This document shows positions 1 through 64,000 of a stretch of DNA of 64,000 bases, in pieces; position 1 is the stretch's first letter, and each line of letters starts with the position of its first letter. This stretch comes from an uncultured Porphyromonadaceae bacterium (GTDB lineage: Bacteria; Bacteroidota; Bacteroidia; Bacteroidales; Muribaculaceae). The DNA is taken from the NCBI GenBank assembly GCA_948467675.1, contig CAOKFI010000007.1:1-64000 (forward strand), given 5' to 3'. Both the position numbers and the translations under genes were made by a program. The notes beneath the pieces were generated by a model. It ran no database searches. It worked only from the letters and a program-made list of their open reading frames with translations, and was not told where the DNA came from.

Positions 1-230
1 AGCCGCGGGTCGGGGACCCGCAAGATGTGAAACCCCATGCAGCCATGCATGGGGTAGAATCAACACCCTCATCTCCAAGCGCGTCGGAGACCGCAAGAAA
101 AAGCCCGCACCGCGGCAGCCGCGGGTCGGGGACCCGCAAGATGTGAAACCCCATGCAGCCATGCATGGGGTAGAATCAACACCCTCATCCCCAAGCGCGT
201 CGGAGACGCGCAGGAAAAAAACCGCGCCCA
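1..230. repeat. Palindromic repeat block A (two tandem copies, period 116 bp)
   Basis: Two nearly identical copies start at positions 1 and 117. Each holds a GGGTC-type palindrome (GCGGGTC, centre GGG, GACCCGC), a hairpin CCCCATGCA-GCCA-TGCATGGGG, and a degenerate GCGTCGGAGAC unit at its end. The same elements recur at about 18847-19310 and 59325-59685. The block is non-coding; a short open frame across it is a by-product of the repeats. The first copy may continue to the left of the window. Confidence 0.85.
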
Positions 231-319
231 ATACCCGCTCGCCCCATCTGACTCGCCCTATCTGGCCCATTACCACTCACAAAAAACAAAAAAACACACC
301 TCACATCATTTATAAATCT

Positions 320-327
320 TATCTTTG
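320..327 (+). promoter_or_regulatory. Putative Bacteroidota -7 box TATCTTTG
   Basis: It matches the TAnnTTTG consensus of Bacteroidota sigma-ABfr promoters. No convincing -33 TTTG is visible. It lies just left of the first CTGATATGACAGACTC copy and may have been the original promoter of the epimerase gene before the KilA-N segment came between them. Confidence 0.5.
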
Positions 328-328
328 C

Positions 329-344
329 CTGATATGACAGACTC
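329..344 (+). repeat. 16-bp direct repeat, left copy
   Basis: CTGATATGACAGACTC occurs here and again at 786-801, where it includes the ATG of the epimerase gene (ATGACAGACTC). The two copies bracket the KilA-N remnant, as expected if the segment was inserted with duplication of the target or arose by a local duplication. Confidence 0.8.
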
Positions 345-354
345 GATCTAAGCA

Positions 355-794
355 ATGCCCAGAATAAACGTTCAAGATACTGATATCACAATACTATCCA
401 TCAGTGACCATGATTTCATATCACTGACTGATATGGCGTCTGCCAAAGGTGGCGACAGTCAAGCTGCAGATATAATAAAGAACTGGATTCGAAACCGGTA
501 TACCATAGAATTTCTTGGCACATGGGAGATAATCCATAATCCGAATTTTAAAGTGGTCGAATTCGACCACTTTAAAATGACAGCAAAAGAATGGCGCGAC
601 ACTCATCCTGAACTCATTGGCAATATGCTTATGTCAATGAACTGATATGCCTGTCTAACATGGAAAATCTTAATGCTGTATTCATACAACAAGGCATATC
701 ACAGCGCGACCGCCTCAAAACACTCAATCAGATAGCTATCGATCAGATGAAAATTCTGGGTAACAATGATATAGACCGTAAATTACTGATATGA
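355..794 (+). pseudogene. Decayed KilA-N domain gene (internal deletion plus frameshift)
   Basis: Residues 1-75 of the 96-codon frame at 355-645 look like the KilA-N DNA-binding domain (ISLTDMAS, IKNWIRNRYTIEFLGTWE, NPNFKVVEFD). The next residues, MTAKEWRDTHPELIGN, resemble the C-terminal MTAKxWRDxNP segment of full-length Bacteroidales KilA-N proteins, so the middle of the protein is missing. The frame then stops at 645. Another frame, readable from about 630 and carrying an ATG at 660, encodes NELICLSNMENLNAVF and continues to a stop at 792-794. That matches the family's C-terminus, so a frameshift near 620-635 separates the two parts. The junction of the internal deletion coincides with a perfect palindrome at 546-577. 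The segment is visibly AT-richer than the genes after it. Family comparisons are from memory; the deletion and frameshift are inferred from them. Confidence 0.75.
546..577. repeat. Perfect 32-bp palindrome
   Basis: The left arm TTTTAAAGTGGTCGAA is followed directly by its exact reverse complement. In the KilA-N frame it encodes FKVVEFDHFK, and the same peptide is read from the other strand. VVEFD is a conserved family motif, so part of the symmetry may be incidental, but a gapless 32-bp match is not expected by chance. Confidence 0.9.
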
Positions 795-801
795 CAGACT
801 C
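786..801 (+). repeat. 16-bp direct repeat, right copy (contains the epimerase start codon)
   Basis: This is an identical copy of 329-344. The epimerase ATG lies at 791-793 and overlaps the TGA of the KilA-N tail frame at 792-794, so the gene remains intact and may now be translationally coupled to the remnant. Confidence 0.8.
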
Positions 802-1819
802 AATACGTACGCTCATCATAGGCGCAGGCGGATTCATAGGCGGATTCATAGCCTCGCGCGCACTATCGCTCGGCCACGAAACATGGGTGGCCGTACGCCA
901 GTCAACATCGCGGCGCTACCTCACCGACCCGCGGCTGCACTTCGTGGTGCTCGACTACGATGACACGACACAGATGGCCGAGGCTCTCACCACAGCCCTT
1001 CCCGAGGGAGAACGCTGGGACTATATGATCTACAACCTGGGCGCCACCAAATGCGCCAACTTCGCCGATTTCAACCGGATCAACTTCGGCTATCTGCGCA
1101 CATTTACCGACATCATCGTCAGCGCCGGACTCACACCGCGGCGCTTCCTGTACATGAGCAGCCTCAGCGCACTCGGCCCCGCCGCCGAAGACGGCAGCTA
1201 CTCCCCGCTCAACGCCCGCACCATACCGCAGCCCAACACCCGCTACGGCCTGTCGAAGATGAAAGCCGAAACACTGCTCCGCACTCTGCCCGACTTCCCC
1301 TGGATCATATTCCGCCCCACAGGAGTGTACGGCCCCCACGAAAAGGACTATCTGATGATGATACAGAGCATCGACAGCCATTTCGACTTCGGTGTAGGCT
1401 ACCGCCGGCAGATGCTGACATTCATCTATGTCGAGGATCTCGTCGACGCCATGTTCGATGCCCTCGAATCGCCATCGACACTCCACGGCACCTACATCAT
1501 ATCCGAAGACCGCGCCTACTCCCAGGCCGAATTCCGCCGGATAGTAGCCGAAGAACTCGGCGGCCGGTTCGTGATACCCGTCAAGCTGCCGCTATGGGCC
1601 GTATATGCAGCATCCGCCGTAGCCGAAAAGTGGGGACTCATCCAGTGCAAGCCATCCACTCTCAACCGCGACAAATTCAAGATCATGCGCCAGCGCAACT
1701 GGAACTGCGACATATCCGATGCACAGCGCGATTTCGGATTCACTCCGCGCTTTGACCTGCGCCGCGGACTCCAGGCCACCATAGCCCAGTATCTCGCCGA
1801 CAAAAAATCCCGGAAATGA
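791..1819 (+). CDS. NAD-dependent epimerase/dehydratase (extended SDR)
   Basis: This 342-residue cytoplasmic protein has a Rossmann fold of the extended short-chain dehydrogenase/reductase type. The nucleotide-binding GAGGFIGG motif is at residues 11-18. The catalytic Tyr-Lys pair sits in RYGLSK (Y152, K156), and an upstream MSSLSA stretch around 122-127 supplies the usual Ser. GVYGPHEKDY and VEDLVDAM are typical of nucleotide-sugar epimerases and NAD(P)-dependent reductases. The substrate cannot be read from the sequence. Its start overlaps the KilA-N remnant by ATGA, and it overlaps the next gene by 4 nt, so the two are probably co-transcribed. Confidence 0.9.
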   Translation: MTDSIRTLIIGAGGFIGGFIASRALSLGHETWVAVRQSTSRRYLTDPRLHFVVLDYDDTTQMAEALTTALPEGERWDYMIYNLGATKCANFADFNRINFGYLRTFTDIIVSAGLTPRRFLYMSSLSALGPAAEDGSYSPLNARTIPQPNTRYGLSKMKAETLLRTLPDFPWIIFRPTGVYGPHEKDYLMMIQSIDSHFDFGVGYRRQMLTFIYVEDLVDAMFDALESPSTLHGTYIISEDRAYSQAEFRRIVAEELGGRFVIPVKLPLWAVYAASAVAEKWGLIQCKPSTLNRDKFKIMRQRNWNCDISDAQRDFGFTPRFDLRRGLQATIAQYLADKKSRK

Positions 1820-2076
1820 ACACGAATGCAAACCGCCGCGCACCGGCATGGTTCACCGCCGTCTGCATAGCAGCCGCGCTCCCCGTACTCGCCTTCCCCA
1901 CACTGCTCGGCATGGCTTCCGGCGAGCACTCCCTCATCATCAAGCTATGGCCGGTCTACGCCATAGCCTCCTCATGGCTGGCCTGGGCAAGCTATCCCCA
2001 GCGCCCCGCTCTGAGCTGGATCCTCATCATCCTTACCCTGCTGAGCCACGCGTCGGTCACGATCCTCGCCCGCTGA
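1816..2076 (+). CDS. Small integral membrane protein
   Basis: This 86-residue protein of unknown function has about three hydrophobic segments (roughly residues 11-33, 40-58 and 64-84) separated by short polar turns, with a basic N-terminus (NANRRAP). Its ATG overlaps the epimerase TGA, which argues that it is a real, translationally coupled gene. Its 3' end overlaps the convergent glycosyltransferase gene by 20 bp. I do not recognise a named family. Confidence 0.65.
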   Translation: MNTNANRRAPAWFTAVCIAAALPVLAFPTLLGMASGEHSLIIKLWPVYAIASSWLAWASYPQRPALSWILIILTLLSHASVTILAR

Positions 2077-3271
2077 TATCGCGTGCAGTGATACGCTCGA
2101 GGTAGCGGTCCCATCCGGCTATGACCTCGCCGGCAGAATATTTGTCGGTAGAAGCCATCATTGCCGGACGCAGCGCGGCAATCCGCTCCGGAGCGGACAT
2201 CAGTGCCCTTAGAACCCTGGCATATTTCTTTTCCGAATACGGACTCACAAGCGTACCGCGGGTGCCGTCAGTGCCTACCAGTTCACGCACACCGGCGCAC
2301 ATGTCGAACGAAACCGGCCATACACCGGCTCTCTGTCCCTCGGCGAGCACCATGCCCCACCCTTCGAACTCCGATGTCAGACACAGTATCGAAGCCTCGG
2401 CGTAGTAAGGCGAAGGATCGGCTGCATATCCGCAGAACTCCACGCTTCCGGCAATGCCGAGATCATGTACCATCCGCTCCATTTCTTCGCGGTAGGGACC
2501 GTCGCCGACTATCTTCAGACACCAGTCGGGAAATTCCGGCACCACTCCGGCCCATATACGCAACAGACGGTCGGGACGCTTGTCGACATAGCTAAGACGA
2601 CCCACGTACAGCACTGTTTTTCCATGCTCGGCGCGACTGCCGCAGTCCGCTCCGGTCACCGGCAACGGATTATACATGGCCATCACACGGCTGTCGGCTG
2701 ATCTCAGACCCAGTATCTTCTCGATATCGCGGCGATAGCTTTCACACAATACCACGTATCCGTCGACAGCATCATATACCCTTTTGTATTCATAGCCCAG
2801 ATGGCGACGGTACACATGCGTGATCCGCTCCCTGAGGCGCCGCAGCCGATCCATGGGCCATGGATGCCGGCCGCACCGTTCGTCGACTATGCGTCCATAT
2901 TCGAACAGCGGTTTACCATGAAGATGAAAGAGCAGTCTGCAATCCGGCGCTTCTTTTCTTATGATCTCCGGCTTGTCGGGCATTGCTACTGTTACGACAG
3001 CCACATCCGCTTCCATCTCACGGAGCCTGCGTCCGATAACCGACGACATTCCTGCCCGGAAATAATCCAGATCATCAGGGAGCAACTCGATTTTCAGGCC
3101 TCTGCTGCGCGCCAGATCCATAAACAGCGGATCGGTCTTCTGTACCAGAATGGTTACATCGTACTGTCCGGTGGCCTGCAGCCCGAGAGCAAGTGTATCC
3201 GACACCACTTCGGCACCGCCTCCCCGATAGACAGGAATCACAAATACCAGTTTCTTCATATCATGAATCAC
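2057..3271 (-). CDS. Glycosyltransferase family 4 (GT-B fold)
   Basis: This 404-residue GT-B glycosyltransferase begins with MKKLVFVIPVYRGGGAEVVSD a few residues in, the usual acceptor-domain start with the glycine-rich GGGAE loop. The donor domain carries VLYVGRLS, KIVGDGPYREEM and the E-x7-E-type segment SEFEGWGMVLAEG, as in GT4 retaining enzymes. It is probably cytoplasmic or membrane-peripheral and acts in polysaccharide or lipopolysaccharide synthesis; donor and acceptor are unknown. Its ATG overlaps the stop of the upstream glycosyltransferase by 4 bp. The two genes are clearly paralogous, with near-identical nucleotide stretches (for example around 2161-2200 and 3354-3393), which points to tandem duplication. 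The first Met could be residue 1 or residue 5 (MKK). Confidence 0.88.
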   Translation of the reverse strand: MIHDMKKLVFVIPVYRGGGAEVVSDTLALGLQATGQYDVTILVQKTDPLFMDLARSRGLKIELLPDDLDYFRAGMSSVIGRRLREMEADVAVVTVAMPDKPEIIRKEAPDCRLLFHLHGKPLFEYGRIVDERCGRHPWPMDRLRRLRERITHVYRRHLGYEYKRVYDAVDGYVVLCESYRRDIEKILGLRSADSRVMAMYNPLPVTGADCGSRAEHGKTVLYVGRLSYVDKRPDRLLRIWAGVVPEFPDWCLKIVGDGPYREEMERMVHDLGIAGSVEFCGYAADPSPYYAEASILCLTSEFEGWGMVLAEGQRAGVWPVSFDMCAGVRELVGTDGTRGTLVSPYSEKKYARVLRALMSAPERIAALRPAMMASTDKYSAGEVIAGWDRYLERITARDISGRGS

Positions 3272-5109
3272 TTGTCAGACTCGATTTCCTCAAACAGATC
3301 TTTCCATTTTCCGGCTATCACTTCCGGAGCATAACGGTGTGTCGACTCGATCATTGCCGGCCGCAGCGCGGCAATCCGCTCCGGATCGGACATCAGCCCC
3401 GAAAGCGTTGCGGCATACTCGTTTTCACTATATGGTGTCACCACAGAACCGCGTGTACCGCCGTCGCCTATCAGCTCGCGTATTCCGGCAGAACATCCGA
3501 ACGCCACAGGCCATACTCCTGCAGCCTGAGCCTCAACGAGCACGAGCGGCCAGCCTTCGAACTCCGACGTCAGACACAGTATCGATGCCTCGGCATAGTA
3601 GGGCGAGGGATCGGCGGTATATCCGCAGAATTTTACGGTATCGGTAATACCGAGTCTGACCGCCATATCTTCCAATGAAGCCCGTTCAGGACCGTCGCCG
3701 ACGATCTTCAGCGTCCAGTCGGGATGCTCCACAGATACCATGGCCCAGATCCTCAGCAAGCGGTCTACCCTCTTGTCGTTATAGCTAAGCCGCCCCACAT
3801 ACAGCACGGTTTTTCCGTGACTGCCCATGCAGTCACCATTTCCGGCAGCAGAAGGCAACGGGTTGTACATGGCCACCACACGGCTGTCGGCAGCCCCGGC
3901 TCCGACTATCCGCTCCACTTCGCGCCGGTATCCCTCGCACAGCACCACAAACCTGTCGACACCGGCATACATCTGCCTGTAGTGCCGCCTATAGCGGTGC
4001 GTGTACAATCCCAGGAGTTTCTCCTTGGCATATTTTGTAAGATACCATTCGGCAAGTTTCGCCCTGGATCCGCTCTTTTCGACATCACGGCGCGATCCTA
4101 CGAGCTTTGCCGACACTTCCCACAGCGGACGTCCGTGCAGATGATATATCAGGCTTATTCCCGGTATGGCTTTTCTGATACGACCCACGTCTTTGAGCAT
4201 ATCGACAGTCATGACCAGCATCGTTACGTCATGGCGCCGGAGTATGTCTATCACCTCGTCGGTAGTGGCATCGCTGTAATAGTGTCCGTCAGGTTTGTCC
4301 AGCGTCTCTACAGTATATCCCGCTTCAACAGCAGCAGCCATAGATTCTGGAGTGAAACTTGCCGAGATAAGCAGTGCGTCCAGATCATACTCGGCTTTAA
4401 GCTCCGACACGATACGGTCTGTGACCTTTTCGGCACCGCCTCCTACATACGATGGCAACAAAAAAGCTATCTTATTATTTTTCATAGACTTGATGTCATA
4501 TATATTGTCAATGTCCGGCAACGGATCAGATACCGTTTTGCCTGATAGAGGTATACTTTCTGAGAGAGCCACCGGATTGTACATTACCCTGATTTTGGAT
4601 TCGTCGCCGACGATCCGTGCCAGCGGCAGCCGGTATCCGTCGCAGAGCACGCAAAAGCGGTAGACCTGCGCGTATATCTCACGGTACCGGCGGGTATATC
4701 GGCGGGTATAGGCTTTGAACAGACGCTCCCGCATGGCCTTTACAGGCGACAGGGCTGTCTTGCCGCGCACCTGCCACATGGGCTCGCTATGTAGTATGAA
4801 TACCGTTTTCCATCCCGGGAGCTGCGAACGTACCGATTCAAGCAGTCCGCGTGGAGGATCCACCGGTACTATAAGCACTCCCTCGGGGCCTATGCCGCCG
4901 AGCCGTGCGACGATGCTGTCGGCTGTGAGCGGAGCCTGCATGTGTGTCACGCCCGCGGTATCGGCCGCCTGCTTCCGGTCGAGATGTGCTGCTATTACTG
5001 TCACATGCACATCAGAGTCGGCATCGGTCAGCCCTTTGGCCAATAATGCCGTCACCGTCTCTCCGCCGCCAAACGGATACCTCTCATGCACAAACACCAC
5101 CTCAGTCAT
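3268..5109 (-). CDS. Fused glycosyltransferase: truncated acceptor domain plus complete GT4 enzyme
   Basis: This 613-residue product is built of two unequal parts. Residues 1-about 200 form a GT-B N-terminal domain (VHERYPFGGGETV, FILHSEPMWQV, VLCDGYR) and end at VMYNPVALS, exactly where a donor domain should begin. After a short linker, residues 209-613 are a complete GT4 protein starting MKNNKIAFLLPSYVGGGAEK, with VLYVGRLS, KIVGDGPERAS and SEFEGWPLVLVEA. The second part is a close paralogue of the downstream gene. The simplest reading is that one of three tandem glycosyltransferase genes lost its donor domain and fused in frame with its neighbour. An alternative is that translation also starts at the internal ATG (4483-4485), giving a 405-residue enzyme. 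Confidence 0.85.
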   Translation of the reverse strand: MTEVVFVHERYPFGGGETVTALLAKGLTDADSDVHVTVIAAHLDRKQAADTAGVTHMQAPLTADSIVARLGGIGPEGVLIVPVDPPRGLLESVRSQLPGWKTVFILHSEPMWQVRGKTALSPVKAMRERLFKAYTRRYTRRYREIYAQVYRFCVLCDGYRLPLARIVGDESKIRVMYNPVALSESIPLSGKTVSDPLPDIDNIYDIKSMKNNKIAFLLPSYVGGGAEKVTDRIVSELKAEYDLDALLISASFTPESMAAAVEAGYTVETLDKPDGHYYSDATTDEVIDILRRHDVTMLVMTVDMLKDVGRIRKAIPGISLIYHLHGRPLWEVSAKLVGSRRDVEKSGSRAKLAEWYLTKYAKEKLLGLYTHRYRRHYRQMYAGVDRFVVLCEGYRREVERIVGAGAADSRVVAMYNPLPSAAGNGDCMGSHGKTVLYVGRLSYNDKRVDRLLRIWAMVSVEHPDWTLKIVGDGPERASLEDMAVRLGITDTVKFCGYTADPSPYYAEASILCLTSEFEGWPLVLVEAQAAGVWPVAFGCSAGIRELIGDGGTRGSVVTPYSENEYAATLSGLMSDPERIAALRPAMIESTHRYAPEVIAGKWKDLFEEIESDK

Positions 5110-5137
5110 AGCCAGGATTCATGTCTATGGATTAGGT

Positions 5138-5791
5138 TTACTCTTTGATGCCGTAGGCGAGGTCGCCGGCGTCGCCGAGGCCGGGGACTATGTAGGAGTG
5201 TGTGTTGATCTCCGGATCTATGGCGCCGACCCACAGGGTGGTCTTGTCGGCGGGGAATGTGGAACGTATGTAGTCGACGGCAGTCTGCGATGCGATGACC
5301 GATGCCACGTGGATCCTTTCAGGGGTGCCTTTGGTAAGCAGAGCGCGGTAGCTAAGCTCCATCGATGCTCCGGTGGCAAGCATCGGGTCGGCTATGATCA
5401 GGGTCTTGCCGTCGAGACGCGGCGATGCGATGTATTCGATAAATACGTCGAAGTTTTCCTTTTCCTTGTATTTGCGGTAGGCCGACACGAAAGCATTTTC
5501 GGCATGGTCGAAATACTGCAGAAATCCGTAATGGAACGGCACTCCGGCACGGAATATGGTTCCGAGCACTACCTGCTCGTCGAGTACCTGGCACTGGGCC
5601 TGCGCCAGTGGTGTCTGGCGCTGTTCGGTGCGGTAGCGCATTGTGCGCGATATCTCATAGGCCATGATCTCGCCTATGCGTTCGAGATTACGGCGGAAAC
5701 GGAGCATGTCGCCTTGAATGTCGACGTCGCGCAGTTCGGTCATATACTGATTGATGAGCGACGGATGCTCTGCGAAGTTTATTACCTCCAT
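5138..5791 (-). CDS. upp: Uracil phosphoribosyltransferase
   Basis: This 217-residue cytoplasmic enzyme of pyrimidine salvage makes UMP from uracil and PRPP. The PRPP-binding loop is TLIIADPMLATGAS, and the C-terminal uracil-binding segment IVPGLGDAGDLAYG is intact. Length fits the Bacteroidales family. The gene sits between a membrane-barrel gene and glycosyltransferase genes in one minus-strand run, with gaps of 23 and 28 nt. UMP feeds UDP-sugar synthesis, so the association with glycosyltransferases may be more than chance, but that is inference. Confidence 0.93.
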   Translation of the reverse strand: MEVINFAEHPSLINQYMTELRDVDIQGDMLRFRRNLERIGEIMAYEISRTMRYRTEQRQTPLAQAQCQVLDEQVVLGTIFRAGVPFHYGFLQYFDHAENAFVSAYRKYKEKENFDVFIEYIASPRLDGKTLIIADPMLATGASMELSYRALLTKGTPERIHVASVIASQTAVDYIRSTFPADKTTLWVGAIDPEINTHSYIVPGLGDAGDLAYGIKE

Positions 5792-5814
5792 AGTCTATAC
5801 TTGTGATTTTTCGG

Positions 5815-7527
5815 TTATCGGATTTTGTAGGCTACTCCTATCAGGCCTGCCACACCCTGTGCGGGAAGTCCAGGCATGATGTACTGGCGATGGTTGAGTA
5901 TGTTCTCGCCGCGGGCAAATACACTCAGTGCGTCGGTTATACGGTAGGCCGCTCCGAGACGCAGACTGCTGACATTGCCGATTCCTATTGATTCGTAGAC
6001 GTCATACATGACGCAGCGGCGTCCCGTACGCCAGCTGTGGCCGAGCGTTATGGTCAGCGGTTCTATAGGATGGACGTCGACGGAAGCATCGATCACCCAT
6101 CGCGCGCGGTCACGCCACATGTAGTAGCCTTTGTATGGATCTGACCGGTCGTTCGGAGCCCCGTCGATCGATCCGCGCAGTTCGAACAGAGACCGGTATT
6201 TATAGCTTACAGTGGCTCCATAATACAGACCCTCCATCGACATATTGCTGAAACGGCCGGTCCACACGCCTCCGGCATTTGCATAGACAATCGGCATAAG
6301 CCAGTTGGATGTGGAGGCATATCCTCCGCGCAGCTCAAGCGAGGCACCGCGCCACGGGCCGATGGTCATGCCCAGCTGCGTGTCGATATCGACGTGTGAG
6401 TATCCCAGCGTGAATGTCGGCATCGAATAGCATGACCAGTCGTATATCTCGCCATAGGGATTGGTTGTGGAAAAGCCTGTCATCCTGCCCCAGAGGGTGA
6501 ATGATCCTGACGGCATCCATGCGATATCGATCTGCGGCGTGATATGGCATGAGGTACTTCCGTTGTAGTCCTTGGTACCGCCGTTGAACAGGATGTCGAC
6601 CTTCGGTCCTGCCGAGACCGACAGGTGCTCCGAGCGCCAGCATATCTTCACACCCAATCCGGCTATCCCTTTTACCAGATCCTGCCGGGGATAATTATAG
6701 TCGTATACATCGCCGCCGAGATCAAACTTCAGTGACAACTTATCGGTAAACGCCGCATCTCCTCTGAAATCCAGCCGAAACGCATTTTCCACAGGGTCGG
6801 CGCCTTGTATGCGGTCTATGCCATAAGCCATCAGGCCATATCCTATCCCTACCGAGTATCCGAACCGGTCCGTAGGGCGGCTCCGCCAGCCGAGATCTAT
6901 ATCCAGGCGGTTCAACGAGTTGTTGTCCTTGACATTATCCATGCCGGGAGATACGGGCACGGGCATGTTCCAGTTGCCGTAGGTATATGCCAGCGATGCA
7001 TCTAACGCTGACGATTTTCCGACGCGGTGTGTCGCGCTGGCTCCTATAGTCGCTGTATGGCGGTGCAGCCCTATACGGGTTTCACCGTCGGAAGCCGTAC
7101 CTGTGAGCGGCGTGTTGCCGTGCCATGAGGCTCCGTCGTACTGCAACCAGGCGTCGACGGTGGTTTTCTCGAGGTCGACAATGCGGTATCCCGCCGAGGC
7201 TCCGAGGTTGAATGCCGGAAAGTATCCTATCGAGGCATATCCACGCCAGGGATATTTTTCGGCGGAGGTGCCGTAGGCCGCAGGATCGAGAGTGTTCACA
7301 TAGGCCGGGACAGCCACGGCCGTTGCCCGGTCGGTGGATTTGAGACGCACCTGTGTCACAGCAGGCAGTTCAAGCCGGGGCAAAAGATTCAGGCGATTGG
7401 CAGTACGGTGTTCAGGCACCACCTGGCGCTCTATGGATATCTCGGTATCGAGTTCCTCGGCTACCGCGCACGGCATAGCGGCAATGGCTGCCGCCAGTAT
7501 TACAGAGGTTCGGATTATCATATACAA
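5815..7527 (-). CDS. Outer-membrane beta-barrel protein (TonB-receptor-like barrel)
   Basis: This 570-residue protein has a signal peptide (residues 1 to about 23, ending PCAVA). The rest alternates short hydrophobic/aromatic beta strands with polar turns to the C-terminus, including LSVFARGENILNHRQY, which is typical of the last strands of TonB-dependent receptors. I see no plug domain or TonB box, so it resembles the barrel half only. It lies 18 nt after the TPR gene, which suggests the two work together in the envelope. Ligand unknown. Confidence 0.75.
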   Translation of the reverse strand: MYMIIRTSVILAAAIAAMPCAVAEELDTEISIERQVVPEHRTANRLNLLPRLELPAVTQVRLKSTDRATAVAVPAYVNTLDPAAYGTSAEKYPWRGYASIGYFPAFNLGASAGYRIVDLEKTTVDAWLQYDGASWHGNTPLTGTASDGETRIGLHRHTATIGASATHRVGKSSALDASLAYTYGNWNMPVPVSPGMDNVKDNNSLNRLDIDLGWRSRPTDRFGYSVGIGYGLMAYGIDRIQGADPVENAFRLDFRGDAAFTDKLSLKFDLGGDVYDYNYPRQDLVKGIAGLGVKICWRSEHLSVSAGPKVDILFNGGTKDYNGSTSCHITPQIDIAWMPSGSFTLWGRMTGFSTTNPYGEIYDWSCYSMPTFTLGYSHVDIDTQLGMTIGPWRGASLELRGGYASTSNWLMPIVYANAGGVWTGRFSNMSMEGLYYGATVSYKYRSLFELRGSIDGAPNDRSDPYKGYYMWRDRARWVIDASVDVHPIEPLTITLGHSWRTGRRCVMYDVYESIGIGNVSSLRLGAAYRITDALSVFARGENILNHRQYIMPGLPAQGVAGLIGVAYKIR

Positions 7528-7545
7528 ATTATAAAACGGTCTATT

Positions 7546-10419
7546 TTATTTCTTCAAACGCTGGTCTATCATCTCGAATATGTCAGCTTCCGATCCCGGA
7601 TAGTTAGATCGCAGATTGCGCAGATATTCGTCGGCTTCGAAAGTGTTTCCTTCCGCGCGGAGTATGTCGCTCAGCAGTATGAATCCGCGTGCGAGCCAGT
7701 AGGCGTGCGGCGGATCAGCATCAATAAAATCATTGACAACCTGCTTGGCCTTGTCGGTCTGGCCGGCATTGAAATAGCTGTCGGCAAGAGCCACAGCGCT
7801 TCTCGCACCGTACATGTCGGCCGGAGCAGACGCGAGCGCGGCCCATTCAGTTCTGGCATCGGCGGTGCGTCCTGTGGCATTGTAGGCGGCAGCGCGGGCG
7901 TATCTCACCTCCGGCGCATAGCTGTTTCCGGCAGTCGACGATGCCATAAGCCGGTCGGCGGCGGATATTACGGCCTCGTTGTCGCCGAGATCGCGGCCTG
8001 TGCGTACGATACCGAGCAAAGCGGCTGTAAGGGTCATGGGGCCCGATGCACGCTGTTCGAGCTGGCTGTAGCTGCGTGCCGCCAGTTCGGTACGTCCGGT
8101 GGAATATTCTATATCGGCCTTCATGGCGAGGGCGTCCTCGGCCTCGGCTGCATGCGGATAACCTGAGGTCAGCTCGTCAAGCAGTTTCAGCGCCTTTTCC
8201 TGATCTTTAGCGGCCACGGCCTGTTTCCAGAGCGACTGGGCGGCAAGAGCCGACCGCTCCGATTCGGCAATCTGCGGGGCGGAAGGAACCGAACGCAGGA
8301 ACCTGTCGAGTTCGTCGATGCGTCCCTGTTCGGCATACAGCGCTTTCAGGTCGTCGACAGCAATCGCGGCTTCGTCGGATGTGGGATAGTCGGTTATTAT
8401 GGTGCGGTAAGTCTCGACAGCGCGTGTGGCATCGGAACTGTTGCGGTATGTACCGGCAAGCTGGAGCATGGCGTTGCGGCCCTGTGATGTCGACGGATAC
8501 AGCTCTATGACGTCGCGGTAGGCATCGATGGCCTGCTGTGTATCGTGCAGCGCCACGTATGTCTGGGCTTTTTCAAGCAGAGCTTCTGCTGCCAGGCTCG
8601 ATTTAGGGAAACGCGCCACCATATCGTTAAGTCCGGACAGTTTTCCACGGTAGTCGCGTGTGTGTCCGAGCATCATTGCTTTCTGGAACAGCGCATAGTC
8701 GCCTGTCGAGGGCGAAGCCTCGTAGGCGCGGTTATAGAATATTCCGGCATCGCCGAACCGGCTTTCGTAATAATACGTGTCGGCTATACGGTTGTAGGCG
8801 TCGGCACGGAGCGGCTCATCGTCGCCTGCGGCAGAGGCTACAACGGTGAATCTGTCGCGGGCTGTATCGTATTTCTTGAGTGCGAGCAGCGAGTAGGCTT
8901 CGCCGTAGAGACCGAGAGTGCGGTTCACATCATTGCGCGGAGCCTTGTCGAGATACGATCGGTAAGCCTTCGATGCCGCCGCATAGTCGCCGAGACGGTA
9001 CAGGCAGTCGGCACGCCACAGGCGTGTCTGCAACGCGATCTCCGGCGAACAGGACGCGAGTTTCAGCGAGGCATCGAACCGGTCGAGGGCTTTGCGGTAT
9101 TGGCCGGTGGCGAAATCGTGTGTGCCGAGCATGAAAAGCACTCTCTGCTTTGCTGCGAATATGCGGGCCGAGGGGTTCTTGACGCGCTCTATGTTTTCGA
9201 GAGCCGCGGTATAGTTGTTGTCGGTCATATATCCGTCGACTATATACTGTCGCACCTCGTCGGCATAGCGGCTCGACGGGTATCTCCTCAGGAAATCCTC
9301 GAAGATCCGCACCGATGATCCGAACGGTACGCGTCCGCCGGCAGAACGTGCCACCGCATAGTTGTAGAACGCAGTCTCCGACACCTGCGGATCGCAGTCC
9401 ATGCGTGTCGCCTTGTCGAGGCTCATTATGGCAGCGTCGTAGTTACCCTGCTTCAGATAGGCCTGTCCTACGATCAGACTGGCGCTCTGTCCCAGGGCTC
9501 CGTCTTCGCCAGTGACGTGGCCGAGACGCTGTATGGCGGCATTGTAGTCGCCGTTGCGGTAGTCGGCCAGGCCGAGCAGGTAGAGGGCGGATGGCAGCGG
9601 GCTGTCGGTTTCGGACAGATATCGGCGCAGATAAGCGAGCGCGGAATCCTCGTCGCCGAGATTCCAGAGCGATTCGCCGGCAATGCGCGCGGCCTCGGCG
9701 CGGTACTGGAGATCGACGTCGGCATCGACGATCGGCCGGGCTTCGGAGAGCGCCTTGTTCCAGTCGCCTTTCACGTAATAGATCTGTGCCAGATAATAAC
9801 CTGCCATATTGCCCGGAGCGGTATTGCGGTCTACATTCTGCAACAGTTCGAGAGCACGGGTATAGTCACGGTCGGTATATGCTATGTAGCCCTGATAGAA
9901 ACGGGCGGCGTTTCCGTAGCGTCCGGTGGAGGCCAGACGGTCGAATCCAGGGAGTGCCTTGTCGGCGTCGCCCATCATCATGAGACAGTATGACCGGCGG
10001 TAGGTGAGATCCTCGGCGGCATCGAGGTCGAGGGCATCGGCATCGACGGTGTCGAATATACGCAGCGCCTCGTCGATATGTCCCTGATGGAAAGCGACGG
10101 TGCCGAGCCCAAGCGTGGCCAGCGAACGCCGCGGAGACTGGGGATAGGCATTCAGAAACGCTTCAAGCAGAGCCGAAGCATCGGGATCGCCGGCTTTCAT
10201 GGCAGCATCGGCCCGCAGCCACGCCGCATATTCGGCTTCAGCAGGTGTAGGATTCAGGCGCATGGCCTGTTCCGCCTGGTCGATGCAGCCGCGGTAGTTT
10301 CCATCGGCAGACATCGCACCGGCACGTGTCAGATAGCCAGCGGCACCGGCGGAGTTGATCTGTGCCGCAGCGGGAACGGAAGCAGCGGCGATGGCGATTA
10401 TAATCGGATAGATTTTCAT
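7546..10419 (-). CDS. Secreted tetratricopeptide-repeat protein
   Basis: This 957-residue protein begins with a signal peptide (MKIYPIIIAIAAASVPAAAQ). Nearly the whole length is made of TPR-like helical pairs, for example GNYRGCIDQAEQAMRLNP, GDYNAAIQRLGHV and RFGDAGIFYNRAYEASP. TPR proteins of this kind are periplasmic scaffolds, as in BamD- and YbgF/CpoB-like proteins. It is the first gene of the minus-strand run that continues with the barrel protein. A TACCTTTG box on the minus strand at 10446-10453 lies about 20 nt upstream of the start. Specific function unknown. Confidence 0.85.
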   Translation of the reverse strand: MKIYPIIIAIAAASVPAAAQINSAGAAGYLTRAGAMSADGNYRGCIDQAEQAMRLNPTPAEAEYAAWLRADAAMKAGDPDASALLEAFLNAYPQSPRRSLATLGLGTVAFHQGHIDEALRIFDTVDADALDLDAAEDLTYRRSYCLMMMGDADKALPGFDRLASTGRYGNAARFYQGYIAYTDRDYTRALELLQNVDRNTAPGNMAGYYLAQIYYVKGDWNKALSEARPIVDADVDLQYRAEAARIAGESLWNLGDEDSALAYLRRYLSETDSPLPSALYLLGLADYRNGDYNAAIQRLGHVTGEDGALGQSASLIVGQAYLKQGNYDAAIMSLDKATRMDCDPQVSETAFYNYAVARSAGGRVPFGSSVRIFEDFLRRYPSSRYADEVRQYIVDGYMTDNNYTAALENIERVKNPSARIFAAKQRVLFMLGTHDFATGQYRKALDRFDASLKLASCSPEIALQTRLWRADCLYRLGDYAAASKAYRSYLDKAPRNDVNRTLGLYGEAYSLLALKKYDTARDRFTVVASAAGDDEPLRADAYNRIADTYYYESRFGDAGIFYNRAYEASPSTGDYALFQKAMMLGHTRDYRGKLSGLNDMVARFPKSSLAAEALLEKAQTYVALHDTQQAIDAYRDVIELYPSTSQGRNAMLQLAGTYRNSSDATRAVETYRTIITDYPTSDEAAIAVDDLKALYAEQGRIDELDRFLRSVPSAPQIAESERSALAAQSLWKQAVAAKDQEKALKLLDELTSGYPHAAEAEDALAMKADIEYSTGRTELAARSYSQLEQRASGPMTLTAALLGIVRTGRDLGDNEAVISAADRLMASSTAGNSYAPEVRYARAAAYNATGRTADARTEWAALASAPADMYGARSAVALADSYFNAGQTDKAKQVVNDFIDADPPHAYWLARGFILLSDILRAEGNTFEADEYLRNLRSNYPGSEADIFEMIDQRLKK

Positions 10420-10922
10420 ATTTTATTCATGTCGTTACCAATCTACAAAGGTAATGAAAAAACGTACATATCCGTCGCCGATTCCGATTATACTCCGCCA
10501 TACGCGCCTGTTGATGTTCCAATACTGTTAAAAATAGCTAACCGGAATACACGCATTACATTCTATTTGTAATTTTACAGCTGCAAAGCTGCAGCGCCGC
10601 ATTCACGGTGGCAGCTGGGGAAGTTACATTATCTTGGCAATACGTCCGATAGAGACGACCGGTCTTTAACGGAGGTAAATAATGGGACGGCTCTCTTCCC
10701 CTTGAGAAACCAATTACATATCATCTGCGTCCCGTCTTGCAGAATCTAAATGCCATGCAGTCATTCGGTGATTGCATGCCGATTTTGATTCTATGCAAGG
10801 AGTACAATCGTATAAATCCGTTTTCTTCCTATTGTCCTGTTTCCGGAACCGGAGACCGGTTCTATCTGTGTCTGTCCGTGCCGGATATAATCTGCTCATA
10901 AACTAAAAAACATAAATACATA
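10420..10922. other. Divergent intergenic region (503 bp)
   Basis: It holds the minus-strand promoter box at 10446-10453 and, further right, no intact gene. A short AGCTGCAAAGCTGCAG self-complementary stretch lies at about 10580-10595. The region just before the leucine-rich-repeat gene is AT-rich, but I find no clear TAnnTTTG box there. A 61-codon minus-strand frame inside it shows nothing protein-like. Confidence 0.5.
10446..10453 (-). promoter_or_regulatory. Putative -7 box TACCTTTG for the TPR/barrel/upp run
   Basis: On the plus strand this reads CAAAGGTA. The expected transcription start is about 20 nt from the TPR protein's ATG at 10419. No clear -33 element. Confidence 0.5.
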
Positions 10923-13505
10923 ATGAATCCATTATCACTCAATCATCCGACAGACTGCCAGCAGAAAGCATTCTCAGCCCTGCGTGCCACCATACTTATT
11001 CTGTGTGCCTGCACAGCGTTTGCAGTCTCGGCCAAGGAGTTTTACGAAGGCAATCTCAAGTTCAGGACGTCAGGACGCAATGCCATCGTGATCGGATACA
11101 CTTACGCCAAAAGCATCACAATTCCCGCAACAGTAGACAAAGATTATTATACCGTCACCGGGATAGCCCCGGAAGCGTTCAAAAACTGCACGGCGGGAAC
11201 AATAACCATTCCCTACACAATAAGGAGCATAGGCAACAATGCTTTCGAAGGATGCAGCAATCTTAAAACCATCACCATACCGGCATCAGTGGAATCGCTG
11301 GGGACAGAACGTTTGTTTTATGGATGCAACGCTCTTGAAAATGTCGTTTTCAGGTGTAATGTGCCGGAGATCGGCGAATACATGTTTGGACGTTGCTATT
11401 CAATGAAATCGATATCGATATCGCCACGCACCACAAGTATCGGCCACAGGGCATTCTACGAATGTACTGCCCTGGAGGAAATCGACATCCCCGATGGCGT
11501 GTTGTCCATAGACACGGAAGCATTCTCTTATTGTTCGGCTCTGACCAAGGCCTCTATTAGCCAGTCCGTCAAAACAATAGGTTCTTACATATTCTCACAG
11601 ACGCCCCTTAAAGAGCTGTATTACGACGCAGCCGACTGCAACGTGCCCACTGACAATATTCCTTTACCCGCAACTCTGGAGAGCGTTACCATAGGCGAGA
11701 ACGTCAATACCATACCAGAGCAGATGTTTTATCGCTGCAACGTGACAAACATCCTAATACCCGACAACGTCAAAAAGATCGGCAAAAAGGCATTTTCTGA
11801 GTGCCGGGCTCTCCGTGAATTGACCATCGGCCGTGGCGTGGAGGAAGTCGGTGTCAATGCCTTCTACTATTGTGACGCCTTGACGAATGTATATTTCAAT
11901 GCAGAAAACTGCACTGTCTTCGGTGACAATAACACGTCTTACATAGGCGATGCAGTCTTTTCCACTGCCGAAAATGTGACTTTCGGCGAAGGAGTCAGAA
12001 CCATCCCCCCAAAATGCTTTATTGGGTGCATGAATCTCAAATCCGTGCGGATGTCCAATTCGGTAACAGAAATCGGAGAACAGGCATTTTATGATTGCCC
12101 GGATCTTGCCGAGTTGAACCTAAGCTCTTCGCTGAAGACGATAGGGTATAGTGCCTTTCAACGAAACTACGCATTGACCTCGGTGACGATCCCCGAAAGT
12201 GTCGAGAAAATCGACTCTGAAGCTTTCAGCGAATGCACATCACTGAATGATGTCTGCTTTAACGCAATAAATTGTACGGATTGCGGCAGCAGTTATAATC
12301 CGACATTCGGATCTGCTATTAAAACCCTGACAATCGGGCCAAAGGTCAAAACTCTGGATTTCTATGCGTTTCATTGCAACAAGATCGACGAACTCCGTTA
12401 CAATGCGGAGCATCTCAAAACGAATAATTTAACACTATTAGGCAAAGATATCTACATAAAGACGATAGACCGTGTAATAATCGGAGAGAATGTCCGCTAT
12501 CTTCCGAAGGATTTCCTATGGGGTTGCCAAACTGTCAACGAGCTGCACTACAACGCCACAGACTGCACCATGGCTGATTATTCATCAGACAGCAGGTGCG
12601 CCTCATTCGGTAAATACCCCAAGACATTGGTTCACGCCTTTATCGGCGACAATGTGACCTCGATACCCGATTATATGTTTGTCGAATCGAAAGGTCTTCG
12701 GGCGGTCACGATCGGGGCTTCCGTCGAGAATGTGGGGGATATGGCTTTCGCCGGATGTACCAATCTCCAGGAGATTGGTTTCAAAGGTAGTCCTACCCAA
12801 TTCGGAATCTATGTATTCAACTGTAAATCCATCACTACGGTCAACATACCCAATGCCAATGACTGGGCTGTGGCTCCCATAGGTACAAGCCCATTCATCC
12901 ATAATTACGCCTCTCTTTTGGTTTCAGGGGTAAAAATCAACAATCTGGAGATATATCACCCCGGCAAAACGATCAATACTTTTTACAATGGAGTCGATGT
13001 AGAGAATCTGCGTGTTACGGCCAGAGAACTGCCGGCATACGCATTCGACAAGAGCCGTATCAAAGCATTGTGTCTTGATATCGAAAACATCGGCGCTTGG
13101 GCGTTCAACGAGTGCACCAATCTTTCCGAGGTATATTCGATGACACCGGAACCGCCCTCGGCAACACACACTCCTGAGTATGTATTCCACTCAAAATGCT
13201 ACGAAGAAGGCACTTTGTACGTACCTTACGGCTGTACCTCCAAGTACAGGAATGCACAATGCTGGAATATGTTCAAAAATATCGTAGAAACAGATTTCGC
13301 CGGCATAGACGACAAGTTCAAAGGCGACAACTCCTCCGACTTTGCCGGTGTTGAGTCTGTAACAACCGATACCGATGACTCCGGCTCTGAAGTGCGCGTC
13401 TACAATCTACGAGGCATGATGGTAGGAAATTCGATTGAAGGGCTCGTTCCGGGCATATACATTGTCAGGAAAGGTCATAAAGTATCCAAACTGTGGGTAA
13501 AATAA
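10923..13505 (+). CDS. BspA-like leucine-rich-repeat surface protein
   Basis: This 860-residue protein has an N-terminal signal region (hydrophobic core LRATILILCACTAFAVSA, about residues 22-39). It is followed by many Treponema/BspA-type LRR units of about 23 residues, such as IGNNAFEGCSNLKTITIPASV and IGEQAFYDCPDLAELNLS. The last 40 residues (VRVYNLRGMMVGNS..LVPGIYIVRKGHKVSKLWVK) resemble the short C-terminal tails of Bacteroidota secreted proteins related to type IX sorting domains. BspA-type repeats are known adhesins or ligand-binding surface proteins in other species. The gene stands alone, is lower in GC than its neighbours, and its frame closes just before the convergent terminase gene. 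Confidence 0.85.
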   Translation: MNPLSLNHPTDCQQKAFSALRATILILCACTAFAVSAKEFYEGNLKFRTSGRNAIVIGYTYAKSITIPATVDKDYYTVTGIAPEAFKNCTAGTITIPYTIRSIGNNAFEGCSNLKTITIPASVESLGTERLFYGCNALENVVFRCNVPEIGEYMFGRCYSMKSISISPRTTSIGHRAFYECTALEEIDIPDGVLSIDTEAFSYCSALTKASISQSVKTIGSYIFSQTPLKELYYDAADCNVPTDNIPLPATLESVTIGENVNTIPEQMFYRCNVTNILIPDNVKKIGKKAFSECRALRELTIGRGVEEVGVNAFYYCDALTNVYFNAENCTVFGDNNTSYIGDAVFSTAENVTFGEGVRTIPPKCFIGCMNLKSVRMSNSVTEIGEQAFYDCPDLAELNLSSSLKTIGYSAFQRNYALTSVTIPESVEKIDSEAFSECTSLNDVCFNAINCTDCGSSYNPTFGSAIKTLTIGPKVKTLDFYAFHCNKIDELRYNAEHLKTNNLTLLGKDIYIKTIDRVIIGENVRYLPKDFLWGCQTVNELHYNATDCTMADYSSDSRCASFGKYPKTLVHAFIGDNVTSIPDYMFVESKGLRAVTIGASVENVGDMAFAGCTNLQEIGFKGSPTQFGIYVFNCKSITTVNIPNANDWAVAPIGTSPFIHNYASLLVSGVKINNLEIYHPGKTINTFYNGVDVENLRVTARELPAYAFDKSRIKALCLDIENIGAWAFNECTNLSEVYSMTPEPPSATHTPEYVFHSKCYEEGTLYVPYGCTSKYRNAQCWNMFKNIVETDFAGIDDKFKGDNSSDFAGVESVTTDTDDSGSEVRVYNLRGMMVGNSIEGLVPGIYIVRKGHKVSKLWVK

Positions 13506-13526
13506 GCAACCCGGTATCTTTTACCC
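13495..13526. terminator. Possible convergent terminator between the LRR and terminase genes
   Basis: GGGTAAAA at 13495-13502 is the exact complement of TTTTACCC at 13519-13526, around a 16-nt loop. It spans the stop codons of both convergent genes. There is no long T-tract, so confidence is low. Confidence 0.3.
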
Positions 13527-15410
13527 AGTATTCCAGAGGCATGGATGCGGGCGCAGCAGCGGGGTGACATCGGCATCGGAACGCCGCGGCATGTAAGATA
13601 TCACGCACAGAGCTATGGCGCGGGTCATCAGCACATCGTCGTGGTGTCCCGGAGCAGCCTCGAAACCACCTGATCGCGTATGGCGGTAGGTGATCATCTC
13701 GTTGCATGCGGTATGGGATCTCTCCACATAGGCGCTGTCGCGCACAGCGGCTATGAGTTCATTGACAGCCATTGTCTTTGTGGCGCGGTTGGTATGGAAT
13801 CCGATACGCGATTCCGTCTGACCTGCCGCCGAGTCCGGAACTGTGCGCAGGTACATGTTGGGATAGTGTGAGTTCAGCTGGCCGAGTATGTAGGTGCCAT
13901 GCACACCGTAGGCGTCGGATGTCTCAAGAGTGTTGCTCTCCACCACGAGCAGGGCGCCGCAATACCATTGCGCTATCGTAGCACTTTTCCATGCCAGCAG
14001 ATCATGGTCGATATGGCCGCGCCATTGCGCCACGACTTCGGGAACCGGCGCAAGCGTATCGATCACGGCTATCACCGACCAGTCGGACGATGCCGACCGC
14101 CCTCCGACATCGACCGTCACCACATAACGATCGGCCACACAGCCATCGGTCTGTGGCGGCGACCATACCTGCAGGTCTCCTGACGTATCGTGGCGGAACT
14201 CGATATCGCGCAGAGCGCCGGGGCCACGCTGCGCGGCAGCCTTCAGCTCGCCGGTCATGGCAGGAGGGCGGCATCCGGCTCGAAGATGCTCGACACGCGA
14301 TGCCTCGAACACGCTGCTGCCGGTATTGGCGAAGGCCTCTACGTCGGTCGACGGATATTCGGCCATCATAGTGGCATGCGAAGGGTATTCGCGGCGTTTG
14401 TTGTGGTACCAGCATATCTGTTCGAGAGTGAGCCCCTGCTCCCACAGGGCATGCTCGTAGCCGTCCATGCTCTCCCACAAGGCCGCAGGATCGCTTACCT
14501 GCTCGGAATATATCTCGATCTCATGCCATGGGACAAACACCGGAGTCTTGTCGGAACCATCGCCGGATGACGCGCGCAACCACTCTGTATGGAAAAAGTT
14601 GCCGACACCGTTGGCTGTCGACTCCATGACTATGAGCGAACAGGGTATGCGCATTACCGATCCGCAGATGGCGCGGATGAAACCCTCGGGGGAACGTGTG
14701 GCGGTATCGCTCCAGAAAGCCACTTCTGAAAGGTGTGCCATGGAGTAGTCGGCACCGCGCACCGCCTCCTGGTTCTCGGACGATCCCACCGTCACACGGC
14801 AGTCGCGTCCCGCTATCAGACGCGTGTTGACCGAACGCTCGAAGGCACCGAACTTAGGAGGCTCCTCCCCTTCCCACAGCGCATCGGGATACGAAGCGAG
14901 CATGCGTGTGTACATGCCGCGTATGTTGGCCGCAGTGTCCTTGACATGGGCGCATATCAGCGAATGCCATCCGCGCCGGTGCACACTCTGTATCCAGGCC
15001 ATATACATCTGAACGAGCGTAGATCCGCCCCACTGACGCGCTTTCAGCATGATCAGCCTCAACGGCTGGCCGGCAATGCGCTGGCTCTCGAGCACGGCCG
15101 CCACTCTCCGCTGCGGACGGTTCAGCCGGAAAGGGATCTCGCACCCCGACACTTTGTCCTTGATCCGTACGCATGTCACCGCCCAGTATTCGAAATCGTG
15201 CCGGCACCGCAGCCTCTGCCACGAGACGAGATCGGTAGCCACGGCATATTGCGGATCGTCGAGCATTTCAGCGGGAAGATATGCCTGTGGAATATCGCCG
15301 TGTGGCGGAGTGAAGATGCGCGTACCTATGCAGCCCAGGCCTGTGACAGGATCGTATGACGTAGCCAGAAGCGCATTCCGGCGTATGTTTTCACTTATGA
15401 TTTCTTTCAT
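13521..15410 (-). CDS. Phage-type terminase large subunit (orphan)
   Basis: From the preferred start MKEIISENIRRN (ATG at 15408-15410) the protein has 629 residues; an upstream in-frame Met at 15494 would add 28 unlikely ones. The ATPase half shows a Walker A-like LKARQWGGST and a Walker B-like LIVMESTANG. The C-terminal RNase H-like nuclease keeps its acidic residues in VVTVDVGGRS..DWSVIAVID, LLVVESNT and GHHDDVLMT. All catalytic parts of a DNA-packaging motor therefore look intact. No portal, capsid, small terminase, integrase or lysis gene is nearby. Its start overlaps the end of the 849-residue upstream gene by 20 bp, so the two form one unit. Confidence 0.85.
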   Translation of the reverse strand: MKEIISENIRRNALLATSYDPVTGLGCIGTRIFTPPHGDIPQAYLPAEMLDDPQYAVATDLVSWQRLRCRHDFEYWAVTCVRIKDKVSGCEIPFRLNRPQRRVAAVLESQRIAGQPLRLIMLKARQWGGSTLVQMYMAWIQSVHRRGWHSLICAHVKDTAANIRGMYTRMLASYPDALWEGEEPPKFGAFERSVNTRLIAGRDCRVTVGSSENQEAVRGADYSMAHLSEVAFWSDTATRSPEGFIRAICGSVMRIPCSLIVMESTANGVGNFFHTEWLRASSGDGSDKTPVFVPWHEIEIYSEQVSDPAALWESMDGYEHALWEQGLTLEQICWYHNKRREYPSHATMMAEYPSTDVEAFANTGSSVFEASRVEHLRAGCRPPAMTGELKAAAQRGPGALRDIEFRHDTSGDLQVWSPPQTDGCVADRYVVTVDVGGRSASSDWSVIAVIDTLAPVPEVVAQWRGHIDHDLLAWKSATIAQWYCGALLVVESNTLETSDAYGVHGTYILGQLNSHYPNMYLRTVPDSAAGQTESRIGFHTNRATKTMAVNELIAAVRDSAYVERSHTACNEMITYRHTRSGGFEAAPGHHDDVLMTRAIALCVISYMPRRSDADVTPLLRPHPCLWNTG

Positions 15411-17940
15411 GATCAGGTCTGTTACGTATATCCATAAGGTATATGGCCCAGCGCGATATCGATGTGCCCGGACCGGCAAGACCTCTGACGGCAAGTTTCA
15501 GCCAACGGCGCTCGGGAGCCGCGAGACGCACATGCAGAGGAGCGTTGACCGAACCATTGAGACGCAGGCTGGTCACAGGCAGCGACGAAGATGCTCCCGG
15601 GCCGTTGTCGGCACGGAGCGACAGCTCGATGTCTACATCGGCGCCCTGCATATCGACCGACAGTCTGCGTGCCATGGTCCTGTATGGCGCCGGCATACGC
15701 ACCGACCATGCTACCGGTATGCTCCATGACTCTTTTTCGCGGCCTAAGTCGTAGAGGCCGGCAGGTGCGGCAGCATACGGCACTCCGCCGGGATCATGGA
15801 AAGAGAGCACAGGACCGAATGTGCGCGTATAGGAAGTGCCTGCGGCAGGATCCATAATCCGCACCGACCCATCGGAAAGTGCGAGCCAAAGCTCGTCACG
15901 GACAGCACACCACACAGCGGCCAAAGCGCCGGCCTGCGGATCCAACGAGTATATACGGCTGCCGCTTACACGCACGAGGGCTCCGGACGAGAGCACGGCA
16001 TAGACAGCATCGGGGGCGGCCGTAACGGCATCGGGCCGAGACACTCCTACAGGATACAGCCTGTTGACTGCGGCACTGCTCCGCCTGGAGTCGACCGACA
16101 TAGTGCAGATACCGTCGGCGGCGAACACCAGGAGATGCTGACGTCCGAAATCCCACGATGACGAACTGCGCACGGCAGGAACCACACGATGCACCTCGGC
16201 CGACGAGGCCGTGACGGCAAAAAGCAGATCGAGCGGATCGGAACCGTATGCCACGGCCACCGTACCCGGACGGGAGCGCGGCCGGCGACGGTCGGCAGGC
16301 AGTGTAAACGGAGTTCCGTCAGACAACAACGGCACAGGTTTAAGCTGCGGATCTATATAGAAGGCAAAACGTCCTGAGTACGACCGTTGCAGAGGGACCC
16401 TTACACGCGAGGCCACTCCGTTGACACCGCGCACAGCCACGGTCATGAAGGAAGCCTCGGGGTCGGGATACACTATGACAGGCCCTACCGACAAAGGGAG
16501 GGCGGCCGCCGACAGATCGGCTGTTACAGCAGTATCGCCGGAACCGTCGGAAAATTCGACAGCCGTATAACGGGCGGCGGCATCGGCGGCTGTCACAGCC
16601 ACGGTATCTCCGGAAGCAAGCACCAGCGCGTCGGGCGGGGATCCACGCAGCACGGAGAGTCCGGAATACACGTTCATGTCGGCAGCCTGCAATACGGAGG
16701 CTGCCGTAAAGGAGTGTGGAGCCGCAGCTGCATCGACAAAGGCGATGCCGGAACCGGGGGCAACCGCCGCAACCGGCACAGCGAGCACCTGTGCGAGCCG
16801 TTCAGCTTCTCCGGCGGCAGTAAGCCTCGGTTGCTGACGCATCACATAGCGGGAACCGCTGTCAGATCCAAATCCTCCGCAGAAGGGGCGCGACACGGTA
16901 TCGACAACCTCGGCCGACTGCCAGAAACGTTCGAGCAGCTCTCCGACCATCTGTGCCCTGAGTCCGGACAGGGGCATCATGCCGTTGGATGTGCCCGGCA
17001 CATAGGCCTCAAGCCGTCCGGTGTTCTGGTCGACAGCACGCAACCGGCATCCGGCCCGGGCCCGTGGACGGTAAGGGGTGAGCGGAGGCGAAGCCAGGAT
17101 CTCGAGCACAGCCGCATACTGCGCGATATCGCCGGGGAGCTGTCGGGGAATATCTACCGCGATCTTATAGGCCGGCGCGCTTACCGAGAACGAATCTACG
17201 GAGCATATTCCGCCGGACTGCCTCGTCAGATCCGCACCAATCATCGAACAGAGTCCGAATCCGCCGCCTTCGGGTCCGACCCATACCGGAACGGACCTGT
17301 AGACACAACGCCCTCCGCTGTCCAGGATCCGGTAGGCCATCAGCCGCGGATGAATATAACGTCCGGCCATACCGGCTGCCTCGGTGATTTTCTCCACAGC
17401 CGCCGACAGCCGCGCGGTGACGAGAGCCGTGTCGGCTGCCGACACCGGTTCGGAACAGTGCGGGTAGGTTCCGGTAAACGCAAACGGCTCGACAACAGCC
17501 GACAGTTCGGCATGGTCATCGGCGCGTATCACCACAGGCGGCCAGGCCGAACGCATGCCGAGACAGTTCCAATTGCCGGAAGCCATATCATAACGCAGAC
17601 TGAAAGGGCCTTTTTCAGTGAGCAGTGTAAGATCGCCGCCGGCATCAGTTATCGCGGCCGAGGGCACCGACTCCAGCTCTGCTATCGGACGGCAGCTGTC
17701 GGGAATGTCGGGATCGGCGTCGTATACCGAAAGGCCGTCGGCCATTATCAGCCGGCGCGTGCCGTCGGCAAGATGCGCCATGGTCAGAGGCACCATGTCC
17801 TTGCCGGCAATACGCACAGGCATGCCTACCGTCTCGAGGCCGCCATCAGGCCGAGGCCGGAGATTACTACATTCGGTCACGCCCTCCGACACTTTGTGTA
17901 TAGGCATGGCCGAGGCCATGTTTTCCAAGTGTTTTTTCAT
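15391..17940 (-). CDS. Large phage-like protein of unknown function, partner of the orphan terminase
   Basis: This 849-residue protein has no signal peptide or membrane segment. The start (MASAMPIHKVSEGVTECSNLRPRPDGGLETV) resembles the first residues of phage structural proteins in which a genomic stretch of NLRPRPGG type opens a beta-rich body. The second half has propeller-like repeats (PDAVYAVLSSGALVRVSG, VRDELWLALSDGSVRIMD, GVPYAAAPAGLYDLG) and the end (SLRLNGSVNAPLHVRLAAPERRWLKLAVRG) looks like a jelly-roll. Similarity to phage DNA-stabilisation or tail hub proteins is a guess from these patterns. Overlap with the terminase gene and a shared minus-strand promoter at 17972-17979 suggest one transcript. 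Confidence 0.6.
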   Translation of the reverse strand: MKKHLENMASAMPIHKVSEGVTECSNLRPRPDGGLETVGMPVRIAGKDMVPLTMAHLADGTRRLIMADGLSVYDADPDIPDSCRPIAELESVPSAAITDAGGDLTLLTEKGPFSLRYDMASGNWNCLGMRSAWPPVVIRADDHAELSAVVEPFAFTGTYPHCSEPVSAADTALVTARLSAAVEKITEAAGMAGRYIHPRLMAYRILDSGGRCVYRSVPVWVGPEGGGFGLCSMIGADLTRQSGGICSVDSFSVSAPAYKIAVDIPRQLPGDIAQYAAVLEILASPPLTPYRPRARAGCRLRAVDQNTGRLEAYVPGTSNGMMPLSGLRAQMVGELLERFWQSAEVVDTVSRPFCGGFGSDSGSRYVMRQQPRLTAAGEAERLAQVLAVPVAAVAPGSGIAFVDAAAAPHSFTAASVLQAADMNVYSGLSVLRGSPPDALVLASGDTVAVTAADAAARYTAVEFSDGSGDTAVTADLSAAALPLSVGPVIVYPDPEASFMTVAVRGVNGVASRVRVPLQRSYSGRFAFYIDPQLKPVPLLSDGTPFTLPADRRRPRSRPGTVAVAYGSDPLDLLFAVTASSAEVHRVVPAVRSSSSWDFGRQHLLVFAADGICTMSVDSRRSSAAVNRLYPVGVSRPDAVTAAPDAVYAVLSSGALVRVSGSRIYSLDPQAGALAAVWCAVRDELWLALSDGSVRIMDPAAGTSYTRTFGPVLSFHDPGGVPYAAAPAGLYDLGREKESWSIPVAWSVRMPAPYRTMARRLSVDMQGADVDIELSLRADNGPGASSSLPVTSLRLNGSVNAPLHVRLAAPERRWLKLAVRGLAGPGTSISRWAIYLMDIRNRPDHERNHK

Positions 17941-17971
17941 AGATCCCAGTCTTTGTGTGTCTTTCTGCCGG

Positions 17972-17979
17972 CAAAGATA
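17972..17979 (-). promoter_or_regulatory. Putative -7 box TATCTTTG for the terminase pair
   Basis: It reads CAAAGATA on the plus strand. It lies about 32 nt upstream of the 849-codon gene start and would give a leader of about 25 nt. The phage-like genes thus have a host-type promoter. Confidence 0.55.
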
Positions 17980-18152
17980 CTATGCAAAAACAGGCGTGAA
18001 CTGCGATTTTAACGAAACAGGTTACAGCAATGACCGCGTTTGCAACAAATATGAAAATAAATGCAACGTTTGGCGCTTCCGCAAACCATATTTTATGCTG
18101 ACATTTGCATACTGACTAACTAATACGATAAGACTTCAATAATTCCCCATGT

Positions 18153-18192
18153 AGAAGGGACGCGACCGTGAGGCCACGCCCCTTCAATTTTT
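18153..18192. other. Hairpin followed by a T-tract
   Basis: GAAGGGACGCGACC, loop GTGA, GGCCACGCCCCTTC, then T8 on the plus strand. Read as minus-strand RNA, the three mismatches become G-U pairs, giving a full 14-bp stem, but that strand has no T-tract after it. It could be a terminator left from a lost plus-strand gene or a folded leader on the minus strand. Confidence 0.4.
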
Positions 18193-18264
18193 TTTCATAT
18201 CATGATCTATGGCAATAGAGTTACGATTTTTCGCATTTGTAACTCACAAACTGAAAAGTTTGAC

Positions 18265-18272
18265 TATCTTTG
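18265..18272 (+). promoter_or_regulatory. Putative -7 box TATCTTTG
   Basis: It precedes a roughly 110-nt hairpin-rich stretch that ends in an intrinsic terminator, upstream of the broken phosphodiesterase gene. Confidence 0.5.
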
Positions 18273-18278
18273 CGGATA

Positions 18279-18387
18279 TGGTACCGCCGCCTCAGCGGCA
18301 GGTATGCTGCGCGCCGGTGCCGACGATAAAACTAACATGAAACATGATGGAGAGTCTGCGCCGCTGATGGCACGGACTCTTTTTTTA
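18279..18387 (+). ncRNA. Candidate leader RNA or small RNA ending in a terminator
   Basis: Just after the TATCTTTG box comes a tight hairpin TACC-GCCGC-CTCA-GCGGC-A-GGTA (18282-18304, one bulged A), then a GC-rich segment with GGTGCC, then the terminator at 18351-18387. GTGCC in the middle can pair with GGCAC in the 3' arm of the terminator, so a terminator/antiterminator switch is possible. I do not recognise a known riboswitch class. It may be an attenuator for the gene at 18459 or an independent small RNA. Confidence 0.4.
18351..18387 (+). terminator. Intrinsic terminator of the leader/small RNA
   Basis: AGAGTCTGCGCC, loop GCTGAT, GGCACGGACTCT with one G-T wobble and one mismatch, followed by a run of seven T. 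It ends about 70 nt before the ATG of the downstream gene. Confidence 0.7.
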
Positions 18388-18458
18388 TTGATGAAATATA
18401 GTACCCTGACCATATTTCTCCGTATGAATTATAAACATCGTAATCATATCACAGTGCC

Positions 18459-18836
18459 ATGAAAAGATTTGCCATATTTATTGCCGCAGGCATCCTGTCA
18501 GTATCAACGGTATGCGGCGAGACTCGGGTGGAACGCATACGCCGTACAATCCTTAATCCGGATACCGCCACTGTAATCGTCACCTCCCACCGTGCCGACT
18601 GGCGCAACTTCCCGGAGAATTCGATCGAGGGTATCGAAAGCGCCATAGCCATGGATGCCGACATAGTGGAACTCGATGTAAAGCCTGTGGCCGATGGCAC
18701 TCTCATAATAATGCACGACCACACGCTCGACCGCACCACAACCGGAACCGGCAAGGTAGCGGATGCCACAATGATCCAGACCGACCGTCCCGCCCTGCTT
18801 ATAGAATGGCTCCGCAGCCGGAACCTCCACGAATAA
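18459..18836 (+). pseudogene. Glycerophosphodiester phosphodiesterase with a large in-frame internal deletion
   Basis: The 125-codon frame has a signal peptide (MKRFAIFIAAGILSVSTVCG). It is followed by the first part of the GDPD TIM barrel: SHRADWRNFPENS, IVELDVKPVADGTLIIMHDHTLDRTTTGTGKV, with the catalytic HR, the ELD metal site and HDxxLDRT all present. After GKVADA it jumps directly to MIQTDRPALLIEWLRSR, which is the usual C-terminal end of Bacteroidales secreted GDPDs. About 150 or more central residues are missing compared with the family, without loss of frame. The remaining barrel cannot be complete, so I call it a pseudogene although the frame is open. The palindromic repeat block starts right after its stop codon. 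Confidence 0.7.
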
Positions 18837-18839
18837 CCC

Positions 18840-19312
18840 ACATCATCCTGCGCATCTCCGACGCGCATATTTACCACGGTCATACGCGCGCACCCCACGC
18901 CTTGCGTGGGGCTCTGCATCCTGCGCATCTCCGATGCGACATGCCCGCACAAGATGGACGCATCGGAGATGCGCAGGACACCCGACCGCCCAACAACGCA
19001 TCGGAGATGCGCAAGATGGGAAACCTCACGTGCATGCACGTGGGGTATGCGAAGACACCCTCCCACCTCCTGCGCATCTCCGACGCGCATATTTACCACG
19101 GTCATACGCGCGCACCCCACGCCCTGCGTGGGGCTTTGCATCCTAAGCATCTCCGACGCGACAAACACGCCGACGCGTCGGAGATGCGCAAGACACCCGA
19201 CCGCCAAACAACGCATCGGAGATGCGTAAGATGGGAAACCCCACGTGCATGCACGTGGGGCATGCGAAGACACCCTTCCCCCTCTTGCGCGTCGGAGATG
19301 CGCAGGAGTATT
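18840..19312. repeat. Palindromic repeat block B (two 223-bp tandem units)
   Basis: The units start at about 18847 and 19070 with the same sequence (CCTGCGCATCTCCGACGCGC). Each carries several GCATC-TCC-GATGC or GATGC-type palindromes in both orientations, a hairpin CCCCACGC..GCGTGGGG, and a longer palindrome around CACGTGCATGCACGTG flanked by CCCC/GGGG. Long open frames in several directions across the block (for example about 300 codons on the minus strand) are composed of repeats and are not genes. The stretch 19313-19392 after it holds nothing recognisable. Confidence 0.9.
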
Positions 19313-19392
19313 TGATTCAAAAAAAATCGGCTTTGCCAGCGCGAACCGGCCTTTGGTCGACATCCGCTATTTTTTTCATCGAATATTCTCTA

Positions 19393-19400
19393 TATATTTG
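19393..19400 (+). promoter_or_regulatory. Putative -7 box TATATTTG
   Basis: It lies 32 nt upstream of the GYF/CD225 gene start in an AT-rich stretch, and matches TAnnTTTG. Confidence 0.55.
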
Positions 19401-19432
19401 CGGTAGTGAATTATCGATAATACCATAAGATT

Positions 19433-19924
19433 ATGGAAAAGTACTACTATCTGGATTCGGCCAACAACCAATGCGGGCCGGTAGAAGCCTCACAGCTCGG
19501 GCAGTGCGGCGTCACTTCACAGACATTCGTATGGCGCGAGGGTATGGCAGACTGGAAACGCGCGGGCGAACTGCCCGAGCTGTCCGCCTACGTAGGCGGA
19601 TCACCTGCGACTCCCGGCGCACAATACGCCCCCGGATCGGCACCGATGGCTGTCGTAAACCAGCCGTCGAGCAATCTCGTATGGGCCATACTCACCACTG
19701 TGCTCTGCTGTATGCCTACAGGAATCTATGCCATAATATGCGCCGCCAAAGTGGACACGCTCTGGTATGCCGGACGCTATGAGGAAGCCCGCCGCATGAG
19801 CCGCAAGGCCGGACAGTGGTCTGTGATAAGCGCAATAGTGGCGATAGTCGTATGGATACTCTATGTGATGTGGTGGAGTGTACTGATACTTCCCATGATG
19901 AGAAACCTTCAGGGAGTCTATTGA
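19433..19924 (+). CDS. GYF-like plus CD225/dispanin domain membrane protein
   Basis: This 163-residue protein has two domains. Residues 1-50 (YYYLDSANNQCGPVEASQL, FVWREGMADWKRAGELPEL) match the GYF_2/DUF4339 type. Residues about 80-150 (SSNLVWAILTTVLCCMPTGIYAIICAAKVDTLWYAGRYEEARRMSRKAGQWS) are a CD225/dispanin domain with two membrane segments and the typical double-Cys turn. The bacterial role of this pair of domains is not established. The DUF2752 gene begins 7 nt downstream, a pairing I recall from other Bacteroidota. Confidence 0.85.
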   Translation: MEKYYYLDSANNQCGPVEASQLGQCGVTSQTFVWREGMADWKRAGELPELSAYVGGSPATPGAQYAPGSAPMAVVNQPSSNLVWAILTTVLCCMPTGIYAIICAAKVDTLWYAGRYEEARRMSRKAGQWSVISAIVAIVVWILYVMWWSVLILPMMRNLQGVY

Positions 19925-19931
19925 CATCCTG

Positions 19932-20309
19932 ATGACACAAAAACGACGAGCCGCAACTGTGGCCATAGCATCCGTGATTCTGGCAGCTATGGCTGTGGCC
20001 GCATATACGATAGACCCTGCCGGTTGCCGGTGGGCGCCGAAATGCGCGTTTCACGCGCTCACAGGCTGGCAGTGTCCCGGATGCGGCATATCGCGTGCGG
20101 CTCATGCCGCGCTCCATGGTCGATGGGCGGAGGCTTTGAGCTACAACTGGTTCTTTCTCATCTCTATACCCTACGCTATGGCAGTCGCTGTGGTCACGGC
20201 GTGGCCACGGCTGTCTGTGCGCCGATATGTCACCCACCGCTATGTGGCCTACACCTACGTAGTGCTGTTCATGGCTTGGTGGGTGGTGCGCAACATCGCA
20301 GGATGGTAA
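19932..20309 (+). CDS. DUF2752 membrane protein
   Basis: This 125-residue protein has three hydrophobic segments (about 9-27, 72-90, 104-122). It carries the DUF2752 signature CRWAPKCAFHALTGWQCPGCGISRAAHAALHGRWAEAL, with the CPGCG motif and the conserved RAxHALLxG-like stretch. Function unknown; the Cys cluster faces one side of the membrane between segments 1 and 2. Probably co-transcribed with the CD225 gene. Confidence 0.85.
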   Translation: MTQKRRAATVAIASVILAAMAVAAYTIDPAGCRWAPKCAFHALTGWQCPGCGISRAAHAALHGRWAEALSYNWFFLISIPYAMAVAVVTAWPRLSVRRYVTHRYVAYTYVVLFMAWWVVRNIAGW

Positions 20310-20330
20310 TATCGTGAACTTTTACAACCT

Positions 20331-22505
20331 ATGCGTAAGATTGACCCTCAGACCGTACAAAGGATTCTGGACACTGCCGACATCGTGGAGGTGGTGAGCG
20401 ACTTCGTGAGCCTGAAACGGCGTGGAGCCAACTACGTGGGTCTCTGTCCGTTTCATTCCGACAGATCGCCATCGTTCTATGTGTCGAAATCGAAAGGGAT
20501 ATGCAAATGCTTCAGTTGCGGCAAAGGCGGCAGCGCCGTAGGCTTCATCATGGAGCACGAACAGCTGAGCTATGGCGAGGCTCTGCGCTGGCTTGCCGGA
20601 AAATACGGCATAGAGATAAAAGAACGCGAACTTAGCGCCGAGGAGGAGCAGGCCCAGACGGAACGTGAGAGCATGCTCGCAGTCAATGACTTCGCCCTCA
20701 ATCATTTCGAACACAACATACACTCCACAGCCGACGGCCGCGACATAGGTCTGGCCTATTTCCGCGAGCGCGGCATATCGGACAGATCGATCGAACGCTT
20801 CCATCTCGGCTACGCCCTTGAGGAGCGCGACGCCCTCTACAACGCGGCTACGGCCAAAGGATACAGCGAGAAATACCTTGTAGAGACAGGGCTGTGTACC
20901 CGCTCGGAACGCGGCGGCATCTACGACCGTTTCCGCGGCCGTGTGATATTCCCGATATTCGGCCTGTCAGGCAAAGTGCTGGCATTCGGAGGCCGTACAC
21001 TGCGCAAGACCAAGGAGATAGCCAAATATGTAAATTCCCCGGAATCGGTCATATACCACAAAAGCGACGTACTCTACGGATTGTACCAGGCCAAGAAAGC
21101 CATAGTCGATCACGACCGATGTCTGCTCGTCGAAGGCTACATGGACGTGATATCGATGCACCAGGCTGGAATTGAATATGTGGTGGCATCGTCGGGAACC
21201 GCGCTTACTGACGGACAGATAAGGCTCATAAGACGGTTCACCCAAAACGTGACAGTGATATACGACTCCGACGCCGCCGGCATCAAGGCATCGCTGCGGG
21301 GTATCGACATGCTGCTGGCCGAGGGACTCAACATCAAGGTGCTGCAGCTTCCCGAAGGTGAGGATCCCGACTCATTCTCGCAAAGCCACAGCGCCACAGA
21401 GGTCGAACGGTATATAAAGGATCACCAGACCGACTTCATACGCTTCAAGATCTCGATACTGCTGCCCGATACCGAAGGAGATCCCGTAGGACGCTCCAAG
21501 GTCATCACCGACATCGTGAGATCAATATCGGTGATACCCGACAGCATAACACGCAATGTATACATACGCGAATGTTCGCGGTTGCTCGACGTCGACGAGA
21601 AAGTGCTCGCCCTGCAGGTCGAACGCTACTACAAGGAGAATCTTGTAAAAGGCACAGCATCACAGAGCAGGCAGGATGACCGGCAGCAACAGCCGGAGCT
21701 CGAGAAAGAGACACCGCCGACACCGCCTAACGAGGAGAAGACAGCTTCCGCCAACAGTGTGGCCTCGTTCATGCGCCCGTATGAGAAACGCGTGCTGCGC
21801 TACGTGCTGAAATACGGCATGGCGCATCTGTGCGATCTGTGCGACGAAGAAGGCAACACTTCGCCGGTCAACGTCATAGACTATATCACTGAAGAACTCG
21901 CTGCGGACGACATGACATTTTCCAACTCCGACTACGCATCGGTATTCGGCGCCGCCCGCGCTCTGGCCGACACCACATGGGAGGGCGACAGAGCCGCACA
22001 CGAAAGTCAGGCACGCGCCGCCTGCACGGCGGCACTGGCCGCAGCGGACGACGAGATACGCCGCAACGCCGATTCGACAGCAGCCATAACGGCGATGTCG
22101 GAAGCGGCAAGGACGCGCATCAACGCCGAATATGAGACTTCGGTATCGAACTTCGCCATGCTGTACATAGAGCGGCGCCTCGGATCGTCGGCCGACGATA
22201 CAGTGCGGCGTCTGACAGCCGATCTCGTAAGCGAGCGCCATCAACTGAGCAAGATACACACCAAATACTCCACCATAGAGACCGAGGAAGACCGGCTGGC
22301 GGAACTTGTGCCGCGCGCCATCTACGAATGGAAAGACGCCATCCTGGCATGGCGACAGCGCACTATCCTGGCCGAGATACGCCGGTCAGGGAGCATGGAT
22401 CCCGAAGGTCTGCGGGCTCTGATGACCCGCAGTCTGGAACTGCAGCGGCTACGCGCCGAGCTGGCGCGCTACCTCGGCGAACGGACCATATCGCCACGAA
22501 AATAA
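20331..22505 (+). CDS. dnaG: DNA primase
   Basis: This 724-residue primase makes RNA primers for chromosome replication. The N-terminal CHC2 zinc finger is intact (C39, H42, C60, C63 in LCPFH and CKCFSCGKGG). The catalytic core has EGIKERGIS-like YFRERGISDRSIERFHLGYA and FPIFGLSGKVLAFGGRTL. The Toprim acidic residues are in LLVEGYMDVISMHQAG and YDSDAAGIKAS. The C-terminal third is less conserved and should bind DnaB. It follows the DUF2752 gene by 21 nt. No rpsU or rpoD is adjacent. Confidence 0.97.
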   Translation: MRKIDPQTVQRILDTADIVEVVSDFVSLKRRGANYVGLCPFHSDRSPSFYVSKSKGICKCFSCGKGGSAVGFIMEHEQLSYGEALRWLAGKYGIEIKERELSAEEEQAQTERESMLAVNDFALNHFEHNIHSTADGRDIGLAYFRERGISDRSIERFHLGYALEERDALYNAATAKGYSEKYLVETGLCTRSERGGIYDRFRGRVIFPIFGLSGKVLAFGGRTLRKTKEIAKYVNSPESVIYHKSDVLYGLYQAKKAIVDHDRCLLVEGYMDVISMHQAGIEYVVASSGTALTDGQIRLIRRFTQNVTVIYDSDAAGIKASLRGIDMLLAEGLNIKVLQLPEGEDPDSFSQSHSATEVERYIKDHQTDFIRFKISILLPDTEGDPVGRSKVITDIVRSISVIPDSITRNVYIRECSRLLDVDEKVLALQVERYYKENLVKGTASQSRQDDRQQQPELEKETPPTPPNEEKTASANSVASFMRPYEKRVLRYVLKYGMAHLCDLCDEEGNTSPVNVIDYITEELAADDMTFSNSDYASVFGAARALADTTWEGDRAAHESQARAACTAALAAADDEIRRNADSTAAITAMSEAARTRINAEYETSVSNFAMLYIERRLGSSADDTVRRLTADLVSERHQLSKIHTKYSTIETEEDRLAELVPRAIYEWKDAILAWRQRTILAEIRRSGSMDPEGLRALMTRSLELQRLRAELARYLGERTISPRK

Positions 22506-22534
22506 AACTTTATGCGGATGTTCAGATTATTCGC

Positions 22535-22542
22535 TACCTTTG
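22535..22542 (+). promoter_or_regulatory. Putative -7 box TACCTTTG for the M13 peptidase gene
   Basis: It lies 66 nt upstream of the chosen start at 22609. It supports that start over the in-frame upstream ATG at 22540, which overlaps the box. Confidence 0.55.
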
Positions 22543-22608
22543 CATATTAATTTGTATGCTTACAAATATCTGTACAGCAGATTATACAATACTTATAACC
22601 ATTATATT

Positions 22609-24660
22609 ATGAACTCAACAAAAATCATGCTCGCTCTTGCAGCCACCCTTATGGCCACACCGGCGGTAAAGGCGGAGAAAGAGCATCTGAAGAGCATCAA
22701 CCCAGCGTATATCGACAACTCGATATCGCCCAAAAACGACTTCTACCATCACGTTGCAAAAGGATGGCAGGACGCACATCCCCTGACGGAGGAATATGCC
22801 CGCTACGGTCAGTTCAACATACTCAACGACTCCTCCGAGAACCGTGTCAAAGAGATCGTGCTCAACCTTGGAGCCACCAATCCCGAACCCGGGACTGTGG
22901 CATTCAAAGTAGCTACGATCTACAACCAGGCCATGGACTCGGCGCGACGCAATGCCGAAGGTGCCAAGCCGATACTCGCCGATCTGAAGAAAATCGAGAC
23001 AACACCCCACGAGGGGATGGAGGATCTGTTCCTGTGGATGCACGGCAACTACTCAAGCCCGTTTTTCGGCGCAGGCCCCATGGAGGATCTCGCCAACTCA
23101 AAAGTGTATGCCATGTACATCTCCGGCGGCGGCATGGGACTCGGCGACCGCGACTACTATCTGAAGAACGACAAGCGTAACAAAGAAGTGCGCGAAGCCT
23201 ACAAAAAGCTGATAGTGACCCAGATGCGCAATGCAGGATACTCCAAAAAAGACGCCTCGCGCATCATGAACAACGTGATGAAGATCGAGACCGCCATAGC
23301 CGACTCGGCCTGGACCCGCGAAGAGAGCCGCAACATTCCGGCCATGTACAATCCGTTCACACTCGCCCAGCTCAAGGAGACATATCCCAATATCAACTGG
23401 CAGCGGTTCTTCCCCGAAACAATGATGGGCATCGAAGCTCCCGAGACCGTCATCGTGATGCAGCCCAATTCAGTGATGCAGGCCAACAACCTCATAGGAT
23501 CACTCACTGACCGCGAGATCAAAGACTACTATCTGTGGAAATACGTGGCACAGGCCGCAGGCGCTCTCAGCGACGATTTCGCCAACGCCTCGTTTGAATT
23601 CAACAAAGTGATGAGCGGCGTGCAGCAGATGCGTCCCCGCTGGAAACGTGCTCTCGGAGCTACAGAGGGCTCGATGGGCGAAGCCATAGGACAGCTCTAC
23701 GTTGAGAAATATTTCCCCGAATCATCGAAACAGTATATGCTCGGTCTCGTAGAGAACCTGCGCACTGCTCTGGGCAAGCACATCATCAACCTGAAATGGA
23801 TGAGCGACGACACCAAGCTCAACGCCATAAAGAAACTCAACGCCTTCACTGTGAAGATCGGCTACCCCGACAAGTGGAAAGACTACTCCTCGATGGAAAT
23901 CGATCCGAAACTCTCCTACTACGAAAACATGCACAACGTTGGCATGTGGCACCAGAAAGAGGAGTACTCCAAGTGGGGCAAACCTGTCGACAAGAGCGAA
24001 TGGGGCATGACTCCTCAGACCATCAACGCCTACTATAACCCTCTGGCCAACGAGATAGTATTCCCCGCCGGCATCCTGCAGGCTCCGTTCTTCGATCCCG
24101 AGGCATCCGACGCTGAAAACTACGGCGGCATAGGCGTGGTGATCGGCCACGAGATGACCCACGGATTCGACGACCAGGGACGCAACTTCGACGCCGAAGG
24201 CAACATGGTCAACTGGTGGACACCCGAAGACGCAACAGCTTTCGAAGCTCTGACCAAGGGACTCGTAGACCAGTTCGACGCCGTAGAAGTGCTGCCCGGA
24301 CTCAACGCCAACGGCACATACACCCTCGGCGAGAACATAGCCGACCAGGGCGGTCTGCGCGTGGCTATGACCGCATTCCTCGACTCACAGAAGAAAAAAG
24401 GTGTGGATATCAGTTCCGAAGACGCCCTCATCGACGGTTTCACTCCGCTGCAGGTATTCTACATGAACTACGCCAACCTCTGGGCAAACAACATACGTCC
24501 GGAGGAGATGCGCTCGCTGACAACCGGCGACGTACATTCGCTCGGCGAGCACCGCGTTAACGTGACACTGCGCAACATCGAGCCTTTCTTCCGCGCATTC
24601 TCCATAACCGACGGCGACAAGATGTTCCGTCCGGAGCAGGAGCGTGTGATAATCTGGTAA
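22609..24660 (+). CDS. M13 family zinc metallopeptidase (neprilysin/PepO-like)
   Basis: From MNSTKIMLALAATLMATPAVKA (a good signal peptide) the product is 683 residues and secreted or periplasmic. The zinc site is complete: HEMTH at 514-518, third ligand E575 in GENIADQGG. The substrate-binding NAYYNPLANEIVFPAGIL and the C-terminal LGEHRVN (Arg of the M13 family) are present. It should cleave small peptides. I chose the ATG at 22609 because the 23 residues before it are not signal-like and overlap the promoter. A strong bidirectional terminator follows. Confidence 0.95.
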   Translation: MNSTKIMLALAATLMATPAVKAEKEHLKSINPAYIDNSISPKNDFYHHVAKGWQDAHPLTEEYARYGQFNILNDSSENRVKEIVLNLGATNPEPGTVAFKVATIYNQAMDSARRNAEGAKPILADLKKIETTPHEGMEDLFLWMHGNYSSPFFGAGPMEDLANSKVYAMYISGGGMGLGDRDYYLKNDKRNKEVREAYKKLIVTQMRNAGYSKKDASRIMNNVMKIETAIADSAWTREESRNIPAMYNPFTLAQLKETYPNINWQRFFPETMMGIEAPETVIVMQPNSVMQANNLIGSLTDREIKDYYLWKYVAQAAGALSDDFANASFEFNKVMSGVQQMRPRWKRALGATEGSMGEAIGQLYVEKYFPESSKQYMLGLVENLRTALGKHIINLKWMSDDTKLNAIKKLNAFTVKIGYPDKWKDYSSMEIDPKLSYYENMHNVGMWHQKEEYSKWGKPVDKSEWGMTPQTINAYYNPLANEIVFPAGILQAPFFDPEASDAENYGGIGVVIGHEMTHGFDDQGRNFDAEGNMVNWWTPEDATAFEALTKGLVDQFDAVEVLPGLNANGTYTLGENIADQGGLRVAMTAFLDSQKKKGVDISSEDALIDGFTPLQVFYMNYANLWANNIRPEEMRSLTTGDVHSLGEHRVNVTLRNIEPFFRAFSITDGDKMFRPEQERVIIW

Positions 24661-24687
24661 GACAGACCATCCATAAAAAGATACATC

Positions 24688-24725
24688 AAAAGCGTGTCGT
24701 ACCGGTTCAGGTACGACACGCTTTT
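24688..24725. terminator. Bidirectional terminator
   Basis: AAAAGCGTGTCGTACC and GGTACGACACGCTTTT form a perfect 16-bp stem around GGTTCA, with A4/T4 edges. It sits between the M13 peptidase gene and the convergent porin gene and can serve both. Confidence 0.85.
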
Positions 24726-24745
24726 CATTTATATATGTCATGCCC

Positions 24746-26056
24746 TCAGAATGTAACCTGAAGCATGGTCTGGATCCGGTTATCGTGACATGAGCGCCCG
24801 TCCATATCGACACGGCGCCCGTATATGTATTCTATCCCGGTCGATATACGTGAGGTGATATTCCACATTATATTGGCGAGCGCGTACTGCGCATACCGGT
24901 ACTGGCCGCTCCAGGGTGTGGAGCCGCCGGCATAGCGGCCGGCATAATTGCGCAGATGGCTGTATGTCGTCGTAGCATAGACTGCGGGCGATATATTGTA
25001 CTGCAATCCCAGATATCCGCCCCATGCTCCGACCGGTTTCAGACGTCCGGCGCCATCAGGCACCATATCGAGACCCCCCTGATACAGATCCTGGAAATAA
25101 CTCGTTATGCCCTGGCCGTAAGCCGCCTGGTAATATGCCGTGACAAATCCCGACAGCGATGCGCTGCCGCTCATCTTGACACCCCACCCCACCTGGTCGC
25201 GGTTACGGTCAGCCACCTCATCGCGATAAATCATATTGCGCACTATTCCTGACAGGCGGATCCAGCTTTTGCCCCCGCCCCATGAATACTGTATATATGC
25301 CGGTATGTCCGGAACCCGCTGCTTGACGACATACGAATTCTGTCCGGTCGTGGCCGACACCATAGGCAGCTCGGCGCCTGCCCCTATGCTCCAGTGGGAG
25401 TCGAAGGAATGGCGGTAGTCGATCACTGTGTTTGGAATAGCCGTGAATCCGCACGGGCCTTCGTTGTCGATACTCGGAGGTGCCGCGGCCATATCGGAAA
25501 ACAGGCTGAAATCATAACCGGCCGTGAAGCCACGGTATTTTATATAGGCATAATACAGATTGAAACCATATCCGTTGCCATTGCCCGTAAGATTGAAATT
25601 GAAGTACAGACCTATGCGGTTCTTGCTTCCGGGCATAGCCACGAAATTGAAATACAGACCGCTCGTGGCGGCCGAGGCCTGTATCAGCCCGCCGTCGCCA
25701 TCGCGCCGCCCCATCGGAATGGCCGATGTGGTGAAATCATAGGCATTGTCTATTGGATTTCCCCAGTCATAGGACAGTGTGACCTTTCCGGTTCCTCCGA
25801 TACCCAGATAGAACTTACGGTCTTTACCCTCTATGGCGAAACGTGGCGCACCAGGCACCCTGAACGATTTCGGGGCATTCTCGAGAAATATATTGTAGAC
25901 GTTGACAATCGTCGTATCGCCGCTACCACGGTCATGAGGATTGATGACCGTAACCTCCTGATAGTCCGGAGTGTTAGGATGGGACTGTCCGTACAGACAC
26001 GGCATGACACCGAACGCCGGGAGCAGCAGGATGAAACGTGAAAGTGTATTATTCAT
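24746..26056 (-). CDS. DcaP-like outer-membrane porin
   Basis: This 436-residue protein starts at MNNTLSRFILLLPAFGVMPCLYGQ, a signal peptide; an upstream Met 20 residues earlier would break it. The mature part begins with a short periplasmic stretch (NVYNIFLENAPKSF) and then beta strands such as GLYFNFVAMPGSKNRIGLYFNFN and GFTAGYDFSLFSDMAAAPPSID, ending in RVDMDGRSCHDNRIQTMLQVTF. This resembles trimeric DcaP-type porins for small anionic compounds. It is the last gene of the four-gene minus-strand cluster, 28 nt after the MFS gene, and could supply outer-membrane passage for that system. Confidence 0.7.
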   Translation of the reverse strand: MNNTLSRFILLLPAFGVMPCLYGQSHPNTPDYQEVTVINPHDRGSGDTTIVNVYNIFLENAPKSFRVPGAPRFAIEGKDRKFYLGIGGTGKVTLSYDWGNPIDNAYDFTTSAIPMGRRDGDGGLIQASAATSGLYFNFVAMPGSKNRIGLYFNFNLTGNGNGYGFNLYYAYIKYRGFTAGYDFSLFSDMAAAPPSIDNEGPCGFTAIPNTVIDYRHSFDSHWSIGAGAELPMVSATTGQNSYVVKQRVPDIPAYIQYSWGGGKSWIRLSGIVRNMIYRDEVADRNRDQVGWGVKMSGSASLSGFVTAYYQAAYGQGITSYFQDLYQGGLDMVPDGAGRLKPVGAWGGYLGLQYNISPAVYATTTYSHLRNYAGRYAGGSTPWSGQYRYAQYALANIMWNITSRISTGIEYIYGRRVDMDGRSCHDNRIQTMLQVTF

Positions 26057-26084
26057 TGGAAAACAGATGATATTTTTTATTACG

Positions 26085-27338
26085 TCAATAATATGACCGG
26101 TCGATACGGAACACAAACGATCTGCGGAAGATCACCACGATTACGGCAAACACCGCGAGCAACACGGCATTAAGCTCGAACGGAAAGGCATTGTCGTGAC
26201 GGCCGGGATCGAATACGTCCTGAAAGAAACCGACAATAAAAGGAGTGGCGCTTATCGATATATAGTTGGCTGCCAGAACAAACGAGAGCGCAAGAGTGCA
26301 TTTTCCGGGAACCGTGACCACCTGCGTGGCCTTGTCGTAGATAAGCGGCTGGAACACACCGTAGCCGAAACCTACCATTACGGCGGCCACACACATGATC
26401 CCGAAACCGCTCGATACCGCCATGAGTATTATTCCGCCCGCCATTACCAGCGAACACACTATGAAAGTGGTCTGCCTCAATATCTTTACGATATACGGGA
26501 GAACAAGTCCCGGCAGGAATACCGCAAGAAAGAATATGGCCGTGACAGTGCCGGTATCGGAATCGCTCATCCTATCGGCATCCATCAGAAACGGAGTGTA
26601 GTAACTCACGATCACCGTCGAATAGCATACAAAGAAATATACAGCTATCAGCGACCACACTCTCGGGAGTATGAACCCGCTTTTCACGCGGCCCGATACG
26701 GCGGCCGCCTCCGGCACAGTCCCGGCGGTCACTCCCGTGCCGGGTGTGGCCGGATCGAGATCCGTTTTCGGAATCTCACGCAGAAAAACAGACAATACAA
26801 GCGGCACTGCCGGTATCAGATACACCAGAAACGGCATACGCCAGTTGCCGTGGCTAAGCCATCCGACCGCGTATGTGGCTACGACCAGAGCTATATTGGA
26901 TATGCCTGACTTGATGCCGAGCTGCCTCATACGGTATCGGCCCGCGAATGTGTCAGCCAGCAGACCTGCCGCAAGAGGAATGAGCAGACCGCATCCCACA
27001 CCAAGCAGACAGCTTATAACGATCAGATCCGACATGCTGCCGGCGAAGAAATACAGAATACCGCTCGCAAGATAGATGACAAGCGCTATGACGACTATGC
27101 GTATCTTGCTTTTATACAGCGACAGGCGCCCCGAAAGCAGCACAAACGGGATGATGAAAAGATTTGGCAGCACGGTGAGGAGCTGTATCTCCAGCTCGGA
27201 TGTGCGCGGAAATATACTGTCCAGATTGCCGAGCATAGGAGTTATGGCAAGTCCCGGAAGATTCACCGTCAGCGATATCGACCATATCGCAATCAGCGCC
27301 ATAATGGAGATAGTCCCCTTTCCTGTATTGATTCTCAT
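26085..27338 (-). CDS. Major facilitator superfamily transporter
   Basis: This 417-residue inner-membrane protein has about 12 transmembrane segments and a central loop at about residues 195-215. Segment 1-3 signatures (LTVNLPGLAITPML, FVLLSGRLSLYKSKIR) place it among DHA1-like drug/metabolite exporters. It lies between the GadC-like antiporter and the porin genes. A likely role is export of the product, or uptake of the substrate, of the decarboxylase; this is inferred from position only. Confidence 0.85.
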   Translation of the reverse strand: MRINTGKGTISIMALIAIWSISLTVNLPGLAITPMLGNLDSIFPRTSELEIQLLTVLPNLFIIPFVLLSGRLSLYKSKIRIVVIALVIYLASGILYFFAGSMSDLIVISCLLGVGCGLLIPLAAGLLADTFAGRYRMRQLGIKSGISNIALVVATYAVGWLSHGNWRMPFLVYLIPAVPLVLSVFLREIPKTDLDPATPGTGVTAGTVPEAAAVSGRVKSGFILPRVWSLIAVYFFVCYSTVIVSYYTPFLMDADRMSDSDTGTVTAIFFLAVFLPGLVLPYIVKILRQTTFIVCSLVMAGGIILMAVSSGFGIMCVAAVMVGFGYGVFQPLIYDKATQVVTVPGKCTLALSFVLAANYISISATPFIVGFFQDVFDPGRHDNAFPFELNAVLLAVFAVIVVIFRRSFVFRIDRSYY

Positions 27339-27368
27339 CGTTTCGCCATTTGTGGAAATAATCTATCA

Positions 27369-27409
27369 GTAACGGACAGTGCAGCAGGCTGTGCTGCACT
27401 GTCCGTTAC
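27369..27409. other. Intercistronic 18-bp perfect hairpin
   Basis: GTAACGGACAGTGCAGCA, loop GGCTG, and the exact complement lie between the antiporter and MFS genes. No T-tract follows on the minus strand, so it is more likely an mRNA stability or processing hairpin than a full terminator. Confidence 0.6.
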
Positions 27410-27428
27410 GGTACGGCCGCCGTAATCC

Positions 27429-29138
27429 CTACTCGCCTCTGCCAGAGTCCATGCTCTTGTTGAACACATCATATGCAGTGGCCTGGGGAGTACCCGTACC
27501 GTCGTAAGCCTTGACAGCCTCCGCGGCGAGTCTCTCGGCATCAGCGGCAGAAGCGCCGTTTTCTTCGGCCAGTATGCGTGCGTCGGTACCGGCGATCTCG
27601 GCCGACGACGGTGTGTAGCCTGCACTCCATGACGATACCTGCGACGGTCTGCGGTTCTCTATCTGCCAGTCGAATGGATAGAAATCGGCCTGAGGATTGC
27701 GCCACGACGGCTTACGCATGGCAAACACAACCAGAGGCACACAGAAGAACAGCAACGCACCGCAGAAGATGATAAGGACATAGACCAGCGGACTGCCTGT
27801 ATCGATCTGCGACGGAGGAAAGAAACTCAGTATCATCGCGGCCAGCGCACCGAGTATGCCGATACCTCCTATGGTGAACTCGCCGAACTTCCCGCCAGGT
27901 ATACGGAACCCGCGGCGCTTCTGAGGCTGCGTATGGCGAAGACGCAGGAATGAGAAATAGATCATAAGCACCAGTATCAGATAGATCACAGTAGCCATCT
28001 GCGACATCACCTGATAGGCCGATTCCACCGAAGGAAGAACCACGAGCACAAGCGCAAGCAGACTCACGAAGACTGCCTGTACATAGAGTATCGGCTTGTT
28101 CACACCGCGGCTGTTGGTCTTCTGGAAACTGCGGGGCAGATAACCGCTCTCGCCTACTGCAACAAGACCTGTCGACGGGCCGGCGATGATCACGCTCACC
28201 TGACCTATCACACCGAAAGTGATCAGAAGTGCCATGACATTGCCGAGCCAAGGCACCCCGATCGATGCCCACAGATCGTCATAGGCCACAAGAAGAGAGG
28301 CCAGAAGATTGATATCCTTGGCCGGAACCACGAAACCGATGGCCAGTGTGGCGAACACGAATATGAGCACTATGACCGCAACCGCCAAAAAGATCGCACG
28401 CGGAAACTGGCGAGCCGGATTCTTCATATTCTGCACATGCACGGCATTCATCTCCATACCACCGTAGAAAAGGAAGATAGAAGCCGCCAGAACGATAGTC
28501 CCTATCTTGGTGAAATCAGGGAAAAACGATTCATGAGCCAGCATCACCGGCTTGCCCATGCACAGATAAGCCACACCCAGCACTATCAGCACCGCCCCGG
28601 GAACAATTGTACCGAACATTCCGCCGAGAGTGCTCAGTACCTTCGACGACTTCATGCCCCGGAAAGCTATGAAATTGGTAGTCCAGTAGACCGCGAGCAC
28701 GACTATCAGCGTGTAGATTTTGTTCGACGACAGACGCGCGTCGAAAGATTCAGGCCAGAATATATAGGCGAGCGACACGGCAGCGAACATAAGGACTGCC
28801 GGAAACCATATCACAAGAGTCTGCCATTCAAGATACATCGCCGACCATCCCCAACGGGGACCGAAAGCCTCCGAAACCCAGCGGTAAAGACCGCCGGAAT
28901 GGGTATAGGTCGATGCAAGCTCGGCGCACACCAGAGAGAACGGTATGAGAAAAAAGAGTGCGGCAAACAGATAGTAGAATATCGACTGGATGCCGAACTC
29001 GGCCTGAGAAGGAAGTCCGCGGAGACTGACCACAGTAGTGATGATCATGACTGTCATCGCCCCAGTTGAGATCAGAGCCTTCGAAGTATTGCTCCCATTA
29101 GGCCTGTCGGAAGTATTCGGAGAATTTTTAGTAGACAT
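27429..29138 (-). CDS. GadC-like amino acid/amine antiporter (APC family)
   Basis: This 569-residue inner-membrane protein has 12 or more membrane segments. Segment 1 (ALISTGAMTVMIITTVVSLRGLPSQAEFG) and the following SGGLYRWVSEAFGP are the APC-family binding elements, closest to glutamate:GABA antiporters. The cytoplasmic C-terminal tail of about 80 residues (from MRKPSWRNP) is comparable to the pH-gating tail of GadC. In GadC systems the partner is a PLP glutamate decarboxylase; here the upstream partner is a pyruvoyl decarboxylase, so the exchanged pair is probably a different amino acid and its amine. A terminator-like hairpin (29179-29209) separates it from the decarboxylase gene. Confidence 0.85.
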   Translation of the reverse strand: MSTKNSPNTSDRPNGSNTSKALISTGAMTVMIITTVVSLRGLPSQAEFGIQSIFYYLFAALFFLIPFSLVCAELASTYTHSGGLYRWVSEAFGPRWGWSAMYLEWQTLVIWFPAVLMFAAVSLAYIFWPESFDARLSSNKIYTLIVVLAVYWTTNFIAFRGMKSSKVLSTLGGMFGTIVPGAVLIVLGVAYLCMGKPVMLAHESFFPDFTKIGTIVLAASIFLFYGGMEMNAVHVQNMKNPARQFPRAIFLAVAVIVLIFVFATLAIGFVVPAKDINLLASLLVAYDDLWASIGVPWLGNVMALLITFGVIGQVSVIIAGPSTGLVAVGESGYLPRSFQKTNSRGVNKPILYVQAVFVSLLALVLVVLPSVESAYQVMSQMATVIYLILVLMIYFSFLRLRHTQPQKRRGFRIPGGKFGEFTIGGIGILGALAAMILSFFPPSQIDTGSPLVYVLIIFCGALLFFCVPLVVFAMRKPSWRNPQADFYPFDWQIENRRPSQVSSWSAGYTPSSAEIAGTDARILAEENGASAADAERLAAEAVKAYDGTGTPQATAYDVFNKSMDSGRGE

Positions 29139-29178
29139 AAGCCTGAGTATTGTGTTGAAACATAAAACATATCAATAG

Positions 29179-29209
29179 AAAAAAGGAGCAGGCGGTAGCT
29201 GCCTGCCCC
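29179..29209 (-). terminator. Terminator-like hairpin between decarboxylase and antiporter genes
   Basis: On the minus strand GGGGCAGGC, loop AGCTACC, GCCTGCTCC is followed by T6. It would end most transcripts after the decarboxylase gene and so set a decarboxylase to transporter ratio, unless the antiporter has its own promoter. Confidence 0.7.
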
Positions 29210-29264
29210 CGTTATGGTGTTGATGGCTGTACGGAAACACAGTCATGTCCATACAGCAGAATCA

Positions 29265-30410
29265 TCAGAGTTCCACCACAGGATATACCTCGCCGATCTT
29301 GGTTCCGACTTTATAGTGGGTACCCTTGTGGGCCGACATCGATACATTCATGTTGGCAGAGAAAAGATATACTATATCGGATCCGCCGAACTGGAAATAA
29401 GAGATCTCGTCGCCCTTCTTCAGAGCCACACCCTCCTCGGCGGTCACTACTACCGACGAAACCTGAGGCATGGCTATAGGAAGTATGGCAACATAGCCGT
29501 ATTTGGTCTCAAGCACGATCAGACCGCGGGTCTGCATGAACTCGTATCCAGCCTCGTCGGGAGCAGTCGCACGCCAGGCCTCCACCTGATTAGTGGCAGG
29601 ATCGACCTTGTCGGGCACAGCCACAAGATCGACATAACATGCGCCCTGGATCACACGGGCCTCACGTACTATACCCGACAGAGGTGCATGCTGGCGGTGA
29701 TAGTCGGTCCAGCTCAGGAACGAGTGGCACCACATGCCCCCCTTGAACTTATCCTTGTACGGGCTACCCTCCAGAAGCTCGTATATGCTCCAGTCAAGAC
29801 CCTTGATCCGCACATGTGTGTCAGGGCGTATCTCCCACTGGCCGCCGAAGCAGGCATCGGCAGGATGCACTATGATCCTGTCGTCGTCGATAGCGGCTAT
29901 AGGACGGTAGCCCGGCTTCACATGGCGGGCAAACATCTGGTTGAAGGTCTTCCACCCTCCGCGCGGCTCAAGATACTCGTCCATATTGTAGACAGCGCAG
30001 TCATAGAACGATTTCACACTGTCGTCAGTGATAGACTCCGGACTGTCGAGCCAGTTGCCTATACCGTAGCAGTAGTCTACCATCCATTTCGACAGTGGCG
30101 ACAATTCCGGCTGACGGTCAGATGGCCGGCACGGTGTCTGGAGCGACTTCACAGGTTCCTGATCCAGAAGGAAGAACGAACGGAACAGATGCTGGTAAAC
30201 GTGTGTGCCCTCCTGGTTCTCGGAAGGTACCCAGTGCATATAGGCCTCGAGATAATCGAGATAACCGTCGATAGTGGTGATATCCGATAGACCCGGTATC
30301 TTGTACGACACAACCTTGGATATAGCCTGATTGAACTTGTCTTCCCAGTTGTTTTCCTTGATAAGATCCGCGAGTTCCTGTACCTGAGGAGAATACTTCT
30401 TGTCTGCCAT
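29265..30410 (-). CDS. Soluble pyruvoyl decarboxylase of the phosphatidylserine decarboxylase (PsiD-like) family
   Basis: This 381-residue protein has an N-terminal helical PSD-associated region (about 1-150) and a decarboxylase core. TFNQMFARHVKPGYRPI (155-171) and VHPADACFGG (D185) match the core start, and DYHRQHAP (H238, H241) supplies the conserved His. FGGSDIVYLF (341-350) holds the self-cleavage site at G343-S344, where Ser becomes the pyruvoyl group. There is no signal peptide or membrane anchor, unlike genuine membrane phosphatidylserine decarboxylases. Family members with this layout include the fungal tryptophan decarboxylase PsiD, so a free amino acid is a plausible substrate. A GadC-like antiporter gene directly downstream supports this. 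The substrate cannot be read from sequence, and a phospholipid role is not excluded. Confidence 0.8.
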   Translation of the reverse strand: MADKKYSPQVQELADLIKENNWEDKFNQAISKVVSYKIPGLSDITTIDGYLDYLEAYMHWVPSENQEGTHVYQHLFRSFFLLDQEPVKSLQTPCRPSDRQPELSPLSKWMVDYCYGIGNWLDSPESITDDSVKSFYDCAVYNMDEYLEPRGGWKTFNQMFARHVKPGYRPIAAIDDDRIIVHPADACFGGQWEIRPDTHVRIKGLDWSIYELLEGSPYKDKFKGGMWCHSFLSWTDYHRQHAPLSGIVREARVIQGACYVDLVAVPDKVDPATNQVEAWRATAPDEAGYEFMQTRGLIVLETKYGYVAILPIAMPQVSSVVVTAEEGVALKKGDEISYFQFGGSDIVYLFSANMNVSMSAHKGTHYKVGTKIGEVYPVVEL

Positions 30411-30727
30411 AATAAATGTTTTTTAGTTAAATGATTAATGTTATACACCGGACACCATGGCTTTGAAGAAATGAAATCCCCATCTGCCGCAGCAGCCGCC
30501 GGAACCGGAACTGATGGAAACTGTAAGTCTTGGACGCACCCGTACTCAGTATCTGATTCTATTCTACAACAACGACAGCGTCCCGAAAGTCCCCGCAATT
30601 AATCTTTTATAGCAGTATTTAATTCAATCCGTTAATATTTAACACCGATAGCATCTTAAATCCGGCCGAATATGCGTGAATTAGACCATTGTTCACTATC
30701 TTTGCACGGAATTATGTCCGAATCACT
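30411..30727. other. Divergent intergenic region between the decarboxylase and lptD
   Basis: It is AT-rich at both ends, with a GC-rich centre around 30480-30540. I find no CAAAnnTA (minus-strand box) in it, so the decarboxylase promoter is not obvious. The lptD box is at 30697-30704. Confidence 0.5.
30697..30704 (+). promoter_or_regulatory. Putative -7 box TATCTTTG for lptD
   Basis: It overlaps the first possible TTG start of lptD (30689) and so favours the second TTG at 30728, which would have a leader of about 17 nt. Confidence 0.5.
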
Positions 30728-33469
30728 TTGAGAGCAGCTCTCGTCTACATATTCACAGCTTTGGTCACAGTGGCCGCCAGCAGTCAGGCGGTAAGTTCCG
30801 ACACACCGGAAACACTGGCCGACTCTATCCGTACGGTTGCCGGAAGGACAACCGCCGATACCGTTGTTCCCGCTATAACCGCCGACACAATGCCGGCAAT
30901 TCCGGAGCCGCCAGAAAAGCAGAGCCGGATCCGGCGCGAGAAAGTAGATCTCGACAATCCAGTGCAGGCACAGGCATCGGACTCCATGGTCATGATAGGA
31001 CAGAACATGGTATATATGTACGGTTCTGCATCGGTCAACTACGGAGAGATTAAACTCGACGCAGCCCAGATAGAGATGGACCTCAACACGAGCACAGTAT
31101 ATGCCGTAGGCAAAGTCGACTCGGTAGGCGATCTCGAAGAAACCCCCGTGTTCCAGAATGGAGGCGACACTTACGAGAGCGAGACCATGCGCTACAACTT
31201 CAAGACTGAAAAAGGTTTCATCACAAACGTCATAACACAACAGGGAGAAGGATATCTTACCGGCGGTCAGACCAAAAAGATGGACAACGACGAATACTAC
31301 ATCCAGAACGGCCGGTACACCACATGCGACGATCACGAGTGTCCGCACTTCTACATGCAGCTCACAAAAGCCAAAGTAAAGCCCCGCAAGAACATAGTCA
31401 CAGGACCCGCCTATATGGTGCTCGCCGGACTCCCTCTGCCGCTGGCGGTACCTTTCGGATACTTCCCCTTTTCGGAAAAATATTCTTCAGGCGTGATTTT
31501 CCCTTCGTTCGGCGACGACTATAACCGGGGATTCTACCTGCGCGACGGCGGATACTACTTCGCCATAAACGACAACATAGACCTCAGGCTCACTGGCGAG
31601 ATATACACCAAAGGATCATGGGGACTCACCGCAAGTTCTGCATACGTCAAGCGCTACAAATATTCAGGTTCGTTCAACCTCTCCTATCTCAAGAGCATAT
31701 ACGGCGAGAAAGGAAGCCCCGACTACTCCACTTCAACAAACTTCCAGATACTCTGGAACCATACGCAGGACTCAAAAGCAAATCCTAACATGAGTCTGAG
31801 CGCTTCGGTCAACTTCACCACCTCCGGATATACGCGAAACGACCTCAACAGCTATTATTCATCGGCTTTTACCGAAAATACGAAAAGCTCAACGATCAAC
31901 ATGACATACCGTTTTCCCGGAACAAAATGGTCGCTGTCAACAACCGCCAACGTATCCCAGCGTACACAGGACTCCACACTGACCGTATCGTTCCCGAACA
32001 TAACGGTGACAATGAGCCAGGTAGCACCATTCAAGCGCAAGAGGGCAGTAGGCGACGAAAAATGGTATGAGAAAATTAAACTGTCGTACTCAGGCCAGTT
32101 CCAGAACTCCCTCACATCGAAACAGAACATGTTTTTCAAAAAGAGTCTTATCAAAGACTGGCGCAACGGCATGCGGCACTCCATACCCGTATCGGCCACA
32201 TTCAACATTCTGAAATACATCAACCTGACACCCAACATATCTCTGACCGACAGGATGTATACATCCAAAGTCAGACGCCAGTGGGATCCGGCCGCCTCAG
32301 CCGAAGTATGCGACACCACCTATTCGCTCTACAACGTATGGGATTTCTCGGCAGGCGTAAGCCTCGATACTAAAGTATACGGATTCTTCCAGCCGCTGCC
32401 ATTTCTCGGCGACAAGGTGAAAATGATACGCCACGTACTCACACCATCGGTATCGTTCAACGCATCGCCCGACTTCTCCTCGCCATTCTTCGGATATTAC
32501 GGCGAATACCAGTACATGGACAACCAGGGCAACCCGCAGACAAAGAAATACTCCATGTTCCCCAACAGTCTGTATGGTGTGCCGGGACAGGGCAAGACAG
32601 GTGCGGTGTCCTTATCGCTCGCCAACAATCTCGAAATGAAAGTGCGCGACGACAACGACTCCATAGGCGAGAAAAAAATATCGCTGATAGAGAACTTCAC
32701 AATCAGCCAGAGCTACAACTTCGCCGCCGACTCACTGCGGTGGAGCAACATCAACACATCCATAATGGTGCGACTCGTAAGGAACTTCAACCTGAACCTT
32801 AGCGCCACTTGGGATCCGTATACATACAAGCTGAACGCCAGCGGAAATCCATACCGATGCAACACCACACGACTCCAGGCAGGCAAAGGATGGGCAAGAC
32901 TGTCGAGCACAGGCACATCGTTCAGCTACACATTCAACAACTCCACGTTCAAGAAAAAAGACAAGAAAAAAGACGATACATCATCATCCGACAGCAACAG
33001 CACCGATACCGACAGCGACACGGAAACACCGGCAGCCCCTTCCGGACCGAAACGGGCCAACCGCAAGAAAGACGACACGGAGATGACCGACGAAGGATAC
33101 ATGAAATGGGAATGTCCGTGGAGTCTGACCATGAACTATTCCGTATCGTACTCATACGGTGCCTTCAACAAACAGAAGATGGAATACGACGGAAAGATAA
33201 CCCAGAACCTCAGCTTCTCAGGCAACATCCGCCCCACGAAGAACTGGAACTTCGGATTCTCCGCCAGCTACAACTTCGACACCGGTCGTCTGGCATACAT
33301 GAACTGCAACATATCGCGCGACCTGCACTGCTTCACCATGACAGCGAGCTTCGTACCTGTGGGACCGTATAAAAGCTACAGCTTCCACATCGCGGTAAAA
33401 TCATCGCTGCTCTCCGACCTGAAATACGACAAGCGCTCATCGTCGTCAAACGGCGTGCGCTGGTACTGA
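30728..33469 (+). CDS. lptD: LPS-assembly outer-membrane protein, LptD-like
   Basis: This protein of about 913 residues has a signal peptide (LRAALVYIFTALVTVAASSQA), then an OstA-like beta-jellyroll (about 75-200: MVYMYGSASVNYGEIKLDAAQIEMDL, ETMRYNFKTEKGFITN). A Bacteroidota LptD barrel follows (KNIVTGPAYMVLAGLPLPLAVPFGYFPF, SSGVIFPSFGDDYNRGFYLRDGGYY). The protein inserts lipopolysaccharide into the outer leaflet. A lysine/aspartate/serine-rich loop lies near residues 745-790. No in-frame ATG precedes the conserved part: an in-frame TGA is at 30677-30679, and only TTG codons at 30689 and 30728 are available. I take 30728 because the promoter box overlaps the earlier one. The dipeptidase gene follows 5 nt after its stop. 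Confidence 0.88.
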   Translation: MRAALVYIFTALVTVAASSQAVSSDTPETLADSIRTVAGRTTADTVVPAITADTMPAIPEPPEKQSRIRREKVDLDNPVQAQASDSMVMIGQNMVYMYGSASVNYGEIKLDAAQIEMDLNTSTVYAVGKVDSVGDLEETPVFQNGGDTYESETMRYNFKTEKGFITNVITQQGEGYLTGGQTKKMDNDEYYIQNGRYTTCDDHECPHFYMQLTKAKVKPRKNIVTGPAYMVLAGLPLPLAVPFGYFPFSEKYSSGVIFPSFGDDYNRGFYLRDGGYYFAINDNIDLRLTGEIYTKGSWGLTASSAYVKRYKYSGSFNLSYLKSIYGEKGSPDYSTSTNFQILWNHTQDSKANPNMSLSASVNFTTSGYTRNDLNSYYSSAFTENTKSSTINMTYRFPGTKWSLSTTANVSQRTQDSTLTVSFPNITVTMSQVAPFKRKRAVGDEKWYEKIKLSYSGQFQNSLTSKQNMFFKKSLIKDWRNGMRHSIPVSATFNILKYINLTPNISLTDRMYTSKVRRQWDPAASAEVCDTTYSLYNVWDFSAGVSLDTKVYGFFQPLPFLGDKVKMIRHVLTPSVSFNASPDFSSPFFGYYGEYQYMDNQGNPQTKKYSMFPNSLYGVPGQGKTGAVSLSLANNLEMKVRDDNDSIGEKKISLIENFTISQSYNFAADSLRWSNINTSIMVRLVRNFNLNLSATWDPYTYKLNASGNPYRCNTTRLQAGKGWARLSSTGTSFSYTFNNSTFKKKDKKKDDTSSSDSNSTDTDSDTETPAAPSGPKRANRKKDDTEMTDEGYMKWECPWSLTMNYSVSYSYGAFNKQKMEYDGKITQNLSFSGNIRPTKNWNFGFSASYNFDTGRLAYMNCNISRDLHCFTMTASFVPVGPYKSYSFHIAVKSSLLSDLKYDKRSSSSNGVRWY

Positions 33470-33474
33470 CAGTA

Positions 33475-35151
33475 ATGACAACAATCAAAAATTATCATAC
33501 AATGACCGATCTAAGATCCATCGTTACAGCAGTTGCATCCATGGCTGTCATACCGGCCATGGCATGCACGAGTCTCATAGCCGCGCCTGGAGCCACGGCC
33601 GACGGCTCAGTGATGATTACATACGCCGCCGACAGCCATACACTGTACGGCGAACTGTATTCACAGCCGGCAGCCGACCATGCCGAAGGTGAAATGCGCA
33701 AAGTCGTGGAGTGGGATACCGGAAAGACTCTCGGAGCTATTCCCGAAGTAAGACACACATACGCCACGATAGGAAATATGAACGAACACGGCCTCGCAAT
33801 AGCCGAAAGCACTTGGGGCGGTCGTGAGGAACTCGTCGACACAAACGGCATAGTCGACTACGGATCGCTTATATACATAGCACTGCAGCGTGCACGCAAC
33901 GCCCGCGAAGCCATCGACGTGATGACATCGCTCGTACGCGACCACGGATATGCATCCTCAGGTGAATCATTCTCCATAGCCGATCCAAAAGAAGTATGGA
34001 TCATGGAAATGATCGGAAAAGGACCCCAGGAAAAAGGTGCCGTATGGGTGGCTCGGCGCATACCCGACGACTGCATATCGGGACATGCCAACCACTCGCG
34101 CATACATCAGTTTCCGCTCGACGAACCCGCCACCACGATCTATTCCCCCGACGTGATCGACTTCGCACGGACCAGAGGATATTACACCGGACCCGACTCG
34201 CTTTTCAGCTTCTCGGCGGCATACGCGCCTGCCGACATGGGCGCGCTGCGCGGATGCGACGGACGGGTGTGGAGCTACTACAACCGCTTCGCCACAGCCA
34301 AGACCGAAAATTATCTGCCGTGGGTATTGCGCGGAGAAGGCAATCCCCTGCCTCTGTGGGTAAAACCATCGGTGAAAGTAGGCGTACGCGACATGCAGAA
34401 CATGATGCGCGACCACTTCGAAGGAACACCGATGGACATGACCAAAGACATAGGATCCGGTCCGTGGGATGTACCCTACCGCTGGCGGCCGCTCACATAC
34501 GAAGTCGATTCCGTGGAATACACCCATGAACGCGCCATAGCCACACAACAGACCGGATTCTCATTCGTGGCACAGCTACGCAACGATGTACCGGACGCAA
34601 TGAAAGGAATTCTGTGGTTCGGTGTCGACGATGCCAACACATGCTCGTACGTTCCGGTATACTGCTGCGTCACAAAAGCGCCCCACTGCTTCGCCCCGGG
34701 CAACGGCGACCTGCTCACACTGTCATGGGACGCTGCTTTCTGGGTACACAACTACATGGCCAACCAGGTATACAACAGGTATTCGGTGATGATACCAGAC
34801 GTAAGGCGTGTACAGAAAGAAGTCGAGGACAACATGGCCGCCGAAGCCGCTGCCACCGAAAAACGCGTAGCATCCATGCCCGACGCACAGCAGCGCCAGG
34901 AACTTTCAGCACTCACCGAACGCCTCGCGCAACAGTCGACCGCTCGGTTCAAGCAGCTCGGCGACTATCTGCTCGTGAAATACATGGATGGAAATGTCAA
35001 ACGCGAAGACGCACCTGGAAAATTCAGCCGCACACCCGAAGGCATGCCTGTATCGCCGGAATGGCCAGGATACGACGACCAGTATTACCGTTCGATCGTA
35101 AACGACACAAACGGACGACTGCGCGTGATCATTCCCGAATGCAGCAAATAA
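33475..35151 (+). CDS. C69 family dipeptidase
   Basis: This 558-residue secreted peptidase is of the N-terminal nucleophile type. The signal peptide ends PAMA and is followed at once by C31-TSLIAAPGATADGS, the expected nucleophile Cys exposed by cleavage. NMNEHGLAIAEST, ESFSIADPKEVWIMEMIG and HANHSRI are characteristic of PepD/C69 enzymes. A second ATG at 33502 would give a shorter, equally good signal peptide. It follows lptD by 5 nt and precedes queF by 23 nt. Confidence 0.92.
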   Translation: MTTIKNYHTMTDLRSIVTAVASMAVIPAMACTSLIAAPGATADGSVMITYAADSHTLYGELYSQPAADHAEGEMRKVVEWDTGKTLGAIPEVRHTYATIGNMNEHGLAIAESTWGGREELVDTNGIVDYGSLIYIALQRARNAREAIDVMTSLVRDHGYASSGESFSIADPKEVWIMEMIGKGPQEKGAVWVARRIPDDCISGHANHSRIHQFPLDEPATTIYSPDVIDFARTRGYYTGPDSLFSFSAAYAPADMGALRGCDGRVWSYYNRFATAKTENYLPWVLRGEGNPLPLWVKPSVKVGVRDMQNMMRDHFEGTPMDMTKDIGSGPWDVPYRWRPLTYEVDSVEYTHERAIATQQTGFSFVAQLRNDVPDAMKGILWFGVDDANTCSYVPVYCCVTKAPHCFAPGNGDLLTLSWDAAFWVHNYMANQVYNRYSVMIPDVRRVQKEVEDNMAAEAAATEKRVASMPDAQQRQELSALTERLAQQSTARFKQLGDYLLVKYMDGNVKREDAPGKFSRTPEGMPVSPEWPGYDDQYYRSIVNDTNGRLRVIIPECSK

Positions 35152-35174
35152 AACCAAAATAAAAAAGAAAAGCC

Positions 35175-35657
35175 ATGTCTATAACCCCAACAGACAAACT
35201 CAGAAGTCTGGGTGCAGGACATACGGAATATCCTGTGGACTATGATCCCGCCCTGCTCGAGACATTCGACAACGCACATCCCGGACGAGAATATCTCGTG
35301 ACTCTCGACTGTCCGGAATTCACATCGCTGTGTCCTAAGACCGGCCAGCCCGACTTCGGACATATCATCATCAGCTACATCCCGCGGCAGCGCATGGTAG
35401 AGAGCAAGAGCCTCAAACTATACCTGTTCAGTTTCCGCAACCACGGAGACTTCCATGAAGACTGCGTCAACATAATCATGAACGACCTGATCCGGCTCAT
35501 GGATCCGCTTTACATAGAAGTCACCGGACGGTTCCGACCCCGAGGAGGCATATCCATCATACCGTTCGCCAACCACTACGCCGACGAACGCCACCGCCCC
35601 CTCGCCGAATCGCGTATGGCTGCCGTAATGGCTGCCGTGTCATCGCCACAACTATAA
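35175..35657 (+). CDS. queF: NADPH-dependent 7-cyano-7-deazaguanine reductase
   Basis: This 160-residue cytoplasmic enzyme of queuosine synthesis reduces preQ0 to preQ1. The thioimide-forming Cys is C53 in [14 protein letters not shown] with D60, and [21 protein letters not shown] is the QueF signature for NADPH and substrate binding. Length fits the short, YkvM-type QueF. It sits 17 nt upstream of queC, the gene for the preceding step. No preQ1 riboswitch-like leader is visible, as the gap to the dipeptidase is only 23 nt. Confidence 0.97.
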
Positions 35658-35674
35658 ACCAATCCCATAAAAAA

Positions 35675-36334
35675 ATGCCCGCTAAAGACGCTCTGATAGT
35701 ACTCTCCGGAGGCATGGACTCCGTGACACTTCTGCACGACTGTGCCCAAAGCATAGCCCTGGCAGTGAACTTCATTTACGGATCGAACCACAACTTGCGT
35801 GAACTCGAGTGTGCCAGACTGCATTGCCGTCAGCTCGGCATAGAACTGATCGAAATGAACCTCGGATTCATCGGCGACAATTTCCACTCTTCACTCCTCG
35901 ACGGAGCCGATGCTATACCCGAAGGAGATTACCGCGACGAAACCATGCGGTCCACAGTAGTACCCTTCCGCAACGGCATAATGCTCGCCGCCGCCGCAGG
36001 ACTTGCCGAAAGCCGTGGACTCAAAGCTGTGATGCTCGCCAACCACGCCGGCGACCACGCCATCTACCCCGACTGCCGGCCGGAATTCGTAGCAGCCATG
36101 GGACGCGCCATAACAGAAGGCACATACGCACGCATCGAACTGCGAACACCCTACACACATCTCAACAAAACCATGATAGCCATGCGCGGCAAAACCCTCG
36201 GCATAGACTATTCCACCACCTACTCATGCTACCGCGGCGGAGAACACCAGTGCGGACGCTGCGGCACATGCCGCGAACGCATAGCAGCCCTCGCGGCAGC
36301 CGGCATCAGCGACACCACAGTATACGAGGACTGA
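35675..36334 (+). CDS. queC: 7-cyano-7-deazaguanine synthase
   Basis: This 219-residue cytoplasmic PP-loop ATPase converts 7-carboxy-7-deazaguanine to preQ0. The P-loop motif SGGMDS is at 11-16. The C-terminal zinc site is in CYRGGEHQCGRCGTCRER, and AVMLANHAGDHAIYPDCRPEF matches the family. Translationally close to queF; other que genes are not in this window. Confidence 0.97.
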   Translation: MPAKDALIVLSGGMDSVTLLHDCAQSIALAVNFIYGSNHNLRELECARLHCRQLGIELIEMNLGFIGDNFHSSLLDGADAIPEGDYRDETMRSTVVPFRNGIMLAAAAGLAESRGLKAVMLANHAGDHAIYPDCRPEFVAAMGRAITEGTYARIELRTPYTHLNKTMIAMRGKTLGIDYSTTYSCYRGGEHQCGRCGTCRERIAALAAAGISDTTVYED

Positions 36335-36360
36335 TCCATAAAATATCCCAGGAAAGAGAC

Positions 36361-36392
36361 GGACGGAGGGTACCTCACGGTATCCTCCGTCC
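36361..36392. terminator. Convergent hairpin terminator after queC and the Dps-like gene
   Basis: GGACGGAGGGTACC, loop TCAC, GGTATCCTCCGTCC: a 14-bp stem with one G-T pair. There is no strong T-tract on either side. Position between convergent genes supports a terminator. Confidence 0.6.
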
Positions 36393-36452
36393 TTGGAATT
36401 GGGAAAATTAGTATATTGATTATGCTGTTTTAAGCAGACAGTACACTCCTTC

Positions 36453-36965
36453 TCATTTGCTGTTGATATAGGAACGGAACGCATCCATATCGTCGAGATA
36501 ATCTTGCATGTCCTGTTCGTGGTCAGCTTCCTCCGCCAGAATACGTTTGGCTATATCACAGGTTATAATATCCTTTCCGTCGGTCATATCCACTATCTCC
36601 GCATAGCGCGTCATAGCGCATTCCTCGGCGGAACGTATCGCCTTGAGAAAATATTCAGCATCGAACGACGACGGCTGGTCATAAACGCACCGCCCTATCT
36701 GATACCACTGCTGAGGCACCATCACAGGCACGCCGCCGAGCTCGATGATACGGTCTGTCACCATCGAGGCATGGCGCAGCTCATCCTCCGCATGCTCCAT
36801 AAATTCCTTCTGCAGCTCGACACGCTGCATCCCGCACACCATCTTCGAAGCTGTCCAGTACTGATAGTATGCCATCCACTCCTCGGCCAACGCGGCATTG
36901 AGCACGTCGAGCACACGCGCCACATCAACCTTGCCCTTCAACAGAGCTATGCTCTCTTTTGCCAT
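36453..36965 (-). CDS. Dps-like ferritin (DPSL type)
   Basis: This 170-residue four-helix ferritin-like protein has iron ligands in LAEEWMAYYQYW, EHAEDELRHA, SAEECAMTRYAEI and EEADHEQDM. It closely resembles the Bacteroides Dps-like (DPSL) proteins that form 12-mers and protect from peroxide. The two Cys in EECAMTRY and ITCDIAKRIL fit the conserved thioredoxin-like Cys pair of that group. It faces away from nadA across the AT-rich intergenic region. Confidence 0.88.
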   Translation of the reverse strand: MAKESIALLKGKVDVARVLDVLNAALAEEWMAYYQYWTASKMVCGMQRVELQKEFMEHAEDELRHASMVTDRIIELGGVPVMVPQQWYQIGRCVYDQPSSFDAEYFLKAIRSAEECAMTRYAEIVDMTDGKDIITCDIAKRILAEEADHEQDMQDYLDDMDAFRSYINSK

Positions 36966-37080
36966 GATAACGTTATATTGTTTTTACCCGTACAAACAAA
37001 AAACTACACCCGGTGGTTTACGCAAAAACATAAAAATCCTCCACATTCATTACTGTAGATAACGTGTGTAAAAACGTAGA

Positions 37081-37088
37081 TAACTTTG
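37081..37088 (+). promoter_or_regulatory. TAACTTTG box overlapping a DnaA-like 9-mer
   Basis: It matches the -7 consensus but is 373 nt from nadA and overlaps the 9-mer at 37075-37083, so its role is uncertain. Confidence 0.3.
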
Positions 37089-37241
37089 GAAGCAACTTTC
37101 AGTAACTTTATTTGCATTTTAACATTTGACGCATTATACAGACAAGACGTTTCCGATTGCAAATAAGCTGACAAAAACTTTTACAGCCGTTATCTACTGC
37201 AAAAAGCACATATATCTACACCTCATAACGCAGGAATTTAT

Positions 37242-37249
37242 TAACTTTG
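37242..37249 (+). promoter_or_regulatory. Putative -7 box TAACTTTG upstream of nadA
   Basis: It matches TAnnTTTG and is 206 nt from the nadA ATG. An inverted repeat GTTATCATCATGATGTTGATAAC-like element (37253-37275) lies just after it. Confidence 0.45.
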
Positions 37250-37373
37250 CACGTTATCATCATGATGTTGATAACTGTGCCAAATACCTGATATGTAGAT
37301 GATACAGATGTTCACAACATGTACAATACATGTTTTTACGGTTCAATAACATCAAAATGCAAGCTTTTCACTG

Positions 37374-37381
37374 CAAAGTTA
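37374..37381 (-). promoter_or_regulatory. Minus-strand TAACTTTG box
   Basis: It reads CAAAGTTA on the plus strand. It could drive the Dps-like gene with a long (about 400 nt) leader or an unannotated transcript across the DnaA-box cluster. Confidence 0.3.
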
Positions 37382-37454
37382 TCACCGCTATCAACATCGT
37401 TTATTCTTCTTATAGAATTAGATTTTAAAATAAATAATATACAATAATAAGAAA

Positions 37455-38408
37455 ATGACTGTCGATAATAACGCTTCCCTGAAAGAGGAGATACTCCGGT
37501 TGAAAAAAGAGAAGCATGCCGTGATCATGGCGCATTACTATGTGCCGGCCGAAGTCCAGGAGGTGGCCGACCATATAGGCGACTCGCTCGCCCTGGCTCA
37601 GATCGCACAGAAAGTGGAGGAGCCCGTGATCGTGTTGTGCGGCGTCGGGTTCATGGGCGAGACGGCCAAGATACTCTGCCCTGACAAGACAGTGCTCATA
37701 CCCGATCCTCAGGCCGGATGTTCGCTCGCCGACAGTTGTCCTGCCGGCGAGTTCCGGAAATTCGTCGAAGAGCATCCCGGACACACAGTGGTGAGCTACG
37801 TCAACACATCGGCCGAAGTAAAGGCGCTCAGCGATGTCCTGGTCACTTCGTCCAACGCTCTGAAGATTGTCGACAGCTTTCCGGCCGATGAAAAGATAAT
37901 ATTCGGACCCGACCGTAATCTCGGATCATACATAGCGGCGGAGACAGGTCGGGATCTGCTCGTGTGGGACGGAGCATGCCATGTCCACGAACGATTCTCG
38001 CTCGAAGGTATACTGAACCTGAAAAAGGAGCACCCTCAGGCGAAGCTGCTGGTGCATCCCGAGTGTCCGAGACCCGTGGTGCTTGTAGCCGACAGCGTAG
38101 GATCCACAGCCGCACTGCTCGAATTCGCCGTAAAATCCGATGCCTCCGAATTCATCGTGGCCACAGAACCGGGAATACTTTACGAAATGCGTCGCCGGGC
38201 TCCCGACAAGACTTTCATACCGGCGCCTCCGGAAACCTCCGAAGGCAATGTCGGATGCTCCTGCAACGACTGCTCGTTCATGAAACTCAACACACTGCGA
38301 AAACTGCGCGATTGCCTGGCAGCAGGAGCTCCCGAAGTGACTGTCGACCCCGATACGGCTGCTGCGGCTATACGACCCATACAGCGCATGCTCGACCTCT
38401 CGAAATAA
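37455..38408 (+). CDS. nadA: Quinolinate synthase
   Basis: This 317-residue cytoplasmic 4Fe-4S enzyme of NAD synthesis joins iminoaspartate and dihydroxyacetone phosphate. AHYYVPAEVQEVADHIGDSLALAQ, VGFMGETAKIL, VSYVNTSAEVKA, HPECPRPV and GCSCNDCSFMKLNTL are NadA signatures and include the three cluster Cys. nadB and nadC are not nearby. leuS follows after 30 nt. Confidence 0.97.
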   Translation: MTVDNNASLKEEILRLKKEKHAVIMAHYYVPAEVQEVADHIGDSLALAQIAQKVEEPVIVLCGVGFMGETAKILCPDKTVLIPDPQAGCSLADSCPAGEFRKFVEEHPGHTVVSYVNTSAEVKALSDVLVTSSNALKIVDSFPADEKIIFGPDRNLGSYIAAETGRDLLVWDGACHVHERFSLEGILNLKKEHPQAKLLVHPECPRPVVLVADSVGSTAALLEFAVKSDASEFIVATEPGILYEMRRRAPDKTFIPAPPETSEGNVGCSCNDCSFMKLNTLRKLRDCLAAGAPEVTVDPDTAAAAIRPIQRMLDLSK

Positions 38409-38438
38409 ACAAGTATAAACAATCAATATAATATATAA

Positions 38439-41210
38439 ATGGAATACAATCACCGCGACATAGAGAACCGCTGGCAGCAGTGGTGGAAGGACAACGGCAC
38501 ATACACTGTCAGGGAAGACGCATCGCGTCCGAAATATTATGTGCTCGACATGTTTCCCTACCCCTCCGGCGCCGGACTCCATGTAGGGCATCCGTTAGGC
38601 TACATAGCATCCGACATATATGCCCGGTACAAACGTCTGTGCGGATTCAATGTACTGCACCCGATGGGCTACGACGCCTATGGACTCCCTGCCGAACAGT
38701 ATGCCATCCAGACAGGCCAGCATCCCGAGACTACCACCTCACAGAATATATCCCGCTACCGCCAGCAGCTCGACCGCATAGGTTTCTGCTACGACTGGAA
38801 CCGCGAGATACGCACATGCGATCCGGAATATTACCGCTGGACACAGTGGGCATTCATACGCATGTTCGGCAGCTGGTATGACACCGAGGCCTGCAAAGCC
38901 CGTCCTGTCGACGAACTTTGCAAGCATCTCGACGACAATGGCACCGAAGGACTCCACGCGGCAGGAACCAAAGAACTCTGCTTAACTGCCGACCAGTGGA
39001 AAGCGATGGACGAGAAACAGAAGTCCGACACCCTTATGAACTGGCGTCTGGCATATCTCGGAAATACGATGGTAAACTGGTGTCCGCAGCTCGGAACAGT
39101 ACTGGCCAACGATGAGGTTTCTGAAGGTCTGTCGGTACGCGGAGGTTATCCTGTGGAACAGAAAGTCATGTACCAGTGGTGTCTGCGAGTGTCGGCCTAC
39201 GCGCAGCGTCTGCTCGACGGTCTGGATACACTCGACTGGACCGACTCGCTCAAAGAGACACAGCGCAACTGGATCGGACGTTCGGAAGGTGCCGAGATGC
39301 GCTTCCCTATCGACGGTAGCGATGTGGAGCTGGAGATATTCACAACACGTGCCGACACCATATTCGGTGTCACTTTCATGGTGCTCGCGCCTGAAAGCGC
39401 ATACGTCGATATGGTGACCACACCCGCACAGCGTGAGGCCGTCGACCAATATCTTGCTGCTGTAAAACACAAGACCGAGCGGGAGCGTATGATCGAAAAG
39501 AAAGTGACTGGTGTCTTTACAGGATCATATGCCGTGAATCCGCTTACCGGTAAAAAAATTCCGGTATGGGTGAGCGACTACGTACTCGCCGGCTACGGAA
39601 CAGGCGCCATCATGGCTGTGCCGGCTCACGATAGCCGAGACTACGCTTTTGCTCGACATTTCGATCTGCCGGTAATACCTCTTATCGAGGGTGCCGACGT
39701 ATCGGAGTCCAGCTTCGATGCCAAGGAAGGACGCATGATCAATTCCTGCGGTCCCGGTCTCGATCTCAACGGCATGGAAGTGAAAGATGCGATAGCCGCC
39801 ACAAAACGCTATATCCGCGAGTCGGGAATAGGACGCGTAAAAGTCAACTACCGTCTGCGCGATGCAATATTCAGCCGCCAGCGCTACTGGGGCGAACCGT
39901 TCCCCGTATACTACAAGGACGGTATTCCATGCGTGATGGATGAGAGCGCACTGCCGCTGCTGCTGCCAGAAATAGACGAATACCGACCCACCGACAGCGG
40001 CGAGCCTCCGTTGGGTCGTGCCAAAGCATGGCACACTCCCGAAGGATATCCTTTGGAACTCTGCACAATGCCCGGTTTTGCCGGATCGAGCGCATACTAT
40101 CTGCGATATATGGATCCCCACAATCCGGAAGCCCTCGTAAGCCACGAGGCAAACGCCTACTGGCGATCGGTCGATCTGTATGTAGGAGGTACCGAGCATG
40201 CTACCGGACATCTTATATATTCACGGTTCTGGAACAAATTCCTGTTCGACATCGGAGCCGTCGTGGAGCAGGAACCGTTCCGCAAGCTCATCAACCAGGG
40301 CATGATCCAGGGACGCACGAGCTTCGTGTACCGTATAAAGGACACCAATACTTTCGTCAGCTACGGACTCAAGGACCAATACGACGTCACCCCCATACGT
40401 GTCGACGTGAATATAGTATCCAACGATATTCTCGATACCGAGGCATTCCGCAAATGGCGTCCCGACTATGCGACAGCCGAATTCATTCTTGAAGACGGAA
40501 AATATGTGTGCGGATGGGCCGTCGAGAAGATGTCGAAATCGATGTTCAACGTCGTGAATCCCGACATGATAGTGGAGCGGTACGGTGCCGACACACTCCG
40601 TCTCTATGAAATGTTCCTCGGACCTGTGGAGCAGTCCAAACCGTGGGACACCAACGGCATCGACGGTGTGAACCGGTTCCTCCGAAAACTGTGGAATCTT
40701 TTCTACAAAGGCGGTGAATTCCTCGTCGACGGCTCCGAGCCTTCGGCCGAAGCTCTGAAAGCACTACACACTCTAATCAAGAAAGTCACCGGCGACATCG
40801 AACAGTTCTCCTACAATACTTCGGTAGCCGCATTCATGATATGCGTCAACGAGCTCACACGTCTGAAATGCCGAAGCCGAAAAGTGCTCGAACCGCTCGT
40901 GGTGCTGCTGGCGCCTTTCGCACCCCACATGGCCGAAGAGCTATGGCACGCACTCGGACACGATACCACGGTATGCGATGCCCTATGGCCGGTGTGGGAT
41001 GAGGCATGTCTCGTCGAGAGCACTGTACAGATGGCTGTCTCTTTCAATGGTAAAGCCCGCTATAACATAACCCTTCCGGCCGACGCCACCAAAGAGCAGG
41101 CACAGGAAACCGCACTCGCTCACGAGCAGGCGGCACGATGGATCGACGGCAAGACCATACGCAAAGTCATCGTGGTTCCCGGCAAGATCGTCAACATAGT
41201 GGTAGGCTGA
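38439..41210 (+). CDS. leuS: Leucyl-tRNA synthetase
   Basis: This 923-residue class I synthetase has the HIGH-type motif HVGHPLGY in [15 protein letters not shown] (about residues 34-52) and the KMSKS motif as EKMSKSMFN near residue 700. An editing (CP1) domain with [16 protein letters not shown] lies between them, and an anticodon-binding C-terminus with [13 protein letters not shown] follows. Length is normal for the bacterial enzyme. A hairpin terminator lies 30 nt downstream. Confidence 0.98.
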
Positions 41211-41239
41211 ATCTGTTGATACCGTTACGGTAAAAAAAA

Positions 41240-41279
41240 ATGTATGTGCACCCTATTGTCAAACAGGGTGCACATACAT
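41240..41279. terminator. Hairpin after leuS
   Basis: ATGTATGTGCACCCT, loop ATTGTCAAAC, AGGGTGCACATACAT: a perfect 15-bp stem, preceded by nine A and followed by an AT-rich stretch. It marks the leuS/rdgB boundary. Confidence 0.7.
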
Positions 41280-41330
41280 ATATTACCCCTATCTGTTATA
41301 ATATCGGAGGGTATTGACCGTTATTTAGTT

Positions 41331-41936
41331 ATGTTACACGAGATAGTATTCGCAACCAACAACCGGCATAAACTTGAAGAACTTCGCCGCATTATCGGCG
41401 ACAGACTTGCCATACGGTCGCTCGCCGAGATAGGCTGTCACGACGACATACCTGAGACCGCCGATACCCTCGAAGGAAACGCGGCCATAAAAGCCGAATG
41501 GGTCCGGAAACGATACGGATACGACTGTTTTGCCGACGACACAGGCCTCGAAGTAGACGCGCTCGCAGGTGAGCCGGGTGTGCTGTCGGCGCGCTATGCC
41601 GGTCCCGCCCACGACTCGGCGGCCAACATGGCCCTCCTCATGAAACGCATGCAAGGTGTAGCCGACCGCAGAGCACGCTTCCGCACGGTCATTGCACTCG
41701 CCATAGAAGACCGTGACATAGAGCTTATGGACGGTACGGTCTATGGACATATAGCCGACACCCCTGCCGGCACAGCCGGATTCGGATACGATCCTGTGTT
41801 CGTGCCCGACGGATGCGGTGGCCTTACTTTCGCTCAGATGGATGCCGATGCGAAAAATGCCGTCAGCCACCGTGGACGGGCCACAGCCAAACTCGTCAGA
41901 AGACTATCGGAAATATACGGACAGCAATCTATATGA
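41331..41936 (+). CDS. rdgB: Non-canonical purine NTP pyrophosphatase (RdgB/HAM1)
   Basis: This 201-residue cytoplasmic house-cleaning enzyme hydrolyses ITP, dITP and XTP. FATNNRHKLEEL opens the protein. FADDTGLEVDALAGEPGVLSARYAGP, FGYDPVF and AQMDADAKNAVSHRGRA are the family's substrate and metal-binding segments. I chose the ATG at 41331; an upstream in-frame start at 41244 lies inside the leuS terminator. Its TGA overlaps the ATG of the next gene. Confidence 0.95.
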   Translation: MLHEIVFATNNRHKLEELRRIIGDRLAIRSLAEIGCHDDIPETADTLEGNAAIKAEWVRKRYGYDCFADDTGLEVDALAGEPGVLSARYAGPAHDSAANMALLMKRMQGVADRRARFRTVIALAIEDRDIELMDGTVYGHIADTPAGTAGFGYDPVFVPDGCGGLTFAQMDADAKNAVSHRGRATAKLVRRLSEIYGQQSI

Positions 41937-44359
41937 TAAGGATACTGTACATAATCATACTGGCATTTGTTGCCGCAATCACCGCACAGGCACAGACTGC
42001 CGTCGGAACATGGGAACAGATACCCGTGTTCGGAGGCACACCGCAGAAACTGGTGGCCACACCCGACAGATTGTATTTCGTGTCTGCCGGACATCTGGGA
42101 TCCGTCGATACCGATGGCGGGGACATCCGATCATACTCCACATCCGATCTTCTTAGCGACAGCAAAGTTACCGACATATACTATAACTACGACCGGCGGT
42201 TTCTGGCCATAGTCTACGAAGGTGGAAACATAGACCTGCTCCACGACGACGACCGCTGTTTCAACATGTCCGATATACGCGACGCACAGCTCACAGTCGA
42301 GAAAAAAGTCAACGACATCGCCTTTCACGGCGACCGCATGTACGTGTCGACAAATTTCGGTATGGTGGAGTTCGACACCGAACGGCACTCTACCGTATGC
42401 TCCATGATTCTCGATAAAAACGTCGAGGCGATGGCAGTGCTGGGCGACCGCCTGGTCATGGTCTACGACGGCGGACTGTGGGTAAGCCCCCTGTCGGAGC
42501 GTCACAACACGCTCGCGCGGTTCACAAGGATCGGCGCATACGATGTCCGGAGTATAGTACCCGTATCCGATACCGGCGCCATCTGTCTCGAAGCTAACAC
42601 ATACGGCTCGTATCAGCTGTGCCGCCTGCAGTTCGGTCCTGACTACTCGTCCTGTACCGTAGAAAAGCTCGGACCATCTGTCGTGTTGTCGCTGGCTGAG
42701 GGTAAATCCGGAAAAGCAGTAGCTATCGAGAGAAACAGTATAAACTATGTCGACCCCGACGGTAGCTATTCGCATGTCATGCTCTCGGCGGAAATGGACG
42801 GATGCGCCACCGGAAGAATGGTCGACGGACTGGTAGCCTCCTATGCAGGCCCCGCCGATATCTGGACCGCCACATCGTCAGGAATATCCCGTTACTCTCT
42901 CGGAGCCGACGGCACATCCGAACCGACTCTGCTCACAGGACCGGCACGGCCCGACGGCACATCATCGGCTGCCATTGGATATATATGCAAAGGACCTGCT
43001 TCCGGCAACATATACCTGGGAAGCATGGGACCTTCGAGCACCTACGGTTTCTACGAAACCCAGATGTCGCATATCGACATGAGAAATGATTTCGGATCGT
43101 ATTCGGAAATCACGCCGCATCTCGATTCATGGGTGGCATATTACCCCTACAAAGACGGAAACTGCTACGGCAACTTCTGTATGGTCGAGAATCCTGCTTC
43201 GCCGTCGATGCTCTTCATAGGCAACTTCTGGGAGGGAATATACAGGCTCGATCTCTCCGGAAAACTCCCCCTTGTGTCATTCAACTGGACCAACAGCCCC
43301 ATGACCCATGTCCTCGACTGGTCATGTATGATACCGGCCATGGCATTCGACCCCGACGGAAATCTGTGGGCCGTACAGTCTGTCGAAAACTCGGGAGGAA
43401 AACCGCTGTTAATGCTGCCCGCGGCAAAGACTGCGGCTCCGGCGGTATCAGAATCTGACTGGATTGCTGCCGACGTGCCGGTATATACCGGCGACAAGGA
43501 CGCACGCATACTCGTATCGCGCAAAAGCAAGACCGTATTTCTCACATCTATGCTTGCCGATCAGGTGGTAGCCATCGACACACGCGGCACATGGGGCGAT
43601 CTCTCCGACGACATACGCACCGTGCGCACCACAGTTACCGACCAGGACGGGCTGCAGTTCGTGCCATCATTTCCCAGAGCTATTGCCGAAGACCGCAACG
43701 GGCGCGTATGGGTAGGTCACAATACCGGTATCTACGAGATATCGGACCCTTCCGGATATCACGACGCCGACTTCAGGGTGACACGTCTGAAAGTGCCGCG
43801 AAACGACGGCACAAACAACGCCGACTATCTCCTCAACGGACAGTGTGTCACATCGATCGCAGTCGATGCCTCCAACCGTAAATGGATCGGAACCGATGTA
43901 TCGGGTTTGTATCTGGTATCGGCCGACGGATCATCCGTCATCGAACACTTTACAGCCGAAAACTCGCCGCTCCCTTCAAATTGCGTGTATTCGCTGTATT
44001 GCGACGACGAGTCTAACCGTGTATATATAGGCACATCCGTAGGACTCATGATATACAGTTCCGACAGCTCCCCCGCCGCGCCCGACTATTCCGACGTGTA
44101 TGCATATCCAAATCCCGTACGGCCCGATTATACCGGATGGATAACCGTTACAGGACTTATGGACAACTCGCTCGTCAAGATAGCCGACGCAGCCGGACAT
44201 GTGTTCTTCAGCGGCAGATCCAACGGCGGCATGATCACATGGGACGGATGCGACCCCTCCGGACAGCGTGTGCGCACCGGCGTATACTACGTGTTCGCCT
44301 CCGAAGCGCCCGGTGGAGGCGGTTCCGGCGCTGTCACCAAGATTCTTGTGGTAAATTGA
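41933..44359 (+). CDS. PorZ-like propeller protein with C-terminal sorting-type domain
   Basis: From MIRILYIIILAFVAAITAQAQ (signal peptide) the protein has 808 residues. The N-terminal part (TWEQIPVFGGTPQKLVATPDRLYFVS, KVTDIYYNYDRRFLAIVYEGGNIDLL) matches the PorZ-type beta-propeller. Two-component-regulator-type propeller repeats follow (RVWVGHNTGIYEIS, RKWIGTDVSGLYLVS). The last 85 residues (DVYAYPNPVRPDYTG..GVYYVFAS) form a type A C-terminal domain of the type IX secretion kind. In Porphyromonas PorZ helps attach cargo at the cell surface; here the role is inferred. An upstream in-frame ATG at 41813 lies inside rdgB and is not used. It starts by ATGA overlap with rdgB. Confidence 0.8.
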   Translation: MIRILYIIILAFVAAITAQAQTAVGTWEQIPVFGGTPQKLVATPDRLYFVSAGHLGSVDTDGGDIRSYSTSDLLSDSKVTDIYYNYDRRFLAIVYEGGNIDLLHDDDRCFNMSDIRDAQLTVEKKVNDIAFHGDRMYVSTNFGMVEFDTERHSTVCSMILDKNVEAMAVLGDRLVMVYDGGLWVSPLSERHNTLARFTRIGAYDVRSIVPVSDTGAICLEANTYGSYQLCRLQFGPDYSSCTVEKLGPSVVLSLAEGKSGKAVAIERNSINYVDPDGSYSHVMLSAEMDGCATGRMVDGLVASYAGPADIWTATSSGISRYSLGADGTSEPTLLTGPARPDGTSSAAIGYICKGPASGNIYLGSMGPSSTYGFYETQMSHIDMRNDFGSYSEITPHLDSWVAYYPYKDGNCYGNFCMVENPASPSMLFIGNFWEGIYRLDLSGKLPLVSFNWTNSPMTHVLDWSCMIPAMAFDPDGNLWAVQSVENSGGKPLLMLPAAKTAAPAVSESDWIAADVPVYTGDKDARILVSRKSKTVFLTSMLADQVVAIDTRGTWGDLSDDIRTVRTTVTDQDGLQFVPSFPRAIAEDRNGRVWVGHNTGIYEISDPSGYHDADFRVTRLKVPRNDGTNNADYLLNGQCVTSIAVDASNRKWIGTDVSGLYLVSADGSSVIEHFTAENSPLPSNCVYSLYCDDESNRVYIGTSVGLMIYSSDSSPAAPDYSDVYAYPNPVRPDYTGWITVTGLMDNSLVKIADAAGHVFFSGRSNGGMITWDGCDPSGQRVRTGVYYVFASEAPGGGGSGAVTKILVVN

Positions 44360-44393
44360 TGTTATTAGGTTTATAAAAAAATTCGGATTTCTG

Positions 44394-44921
44394 ATGGATC
44401 AGGACTTTAAATACAGTAATGAGGAAGACCGCAGCTACGGGTTGGCCGGAATGGCGGTAAGCGTAGTGGTGTGGGATTCTGAACGGCTCTTCAACGCAGT
44501 CGATATCGACGCCGCGGCAGGCGAGGCAATGGAGATGACTCAGGAATTTTATTTTTCCGGAAATCCAGGACTGTCGGCCAAAGCTGCATGGGAATCCATG
44601 GTGGAGCATTTCCAGCTCTCCACAGCCATGATGGTATCCAACGTCATGTGCCGTCTGTATGTCCACCGAAACACACAGATCGATGCCGGACTCCGTAGAC
44701 GCATGCTCGACTTTGCGGTAGAGGAAGGAAAGGAATCATGCTCCCTCGACGACGACGAGACACTGCGGCTGTTCGACAAATGCTATACCTATTGCCACCG
44801 GGTGTTCAACCATCCGGGTGTGCAGCAGGTCGTGCGCGACTTCGCCGGAACACTGAGAGCCCGCCGCCGACTCACTCGCGCCGAAGTGGCCGAGGAGCTG
44901 CGCGCCCTCTCGCGCATGTAG
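44394..44921 (+). CDS. Conserved hypothetical cytoplasmic protein
   Basis: This 175-residue protein, probably all-alpha, has no signal peptide. The N-terminal half has a hydrophobic stretch (GLAGMAVSVVVWDSERLFNAVDID) followed by an acidic, helical body and a basic end (RARRRLTRAEVAEELRALSRM). I do not recognise a family. It lies 34 nt after the PorZ-like gene and converges with the outer-membrane protein gene 9 nt away. Good codon use and normal composition support a real gene. Confidence 0.65.
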   Translation: MDQDFKYSNEEDRSYGLAGMAVSVVVWDSERLFNAVDIDAAAGEAMEMTQEFYFSGNPGLSAKAAWESMVEHFQLSTAMMVSNVMCRLYVHRNTQIDAGLRRRMLDFAVEEGKESCSLDDDETLRLFDKCYTYCHRVFNHPGVQQVVRDFAGTLRARRRLTRAEVAEELRALSRM

Positions 44922-44930
44922 TCCGATCGA

Positions 44931-45908
44931 TCAGAATATAGTGTACGAGAATCGCACGCTGACCATTGGATACACCTTCAGGCTGTTGGCTATATCCACA
45001 TAGTCGCCGATCTTGCCGCGTATGTTGACAAGATCCTTGCCCATGTTCACTCCGTCGTGCGTTATTATCTCAGGACTCCCTCCCCACATCATGATACCGC
45101 AGTCCACATCGAATTTGAAACGGCTGTCGCAGCCGCATATGGGTGTGGTATAGCCCAGACCCACATACGGACGGAAAGCGTTCACAAAAGCGTTGGCCTT
45201 CACCATACCGTCTGTATCAGGCTTCATCATATAGGGACGGCCGTCCTTGAAATCGCCTATGTGTATGCCCATGCGCCCCTGACCTTCCAGCTGGGCTCGT
45301 ATGTCCTCCACTAAAAACGGATCCAGATAGTAGTCCTGATATATCGGAGTCTCGTAGAAATCCGTTTCCATGAAATAATCGTAGAAATTGTTGTAGATAT
45401 TGACCGCGAGAAGCGAAGGCATCTCCTCTATTGTATTGCGGGCGGTAGCTATTTTACGGCTGCCCCAGTAGAATCCAGCAGTCACACGCCAGCCTTTGCC
45501 CTTGAAAGGGTATACATCCACCAGAAATTTGAAATTGCATATATGCGGCTTACCGTCTATGGCCACATTGTCGTCAACATCTATACCCGACAGCCTTTTC
45601 ATATAGTTCTGTAGATTGCTGAAATTGTTTGTGTTCACACCGCCGTTGTCCGTATAGCTCTCCAGACCGAAATTCATGGGCACTGTAAACTCAGGCATAT
45701 AGTCCACACCTGCGCGCAGACGCACGTAACCTGTCACGTGTGTCGACAGATCGATACCCAGTCCGCCGGTACCTAACGACACACCGGCACCAAGATCCCT
45801 GAATATGCCTGTATTGGACGATATGCCGGAAAAGCGTCCTGTATTCTCTGACGATATGCAGTGAAGCGACAACATGACCGTTGCCAGCAGAAGATATATG
45901 CGTTTCAT
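44931..45908 (-). CDS. Outer-membrane beta-barrel protein
   Basis: This 325-residue protein has a signal peptide (MKRIYLLLATVMLSLHCISS). Barrel-like strands follow (GVSLGTGGLGIDLSTHVTGYVRLRAGVDYMP, GWRVTAGFYWGSRKIATA, AFRPYVGLGYTTPICGCDSRFKFDVDCGIMMWGG), ending in Phe (VRFSYTIF) as outer-membrane barrels do. This resembles small porin-like proteins common in Bacteroidales. Substrate unknown. Confidence 0.75.
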   Translation of the reverse strand: MKRIYLLLATVMLSLHCISSENTGRFSGISSNTGIFRDLGAGVSLGTGGLGIDLSTHVTGYVRLRAGVDYMPEFTVPMNFGLESYTDNGGVNTNNFSNLQNYMKRLSGIDVDDNVAIDGKPHICNFKFLVDVYPFKGKGWRVTAGFYWGSRKIATARNTIEEMPSLLAVNIYNNFYDYFMETDFYETPIYQDYYLDPFLVEDIRAQLEGQGRMGIHIGDFKDGRPYMMKPDTDGMVKANAFVNAFRPYVGLGYTTPICGCDSRFKFDVDCGIMMWGGSPEIITHDGVNMGKDLVNIRGKIGDYVDIANSLKVYPMVSVRFSYTIF

Positions 45909-46080
45909 AACGGATAATGATTTGTTTAATCTATTTTAAGTAAAAATTCAGGGTGTGATACCATAGTAATGATGCTTACCCTCATGATGATATGGAATGC
46001 AAAGATTGTAAAAAAAAGATGATATTTGAAAGTATTATAATAAATAAAGCATACCATATATTTTTTTAATAAAAAAGTAT

Positions 46081-46088
46081 TACATTTG
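46081..46088 (+). promoter_or_regulatory. Putative -7 box TACATTTG for the lipoprotein/OmpA pair
   Basis: It sits in a very AT-rich stretch (45909-46178), with a T-run about 25 nt upstream. It would give a leader of about 85 nt, typical of strongly expressed Bacteroidales envelope genes. Confidence 0.6.
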
Positions 46089-46178
46089 CAGGATATTTTG
46101 TCACATGCCTTTGATTGGGGATGGTTGTAAAGGAACTTAATTAACTAATTATATATAAATAGTAACGCGATTTAAAGG

Positions 46179-48812
46179 ATGAAAAAGAAACTTATCAGCG
46201 GGTTGCTTTTGGCTGCTGTATGCGGCGCAGGAGCGATTTCAATGACATCGTGTAAAGATACAGAAGACGATCTTTACACCGAATTGTCGGGAAACCAGGC
46301 TGCCTTAGGTGCAACTTTGGCTCAGCTTCAGACATTGCTGTCGCAGTGTAAGACCGATTGCGCGGCAAAAATCAGCGAGTTGGAACAGAAACTCGCACAG
46401 AAGTATGACAAAGATGAAGTGGACCAGCTTCTGTCTCTTTATGTAAAGAAACAAGATATTGCAGAGGTTGAGCGTGTTATCAACTTGCTTAAGGCTGCCG
46501 GCATAGACCAGATGACTGTAGCTGAACTGAAAAACCTCGTAACTCTTGGTAAAATAGATACCGACGAAATCAACCAGTTTGCTGTAAACATTGTCAAACT
46601 TAATGATCTCGTCGACGAAATCGCTGCTGGAAATATAGATCTTACAGCTCTTAACGAGGCCGTCTTTGGCAATTCCCAGAAGGGTATAATCGGTCTGACC
46701 GAATACTTTACTTTGGAAGACGGTACAAAGATCTCGGTTGAAGACTTCCAGACTGCAGTGAGCAACGGTGTATGGATGAACACATACAAGACTGCGATCG
46801 AGGAGATGTACAACTCTTTGAAGAAAGGCGATGACGGACATATCGATACCGACGCTCTCGACGCGCTTGTGAAATACTACAGCCAGTTCGACGAGTTCAA
46901 CGCCATGTACAACACACTCTTCCCCGGTGTTACAGTCGACGGCAATGGCAACCTCGTGCTCCCCGAAGGTCTCGAAGAGTGGTGGGACTACGCAGAAGTA
47001 ATCAATGCCATAATCGAAAACCAGAAAGCCATCGAGGCTCTCAAGGCAAATATAAACGACCTGTTCAAGCGTTTCGATGACCTCGTGACAGGACTCGTGC
47101 TCCAGGCTACCGACAACCCCGTGTTCGGCGGTTTCAACACTCCCTTCGGTTTCAACTCGATGGTGCTTATGACCTACTACGGCAAAGCAAGCTCCGATGT
47201 GAACTTCCCGTTGGAAGACAGCGAGGACGCAGGTCTCAAAGGCAACGTATGGGGTGCGCTCAACGTAGCAGGACAGAATTTCGGCGGTACACTCTACAAT
47301 GAGGACCTCGGTAGACTTTACTTTACTGTAAACCCTGTAGGTGCTAATGTAAACGCCGACGGTTTCCGCATCGAAAACAGCAAGGAAGTTGCTGCTCCCG
47401 TAAAACTCGAGGTTATACCCAGCGACGCTGAGCTCCGCTTCGGTTTCGGACGTTCAGTGACAAACGGTTTCTATGAGACCTCTGTAAAACTCGACGCTAC
47501 TCCTGCCGACGCAGAGAGCAAGCTCGACCAGATCAAGATACACATCGAGCCGGGACTCGTCGACGCTCTTAAGAATGTGGTCAAGAACCACACCATGACT
47601 GACGTGACATCGCTTGCTCGCGCGGTATACAGCAACATGAAAGACGTTTGCACCGCAAATGCGCTCCGCTACGACTGGACCTCGACTACAGGCGGATACG
47701 ACGAAAATGGAAACGCTCTCGAGGCAACCACTGTCAACAACAGCGTTCTCTCTCAGTACGGAATGGCTGTCACTGCATTCAAACCGCTGTCGTTCACTAC
47801 CCTCCGTGGTACCTCGATCGACTATGAGCTTCCCATATTCGGCGATATCCAGATCGATAAGAGCCTCGTTGATCTCGACATCGACTGGACCGACATAGAG
47901 AAAGTAAACCTTCAGATCGAACTTGACCTCGGCGAGATCAAATTCGATAAGGTTGGCGATACCTATGTAACAGTAAAGGTTCCCAAGAAATTCGATATCG
48001 ACGGTAATGATATGACCGGAACCCTGCCTGAAAATTGGGAGGAAAATCCCGACTATTACGATGAGATCACTGTTAATATCAAGGATCAGATGAATGAGGT
48101 TATTGACAAACTTCAGGCAAATGTCGATCTGTGGATCAAAGGCAACGGCACCGAGACAGACCCCGGTCTTGACAAGAAGATCAAGGACGCTATCGACAAA
48201 GCCGTTTACGAGGCATTCAACAAACCCGGCGGCATGATCGACAAGATCAACAGCCAGGTAAACGATATGATCGGTTCTATCCAGAACAAGCTCGACAATC
48301 TCGTTGACCAGATCAACGGCGACAAATACCTCGGCCGTCTCAACAAATTGATAGGCAAGTACAACTCGCTCGCCGAGAAGATCAACCTCCGTCTCAAGAA
48401 CCCCAACCAGTATCTCCAGGTTGCCATGCTCTTCGAGAACAACGGCGGCGGCATCAGCATACTCAGCAACTCCGCAAACAACTACTCCAAGTTCAAATAC
48501 AACGGTGGCGAAGGCGTAAGCCTCTGGGCTACTACCTACAACTTCGAGACTCTTTGCCCCGTTTACAAGAAATATGTGGCTGTGACAAAAGTTCTCGTCG
48601 ACGGTCAGGAAGACAATACACTCCTCGCTGCTGCAAATAGCGGTAAGTTCATGAACGAGATACTCGATGGATACACCAAGGAAGTAGTGCTCGCTACTAA
48701 AGATGTTGTGACTGCTGGCCACACATACGCTTTCGAGATCACATACCGTGCTCTTGACTACCAGGGTCACACATCTACATGCCGCTACTACATGGTAGTT
48801 GATGCCAAATAA
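46179..48812 (+). CDS. Large surface lipoprotein with coiled coil
   Basis: This 877-residue lipoprotein starts MKKKLISGLLLAAVCGAGAISMTSC, with the lipobox Cys at residue 25, followed by KDTEDD, an acidic stretch like the surface-export signal of Bacteroidota lipoproteins. Residues about 37-120 are a coiled coil (ALGATLAQLQTLLSQCKTDCAAKISELEQKLAQKYDKDEVDQLL). The rest is mixed alpha/beta without recognised domains, and a second helical region lies at about 640-760. Codon choice (many GCT, CTT, GTT and AAG) differs from the neighbours and suits a highly expressed gene. The OmpA-family gene follows after 32 nt. Function unknown; a structural surface role is likely. Confidence 0.8.
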   Translation: MKKKLISGLLLAAVCGAGAISMTSCKDTEDDLYTELSGNQAALGATLAQLQTLLSQCKTDCAAKISELEQKLAQKYDKDEVDQLLSLYVKKQDIAEVERVINLLKAAGIDQMTVAELKNLVTLGKIDTDEINQFAVNIVKLNDLVDEIAAGNIDLTALNEAVFGNSQKGIIGLTEYFTLEDGTKISVEDFQTAVSNGVWMNTYKTAIEEMYNSLKKGDDGHIDTDALDALVKYYSQFDEFNAMYNTLFPGVTVDGNGNLVLPEGLEEWWDYAEVINAIIENQKAIEALKANINDLFKRFDDLVTGLVLQATDNPVFGGFNTPFGFNSMVLMTYYGKASSDVNFPLEDSEDAGLKGNVWGALNVAGQNFGGTLYNEDLGRLYFTVNPVGANVNADGFRIENSKEVAAPVKLEVIPSDAELRFGFGRSVTNGFYETSVKLDATPADAESKLDQIKIHIEPGLVDALKNVVKNHTMTDVTSLARAVYSNMKDVCTANALRYDWTSTTGGYDENGNALEATTVNNSVLSQYGMAVTAFKPLSFTTLRGTSIDYELPIFGDIQIDKSLVDLDIDWTDIEKVNLQIELDLGEIKFDKVGDTYVTVKVPKKFDIDGNDMTGTLPENWEENPDYYDEITVNIKDQMNEVIDKLQANVDLWIKGNGTETDPGLDKKIKDAIDKAVYEAFNKPGGMIDKINSQVNDMIGSIQNKLDNLVDQINGDKYLGRLNKLIGKYNSLAEKINLRLKNPNQYLQVAMLFENNGGGISILSNSANNYSKFKYNGGEGVSLWATTYNFETLCPVYKKYVAVTKVLVDGQEDNTLLAAANSGKFMNEILDGYTKEVVLATKDVVTAGHTYAFEITYRALDYQGHTSTCRYYMVVDAK

Positions 48813-48844
48813 TTAAAAGCTTTCTTATATTAAAGCATAATAAG

Positions 48845-50035
48845 ATGAAAATCAATAGAATATTTCTATCAGCCTCAATAGCCTTGGCCGGTCTTTGCGC
48901 TTCAGCGCAGACCGCCGGCGGGGAGGTGGTTGAATATACCTTCCAGCCCCATTGGTACGTCCAGGGACAGGTTGGCCTCCAGGAAACTTTGGGCGAGGCT
49001 TCGTTCGGTCGTCTGGCTTCTTTCAATGCGCAGGTAGCCGGCGGATACAACTTCTCCCCGGTGTTCGGAGCGCGTCTTGCTCTGAACGGATGGACAAGCA
49101 AAGCAGGTATGCAGGTCTACGAACAGAAGTACAAATGGAAATGGTCTTATCTTTCACCCACTGTCGACCTCACTGTTGACCTCGTGAACCTTCTCGGCGG
49201 ATACAACCCCGAACGTTGGGTGACTGGCGGTGTGTTTGCCGGTGTAGGTGCAAACATCGCCTGGAACAACGGTAATGGTGACCTTTCCAACTTCAATCTG
49301 GACATGAACCACGCAAACGGCGTAAACGCATATCTGAAAAATCTCGTTTATGCCGACATGCCCGCCGGAAACCGCCCGAATCCTCTCCGTAACATCTGGG
49401 ACGGAACCAAGGCGCGTTTCGTTGGTCAGTTCGGTGTGTTTGCCGATTTCAAGGTGGCTAAACGCGTGAAAATCGGTATAGAACTCCAGGCAAACGTACT
49501 CCCCGACGGATACAACTCAAAGAAAGCCGGCAACGCCGACTGGTATTTCAACGGTTACGTAGGTGTGAAATACACCTTCGGAAGCGGTTACAAGAAAGAG
49601 GCACGCAAGCTCGTGGATCAGAACTCCTCTGTAACTGACGTTGTGGAACGCATTGTGGAAGTGCCCGTTGAGAAAATTGTTGTCAAGGAAGTGATCAAGG
49701 AAGTTCCCGCTCCGCTTACCCGCAACGTATTCTTCAAGATCTCGAAGACTGTCATCACAAAGGATCAGATGTACAATGTTGCCGAAATCGCATCATACCT
49801 CAAGGCTAATCCCGATGCTAAAGTTACCGTGACCGGTTATGCCGACAAAGGTACCGGTAGCATGAGCCTGAACCTCCGTCTCGCAAAAGAGCGTGCTCAG
49901 GCTGTTGTAGAGGCTCTCACAGGTAAATTCGGTATCGACTCATCGCGCATCATATCCAAGAGCATGGGCGAGATCGAGGATCAGCCCTACGGCGAACCCG
50001 AACTCAACCGCGTATCTATCTGCGTGGCAGAGTAA
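48845..50035 (+). CDS. OmpA family outer-membrane protein
   Basis: This 396-residue protein has a signal peptide (MKINRIFLSASIALAGLCASA), an eight-strand type barrel (HWYVQGQVGLQETL to WYFNGYVGVKYTFG) and a Val/Glu-rich linker (VVERIVEVPVEKIVVKEVIKEVPAP). An OmpA_C peptidoglycan-binding domain follows (VFFKISKTVITKDQMYNVAEIASYL, VTGYADKGTGSMSLNLRLAKERAQAV). It anchors the outer membrane to the cell wall. The codon bias matches the upstream lipoprotein gene, so the two are probably abundant and co-expressed. Confidence 0.93.
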   Translation: MKINRIFLSASIALAGLCASAQTAGGEVVEYTFQPHWYVQGQVGLQETLGEASFGRLASFNAQVAGGYNFSPVFGARLALNGWTSKAGMQVYEQKYKWKWSYLSPTVDLTVDLVNLLGGYNPERWVTGGVFAGVGANIAWNNGNGDLSNFNLDMNHANGVNAYLKNLVYADMPAGNRPNPLRNIWDGTKARFVGQFGVFADFKVAKRVKIGIELQANVLPDGYNSKKAGNADWYFNGYVGVKYTFGSGYKKEARKLVDQNSSVTDVVERIVEVPVEKIVVKEVIKEVPAPLTRNVFFKISKTVITKDQMYNVAEIASYLKANPDAKVTVTGYADKGTGSMSLNLRLAKERAQAVVEALTGKFGIDSSRIISKSMGEIEDQPYGEPELNRVSICVAE

Positions 50036-50064
50036 GACCTCTATTCATATCTATTATATGGAAA

Positions 50065-50100
50065 TCGTCCGGCTCCATCGGAGTCGGACGGTTTTTGTTT
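50065..50100 (+). terminator. Intrinsic terminator after the OmpA gene
   Basis: TCGTCCGGCTCC, loop ATC, GGAGTCGGACGG with G-U pairs, then T5-G-T4. It closes the lipoprotein/OmpA unit. Confidence 0.85.
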
Positions 50101-50184
50101 TCACATAATATGGTATCATCACTTTAACATTTTGATACACATACTTTTTACCCCGTTCGGCATTGACTATTCACGGATAATATG

Positions 50185-50192
50185 TAATTTTG
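50185..50192 (+). promoter_or_regulatory. Putative -7 box TAATTTTG
   Basis: It lies 26 nt upstream of the next ATG. TTGA at 50163-50166 could be a weak -33 element. Confidence 0.6.
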
Positions 50193-50218
50193 CCCCGTTT
50201 TTAAAACGGTAACTGATC

Positions 50219-51439
50219 ATGCGTTTACATTTCAGCCTCGATACATTCAGATACGCACTCTGCGCATCGCTCATCGCTTTCGCTTCATCTGACATTTCGG
50301 CCAAGCTCACCGACGACGGATACTACCGTGTCCAGAATGCCAGGAGCAACCGATATATATACGTTCTCGACGACAAAGGTGAACTCAACTTCCAGGCTAC
50401 TACAGCCGATCTCGGGGCAATAGAACTCTGGCTGGGACAGGAAAAGACAATATCCGATCCGGCTACAGTCATATATATGACCGACCTCGACGGAAAAAAA
50501 CGCGACTACGACTTCCTGACACAGGGCACAGGCGTAATGGCCATGATCGACCACGCAGTGAGCGTGCAGCTCGTCCCGGGCACCACCGACAGATACCGTA
50601 TATTCGGACGGCATAGCGGCAGCGTCCGCTATATCGGCGACGGCACCGAAGGCCCCGGAGAAAAAGGTCGTGTAGGTTCAACGCAGCCGGCCAGCAGCGA
50701 ATGGGTCAAATGGTACATACACCCCGTTACTGATGACGACAGCAGCTGCTTCGGACTGACTCCTGATATAGAAGCCGGCGGAAGCTACTACACATCATTC
50801 TACGCATCGTTCCCCTTTTCTACAGCATCCGGAGGCATGACAGTATACTATGTCAGCAAAATCGACGGAGACATAGCCGTAGTAAAAGAAATCGACGGTA
50901 CTGTGGCAGGTGCGACCCCCGTCATCGTAAAAACATCGTCCGCACTCCCTGCGCAGAATAAACTGAACCTTGGCGGAAACGCATCGCCCGTCGCCGGAAA
51001 TCAGCTGAAAGGCGTATATTTCAAGAACGAATCTCTGTCACACACCAATCTGACTCCCTATGACAGACAGACCATGCGTCTGTTCGGTCTCACATCGGAC
51101 GGCAAGCCCGGATTTATCACATCGGATGAATCGTATCTTCCGCGCAACAAAGCATATCTTCAGGTACCGGCCGGTACTCCCGCCCAACTACGTATCATGA
51201 CCGAAGATGAATACGTGGCATCCGTCGGCTGCATCGACAATGACGACAACCGTGTGCGTATGCGCACCGAAGGGCTGACACTACATATCGACGGCCTCGC
51301 AGGCAATACAGCCGTCGAAGTCTGCAACATCACCGGACAGCGCATCTACACAGGCTCTGACAACCGGATAACCCTCCCCGCGCCAGGCATCTACATCGCA
51401 CGCATCGGCAGCCGTGCCTACAAATTCATCGCACGCTGA
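50219..51439 (+). CDS. Secreted protein with short C-terminal sorting-type tail
   Basis: This 406-residue protein has a signal region (LDTFRYALCASLIAFASSDISA, about residues 7-28). The first third (GYYRVQNARSNRYIYVLDDKGELNFQATTADLGAIELW) resembles a ricin-type or lectin-like fold in which residues describe a cofactor-free binding surface; this is only an impression. The last 60 residues (VRMRTEGLTLHIDGLAGNTAVEVCNITGQRIYTGSDNRITLPAPGIYIARIGSRAYKFIAR) form a type IX-like tail. Single-gene unit with its own promoter. Function unknown. Confidence 0.7.
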   Translation: MRLHFSLDTFRYALCASLIAFASSDISAKLTDDGYYRVQNARSNRYIYVLDDKGELNFQATTADLGAIELWLGQEKTISDPATVIYMTDLDGKKRDYDFLTQGTGVMAMIDHAVSVQLVPGTTDRYRIFGRHSGSVRYIGDGTEGPGEKGRVGSTQPASSEWVKWYIHPVTDDDSSCFGLTPDIEAGGSYYTSFYASFPFSTASGGMTVYYVSKIDGDIAVVKEIDGTVAGATPVIVKTSSALPAQNKLNLGGNASPVAGNQLKGVYFKNESLSHTNLTPYDRQTMRLFGLTSDGKPGFITSDESYLPRNKAYLQVPAGTPAQLRIMTEDEYVASVGCIDNDDNRVRMRTEGLTLHIDGLAGNTAVEVCNITGQRIYTGSDNRITLPAPGIYIARIGSRAYKFIAR

Positions 51440-51522
51440 CAGAATTCCTCCGACAAATCTTATTTGCATATTTTAACATTCACGTTTCGTTAAAATCGCA
51501 GTCCGACACCTTTTTCACATCT

Positions 51523-51530
51523 TAACTTTG
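51523..51530 (+). promoter_or_regulatory. TAACTTTG box with no annotated gene behind it
   Basis: It fits the -7 consensus. The transcript would start near 51537 and run into the hairpin-rich stretch. Confidence 0.5.
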
Positions 51531-51899
51531 CATCGGATCCCGACCGGAACGCATACGTCATCAGCCACACCGGAAAATGACGTCGGTATCTGGGAGGTAA
51601 AAGCTCGACCTGGGCAAACGGGAGCGGTACCGCCCGTAAGCCGGAATGGTTGTAACCTCCCCCTGAAGGAAGCGATACGGACATTATGACCGGCATGCAC
51701 TGCTGGCGTATGAACAGATTCCGGACTGGATCTACAAGGCAGATCCGCTAACGGCGGTCTTCATGTCTGCGGCAGCCGGATGCTGCAACGCATGGACAGA
51801 GGCCTCGGCCGCCGGAAGGATCCGCATTCAAAACGCAATGCTTGCCGATATTCTGAAATGCTTGTATGCTGAGTGTGTTAGAGTGGTTGATACAGGTAC

Positions 51900-51932
51900 A
51901 AAAAAAAATTGATTGTCATCGCGACAATCAAT
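51900..51932 (-). terminator. Intrinsic terminator of the candidate small RNA
   Basis: ATTGATTGTC/GACAATCAAT stem (51908-51917, 51923-51932) with a T8 tract on the minus strand. Confidence 0.75.
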
Positions 51933-51966
51933 CTCTCTTAACCTTAAATCTAATACCATGAAAAAC
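51900..51966 (-). ncRNA. Candidate small RNA (about 67 nt)
   Basis: A TATATTTG box (51973-51980, minus strand) is followed by about 35 nt of unstructured, AT-rich RNA (TTAGATTTAAGGTTAAGAGA). It then ends in a perfect 10-bp hairpin GACTGTT-type (ATTGATTGTC and GACAATCAAT as arms, 5-nt loop) and a run of eight T. Promoter, short body and terminator together make a compact small-RNA gene. I have the impression that similar sequences occur between other Bacteroidales genes, but cannot check it. On the plus strand a 7-codon frame (51958-51981) overlaps it. Confidence 0.5.
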
Positions 51967-51972
51967 ACGATG

Positions 51973-51980
51973 CAAATATA
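51973..51980 (-). promoter_or_regulatory. Putative -7 box TATATTTG of the candidate small RNA
   Basis: It reads CAAATATA on the plus strand. Expected start of transcription near 51966. Confidence 0.5.
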
Positions 51981-52182
51981 GGCACTTTTATGTTTTTAAA
52001 CATAATTATTGGTAATAAAAATTCATCCTTTTAATATTTTTTAATAATTATGCAACATGGATGTAAACACCATTGTTGCACTATATGGCTGATATATCGG
52101 TTGTTGTGAAAATATTGACTGATATCTCAGCAGGATAGGGCAGGAGAGCATACTACAGACTGATAATCTCCGAAAGATTCAT

Positions 52183-52190
52183 TATCTTTG
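52183..52190 (+). promoter_or_regulatory. Putative -7 box TATCTTTG for dnaX
   Basis: It lies 25 nt upstream of the dnaX ATG and gives a leader of under 20 nt. Confidence 0.6.
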
Positions 52191-52215
52191 TAATCTATAC
52201 TCCTATACACCTGCA

Positions 52216-54003
52216 ATGGAAAACTATATAGTATCGGCGCGGAAGTATCGACCCTCCACATTTGCTACTGTGGTAGGGCAGAAAGCTCTTACGGCTACAC
52301 TCAAGCGCTCTATATCAGCCGATAAGCTCGCCCATGCTTATCTGTTCAGCGGTTCGCGGGGAGTCGGTAAGACTTCTTGCGCACGTATATTTGCAAAGAC
52401 AATAAACTGCGAGCATCCGGGAGCCGACGGTGAGGCATGCAATGAATGCGACTCTTGCCGGGCTTTCAACGAAGGCACATCGCTCAACATAATAGAACTT
52501 GACGCCGCATCAAACAATAGTGTCGACGACATCCGGGCTCTCACCGACCAGGTTCAGGTACGTCCTGCATCCGGAAAATACCGCGTGTTTATAGTCGACG
52601 AGGTACACATGCTGTCAAACGCCGCATTCAACGCTTTTCTCAAAACACTCGAGGAACCCCCATCCTATGTGGTATTCATACTGGCCACTACCGAAAAACA
52701 GAAAGTAATACCTACCATACTCTCCCGATGCCAGATCTATGACTTCAACCGGATAACCATAGCCGACATGGTGGAGCATCTGGCATCAATAGCAGCTGCC
52801 GAAGGAATGACAGCCGAACCGGCGGCTCTCAACATAATAGCACGGAAAGCCGACGGTGCCATGCGCGACGCGCTGTCGATATTTGATCAGGTGGCCGCAT
52901 CCTCACAGGGAAACATCACATATACAGCCGCTGTCGAGAATCTCAACGTGCTCGACATCGACTGGTACAGCAGGCTCACCGACGCATTTCTCGCAGGTGA
53001 TGTCACACTCTCTCTGCTCACATATCAGGAAATACGCCGGCGCGGATTCGACGCCCTCTTTTTTATAACAGGACTCGGAGGCTATTTCCGCGACCTGATG
53101 ATGGCTCACGACCCGCGCACAGCGGAGCTTCTGGAAGCTGCCGCAGAGCAGATCGACATCATGGTAAAGCAATCGGCCGCATGCAAGCCCCAATGGATAT
53201 ACAGAGCCATGGATCTCTGCAACCGCGCCGAACTCGACTACAGATCAGTGGCCGACAAGCAGTTTCTGGTAGAACTGACGCTGATAAAACTGTGTCAGCT
53301 ATGCCAAGCGGACAGCCCCTCCCACAGCGATAGCGGCAACGGAGAGGGGCAGTTACACAAAATAACACCTGCCGCTCACGATCCGGCTCCGGCCTACGGT
53401 AACGCACCCGAACCATCGGCCGCACCCGCACCGCAGCCGTCTGCGCCCGCGCAGAACTCTCCGAGGTCATATACTGCGCAGCAGCCATCAGGCGCGCCCG
53501 CGCAGCAGCCACAGAAACGCCGTGTAGCCTCAGGCCTCGGACCACGGGTATCGATCAACCATGCCGCCGCTGCGTCCACGGATACAGACAGCGCCGCTGC
53601 ATCATCAGCCACCGCCGCGCCATCGGCCGCACAGCGTACCACACCCTACACCGCAGCATCGCTCGACGCCGCATGGGAGACATACATCGCACGCCATCAG
53701 GAAGCCAAGCTGCTCATACACACCATGCGGAACTGCCGGCCGGCTGCCACTCAGCAGCCCCACAGATATCTGGTCACAGTCGAGAGCCAGCCTCAGCTCG
53801 AGACCCTGCATGGCGCCATGTACGACATACTCCAGGCCATACACTCACAGCTGGCCAACGACCTGATAACCATCGATCTCGACATTAACCAGGGTGAAGG
53901 ATCACCACAGACATGGAGCGAACGGGAGGTATATGCCCGGATGCTCGAGGAACGTCCTGCCATGCGACGTCTCGCCCAGACACTGCGTCTGACACTCGAC
54001 TGA
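52216..54003 (+). CDS. dnaX: DNA polymerase III subunits gamma/tau
   Basis: This 595-residue clamp-loader ATPase has Walker A GSRGVGKT at 46-53, a zinc module with C65, C75, C78 and C81, Walker B VFIVDEVHML, SRC motif LSRCQIYDF and sensor 2 GAMRDALSIFDQ. A Pro/Ala/Gln-rich linker (about 375-480) precedes a short C-terminal domain, as in tau. It loads the sliding clamp at the replication fork. No obvious slippery site for a gamma frameshift is visible at the domain boundary. Own promoter, and an independent promoter precedes the next gene. Confidence 0.96.
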   Translation: MENYIVSARKYRPSTFATVVGQKALTATLKRSISADKLAHAYLFSGSRGVGKTSCARIFAKTINCEHPGADGEACNECDSCRAFNEGTSLNIIELDAASNNSVDDIRALTDQVQVRPASGKYRVFIVDEVHMLSNAAFNAFLKTLEEPPSYVVFILATTEKQKVIPTILSRCQIYDFNRITIADMVEHLASIAAAEGMTAEPAALNIIARKADGAMRDALSIFDQVAASSQGNITYTAAVENLNVLDIDWYSRLTDAFLAGDVTLSLLTYQEIRRRGFDALFFITGLGGYFRDLMMAHDPRTAELLEAAAEQIDIMVKQSAACKPQWIYRAMDLCNRAELDYRSVADKQFLVELTLIKLCQLCQADSPSHSDSGNGEGQLHKITPAAHDPAPAYGNAPEPSAAPAPQPSAPAQNSPRSYTAQQPSGAPAQQPQKRRVASGLGPRVSINHAAAASTDTDSAAASSATAAPSAAQRTTPYTAASLDAAWETYIARHQEAKLLIHTMRNCRPAATQQPHRYLVTVESQPQLETLHGAMYDILQAIHSQLANDLITIDLDINQGEGSPQTWSEREVYARMLEERPAMRRLAQTLRLTLD

Positions 54004-54037
54004 CCCATGTTTTTTTGTGACGTTGGGCGTTTTTCAC

Positions 54038-54045
54038 TAATTTTG
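54038..54045 (+). promoter_or_regulatory. Putative -7 box TAATTTTG
   Basis: It lies 31 nt upstream of the YqeY-like gene. Confidence 0.55.
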
Positions 54046-54076
54046 CGACAATAACAAGCCAAAACCATACAGGATT

Positions 54077-54526
54077 ATGGATCTTTTCGACAGAATAAAC
54101 GCCGACATAAAGGCGGCAATGCTCGCCCGCGACAAAGTGCGCCTCGAAGCGCTGCGCGGCATCAAAAAAGAATTTCTTGAAGCCAAGACCGCGAAAGGTG
54201 CCGACGGCACCCTGACCGACGAGGCCGCAACACGGGTGCTCGTCAAAATGGCAAAACAGCGCCGCGAAAGCGCCGCAATATACACAGAGCAGTCACGTCC
54301 CGAACTCGCCGAAGCCGAACTCGCCGAAGCCGCAGTGATCGAGGAATACCTCCCCAGGCAGCTCACCGACGAGGAGCTTACAGCCGAACTCCGCAAGATC
54401 ATAGCCGAAGTAGGCGCCACTTCAGCCAAAGAAATGGGACGCGTCATGGGTGTTGCCTCAAAGGCTCTTGCCGGACGCGCCGACGGACGCGCCATCAGCG
54501 CCAAAGTCAAGGAACTATTGTCGTAA
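54077..54526 (+). CDS. GatB/YqeY domain protein
   Basis: This 149-residue helical cytoplasmic protein (DLFDRINADIKAAMLARDKVRLEALRGIKKEF, EEYLPRQLTDEEL, KEMGRVMGVASKALAGRADGRAISAKVKELL) has the YqeY fold, which resembles the tRNA-binding tail of GatB. It may act in tRNA handling; the role is not established. It sits 25 nt before serS and is probably co-transcribed with it. Confidence 0.92.
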   Translation: MDLFDRINADIKAAMLARDKVRLEALRGIKKEFLEAKTAKGADGTLTDEAATRVLVKMAKQRRESAAIYTEQSRPELAEAELAEAAVIEEYLPRQLTDEELTAELRKIIAEVGATSAKEMGRVMGVASKALAGRADGRAISAKVKELLS

Positions 54527-54551
54527 ACAAACTTACACACATATATTCTCA

Positions 54552-55823
54552 ATGCTTACCTTACAGCAAATCAAGGAAGATCCCCAGCTCGTCATAGAGC
54601 GCCTGGCCGTCAAAGGATTTGACGGAAAAGAAGCCATAGCTTCAGTGCTCGCCGCCGATGAGCGCCGCCGCGCCCTTCAGCTCAACAACGACAATCTCGC
54701 AGCTCAGCTCAAACAGCTCGCAGCATCGATAGGCGCCCTCATGAAGCAGGGCGAGAAAGACAAAGCCGAAGAAGCGAAAGCATCCGTAGCCGCCCTCAAG
54801 GAGCAGCAGAAAGCCGTGGCCGACGAACTCGCCGCCACCGAGGCAGCCATACGCGAGACTCTCCTTAGTGTGCCAAACGTTCCGTGTGCGGCTGTCCCCG
54901 CAGGCAAGTCGGCTGCCGACAACGTGGTCGAGAAGACCGGAGGACAGATGCCGGAGCTGTCGGACGACGCTTTGCCTCACTGGGATCTCGCCAGAAAATA
55001 CAATCTTATCGACTTCGACCTCGGTGTGAAGATCACAGGTGCGGGATTTCCCGTATATGTCGGAAAGGGTGCACGCCTGCAGCGGGCTCTCATACAGTTC
55101 TTCCTCGATCAGGCCACAGCTGCCGGATATACCGAGATTCAGCCGCCATACGTGGTCAACGAGGCTTCGGGCTACGGAACAGGACAGCTCCCCGACAAAG
55201 AAGGGCAGATGTACCACTGCACAGCCGACAATCTCTATCTCATACCCACGGCAGAGGTGCCGGTAACAAATCTCTACCGCGACGTGATCATACCGGCCGA
55301 CCGTCTGCCGATCAAGAATACCGCCTATTCCGCATGTTTCCGCCGCGAAGCAGGCAGCTACGGCAAGGATGTGCGCGGTCTCAACCGTCTGCACCAGTTC
55401 GACAAAGTGGAGATTGTCCGCATAGAGCGTCCCGAAGACTCCTACGCCGCTCTTGAGGAGATGAAGGATCACGTGCAGTCACTGCTCGACAAACTCGGCC
55501 TCCCATGGCATATACTCCGTCTGTGTGGCGGAGACATGAGCTTCACATCCGCCATAACTTTCGACTTCGAGGTATGGTCGGCCGCACAGAAACGCTGGCT
55601 TGAAGTATCGTCGGTATCCAACTTCGAGACATATCAGGCCAACCGTCTGCACTGCCGCTACCGTGGCGACGACAAGAAGATACGCCTGTGCCACACGCTC
55701 AACGGCTCCGCCCTGGCTCTGCCACGCATCGTGGCCGCTCTGCTCGAGAACAACCAGACACCCGATGGCATCGTAGTGCCAGAATGTCTGCGCCCCTACA
55801 CCGGCTTCGCAATCATCGACTGA
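54552..55823 (+). CDS. serS: Seryl-tRNA synthetase
   Basis: This 423-residue class II synthetase has an N-terminal tRNA-binding coiled coil (about 30-100: RRALQLNNDNLAAQLKQLAASIGALMKQ). The catalytic core has motif 2 (YSACFRREAGSYGKDVRGLNRLHQFDKVEIV) and motif 3 (LNGSALALPRIVAALLEN). I chose the ATG at 54552, which begins MLTLQQIKEDP as in the family. An earlier in-frame ATG at 54450 lies inside the YqeY gene. Confidence 0.97.
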   Translation: MLTLQQIKEDPQLVIERLAVKGFDGKEAIASVLAADERRRALQLNNDNLAAQLKQLAASIGALMKQGEKDKAEEAKASVAALKEQQKAVADELAATEAAIRETLLSVPNVPCAAVPAGKSAADNVVEKTGGQMPELSDDALPHWDLARKYNLIDFDLGVKITGAGFPVYVGKGARLQRALIQFFLDQATAAGYTEIQPPYVVNEASGYGTGQLPDKEGQMYHCTADNLYLIPTAEVPVTNLYRDVIIPADRLPIKNTAYSACFRREAGSYGKDVRGLNRLHQFDKVEIVRIERPEDSYAALEEMKDHVQSLLDKLGLPWHILRLCGGDMSFTSAITFDFEVWSAAQKRWLEVSSVSNFETYQANRLHCRYRGDDKKIRLCHTLNGSALALPRIVAALLENNQTPDGIVVPECLRPYTGFAIID

Positions 55824-55907
55824 CAGACATAGTACAGATTTATACCTATCGGTAGGGATATATGTATAGGTGACGGCCATGCATGTATCCCTATCATTTT
55901 AATAGTT

Positions 55908-57056
55908 ATGAAACGGATAGCCTTTATCATAGTATTGATGCTTGCAGTGCTCTCTGCCGGTGCGGTAGATACACTCAGCTTCGACGTCATGGCCCGCAAG
56001 AAGGATGGCTCGCAGTCGCGCGAGACACTCTATGTCGTAGGCAACAGTGCGCTCATGATCCCGACCATGGGCATAATCAAGGACTTCGCCCACACATACC
56101 GGATTGATATGGGTGGCGGCATATATGTGGTGGTCATGGAGGAGCATAAGCATCCGCACGTGGACATGCTCGATATCCTCGGGCGGTCGGATATCAATGA
56201 CCATGAGATGTTTATGTTTAAAGGCAATACAGTGGTGTATATTCTTGGCTCAGGTCAGGGACAACTCACACTGACGGTGGTTCCCGAACATACAGACGGT
56301 TTCCGCTCGATGATTAGCGGATGGAAGAACTACGGTTGCGACGGTTGCGAGACTGCTCCTGAGCCGATAGCATCAGCTTGTGACACCGGTGTTATTGCCG
56401 ACGCATTCAGAAATACCGATGGTCGGCCGAAATCAGAACCGAAGCCCGCCGTTGCCACGCCTTTCGAGCTCGACATAGGCGCTATGCCTACACTCCGCTT
56501 CGGCCGCTATCCGCTGTCGGCTACCGCCTCTGATGTTGTCGGCAAGCTGGCCGGAGAAGGTCTCAGCCCCCGCATCGGAAAAAATAAGTCATATACGGAT
56601 CCGGAAATAGTACTCCAGTTCAACCAGCCGGGATGCCGTGTGGCAAATCCTGAGCGGGAATTCTGGATGTCGCCGCGATCCGTGACCATACCGGGATACG
56701 ACGGCGGCAATCCACTGCAATGTTACGTGTACATAGCGGAAAATGAACAGCCGTCGCGGGTTTACAATGGATTTTGCATAACTTTCGGCTTTGACTTCGG
56801 CAGCGCGTATTTCGATGATCCCAAACAGGAAAAAGCATTCAGAAACACACAGAAAAAGCGTGCCGAGCACCTGTTTGCATTCATCGCCGACACTCTCCGC
56901 AGCAAAGGTGTGCCGCTCGAAGGAAACAAAAAGAAACAGAAGTGCGACGGCTACATACTCGACATAGAGCAGTATGCCAACCGATACGGTGTGAGCCTGC
57001 GTATCCGCCGCTATGGCGACTGGCCTATACCGGAGTCGATATGGCACCTCAAGTAA
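55908..57056 (+). CDS. Secreted protein of unknown function
   Basis: This 382-residue protein has a clear signal peptide (MKRIAFIIVLMLAVLSAGA). It is mostly beta/alpha without recognised domains. A possible two-Cys loop (YGCDGCETAPE) separates a first part (about 20-145) from a second (about 180-382) that contains RFGRYPLSATASDVV and RVYNGFCITFGFDFGSAYFDD. No lipobox. I cannot assign a family. It stands between serS and the tRNA gene, with an 84-nt gap to serS. Confidence 0.7.
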   Translation: MKRIAFIIVLMLAVLSAGAVDTLSFDVMARKKDGSQSRETLYVVGNSALMIPTMGIIKDFAHTYRIDMGGGIYVVVMEEHKHPHVDMLDILGRSDINDHEMFMFKGNTVVYILGSGQGQLTLTVVPEHTDGFRSMISGWKNYGCDGCETAPEPIASACDTGVIADAFRNTDGRPKSEPKPAVATPFELDIGAMPTLRFGRYPLSATASDVVGKLAGEGLSPRIGKNKSYTDPEIVLQFNQPGCRVANPEREFWMSPRSVTIPGYDGGNPLQCYVYIAENEQPSRVYNGFCITFGFDFGSAYFDDPKQEKAFRNTQKKRAEHLFAFIADTLRSKGVPLEGNKKKQKCDGYILDIEQYANRYGVSLRIRRYGDWPIPESIWHLK

Positions 57057-57098
57057 AAAAAAGTTGCGGCAAAAATTGCGGATAACAAAAAAACTGCA

Positions 57099-57106
57099 TA
57101 TCTTTG
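57099..57106 (+). promoter_or_regulatory. Putative -7 box TATCTTTG of the tRNA gene
   Basis: It lies 10 nt upstream of the mature tRNA 5' end. Confidence 0.6.
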
Positions 57107-57116
57107 CCGCACAAAT

Positions 57117-57193
57117 GGGGTATTAGCTCATCTGGCTAGAGCGCGACACTGGCAGTGTCGAGGTGAGCGGTTCGAGTCCGCTATACTCCACCA
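57117..57193 (+). tRNA. tRNA-Ala (GGC)
   Basis: Acceptor GGGGTAT pairs with ATACTCC, the D-arm is GCTC..GAGC, the anticodon arm CGACA-CTGGCAG-TGTCG has anticodon GGC, and the T-arm is AGCGG-TTCGAGT-CCGCT. CCA is encoded. It is 77 nt with a 5-nt variable loop and reads GCC and GCU alanine codons. Confidence 0.96.
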
Positions 57194-57198
57194 ATCTG

Positions 57199-57235
57199 GC
57201 GAATCGGAAAGCAATTCCGGTTCGCTTTTGTTTTG
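57199..57235 (+). terminator. Intrinsic terminator of the tRNA gene
   Basis: GCGAATCGGAA, loop AGCAA, TTCCGGTTCGC with one G-T pair, then TTTTGTTTTG. Confidence 0.85.
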
Positions 57236-57249
57236 TATTTATAAATCAG

Positions 57250-57257
57250 TATATTTG
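57250..57257 (+). promoter_or_regulatory. Putative -7 box TATATTTG (upstream rpsA promoter)
   Basis: It lies 203 nt upstream of rpsA. Confidence 0.4.
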
Positions 57258-57362
57258 CGGTCGATGAAACAGCTATCAAAAACAAGTATTTTCGTAAAGA
57301 ACTGGACAATACAAAGAGACTGATCTATCGATGATAGGGTTGCAGATGCGGGATAAAATTCG

Positions 57363-57370
57363 TATCTTTG
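57363..57370 (+). promoter_or_regulatory. Putative -7 box TATCTTTG (main rpsA promoter)
   Basis: It lies 90 nt upstream of the chosen rpsA start and overlaps an in-frame upstream start at 57368, which it therefore argues against. Confidence 0.6.
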
Positions 57371-57460
57371 CGCCGATTTATGCGCGAGTGCGGGCGTAAG
57401 CCTCCGTGCATGAGTGAATTAACCATATTTATTAACCATTTATTTCCCAAACTGATCAAC

Positions 57461-59242
57461 ATGACTGATCAAACAAACAACACTCCTCTGGCCGATTTCG
57501 ACTGGGACGCATACGAAAACGGCGTTGCCGCAGGCGAAAAATCGCGTGAGGAACTGACCAAAACCTACGACGAATCCCTCGGAACCGTCAAGGACAAAGA
57601 AGTGATCGAAGGTACCATCATCGCCCTCAACAAGCGTGAGGCTGTGGTCAACATCGGTTACAAGAGCGACGGTATCATCCCTATGAGCGAGTTCCGCTAC
57701 AATCCCGACATCAAGATCGGCGATACCGTTGAGGTCTTCATCGAAAACCAGGAAGACAAGAAGGGTCAGCTTATTCTCTCCCACCGCAAGGCTCGTGCAT
57801 CCCGCTCTTGGGAACGCATCAACCAGGCGCTCGAAAACGACGAAATCATCAAGGGCTACATCAAGTGCCGTACCAAAGGCGGCATGATCGTCGATGTGTT
57901 CGGCATCGAGGCATTCCTCCCCGGCTCGCAGATCGACGTGAAGCCCATCCGCGACTACGATATCTTCGTTGGCAAGACCATGGAGTTCAAGGTCGTTAAG
58001 ATCAACCAGGAGTACCGCAACGTTGTGGTAAGCCACAAGGCTCTCATCGAGGCCGAGCTCGAGCAGCAGAAGCGCGAGATCATCGCCAAGCTCGAGAAGG
58101 GTCAGGTGCTCGAAGGTACCGTCAAGAACATCACTACCTACGGTGTATTCATCGACCTGGGTGGCGTAGACGGTCTGATCCATATCACCGACCTCTCCTG
58201 GGGCCGCGTGAACCATCCCGAAGAAGTTGTCAGCCTCGACCAGAAGCTCAATGTCTGCATTCTCGACTTCGACGACGAGAAGAAGCGCATAGCTCTCGGT
58301 CTGAAGCAGCTCCTTCCCCATCCCTGGGACGCTCTCGATCCCAACCTCAAGCCCGGCGACAAAGTCAAGGGCCGCGTAGTGGTTATGGCCGACTACGGTG
58401 CGTTCGTAGAGATCGCCCCGGGTGTAGAAGGTCTGATCCACGTGAGCGAGATGTCCTGGAGCCAGCACCTGCGTTCAGCTCAGGACTTCATGAAGGTAGG
58501 CGACGAGATCGAAGCTATGATCCTGACACTCGACCGCGAGGACCGCAAGATGAGCCTCGGTATCAAGCAGCTTAAAAAAGATCCCTGGCAGGATATCGAA
58601 GAGCGCTATCCGATCGGCAGCCGCCACACCGCCAAGGTACGCAACTTCACCAACTTCGGTGTATTCGTTGAGATCGAGGAGGGCGTAGACGGTCTGATCC
58701 ACATCTCCGACCTGTCTTGGACCAAGAAGATCAAGCACCCGAGCGAATTTACCCAGATCGGTGCCGACATCGACGTTCAGGTGCTCGAGATCGACAAGGA
58801 CAACCGTCGTCTCAGCCTCGGCCACAAGCAGCTTGAGGAGAATCCCTGGGATGTATTCGAGACCGTATTCACTCTCGGCAGCGTACACGAAGGCACTATC
58901 ATCGAGATGCTCGACAAGGGTGCAGTCGTAGCGCTTCCCTATGGTGTTGAAGGTTTCGCTACTCCGAAACACCTCGTTAAGGAAGACGGCTCGCAGGCCA
59001 AGGTTGACGAAAAACTCAACTTCAAGGTTATCGAGTTCAACAAGGACAGCAAGCGCATCATCCTCAGCCACAGCCGCATATTCGAAGACGAAGCCAAGGC
59101 TGAGAAGGCCGAGCAGCGCAAGGCCAAGCGTCAGAGCCGCCGCGAGGACGCTCCCGCAGTAGCAGCTCCCGCTATCGAGAAAACCACTCTGGGCGATCTT
59201 CAGGAGCTTGCAGCTCTCAAAGAGAAGCTCTCGGGCAAGTAA
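57461..59242 (+). CDS. rpsA: 30S ribosomal protein S1
   Basis: From MTDQTNNTPLADFDWDAYENG the protein has 593 residues. Five to six S1 (OB-fold) domains run in tandem, for example EGTIIALNKREAVVNIGYKSDGIIPMSEF, GTVKNITTYGVFIDLGGVDGLIHITDLSWGRV, GRVVVMADYGAFVEIAPGVEGLIHVSEMSW and AKVRNFTNFGVFVEIEEGVDGLIHISDLSWTKK. The C-terminus is acidic/basic (KAEKAEQRKAKRQSRRED). It binds mRNA on the small subunit, important where Shine-Dalgarno sites are weak. The codon bias is strong. An earlier in-frame start at 57368 overlaps the promoter box. Confidence 0.96.
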   Translation: MTDQTNNTPLADFDWDAYENGVAAGEKSREELTKTYDESLGTVKDKEVIEGTIIALNKREAVVNIGYKSDGIIPMSEFRYNPDIKIGDTVEVFIENQEDKKGQLILSHRKARASRSWERINQALENDEIIKGYIKCRTKGGMIVDVFGIEAFLPGSQIDVKPIRDYDIFVGKTMEFKVVKINQEYRNVVVSHKALIEAELEQQKREIIAKLEKGQVLEGTVKNITTYGVFIDLGGVDGLIHITDLSWGRVNHPEEVVSLDQKLNVCILDFDDEKKRIALGLKQLLPHPWDALDPNLKPGDKVKGRVVVMADYGAFVEIAPGVEGLIHVSEMSWSQHLRSAQDFMKVGDEIEAMILTLDREDRKMSLGIKQLKKDPWQDIEERYPIGSRHTAKVRNFTNFGVFVEIEEGVDGLIHISDLSWTKKIKHPSEFTQIGADIDVQVLEIDKDNRRLSLGHKQLEENPWDVFETVFTLGSVHEGTIIEMLDKGAVVALPYGVEGFATPKHLVKEDGSQAKVDEKLNFKVIEFNKDSKRIILSHSRIFEDEAKAEKAEQRKAKRQSRREDAPAVAAPAIEKTTLGDLQELAALKEKLSGK

Positions 59243-59266
59243 GCCGCAGAGTCAATCCATAACTAT

Positions 59267-59297
59267 ACAGCCGCATCCCGGAAAGGGATGTGGCTGT
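59267..59297 (+). terminator. Intrinsic terminator of rpsA
   Basis: ACAGCCGCATCCC, loop GGAAA, GGGATGTGGCTGT (13 bp, one G-T), followed by a T-rich stretch. Confidence 0.8.
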
Positions 59298-59319
59298 TGT
59301 TATTTAGAGGTATGAGCCG

Positions 59320-59690
59320 GCATGCTGCGCATCTCCGACGCGCCTGGGGGGGAGGGTGTCTTTGCATGCCCCACGTGCACGCACGTGGGGTTTCACATGT
59401 TACGCATCTCCGATGCGTTGCGGGGCGGTCGGGGTGTCCTGCGCATCTCCGACGCGCCTGGTTGAGAGGGGATCTTCGCATGCTCCACGTGCACGCACGT
59501 GGGGTTTCGCATGTTACGCATCTCCGATGCGTTGCCGGGTGGTAGGGTTTCACATGTTACGCATCTCCGATGCGTTTCCGATGCGTGGCGGGTCGGAGAC
59601 CCGCGGGATGTGAAGCCCCATGCAGTCATGCATGGGGTTGGTCAATGCGTTAATGGAACAGGCGCGTCGGAGATGCGCAGGAATATGTGA
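59320..59690. repeat. Palindromic repeat block C
   Basis: CTGCGCATCTCCGACGCG occurs at 59325 and 59439 (period 114). Between and after are hairpins CCCCACGTG-CACG-CACGTGGGG, several TACGCATCTCCGATGCGT palindromes, a GGGTC-GGA-GACCC variant, and one CCCCATGCA-GTCA-TGCATGGGG hairpin as in block A. It lies between rpsA and the convergent WbqC gene. Open frames here are repeat by-products. Confidence 0.9.
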
Positions 59691-59707
59691 CCGGTATGGG
59701 GGTGGCG

Positions 59708-60343
59708 CTACAGGGCGGCGAGGTAGAGCTGGGCTTCGGGGCCGAGGCTGAAGATAAGGTCGAGGATGCTCATGCCGCTGAGAAAGCCGAGGTCGGCCTG
59801 TCGTACCTGCCAGTAGGGGGGTGCGGTGATGCTGTCGGTTTCGGCTGCTGCGGGTGCGATTGTGCCGCTTTCCGGGATCCGGTCGCTGTATATGGGGGCG
59901 GGGATTCCGAGCTGGCGGCATATTTCGGCCTCTATGGCCGCGTCGAGATCCATCAGCGATAAGTTGCATTCCCGGGCTGAGAAACTGCGCCAGATCGCGT
60001 TAAAACCGTCGGAAATGAATTCGTAGAACGGGGTTCGTCCGTAGGCCGAGGCCACTGCTGTTCGGTGTACTTCCCACCACCGTCCGTGGAGGCTCACCTG
60101 TATGTCGGCCCACCGTGTGCCGTGGTGGCGTTCGGGCTTGGCCACGGGTACTGTGAGCTGAAGCGGGCCGCGGGTGTCGGCTATGATGCAGCGGTGAGGG
60201 TGTTTGAAGCGTTTGTCGTATTGCCGCGAGGTGTCCACTACGGTACGGGCGTGGCGCATCATGAGCGCGTAGCGTCCTATGCCGCCGCAATAGGCCGGCG
60301 GCAATACGAGTGTGGCTGGCGATACTTCCGGACGGGATGTCAT
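59708..60343 (-). CDS. WbqC-like family protein
   Basis: This 211-residue protein matches WbqC features: LPPAYCGGIGRYALMM at the start, KRFKHPHRCIIADTRGPLQLTVPV, WWEVHRTAVASAYGRTPFYEF and ILDLIFSLGPEA at the end. In other bacteria WbqC proteins are found in O-antigen loci; the reaction is not settled. It is the last gene of the dapB-lepB-wbqC run, with a 22-nt gap to lepB. Confidence 0.88.
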   Translation of the reverse strand: MTSRPEVSPATLVLPPAYCGGIGRYALMMRHARTVVDTSRQYDKRFKHPHRCIIADTRGPLQLTVPVAKPERHHGTRWADIQVSLHGRWWEVHRTAVASAYGRTPFYEFISDGFNAIWRSFSARECNLSLMDLDAAIEAEICRQLGIPAPIYSDRIPESGTIAPAAAETDSITAPPYWQVRQADLGFLSGMSILDLIFSLGPEAQLYLAAL

Positions 60344-60365
60344 GTGGATCCTGATGAGACCTGGA

Positions 60366-61817
60366 TTACTGCTTGTCGGGATTGGCTTTGCGGAATATGC
60401 GGTTCCAGCGTATGCCGCCGTCGAACAGACCGCGGTCTTTGTCGAACGATACGAGCACCATCATCGGCTTGCCCACGATATGGTCTTCGGGCACGAGTCC
60501 CCAGAAGCGTGAGTCGAGCGAGTTGTGACGGTTGTCGCCCATCATGAAGTAGTAGTCCATCTTGAACGTGTATTTACCGGCGGGTGTGCCGTCGATATAT
60601 ACGTGTCCGTCGGAGCGGAGTTCGGCGTCGTTGTGTTCGTAGTTGCGTATCGCGCGTCCGTAGAGTGCCCATGTGCTGTCGTTTAGTTCTACGGTTTCGC
60701 CTTTGGCCGGTATGTGCACAGGTCCGTAGTCGTCGAGTGTCCATCCGGCCGCTGCCGAGCGGTCGAAGGGATACAGTTCGGGATTCGGCTGCATTTCGGC
60801 CCGTTCCACGAATGTGACGTTAGGCATCTGCTGCAGGCGGCTCACCATGTCGGGTGTGAGAGGGGCGTAGAGTATGGATGGATCGGATGCCACTGCGGCT
60901 CTGTCGTCGGCCGCTACTCCGAGGTCGTCCCAGAATGCGTCGTGCTGTGCTGATGTCATGCTGCGCCATCCGTCGACCTGGAAAAAGTGGAAGAACTGGG
61001 CTTCTTTCGGCATGGGCTGTTTCTCTCCGTCGATGTATATCTCGCCGGAACGTATCTCGAAGTTGTCGCCGGGAAGGGCGACGGCACGTTTCACGTAGTT
61101 TTCGCGGCGGTCTACGGGACGGTATATTATGTCGCCGTATACTTCAGGATGCCGCTCCATGTATTCGCGTCCGAGTCCGCGTTCGGCAAGCCGGTGCAGC
61201 AGTGTGTAGTAGTCGGGGTTCTGCATGCGCAGAGCCACAGTGTCGCCGGCAGGGAAGTTGAACACGACTATGTCGCCGCGTTCTACCGATCCGAGTCCTT
61301 TGAGCCTGTGGTATCGCCACTGCGGCCACTCGAGATAGCTCCTGGTGTTGATCACGGGCAGAGTGTTCTGTACCAGCGGGAAGTGCACGGGTGTTGTCGG
61401 TACCCTCGGTCCGTATGCCATCTTGTTGACCCACAGATAGTCGCCTGTGAGCAGAGTCTTTTCGAGAGATGACGAGGGTATCTGGTAGTTCTGTCCGATG
61501 AATGTGAATACGAAATATACGAGAACGAGGGCGTAGACTATTGCGTCGACCCAGCTCATGACACCTCTTACCATGGGGTTCGAGCTTTTCTTCCACCACG
61601 AGAATGGTATGTATCCTGTGAGATATATGTCGATCAGCAGCAGCAGCCACAATGCTACCCACCAGTTTCCGAGCCAGGCCACCCATGTCAGGAATATGGC
61701 GGCTACCAGGCCGAACCGTATCCACCGAGTGGGTTTTACGGCGCGTAGGCGGCTCATTATGTCGTCTTTTGAAAAGAGAGCGGGCTTTTCTGTCTGTTCC
61801 TTGGATGTATTGTTCAT
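60366..61817 (-). CDS. lepB: Signal peptidase I
   Basis: From MNNTSKEQTEKP (ATG at 61815-61817) the protein has 483 residues. Two or three N-terminal membrane segments (about 33-47, 52-72, 88-107) precede the S26 catalytic domain. The nucleophile is S117 in QIPSSSLEKTL, the general base K243 in YVKRAVALPGDN, and FMMGDNRHNSLDSRFWGLVPEDHIVGK is the conserved box D/E. The catalytic part carries an insertion of about 100 residues, as in other Bacteroidales enzymes. It cleaves signal peptides at the outer side of the inner membrane. Its ATG overlaps the dapB stop, and an upstream in-frame start would lie inside dapB. Confidence 0.94.
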   Translation of the reverse strand: MNNTSKEQTEKPALFSKDDIMSRLRAVKPTRWIRFGLVAAIFLTWVAWLGNWWVALWLLLLIDIYLTGYIPFSWWKKSSNPMVRGVMSWVDAIVYALVLVYFVFTFIGQNYQIPSSSLEKTLLTGDYLWVNKMAYGPRVPTTPVHFPLVQNTLPVINTRSYLEWPQWRYHRLKGLGSVERGDIVVFNFPAGDTVALRMQNPDYYTLLHRLAERGLGREYMERHPEVYGDIIYRPVDRRENYVKRAVALPGDNFEIRSGEIYIDGEKQPMPKEAQFFHFFQVDGWRSMTSAQHDAFWDDLGVAADDRAAVASDPSILYAPLTPDMVSRLQQMPNVTFVERAEMQPNPELYPFDRSAAAGWTLDDYGPVHIPAKGETVELNDSTWALYGRAIRNYEHNDAELRSDGHVYIDGTPAGKYTFKMDYYFMMGDNRHNSLDSRFWGLVPEDHIVGKPMMVLVSFDKDRGLFDGGIRWNRIFRKANPDKQ

Positions 61818-62578
61818 TTTGAGGATGTTGTGTCGGTGATTGAAAGCAGATGCGTCGGCAGTATGGAGTGGAGCATGTCGTCGATGGCGAACAGACCGCG
61901 ACGTCCGCGTATCCATTCGGCGGCCATTACCGCACCGAGAGCGAATCCGTCTCGGCTTGCGGCGCTGTGTTCGAGGGTTATGGTGTCGACCGGCGAATCC
62001 CAGCTGACGGTATGTATGCCCGGCACTTCGGCGCGGCGTATGTGGTCTATGCGCATGGTTGCGCTGCCGTCGGCGGGGTCTTCGGCCCAACCGTCGATTC
62101 GCGGGCATGCTCCGGCGAGTTCTTCGGCCAGTGTTATGGCTGTACCGCTCGGATGGTCGAGTTTATGCGTGTGGTGTACCTCGGTCATGTGCGGGGTGTA
62201 TTGCGCGAATGGTTCCATGAGTGCGGCCGCGTAGCGGTTTATCAGTCGGAACAGAGCCACACCGAGGCTGTAGTTTGAGCTCCACATGAGTGCAGTGCCT
62301 GCCGCTTCTGCGGTTTTGCCCACAGCACTTACTGCTTCAGTCCATCCGGTTGTGCCGCTTATTACGGGCACGCCTTCGCTGACGGCGGCCCGGCACAGAG
62401 CCTCGGCTGTTGCCGGAGTGGTGAATTCTATGGCTGCGTCGGCCGATCTGAAAGCCTCTCCGGCTATGTCGGAGGCGTTTTCGGCATCGACTACCGCTAC
62501 TATCTCGTGTCCGCGGCTACGGGCTATGCGCTCAACGGCGTGTCCCATCTTTCCGTAACCTATTATGGCTATTTTCAT
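61814..62578 (-). CDS. dapB: 4-hydroxy-tetrahydrodipicolinate reductase
   Basis: This 254-residue cytoplasmic enzyme of lysine/diaminopimelate synthesis starts MKIAIIGYGKMGHAVE, the NAD(P)-binding loop. VISGTTGW and EVHHTHKLDHPSGTA (catalytic His and Lys) are DapB signatures. The ATG at 62578 is chosen over one 10 codons upstream, since MKIAIIGYGKMG is the family start. It is the first gene of the dapB-lepB-wbqC unit, with a promoter box at 62606-62613. Confidence 0.96.
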   Translation of the reverse strand: MKIAIIGYGKMGHAVERIARSRGHEIVAVVDAENASDIAGEAFRSADAAIEFTTPATAEALCRAAVSEGVPVISGTTGWTEAVSAVGKTAEAAGTALMWSSNYSLGVALFRLINRYAAALMEPFAQYTPHMTEVHHTHKLDHPSGTAITLAEELAGACPRIDGWAEDPADGSATMRIDHIRRAEVPGIHTVSWDSPVDTITLEHSAASRDGFALGAVMAAEWIRGRRGLFAIDDMLHSILPTHLLSITDTTSSK

Positions 62579-62605
62579 TACGTGTTCGGTTGAGTGATAC
62601 AATCG

Positions 62606-62613
62606 CAAAATTA
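62606..62613 (-). promoter_or_regulatory. Putative -7 box TAATTTTG for dapB
   Basis: It reads CAAAATTA on the plus strand, 27 nt upstream of the dapB ATG. Confidence 0.5.
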
Positions 62614-62649
62614 CTCATTTTATTTGTAATTATTTGTAAATTCGCGTCC

Positions 62650-63798
62650 ATGAAGCATCTTACCATAGGATTCGACGCAAAACGCGCAGTCCAGAATCTC
62701 ACGGGTATCGGCAACTATTCGCGTCTGGTGCTCGATGTGCTGACGTCGCGCTGTCCGGATAACCGCTATCTGCTTTTCGCTCCCCATGCTGTGCGGAATC
62801 CCCGTCTGGATCCGTTGCTGGAGCGCCGTGGTGTGGAAGTGCGCACTCCCGATACCTCGTTCGGACGCATGGCCACCCATCTGTGGCGCACCCGCGGCCT
62901 TACCGGGCAGCTCCGGCGCTCCGGTATAGATCTGTATCACGGTCTCAGCAATGAGCTGCCTGCGGGCATAGGTCGCAGCGGCATACCGTCGGTGGTCACG
63001 ATCCATGATCTGATATTCCGCCGTGTTCCGGAGTCGTATCATGCCGCCGACCGCCGTATATGCGACTGGAAGTTCCGCCGCGCAGCCGAAGCCGCTACCC
63101 GTATCATAGCCATCAGCCGGCGCACTGCAGCCGATATCGAGGAGCTTTACGGTATAGATCCGTCCAAGATCGATATTGTTTATCAGGGGTGCGCGCCTGC
63201 GTTCCACAAGTCAGTCGGCAAGTCCGACATAGACCGTGTGAGGGCGGCATACGGGTTGCCTGAGCGTTATATAGCGGCTGTAGGTACGGTGGAGATGCGC
63301 AAGAACCAGCAGCTTGCGGTGCGTGCGCTCGAGCGTCTGCCAAAATCAGTGAAGCTCGTTATCGTGGGGCGCCGTTCGGGCTATGCTTCCGAACTCGACC
63401 GCGTTATAGCGTCGTCCGGTGCCGGCGACAGGGTGATTTTCCTCACAGGCGTTGATTTCGCTGATCTGCCGGCGCTGTATGCCGGTGCCGCCGTGGCTTC
63501 CTATACATCGCGCTACGAGGGATTCGGGATTCCGGTGATCGAGGCTATCGCATCGGGAACTCCGGTCATAGCCGCTACCGGATCCTGTCTTGAGGAGGCC
63601 GGCGGCCCTGGTGCGGTTTATGTGGATCCCGACGATCCCGCCGCCTACGCCGAAGCAGCTATGCGCATCATGGATGACTGCGCGTTGCGTGACCGCATGG
63701 TCGCAGAGGGCAGGGAGCATATACGGGCATTCAGTGCCGATAATTTCGCCGAGGGACTTGTGTCGTCCTATGCCAGAACTCTCGGTATAACCTTTTGA
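62650..63798 (+). CDS. Glycosyltransferase family 4
   Basis: From MKHLTIGFDAKRAVQNLTGIGNYSR the protein has 382 residues, a GT-B enzyme of the GT4 type. Acceptor-domain LYHGLSNELPAGI and VVTIHDLIFRRVPE, and donor-domain YIAAVGTVEMRKNQQLAVRALER, VGRRSGYASELDR and SRYEGFGIPVIEAIASGTPVIAA are typical of mannosyl- or glucosyltransferases. It is unrelated in detail to the pair at 2057-5109. The upstream in-frame start at 62590 is not used, as it would overlap the dapB promoter region. Confidence 0.92.
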   Translation: MKHLTIGFDAKRAVQNLTGIGNYSRLVLDVLTSRCPDNRYLLFAPHAVRNPRLDPLLERRGVEVRTPDTSFGRMATHLWRTRGLTGQLRRSGIDLYHGLSNELPAGIGRSGIPSVVTIHDLIFRRVPESYHAADRRICDWKFRRAAEAATRIIAISRRTAADIEELYGIDPSKIDIVYQGCAPAFHKSVGKSDIDRVRAAYGLPERYIAAVGTVEMRKNQQLAVRALERLPKSVKLVIVGRRSGYASELDRVIASSGAGDRVIFLTGVDFADLPALYAGAAVASYTSRYEGFGIPVIEAIASGTPVIAATGSCLEEAGGPGAVYVDPDDPAAYAEAAMRIMDDCALRDRMVAEGREHIRAFSADNFAEGLVSSYARTLGITF

Positions 63799-63803
63799 AT
63801 CTT

Positions 63804-64000
63804 ATGGACAAGAAAACGATCTGGGATCTGAACCGCGATGCTGTGGCCGATTATCGAGCCAAAGAGAAACTACCTATAGCAGTGGTGCTCGACAATATCC
63901 GGTCGCTCAACAATATAGGCTCTATATTCCGAACATCTGACGCTTTTATGGTGGAGCGCATAGCTCTGTGCGGCATCACCGCTACACCTCCGAGCGCCGA
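63804..64000 (+). CDS. SpoU/TrmH family RNA methyltransferase (partial)
   Basis: Only the first 65 codons are in the window. MDKKTIWDLNRDAV and IAVVLDNIRSLNNIGSIFRTSDAFMVERIALCGIT match the start of the SPOUT fold, with motif 1 NxRSxxNVGxxFRTxDA. It presumably 2'-O-methylates tRNA or rRNA. It starts 5 nt after the glycosyltransferase stop codon. Confidence 0.85.
   Translation, partial: MDKKTIWDLNRDAVADYRAKEKLPIAVVLDNIRSLNNIGSIFRTSDAFMVERIALCGITATPPSA

Follow-up and report, generated by a model that had tools for sequence, protein, structure and literature searches.

What does a soluble enzyme of the phosphatidylserine decarboxylase (PSD) family do when its gene lies beside an amino-acid antiporter gene in a gut bacterium? 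We met this question in a stretch of 64,000 nucleotides, here called the window, from an uncultured member of Muribaculaceae (contig CAOKFI010000007.1). Surveys of gut amino-acid decarboxylases cover PLP enzymes and three pyruvoyl classes, for histidine, aspartate and arginine (PMC12484125), and an mBio review of microbial aromatic decarboxylases mentions neither pyruvoyl nor PSD enzymes (PMC12607914). Both types of survey would overlook a class of PSD-family enzymes that carries a phospholipid annotation. We read the locus, with a probability of roughly 80%, as a module that couples an amino-acid decarboxylase to an antiporter, with a predicted pyruvoyl enzyme of the PSD family joining or replacing a PLP enzyme.

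Genes of the locus and features of the enzyme

The first-pass annotation listed four genes in a same-strand series. The open reading frame coordinates bear this out: all four were found at their positions, in the given order and on the minus strand. The features of the locus are:

29265..30410, minus strand: predicted pyruvoyl decarboxylase proenzyme of the PSD family, a soluble protein of 381 aa with PF02666 at residues 156-373
29856..29858, minus strand: codon of D185, predicted to be the acidic member of an Asp-His-Ser triad for self-cleavage
29688..29699, minus strand: codons 238-241 (HRQH), with H238 and H241 invariant
29379..29387, minus strand: codons 342-344, the predicted Gly-Gly-Ser self-cleavage site, whose S344 would turn into the pyruvoyl group
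29184..29210, minus strand: intrinsic-terminator-like hairpin with a T-run in the enzyme/antiporter gap
27429..29138, minus strand: GadC-like APC amino-acid antiporter, 569 aa (Q and I at E. coli GadC positions 304 and 308)
26085..27338, minus strand: MFS transporter, 417 aa (MFS_1)
24746..26056, minus strand: outer-membrane porin with a signal peptide, weakly DcaP-like (Porin_2)
24688..24725, strand ".": bidirectional terminator hairpin of 16 pairs that closes the module

The enzyme matches PF02666 with 149 bits (Pfam cut-off 22) and carries the Asp/His/Ser triad of this superfamily (D185, H238, S344) together with a G-S cleavage site. The original numbering of D185, H238/H241 and the GGS site is exact. 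Among 20 homologues H238, H241 and G342-G343-S344 are invariant, and D185 is replaced by Glu in two tandem paralogues. Some loci contain tandem arrays of 2-3 diverged paralogues of the enzyme. The absence of a membrane anchor, also remarked on before, agrees with the top 19-residue hydropathy of 1.6, versus 2.8 in the real Psd of the same genome. The AlphaFold model of the enzyme is of medium quality only (pLDDT 77; TM about 0.55 to PsiD). Its only confident fold matches are PsiD (tryptophan), which is the top one with 16% identity over the fold alignment, and the Aspergillus oryzae arginine decarboxylase. Both are decarboxylases of free amino acids.

Placement of the enzyme on the PsiD branch, as initially proposed, was not borne out. 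In a core tree the enzyme and PsiD fall into separate groups with supports of 99-100, and the acid position reads PAD in the enzyme group versus CES (ACES) in the PsiD type. The N-terminal domain of PsiD, PF12588, is absent from all 20 members of the enzyme family at E<=10; bacterial PsiD-type controls from Photobacterium and Lactobacillus are positive with 132 and 161 bits, respectively. A strict PsiD-like identity was dropped because of the separate clade and the missing domain. Judging from the sequence and the model, the enzyme is not a member of the PsiD family, though its predicted fold is closest to PsiD and the fungal arginine decarboxylase.

The other three proteins match AA_permease_2 (antiporter, 184 bits), MFS_1 (112 bits) and Porin_2 (40 bits) in Pfam. 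The MFS protein has weak NorA-type matches only. For the porin, previously called DcaP-like, membership in Porin_2 stands, but its DcaP score of 22 bits misses the 27-bit Pfam cut-off. The most probable start codon of the porin is ATG 26056, not TTG 26116, and the signal peptide then reads MNNTLSRFILLLPAFG.... Related MFS and porin genes also occur in a Muribaculaceae glutamate decarboxylase (GAD) locus (L135), thus neither is specific to the window enzyme.

Linkage and exchange of the decarboxylase

We surveyed 397 genomes of Muribaculaceae. The full-length enzyme is encoded in 63 of them (about 16%), among them that of Duncaniella muris, a cultured commensal of mice. The antiporter clade is present in all 63; it lies within 6 kb of the enzyme (<=6 kb) in 59 genomes, and in 57 it directly follows the enzyme gene on the same strand. 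With genomes treated as unrelated, the Fisher p of this co-occurrence over the 397 genomes is about 5e-69. The linkage that the first-pass annotation suggested checking is therefore conserved. The flanking genes vary between enzyme loci. The arrangement thus recurs in many differing genomic contexts, far beyond what chance would give, and the module is no chance array. An amino-acid decarboxylation module, as first suggested, is supported; its antiporter is an inner-membrane protein, usually accompanied by an MFS protein and a porin.

Only four antiporter-positive genomes lack the enzyme, and all four encode a 583-aa PLP decarboxylase instead. Thus each of the 67 antiporter genomes (67/67) holds one decarboxylase or the other. 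In five further genomes the gene of the same PLP decarboxylase precedes the PSD-like gene at a distance of 47-140 bp. In Plesiomonas, E. albertii, Polymorphobacter and Sphingomonas plasmids, related antiporters directly follow PLP decarboxylases that are 54-60% identical. This partner swapping is new and stronger support for the module. An independent pair of a PSD-family gene and an antiporter gene occurs on Photobacterium plasmids. PDB, NCBIfam and the plasmid comparison gave only weak and scattered matches as to the substrate of the PLP decarboxylase (TyrDC, DABA-DC, PanP, GAD), and the closest PDB entries are annotated merely as decarboxylases.

Several observations count against the module. 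In 4 of the 63 genomes the enzyme and the antiporter are unlinked, i.e., far apart or on different contigs. A second antiporter copy in the genome of the window adjoins fumarate reductase-like genes and has no adjacent decarboxylase, thus members of the clade can occur on their own. The terminator-like hairpin between enzyme and antiporter argues against a simple, uniformly co-transcribed operon. The loci read for more distant soluble PSD-like genes of other Bacteroidota lacked an antiporter of this kind (in L099 a weak permease lies two genes off).

In the proposed mechanism, the soluble proenzyme would cut itself at G343/S344 and so generate its pyruvoyl cofactor; what the sequence itself shows is the motif, the fold and the solubility. 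The mature enzyme would then act in the cytosol on a free amino acid, decarboxylating it with one proton consumed and CO2 released. By analogy to GAD systems, the GadC-like antiporter may carry the amino acid in and the amine out, which would serve pH homeostasis and/or the proton-motive force. The porin could be the outer-membrane passage for substrate or product, and the MFS protein an additional transporter. The intergenic terminator probably keeps expression of the enzyme above that of the antiporter. This hairpin, a detail that was previously unreported, has a counterpart at the same position in every gap (21/21) that spans at least about 126 bases.

Substrate and alternative functions

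The antiporter was originally described as a glutamate:GABA-type protein. It is indeed a GadC-like APC antiporter, but it scores 621 bits against its nearest named family, the Gln/GABA antiporter (NCBIfam TIGR03813), and misses the cut-off of 650; a GAD-linked relative reaches 788. Trp308 and Tyr382, which we take to be pocket residues of E. coli GadC, correspond to I and V in the window antiporter and to W and Y in all five copies beside glutaminase and/or glutamate decarboxylase. Positions 304 and 308 are Q and I/V/L (N once) in antiporters with a PSD-like or PLP partner versus E/G and W in those with a GAD partner. An E. raffinosus relative of the antiporter was considered as a partner of tyrosine decarboxylase and rejected, as its neighbour is a glutaminase. 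The substrate is probably not glutamate, since the antiporter lacks the pocket residues kept by its GAD-linked relatives and misses the cut-off. Glutamine, too, is most likely not the substrate; our leading guess, albeit a weakly supported one, is an amino acid that is neutral and possibly aromatic.

These data bear on the idea that the PSD-family enzyme is a glutamate decarboxylase in a glutamate or glutamine/GABA module. The family nearest to the antiporter would fit, as would the shared architecture, MFS protein and porin of true Muribaculaceae GAD loci and the lack of any match to glutamate decarboxylase (PF00282) in the genome of the window. However, besides the antiporter differences, the window module has no glutaminase, and some genomes (G612) hold the PSD module plus a separate glsA-GAD-antiporter locus. 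We regard this idea as quite unlikely. Decarboxylation of a basic amino acid (Arg, Orn or Lys) to a polyamine or agmatine is unlikely too. It has a precedent in the PSD-fold enzyme of A. oryzae with arginine activity (PDB 9jer/9jf5), and an independent bacterial PSD-family gene adjoins a basic amino acid/polyamine antiporter. But the window antiporter belongs to the GadC/TyrP type and scores only 30-34 bits against the arginine/agmatine and lysine/cadaverine models, and the enzyme does not group with the A. oryzae protein and lacks the PF12588 that bacterial members of that protein's clade carry.

A moonlighting or backup role in phospholipid synthesis, as a phosphatidylserine (or archaetidylserine-type) decarboxylase with transporters as accidental neighbours, is highly improbable. 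The enzyme does belong to PF02666, and its best NCBIfam matches are phosphatidylserine decarboxylases. All of them, however, are below the equivalog cut-offs (PRK00723, 96/371 bits; TIGR00163, 81/112; TIGR00164, 33/230). The separate psd gene whose presence was to be checked exists: it encodes a membrane Psd and adjoins pssA, thus the window enzyme is dispensable for PE synthesis. This real Psd has both a membrane anchor and pssA linkage, whereas the window enzyme has neither and is far in the tree from E. coli Psd and from the Psd of its own genome. The conserved antiporter linkage with its PLP decarboxylase swap also speaks against a phospholipid role. Finally, there is a small but appreciable chance that the product is a secondary metabolite, serving as biosynthetic intermediate or signal, which the antiporter exports, the function not being pH homeostasis. 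PsiD, a PSD-family enzyme, works in a biosynthetic pathway (PMC12603985), and the tandem paralogues suggest chemical diversification, but no tailoring enzymes recur beside the module in the loci compared and its architecture copies that of GAD acid-resistance loci.

Significance and known systems

Muribaculaceae thus appear to convert an amino acid into an amine for export by a self-activating enzyme of the PSD superfamily where other bacteria use vitamin-B6 decarboxylases. A broader proposal, to which we give slightly less than even odds, is that bacteria have a class of pyruvoyl amino-acid decarboxylases, so far unrecognised, which arose from the PSD superfamily independently of the fungal PsiD/arginine decarboxylase group, displaced a PLP enzyme in antiporter-coupled amine production of these dominant gut bacteria, and diversified in tandem arrays for several amino acids. 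If so, the class would be an overlooked source of amines, possibly aromatic and host-active, that is missed by PLP-targeted drugs and annotation pipelines. Inhibitors aimed at PLP, carbidopa for example, would presumably leave a PLP-free enzyme unaffected. The occurrence in D. muris and about one genome in six makes the module open to direct testing.

Like the module, the gadB-glsA-gadC genes that form the GAD system in Bacteroides and Muribaculaceae (PMC8082179) include a decarboxylase beside an APC antiporter of the same superfamily. That system differs in its PLP fold I enzyme, in place of the pyruvoyl one predicted here, its glutaminase and its antiporter pocket residues; no K+ channel was seen in the module. 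PsiD (Psilocybe; PDB 8x4q, 8zia) is likewise a soluble PSD-superfamily enzyme with an FGGS self-cleavage site, and it acts on a free amino acid, tryptophan. However, it has PF12588 and the Glu of ACES, where the window enzyme, in its separate clade, has Asp, and it serves fungal biosynthesis without an antiporter module. The A. oryzae enzyme is another case of a PSD fold that acts on a free amino acid, but it clusters with the PsiD group, apart from the window enzyme.

HdcA belongs to an enzyme family other than PF02666. As a pyruvoyl histidine decarboxylase with a histidine/histamine antiporter (PMC8465708), it resembles the module in its enzyme/antiporter pairing and in its amine product, which is a prediction for the module. 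The tdc operon (tyrosine decarboxylase-tyrP; PMC12607914) shares the exchange of amino acid for amine, again predicted here, but its enzyme is PLP-dependent, and the window antiporter is far below the TyrP cut-off (291/630 bits). In the PLP pairs of Plesiomonas, E. albertii, Polymorphobacter and some Muribaculaceae, the antiporter, labelled a 'putative Gln/GABA antiporter', is the same or close, with the same 304/308 pattern and the decarboxylase directly upstream, although that decarboxylase is a PLP group II enzyme (PF00282) unrelated to PSD. In the proposed module, the window enzyme would be a functional equivalent of a PLP group II decarboxylase that serves the same antiporter clade elsewhere.

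The module and its conservation

All four open reading frames named in the first-pass annotation are present, in the following arrangement.

30410-29265, minus strand: PSD-family pyruvoyl decarboxylase proenzyme, 381 aa (ORF; Pfam PF02666)
29184-29210: terminator-like hairpin in the enzyme-antiporter gap, with a counterpart in the same gap of 20 related loci
29138-27429, minus strand: GadC-like APC antiporter, 569 aa (ORF; Pfam AA_permease_2)
27338-26085, minus strand: MFS transporter, 417 aa (ORF; Pfam MFS_1)
26056-24746, minus strand: porin (ORF; Pfam Porin_2)
24688-24725: strong hairpin that closes the module

The porin start at 26056 is more likely than the TTG at 26116 chosen by the ORF caller. 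This gene had been described as DcaP-like; it is indeed a porin, but its DcaP score is under the Pfam cut-off. By reading of the sequence, an M13-type peptidase gene lies downstream of the module and a divergent LptD-like gene upstream.

A scan of species-representative genomes yielded 29 loci, including those of Duncaniella muris and Barnesiella sp. WM24. In nearly all of them the enzyme is followed by the antiporter, mostly together with the MFS and/or porin genes. The surroundings of the module vary, and several loci carry two or three enzyme paralogues in tandem. The enzyme was found in 65 of 397 Muribaculaceae genomes (full-length or nearly so in 63) and the high-scoring antiporter clade in 67, which include all 63 (Fisher p ~5e-69, relatedness of genomes not corrected for). 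The proposed linkage is conserved: the two genes lie within 6 kb in 59 of the 63 genomes, and in 57 the enzyme gene is immediately followed by the antiporter gene on the same strand.

A terminator-like hairpin occurs in every tested enzyme-antiporter gap of at least about 126 bases (21/21), compared with 12 of 168 dinucleotide shuffles, and is absent from two loci where the gap measures about 40 bases. Its position is kept between loci and its sequence is not. This suggests that the enzyme is made in excess over the antiporter or is separately controlled.

Relationship of the enzyme to Psd and PsiD

The motif residues had been numbered correctly. H238, H241 and GGS 342-344 do not vary across 20 homologues; D185 is nearly invariant, with Glu in two tandem paralogues. 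In enzyme arrays, one paralogue (L033:10001-11128; L038:11275-12399) has Glu replacing the triad Asp185, which is also the residue of PsiD-type enzymes at this position. The window enzyme would be expected to cleave itself and to act on a free amino acid.

Three observations indicate that it is not the housekeeping phosphatidylserine decarboxylase (Psd). A separate psd gene, the second PF02666 gene of the genome, is present on contig C28, adjoined (by reading) by a pssA-type CDP-alcohol phosphatidyltransferase gene; its 232-aa product has a hydrophobic N-terminal segment, whereas the window enzyme, predicted to be soluble, has none; and the window enzyme misses every cut-off of the NCBIfam Psd models. 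Its AlphaFold2 model (mean pLDDT 77) has only two confident PDB matches, the Psilocybe tryptophan decarboxylase PsiD and the Aspergillus oryzae arginine decarboxylase, both PSD-superfamily enzymes with free amino acids as substrates.

The placement of the enzyme in the PsiD branch was not borne out by a maximum-likelihood tree of the catalytic core, in which the two fungal enzymes are represented by partial sequences only (from PDB alignments). The Muribaculaceae enzymes group as a single clade with 99-100% support, and other FGGSD-bearing soluble proteins of Bacteroidota lie next to it. PsiD and the A. oryzae enzyme fall into another group with bacterial relatives from Photobacterium, Plesiomonas, Lactobacillus intestinalis and Mycetohabitans; the Psd proteins of E. 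coli and of the own genome form a further one. None of the 20 members of the window enzyme's family carries PF12588, the N-terminal domain of the PsiD type, which the Photobacterium and Lactobacillus proteins do have, with scores of 132-161 bits. Given the different tree group and the absence of PF12588, we reject the window enzyme as a PsiD.

In one other Bacteroidota genus (loci L093, L095 and L103), another soluble FGGSD PSD-like gene adjoins cytochrome bd oxidase genes. On Photobacterium damselae plasmids (L158:1795-4657; L163:1834-4696), a PsiD-type PF12588+PF02666 gene directly follows an antiporter whose score exceeds the subfamily cut-off for basic amino acid/polyamine antiporters. This pair is a candidate independent bacterial module, so the pairing may have arisen more than once.

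Exchange of the decarboxylase partner

The antiporter is present and the PSD-like enzyme absent in four genomes (G494, G514, G524, G733). All four encode a 583-aa PLP group-II decarboxylase (PF00282), directly upstream of the antiporter in three. The full PLP enzyme occurs in only 9/397 genomes; in the remaining five (G010, G496, G512, G550 and G581) the PSD-like gene follows it after 47-140 bp. Thus each of the 67 antiporter-clade genomes has one enzyme or the other. Beyond the Bacteroidota, on plasmids of Plesiomonas, E. albertii, Polymorphobacter and Sphingomonas, the antiporter (50-55% identical to that of the window) directly follows a PLP decarboxylase (54-60% identical). Of all the evidence, this partner swap speaks most strongly for the PSD-family enzyme as an amino-acid decarboxylase that would feed this antiporter.

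The PLP decarboxylases belong to an uncharacterised family of 571-591 aa with DFHK at the PLP lysine (L137:4494-6245; L153:4133-5878; L154:3198-4910), mostly beside a GadC-like antiporter or a PSD-like gene in the loci studied here. One more antiporter from the clade of the window antiporter is encoded in the own genome (L047:8905-10488; G000:C2:214949-216490); it adjoins fumarate reductase/succinate dehydrogenase-like genes and has no decarboxylase next to it. Such second copies are almost confined to genomes that carry the PSD-like enzyme or the PLP one.

Comparison with known decarboxylase/antiporter systems

Modules that pair a decarboxylase with an antiporter are an established kind, and for histidine the enzyme of such a pair is itself a pyruvoyl one. 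What is new here is the superfamily of the enzyme and the swap between it and a PLP enzyme. Surveys of decarboxylases in the gut count three pyruvoyl classes, the PSD type not among them (PMC12484125), and neither pyruvoyl nor PSD enzymes appear in a review devoted to aromatic decarboxylases of microbes (PMC12607914). No earlier report of such a bacterial module was found in the open-access literature.

By analogy, the antiporter would exchange an amino acid for its amine, with putative roles for the MFS transporter and the porin, and the module would have a pH or energy function. Its substrate is probably not that of the glutamate decarboxylase (GAD) system. Positions 304/308 of E. coli GadC, which line the substrate site in the GadC structure, are E/G and W in GAD-linked copies, and Q and I/V/L (N once) in antiporters paired with either the PSD-like or the PLP enzyme, proteobacterial copies included; in the tree some of the latter branch closer to the GAD-linked copies, a weakly supported placement. 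This residue pattern points to a substrate unlike glutamate/GABA, probably common to both enzymes. The own genome has no PF00282 glutamate decarboxylase.

Other Muribaculaceae antiporters, 45-48% identical, were read at three loci. They lie alongside glutaminase and a true glutamate decarboxylase at L133 and L135, and alongside glutaminase at L134. The MFS and porin families of the window are also represented at the GAD locus L135, and the architecture and accessory parts are thus common to the GAD locus and the module.
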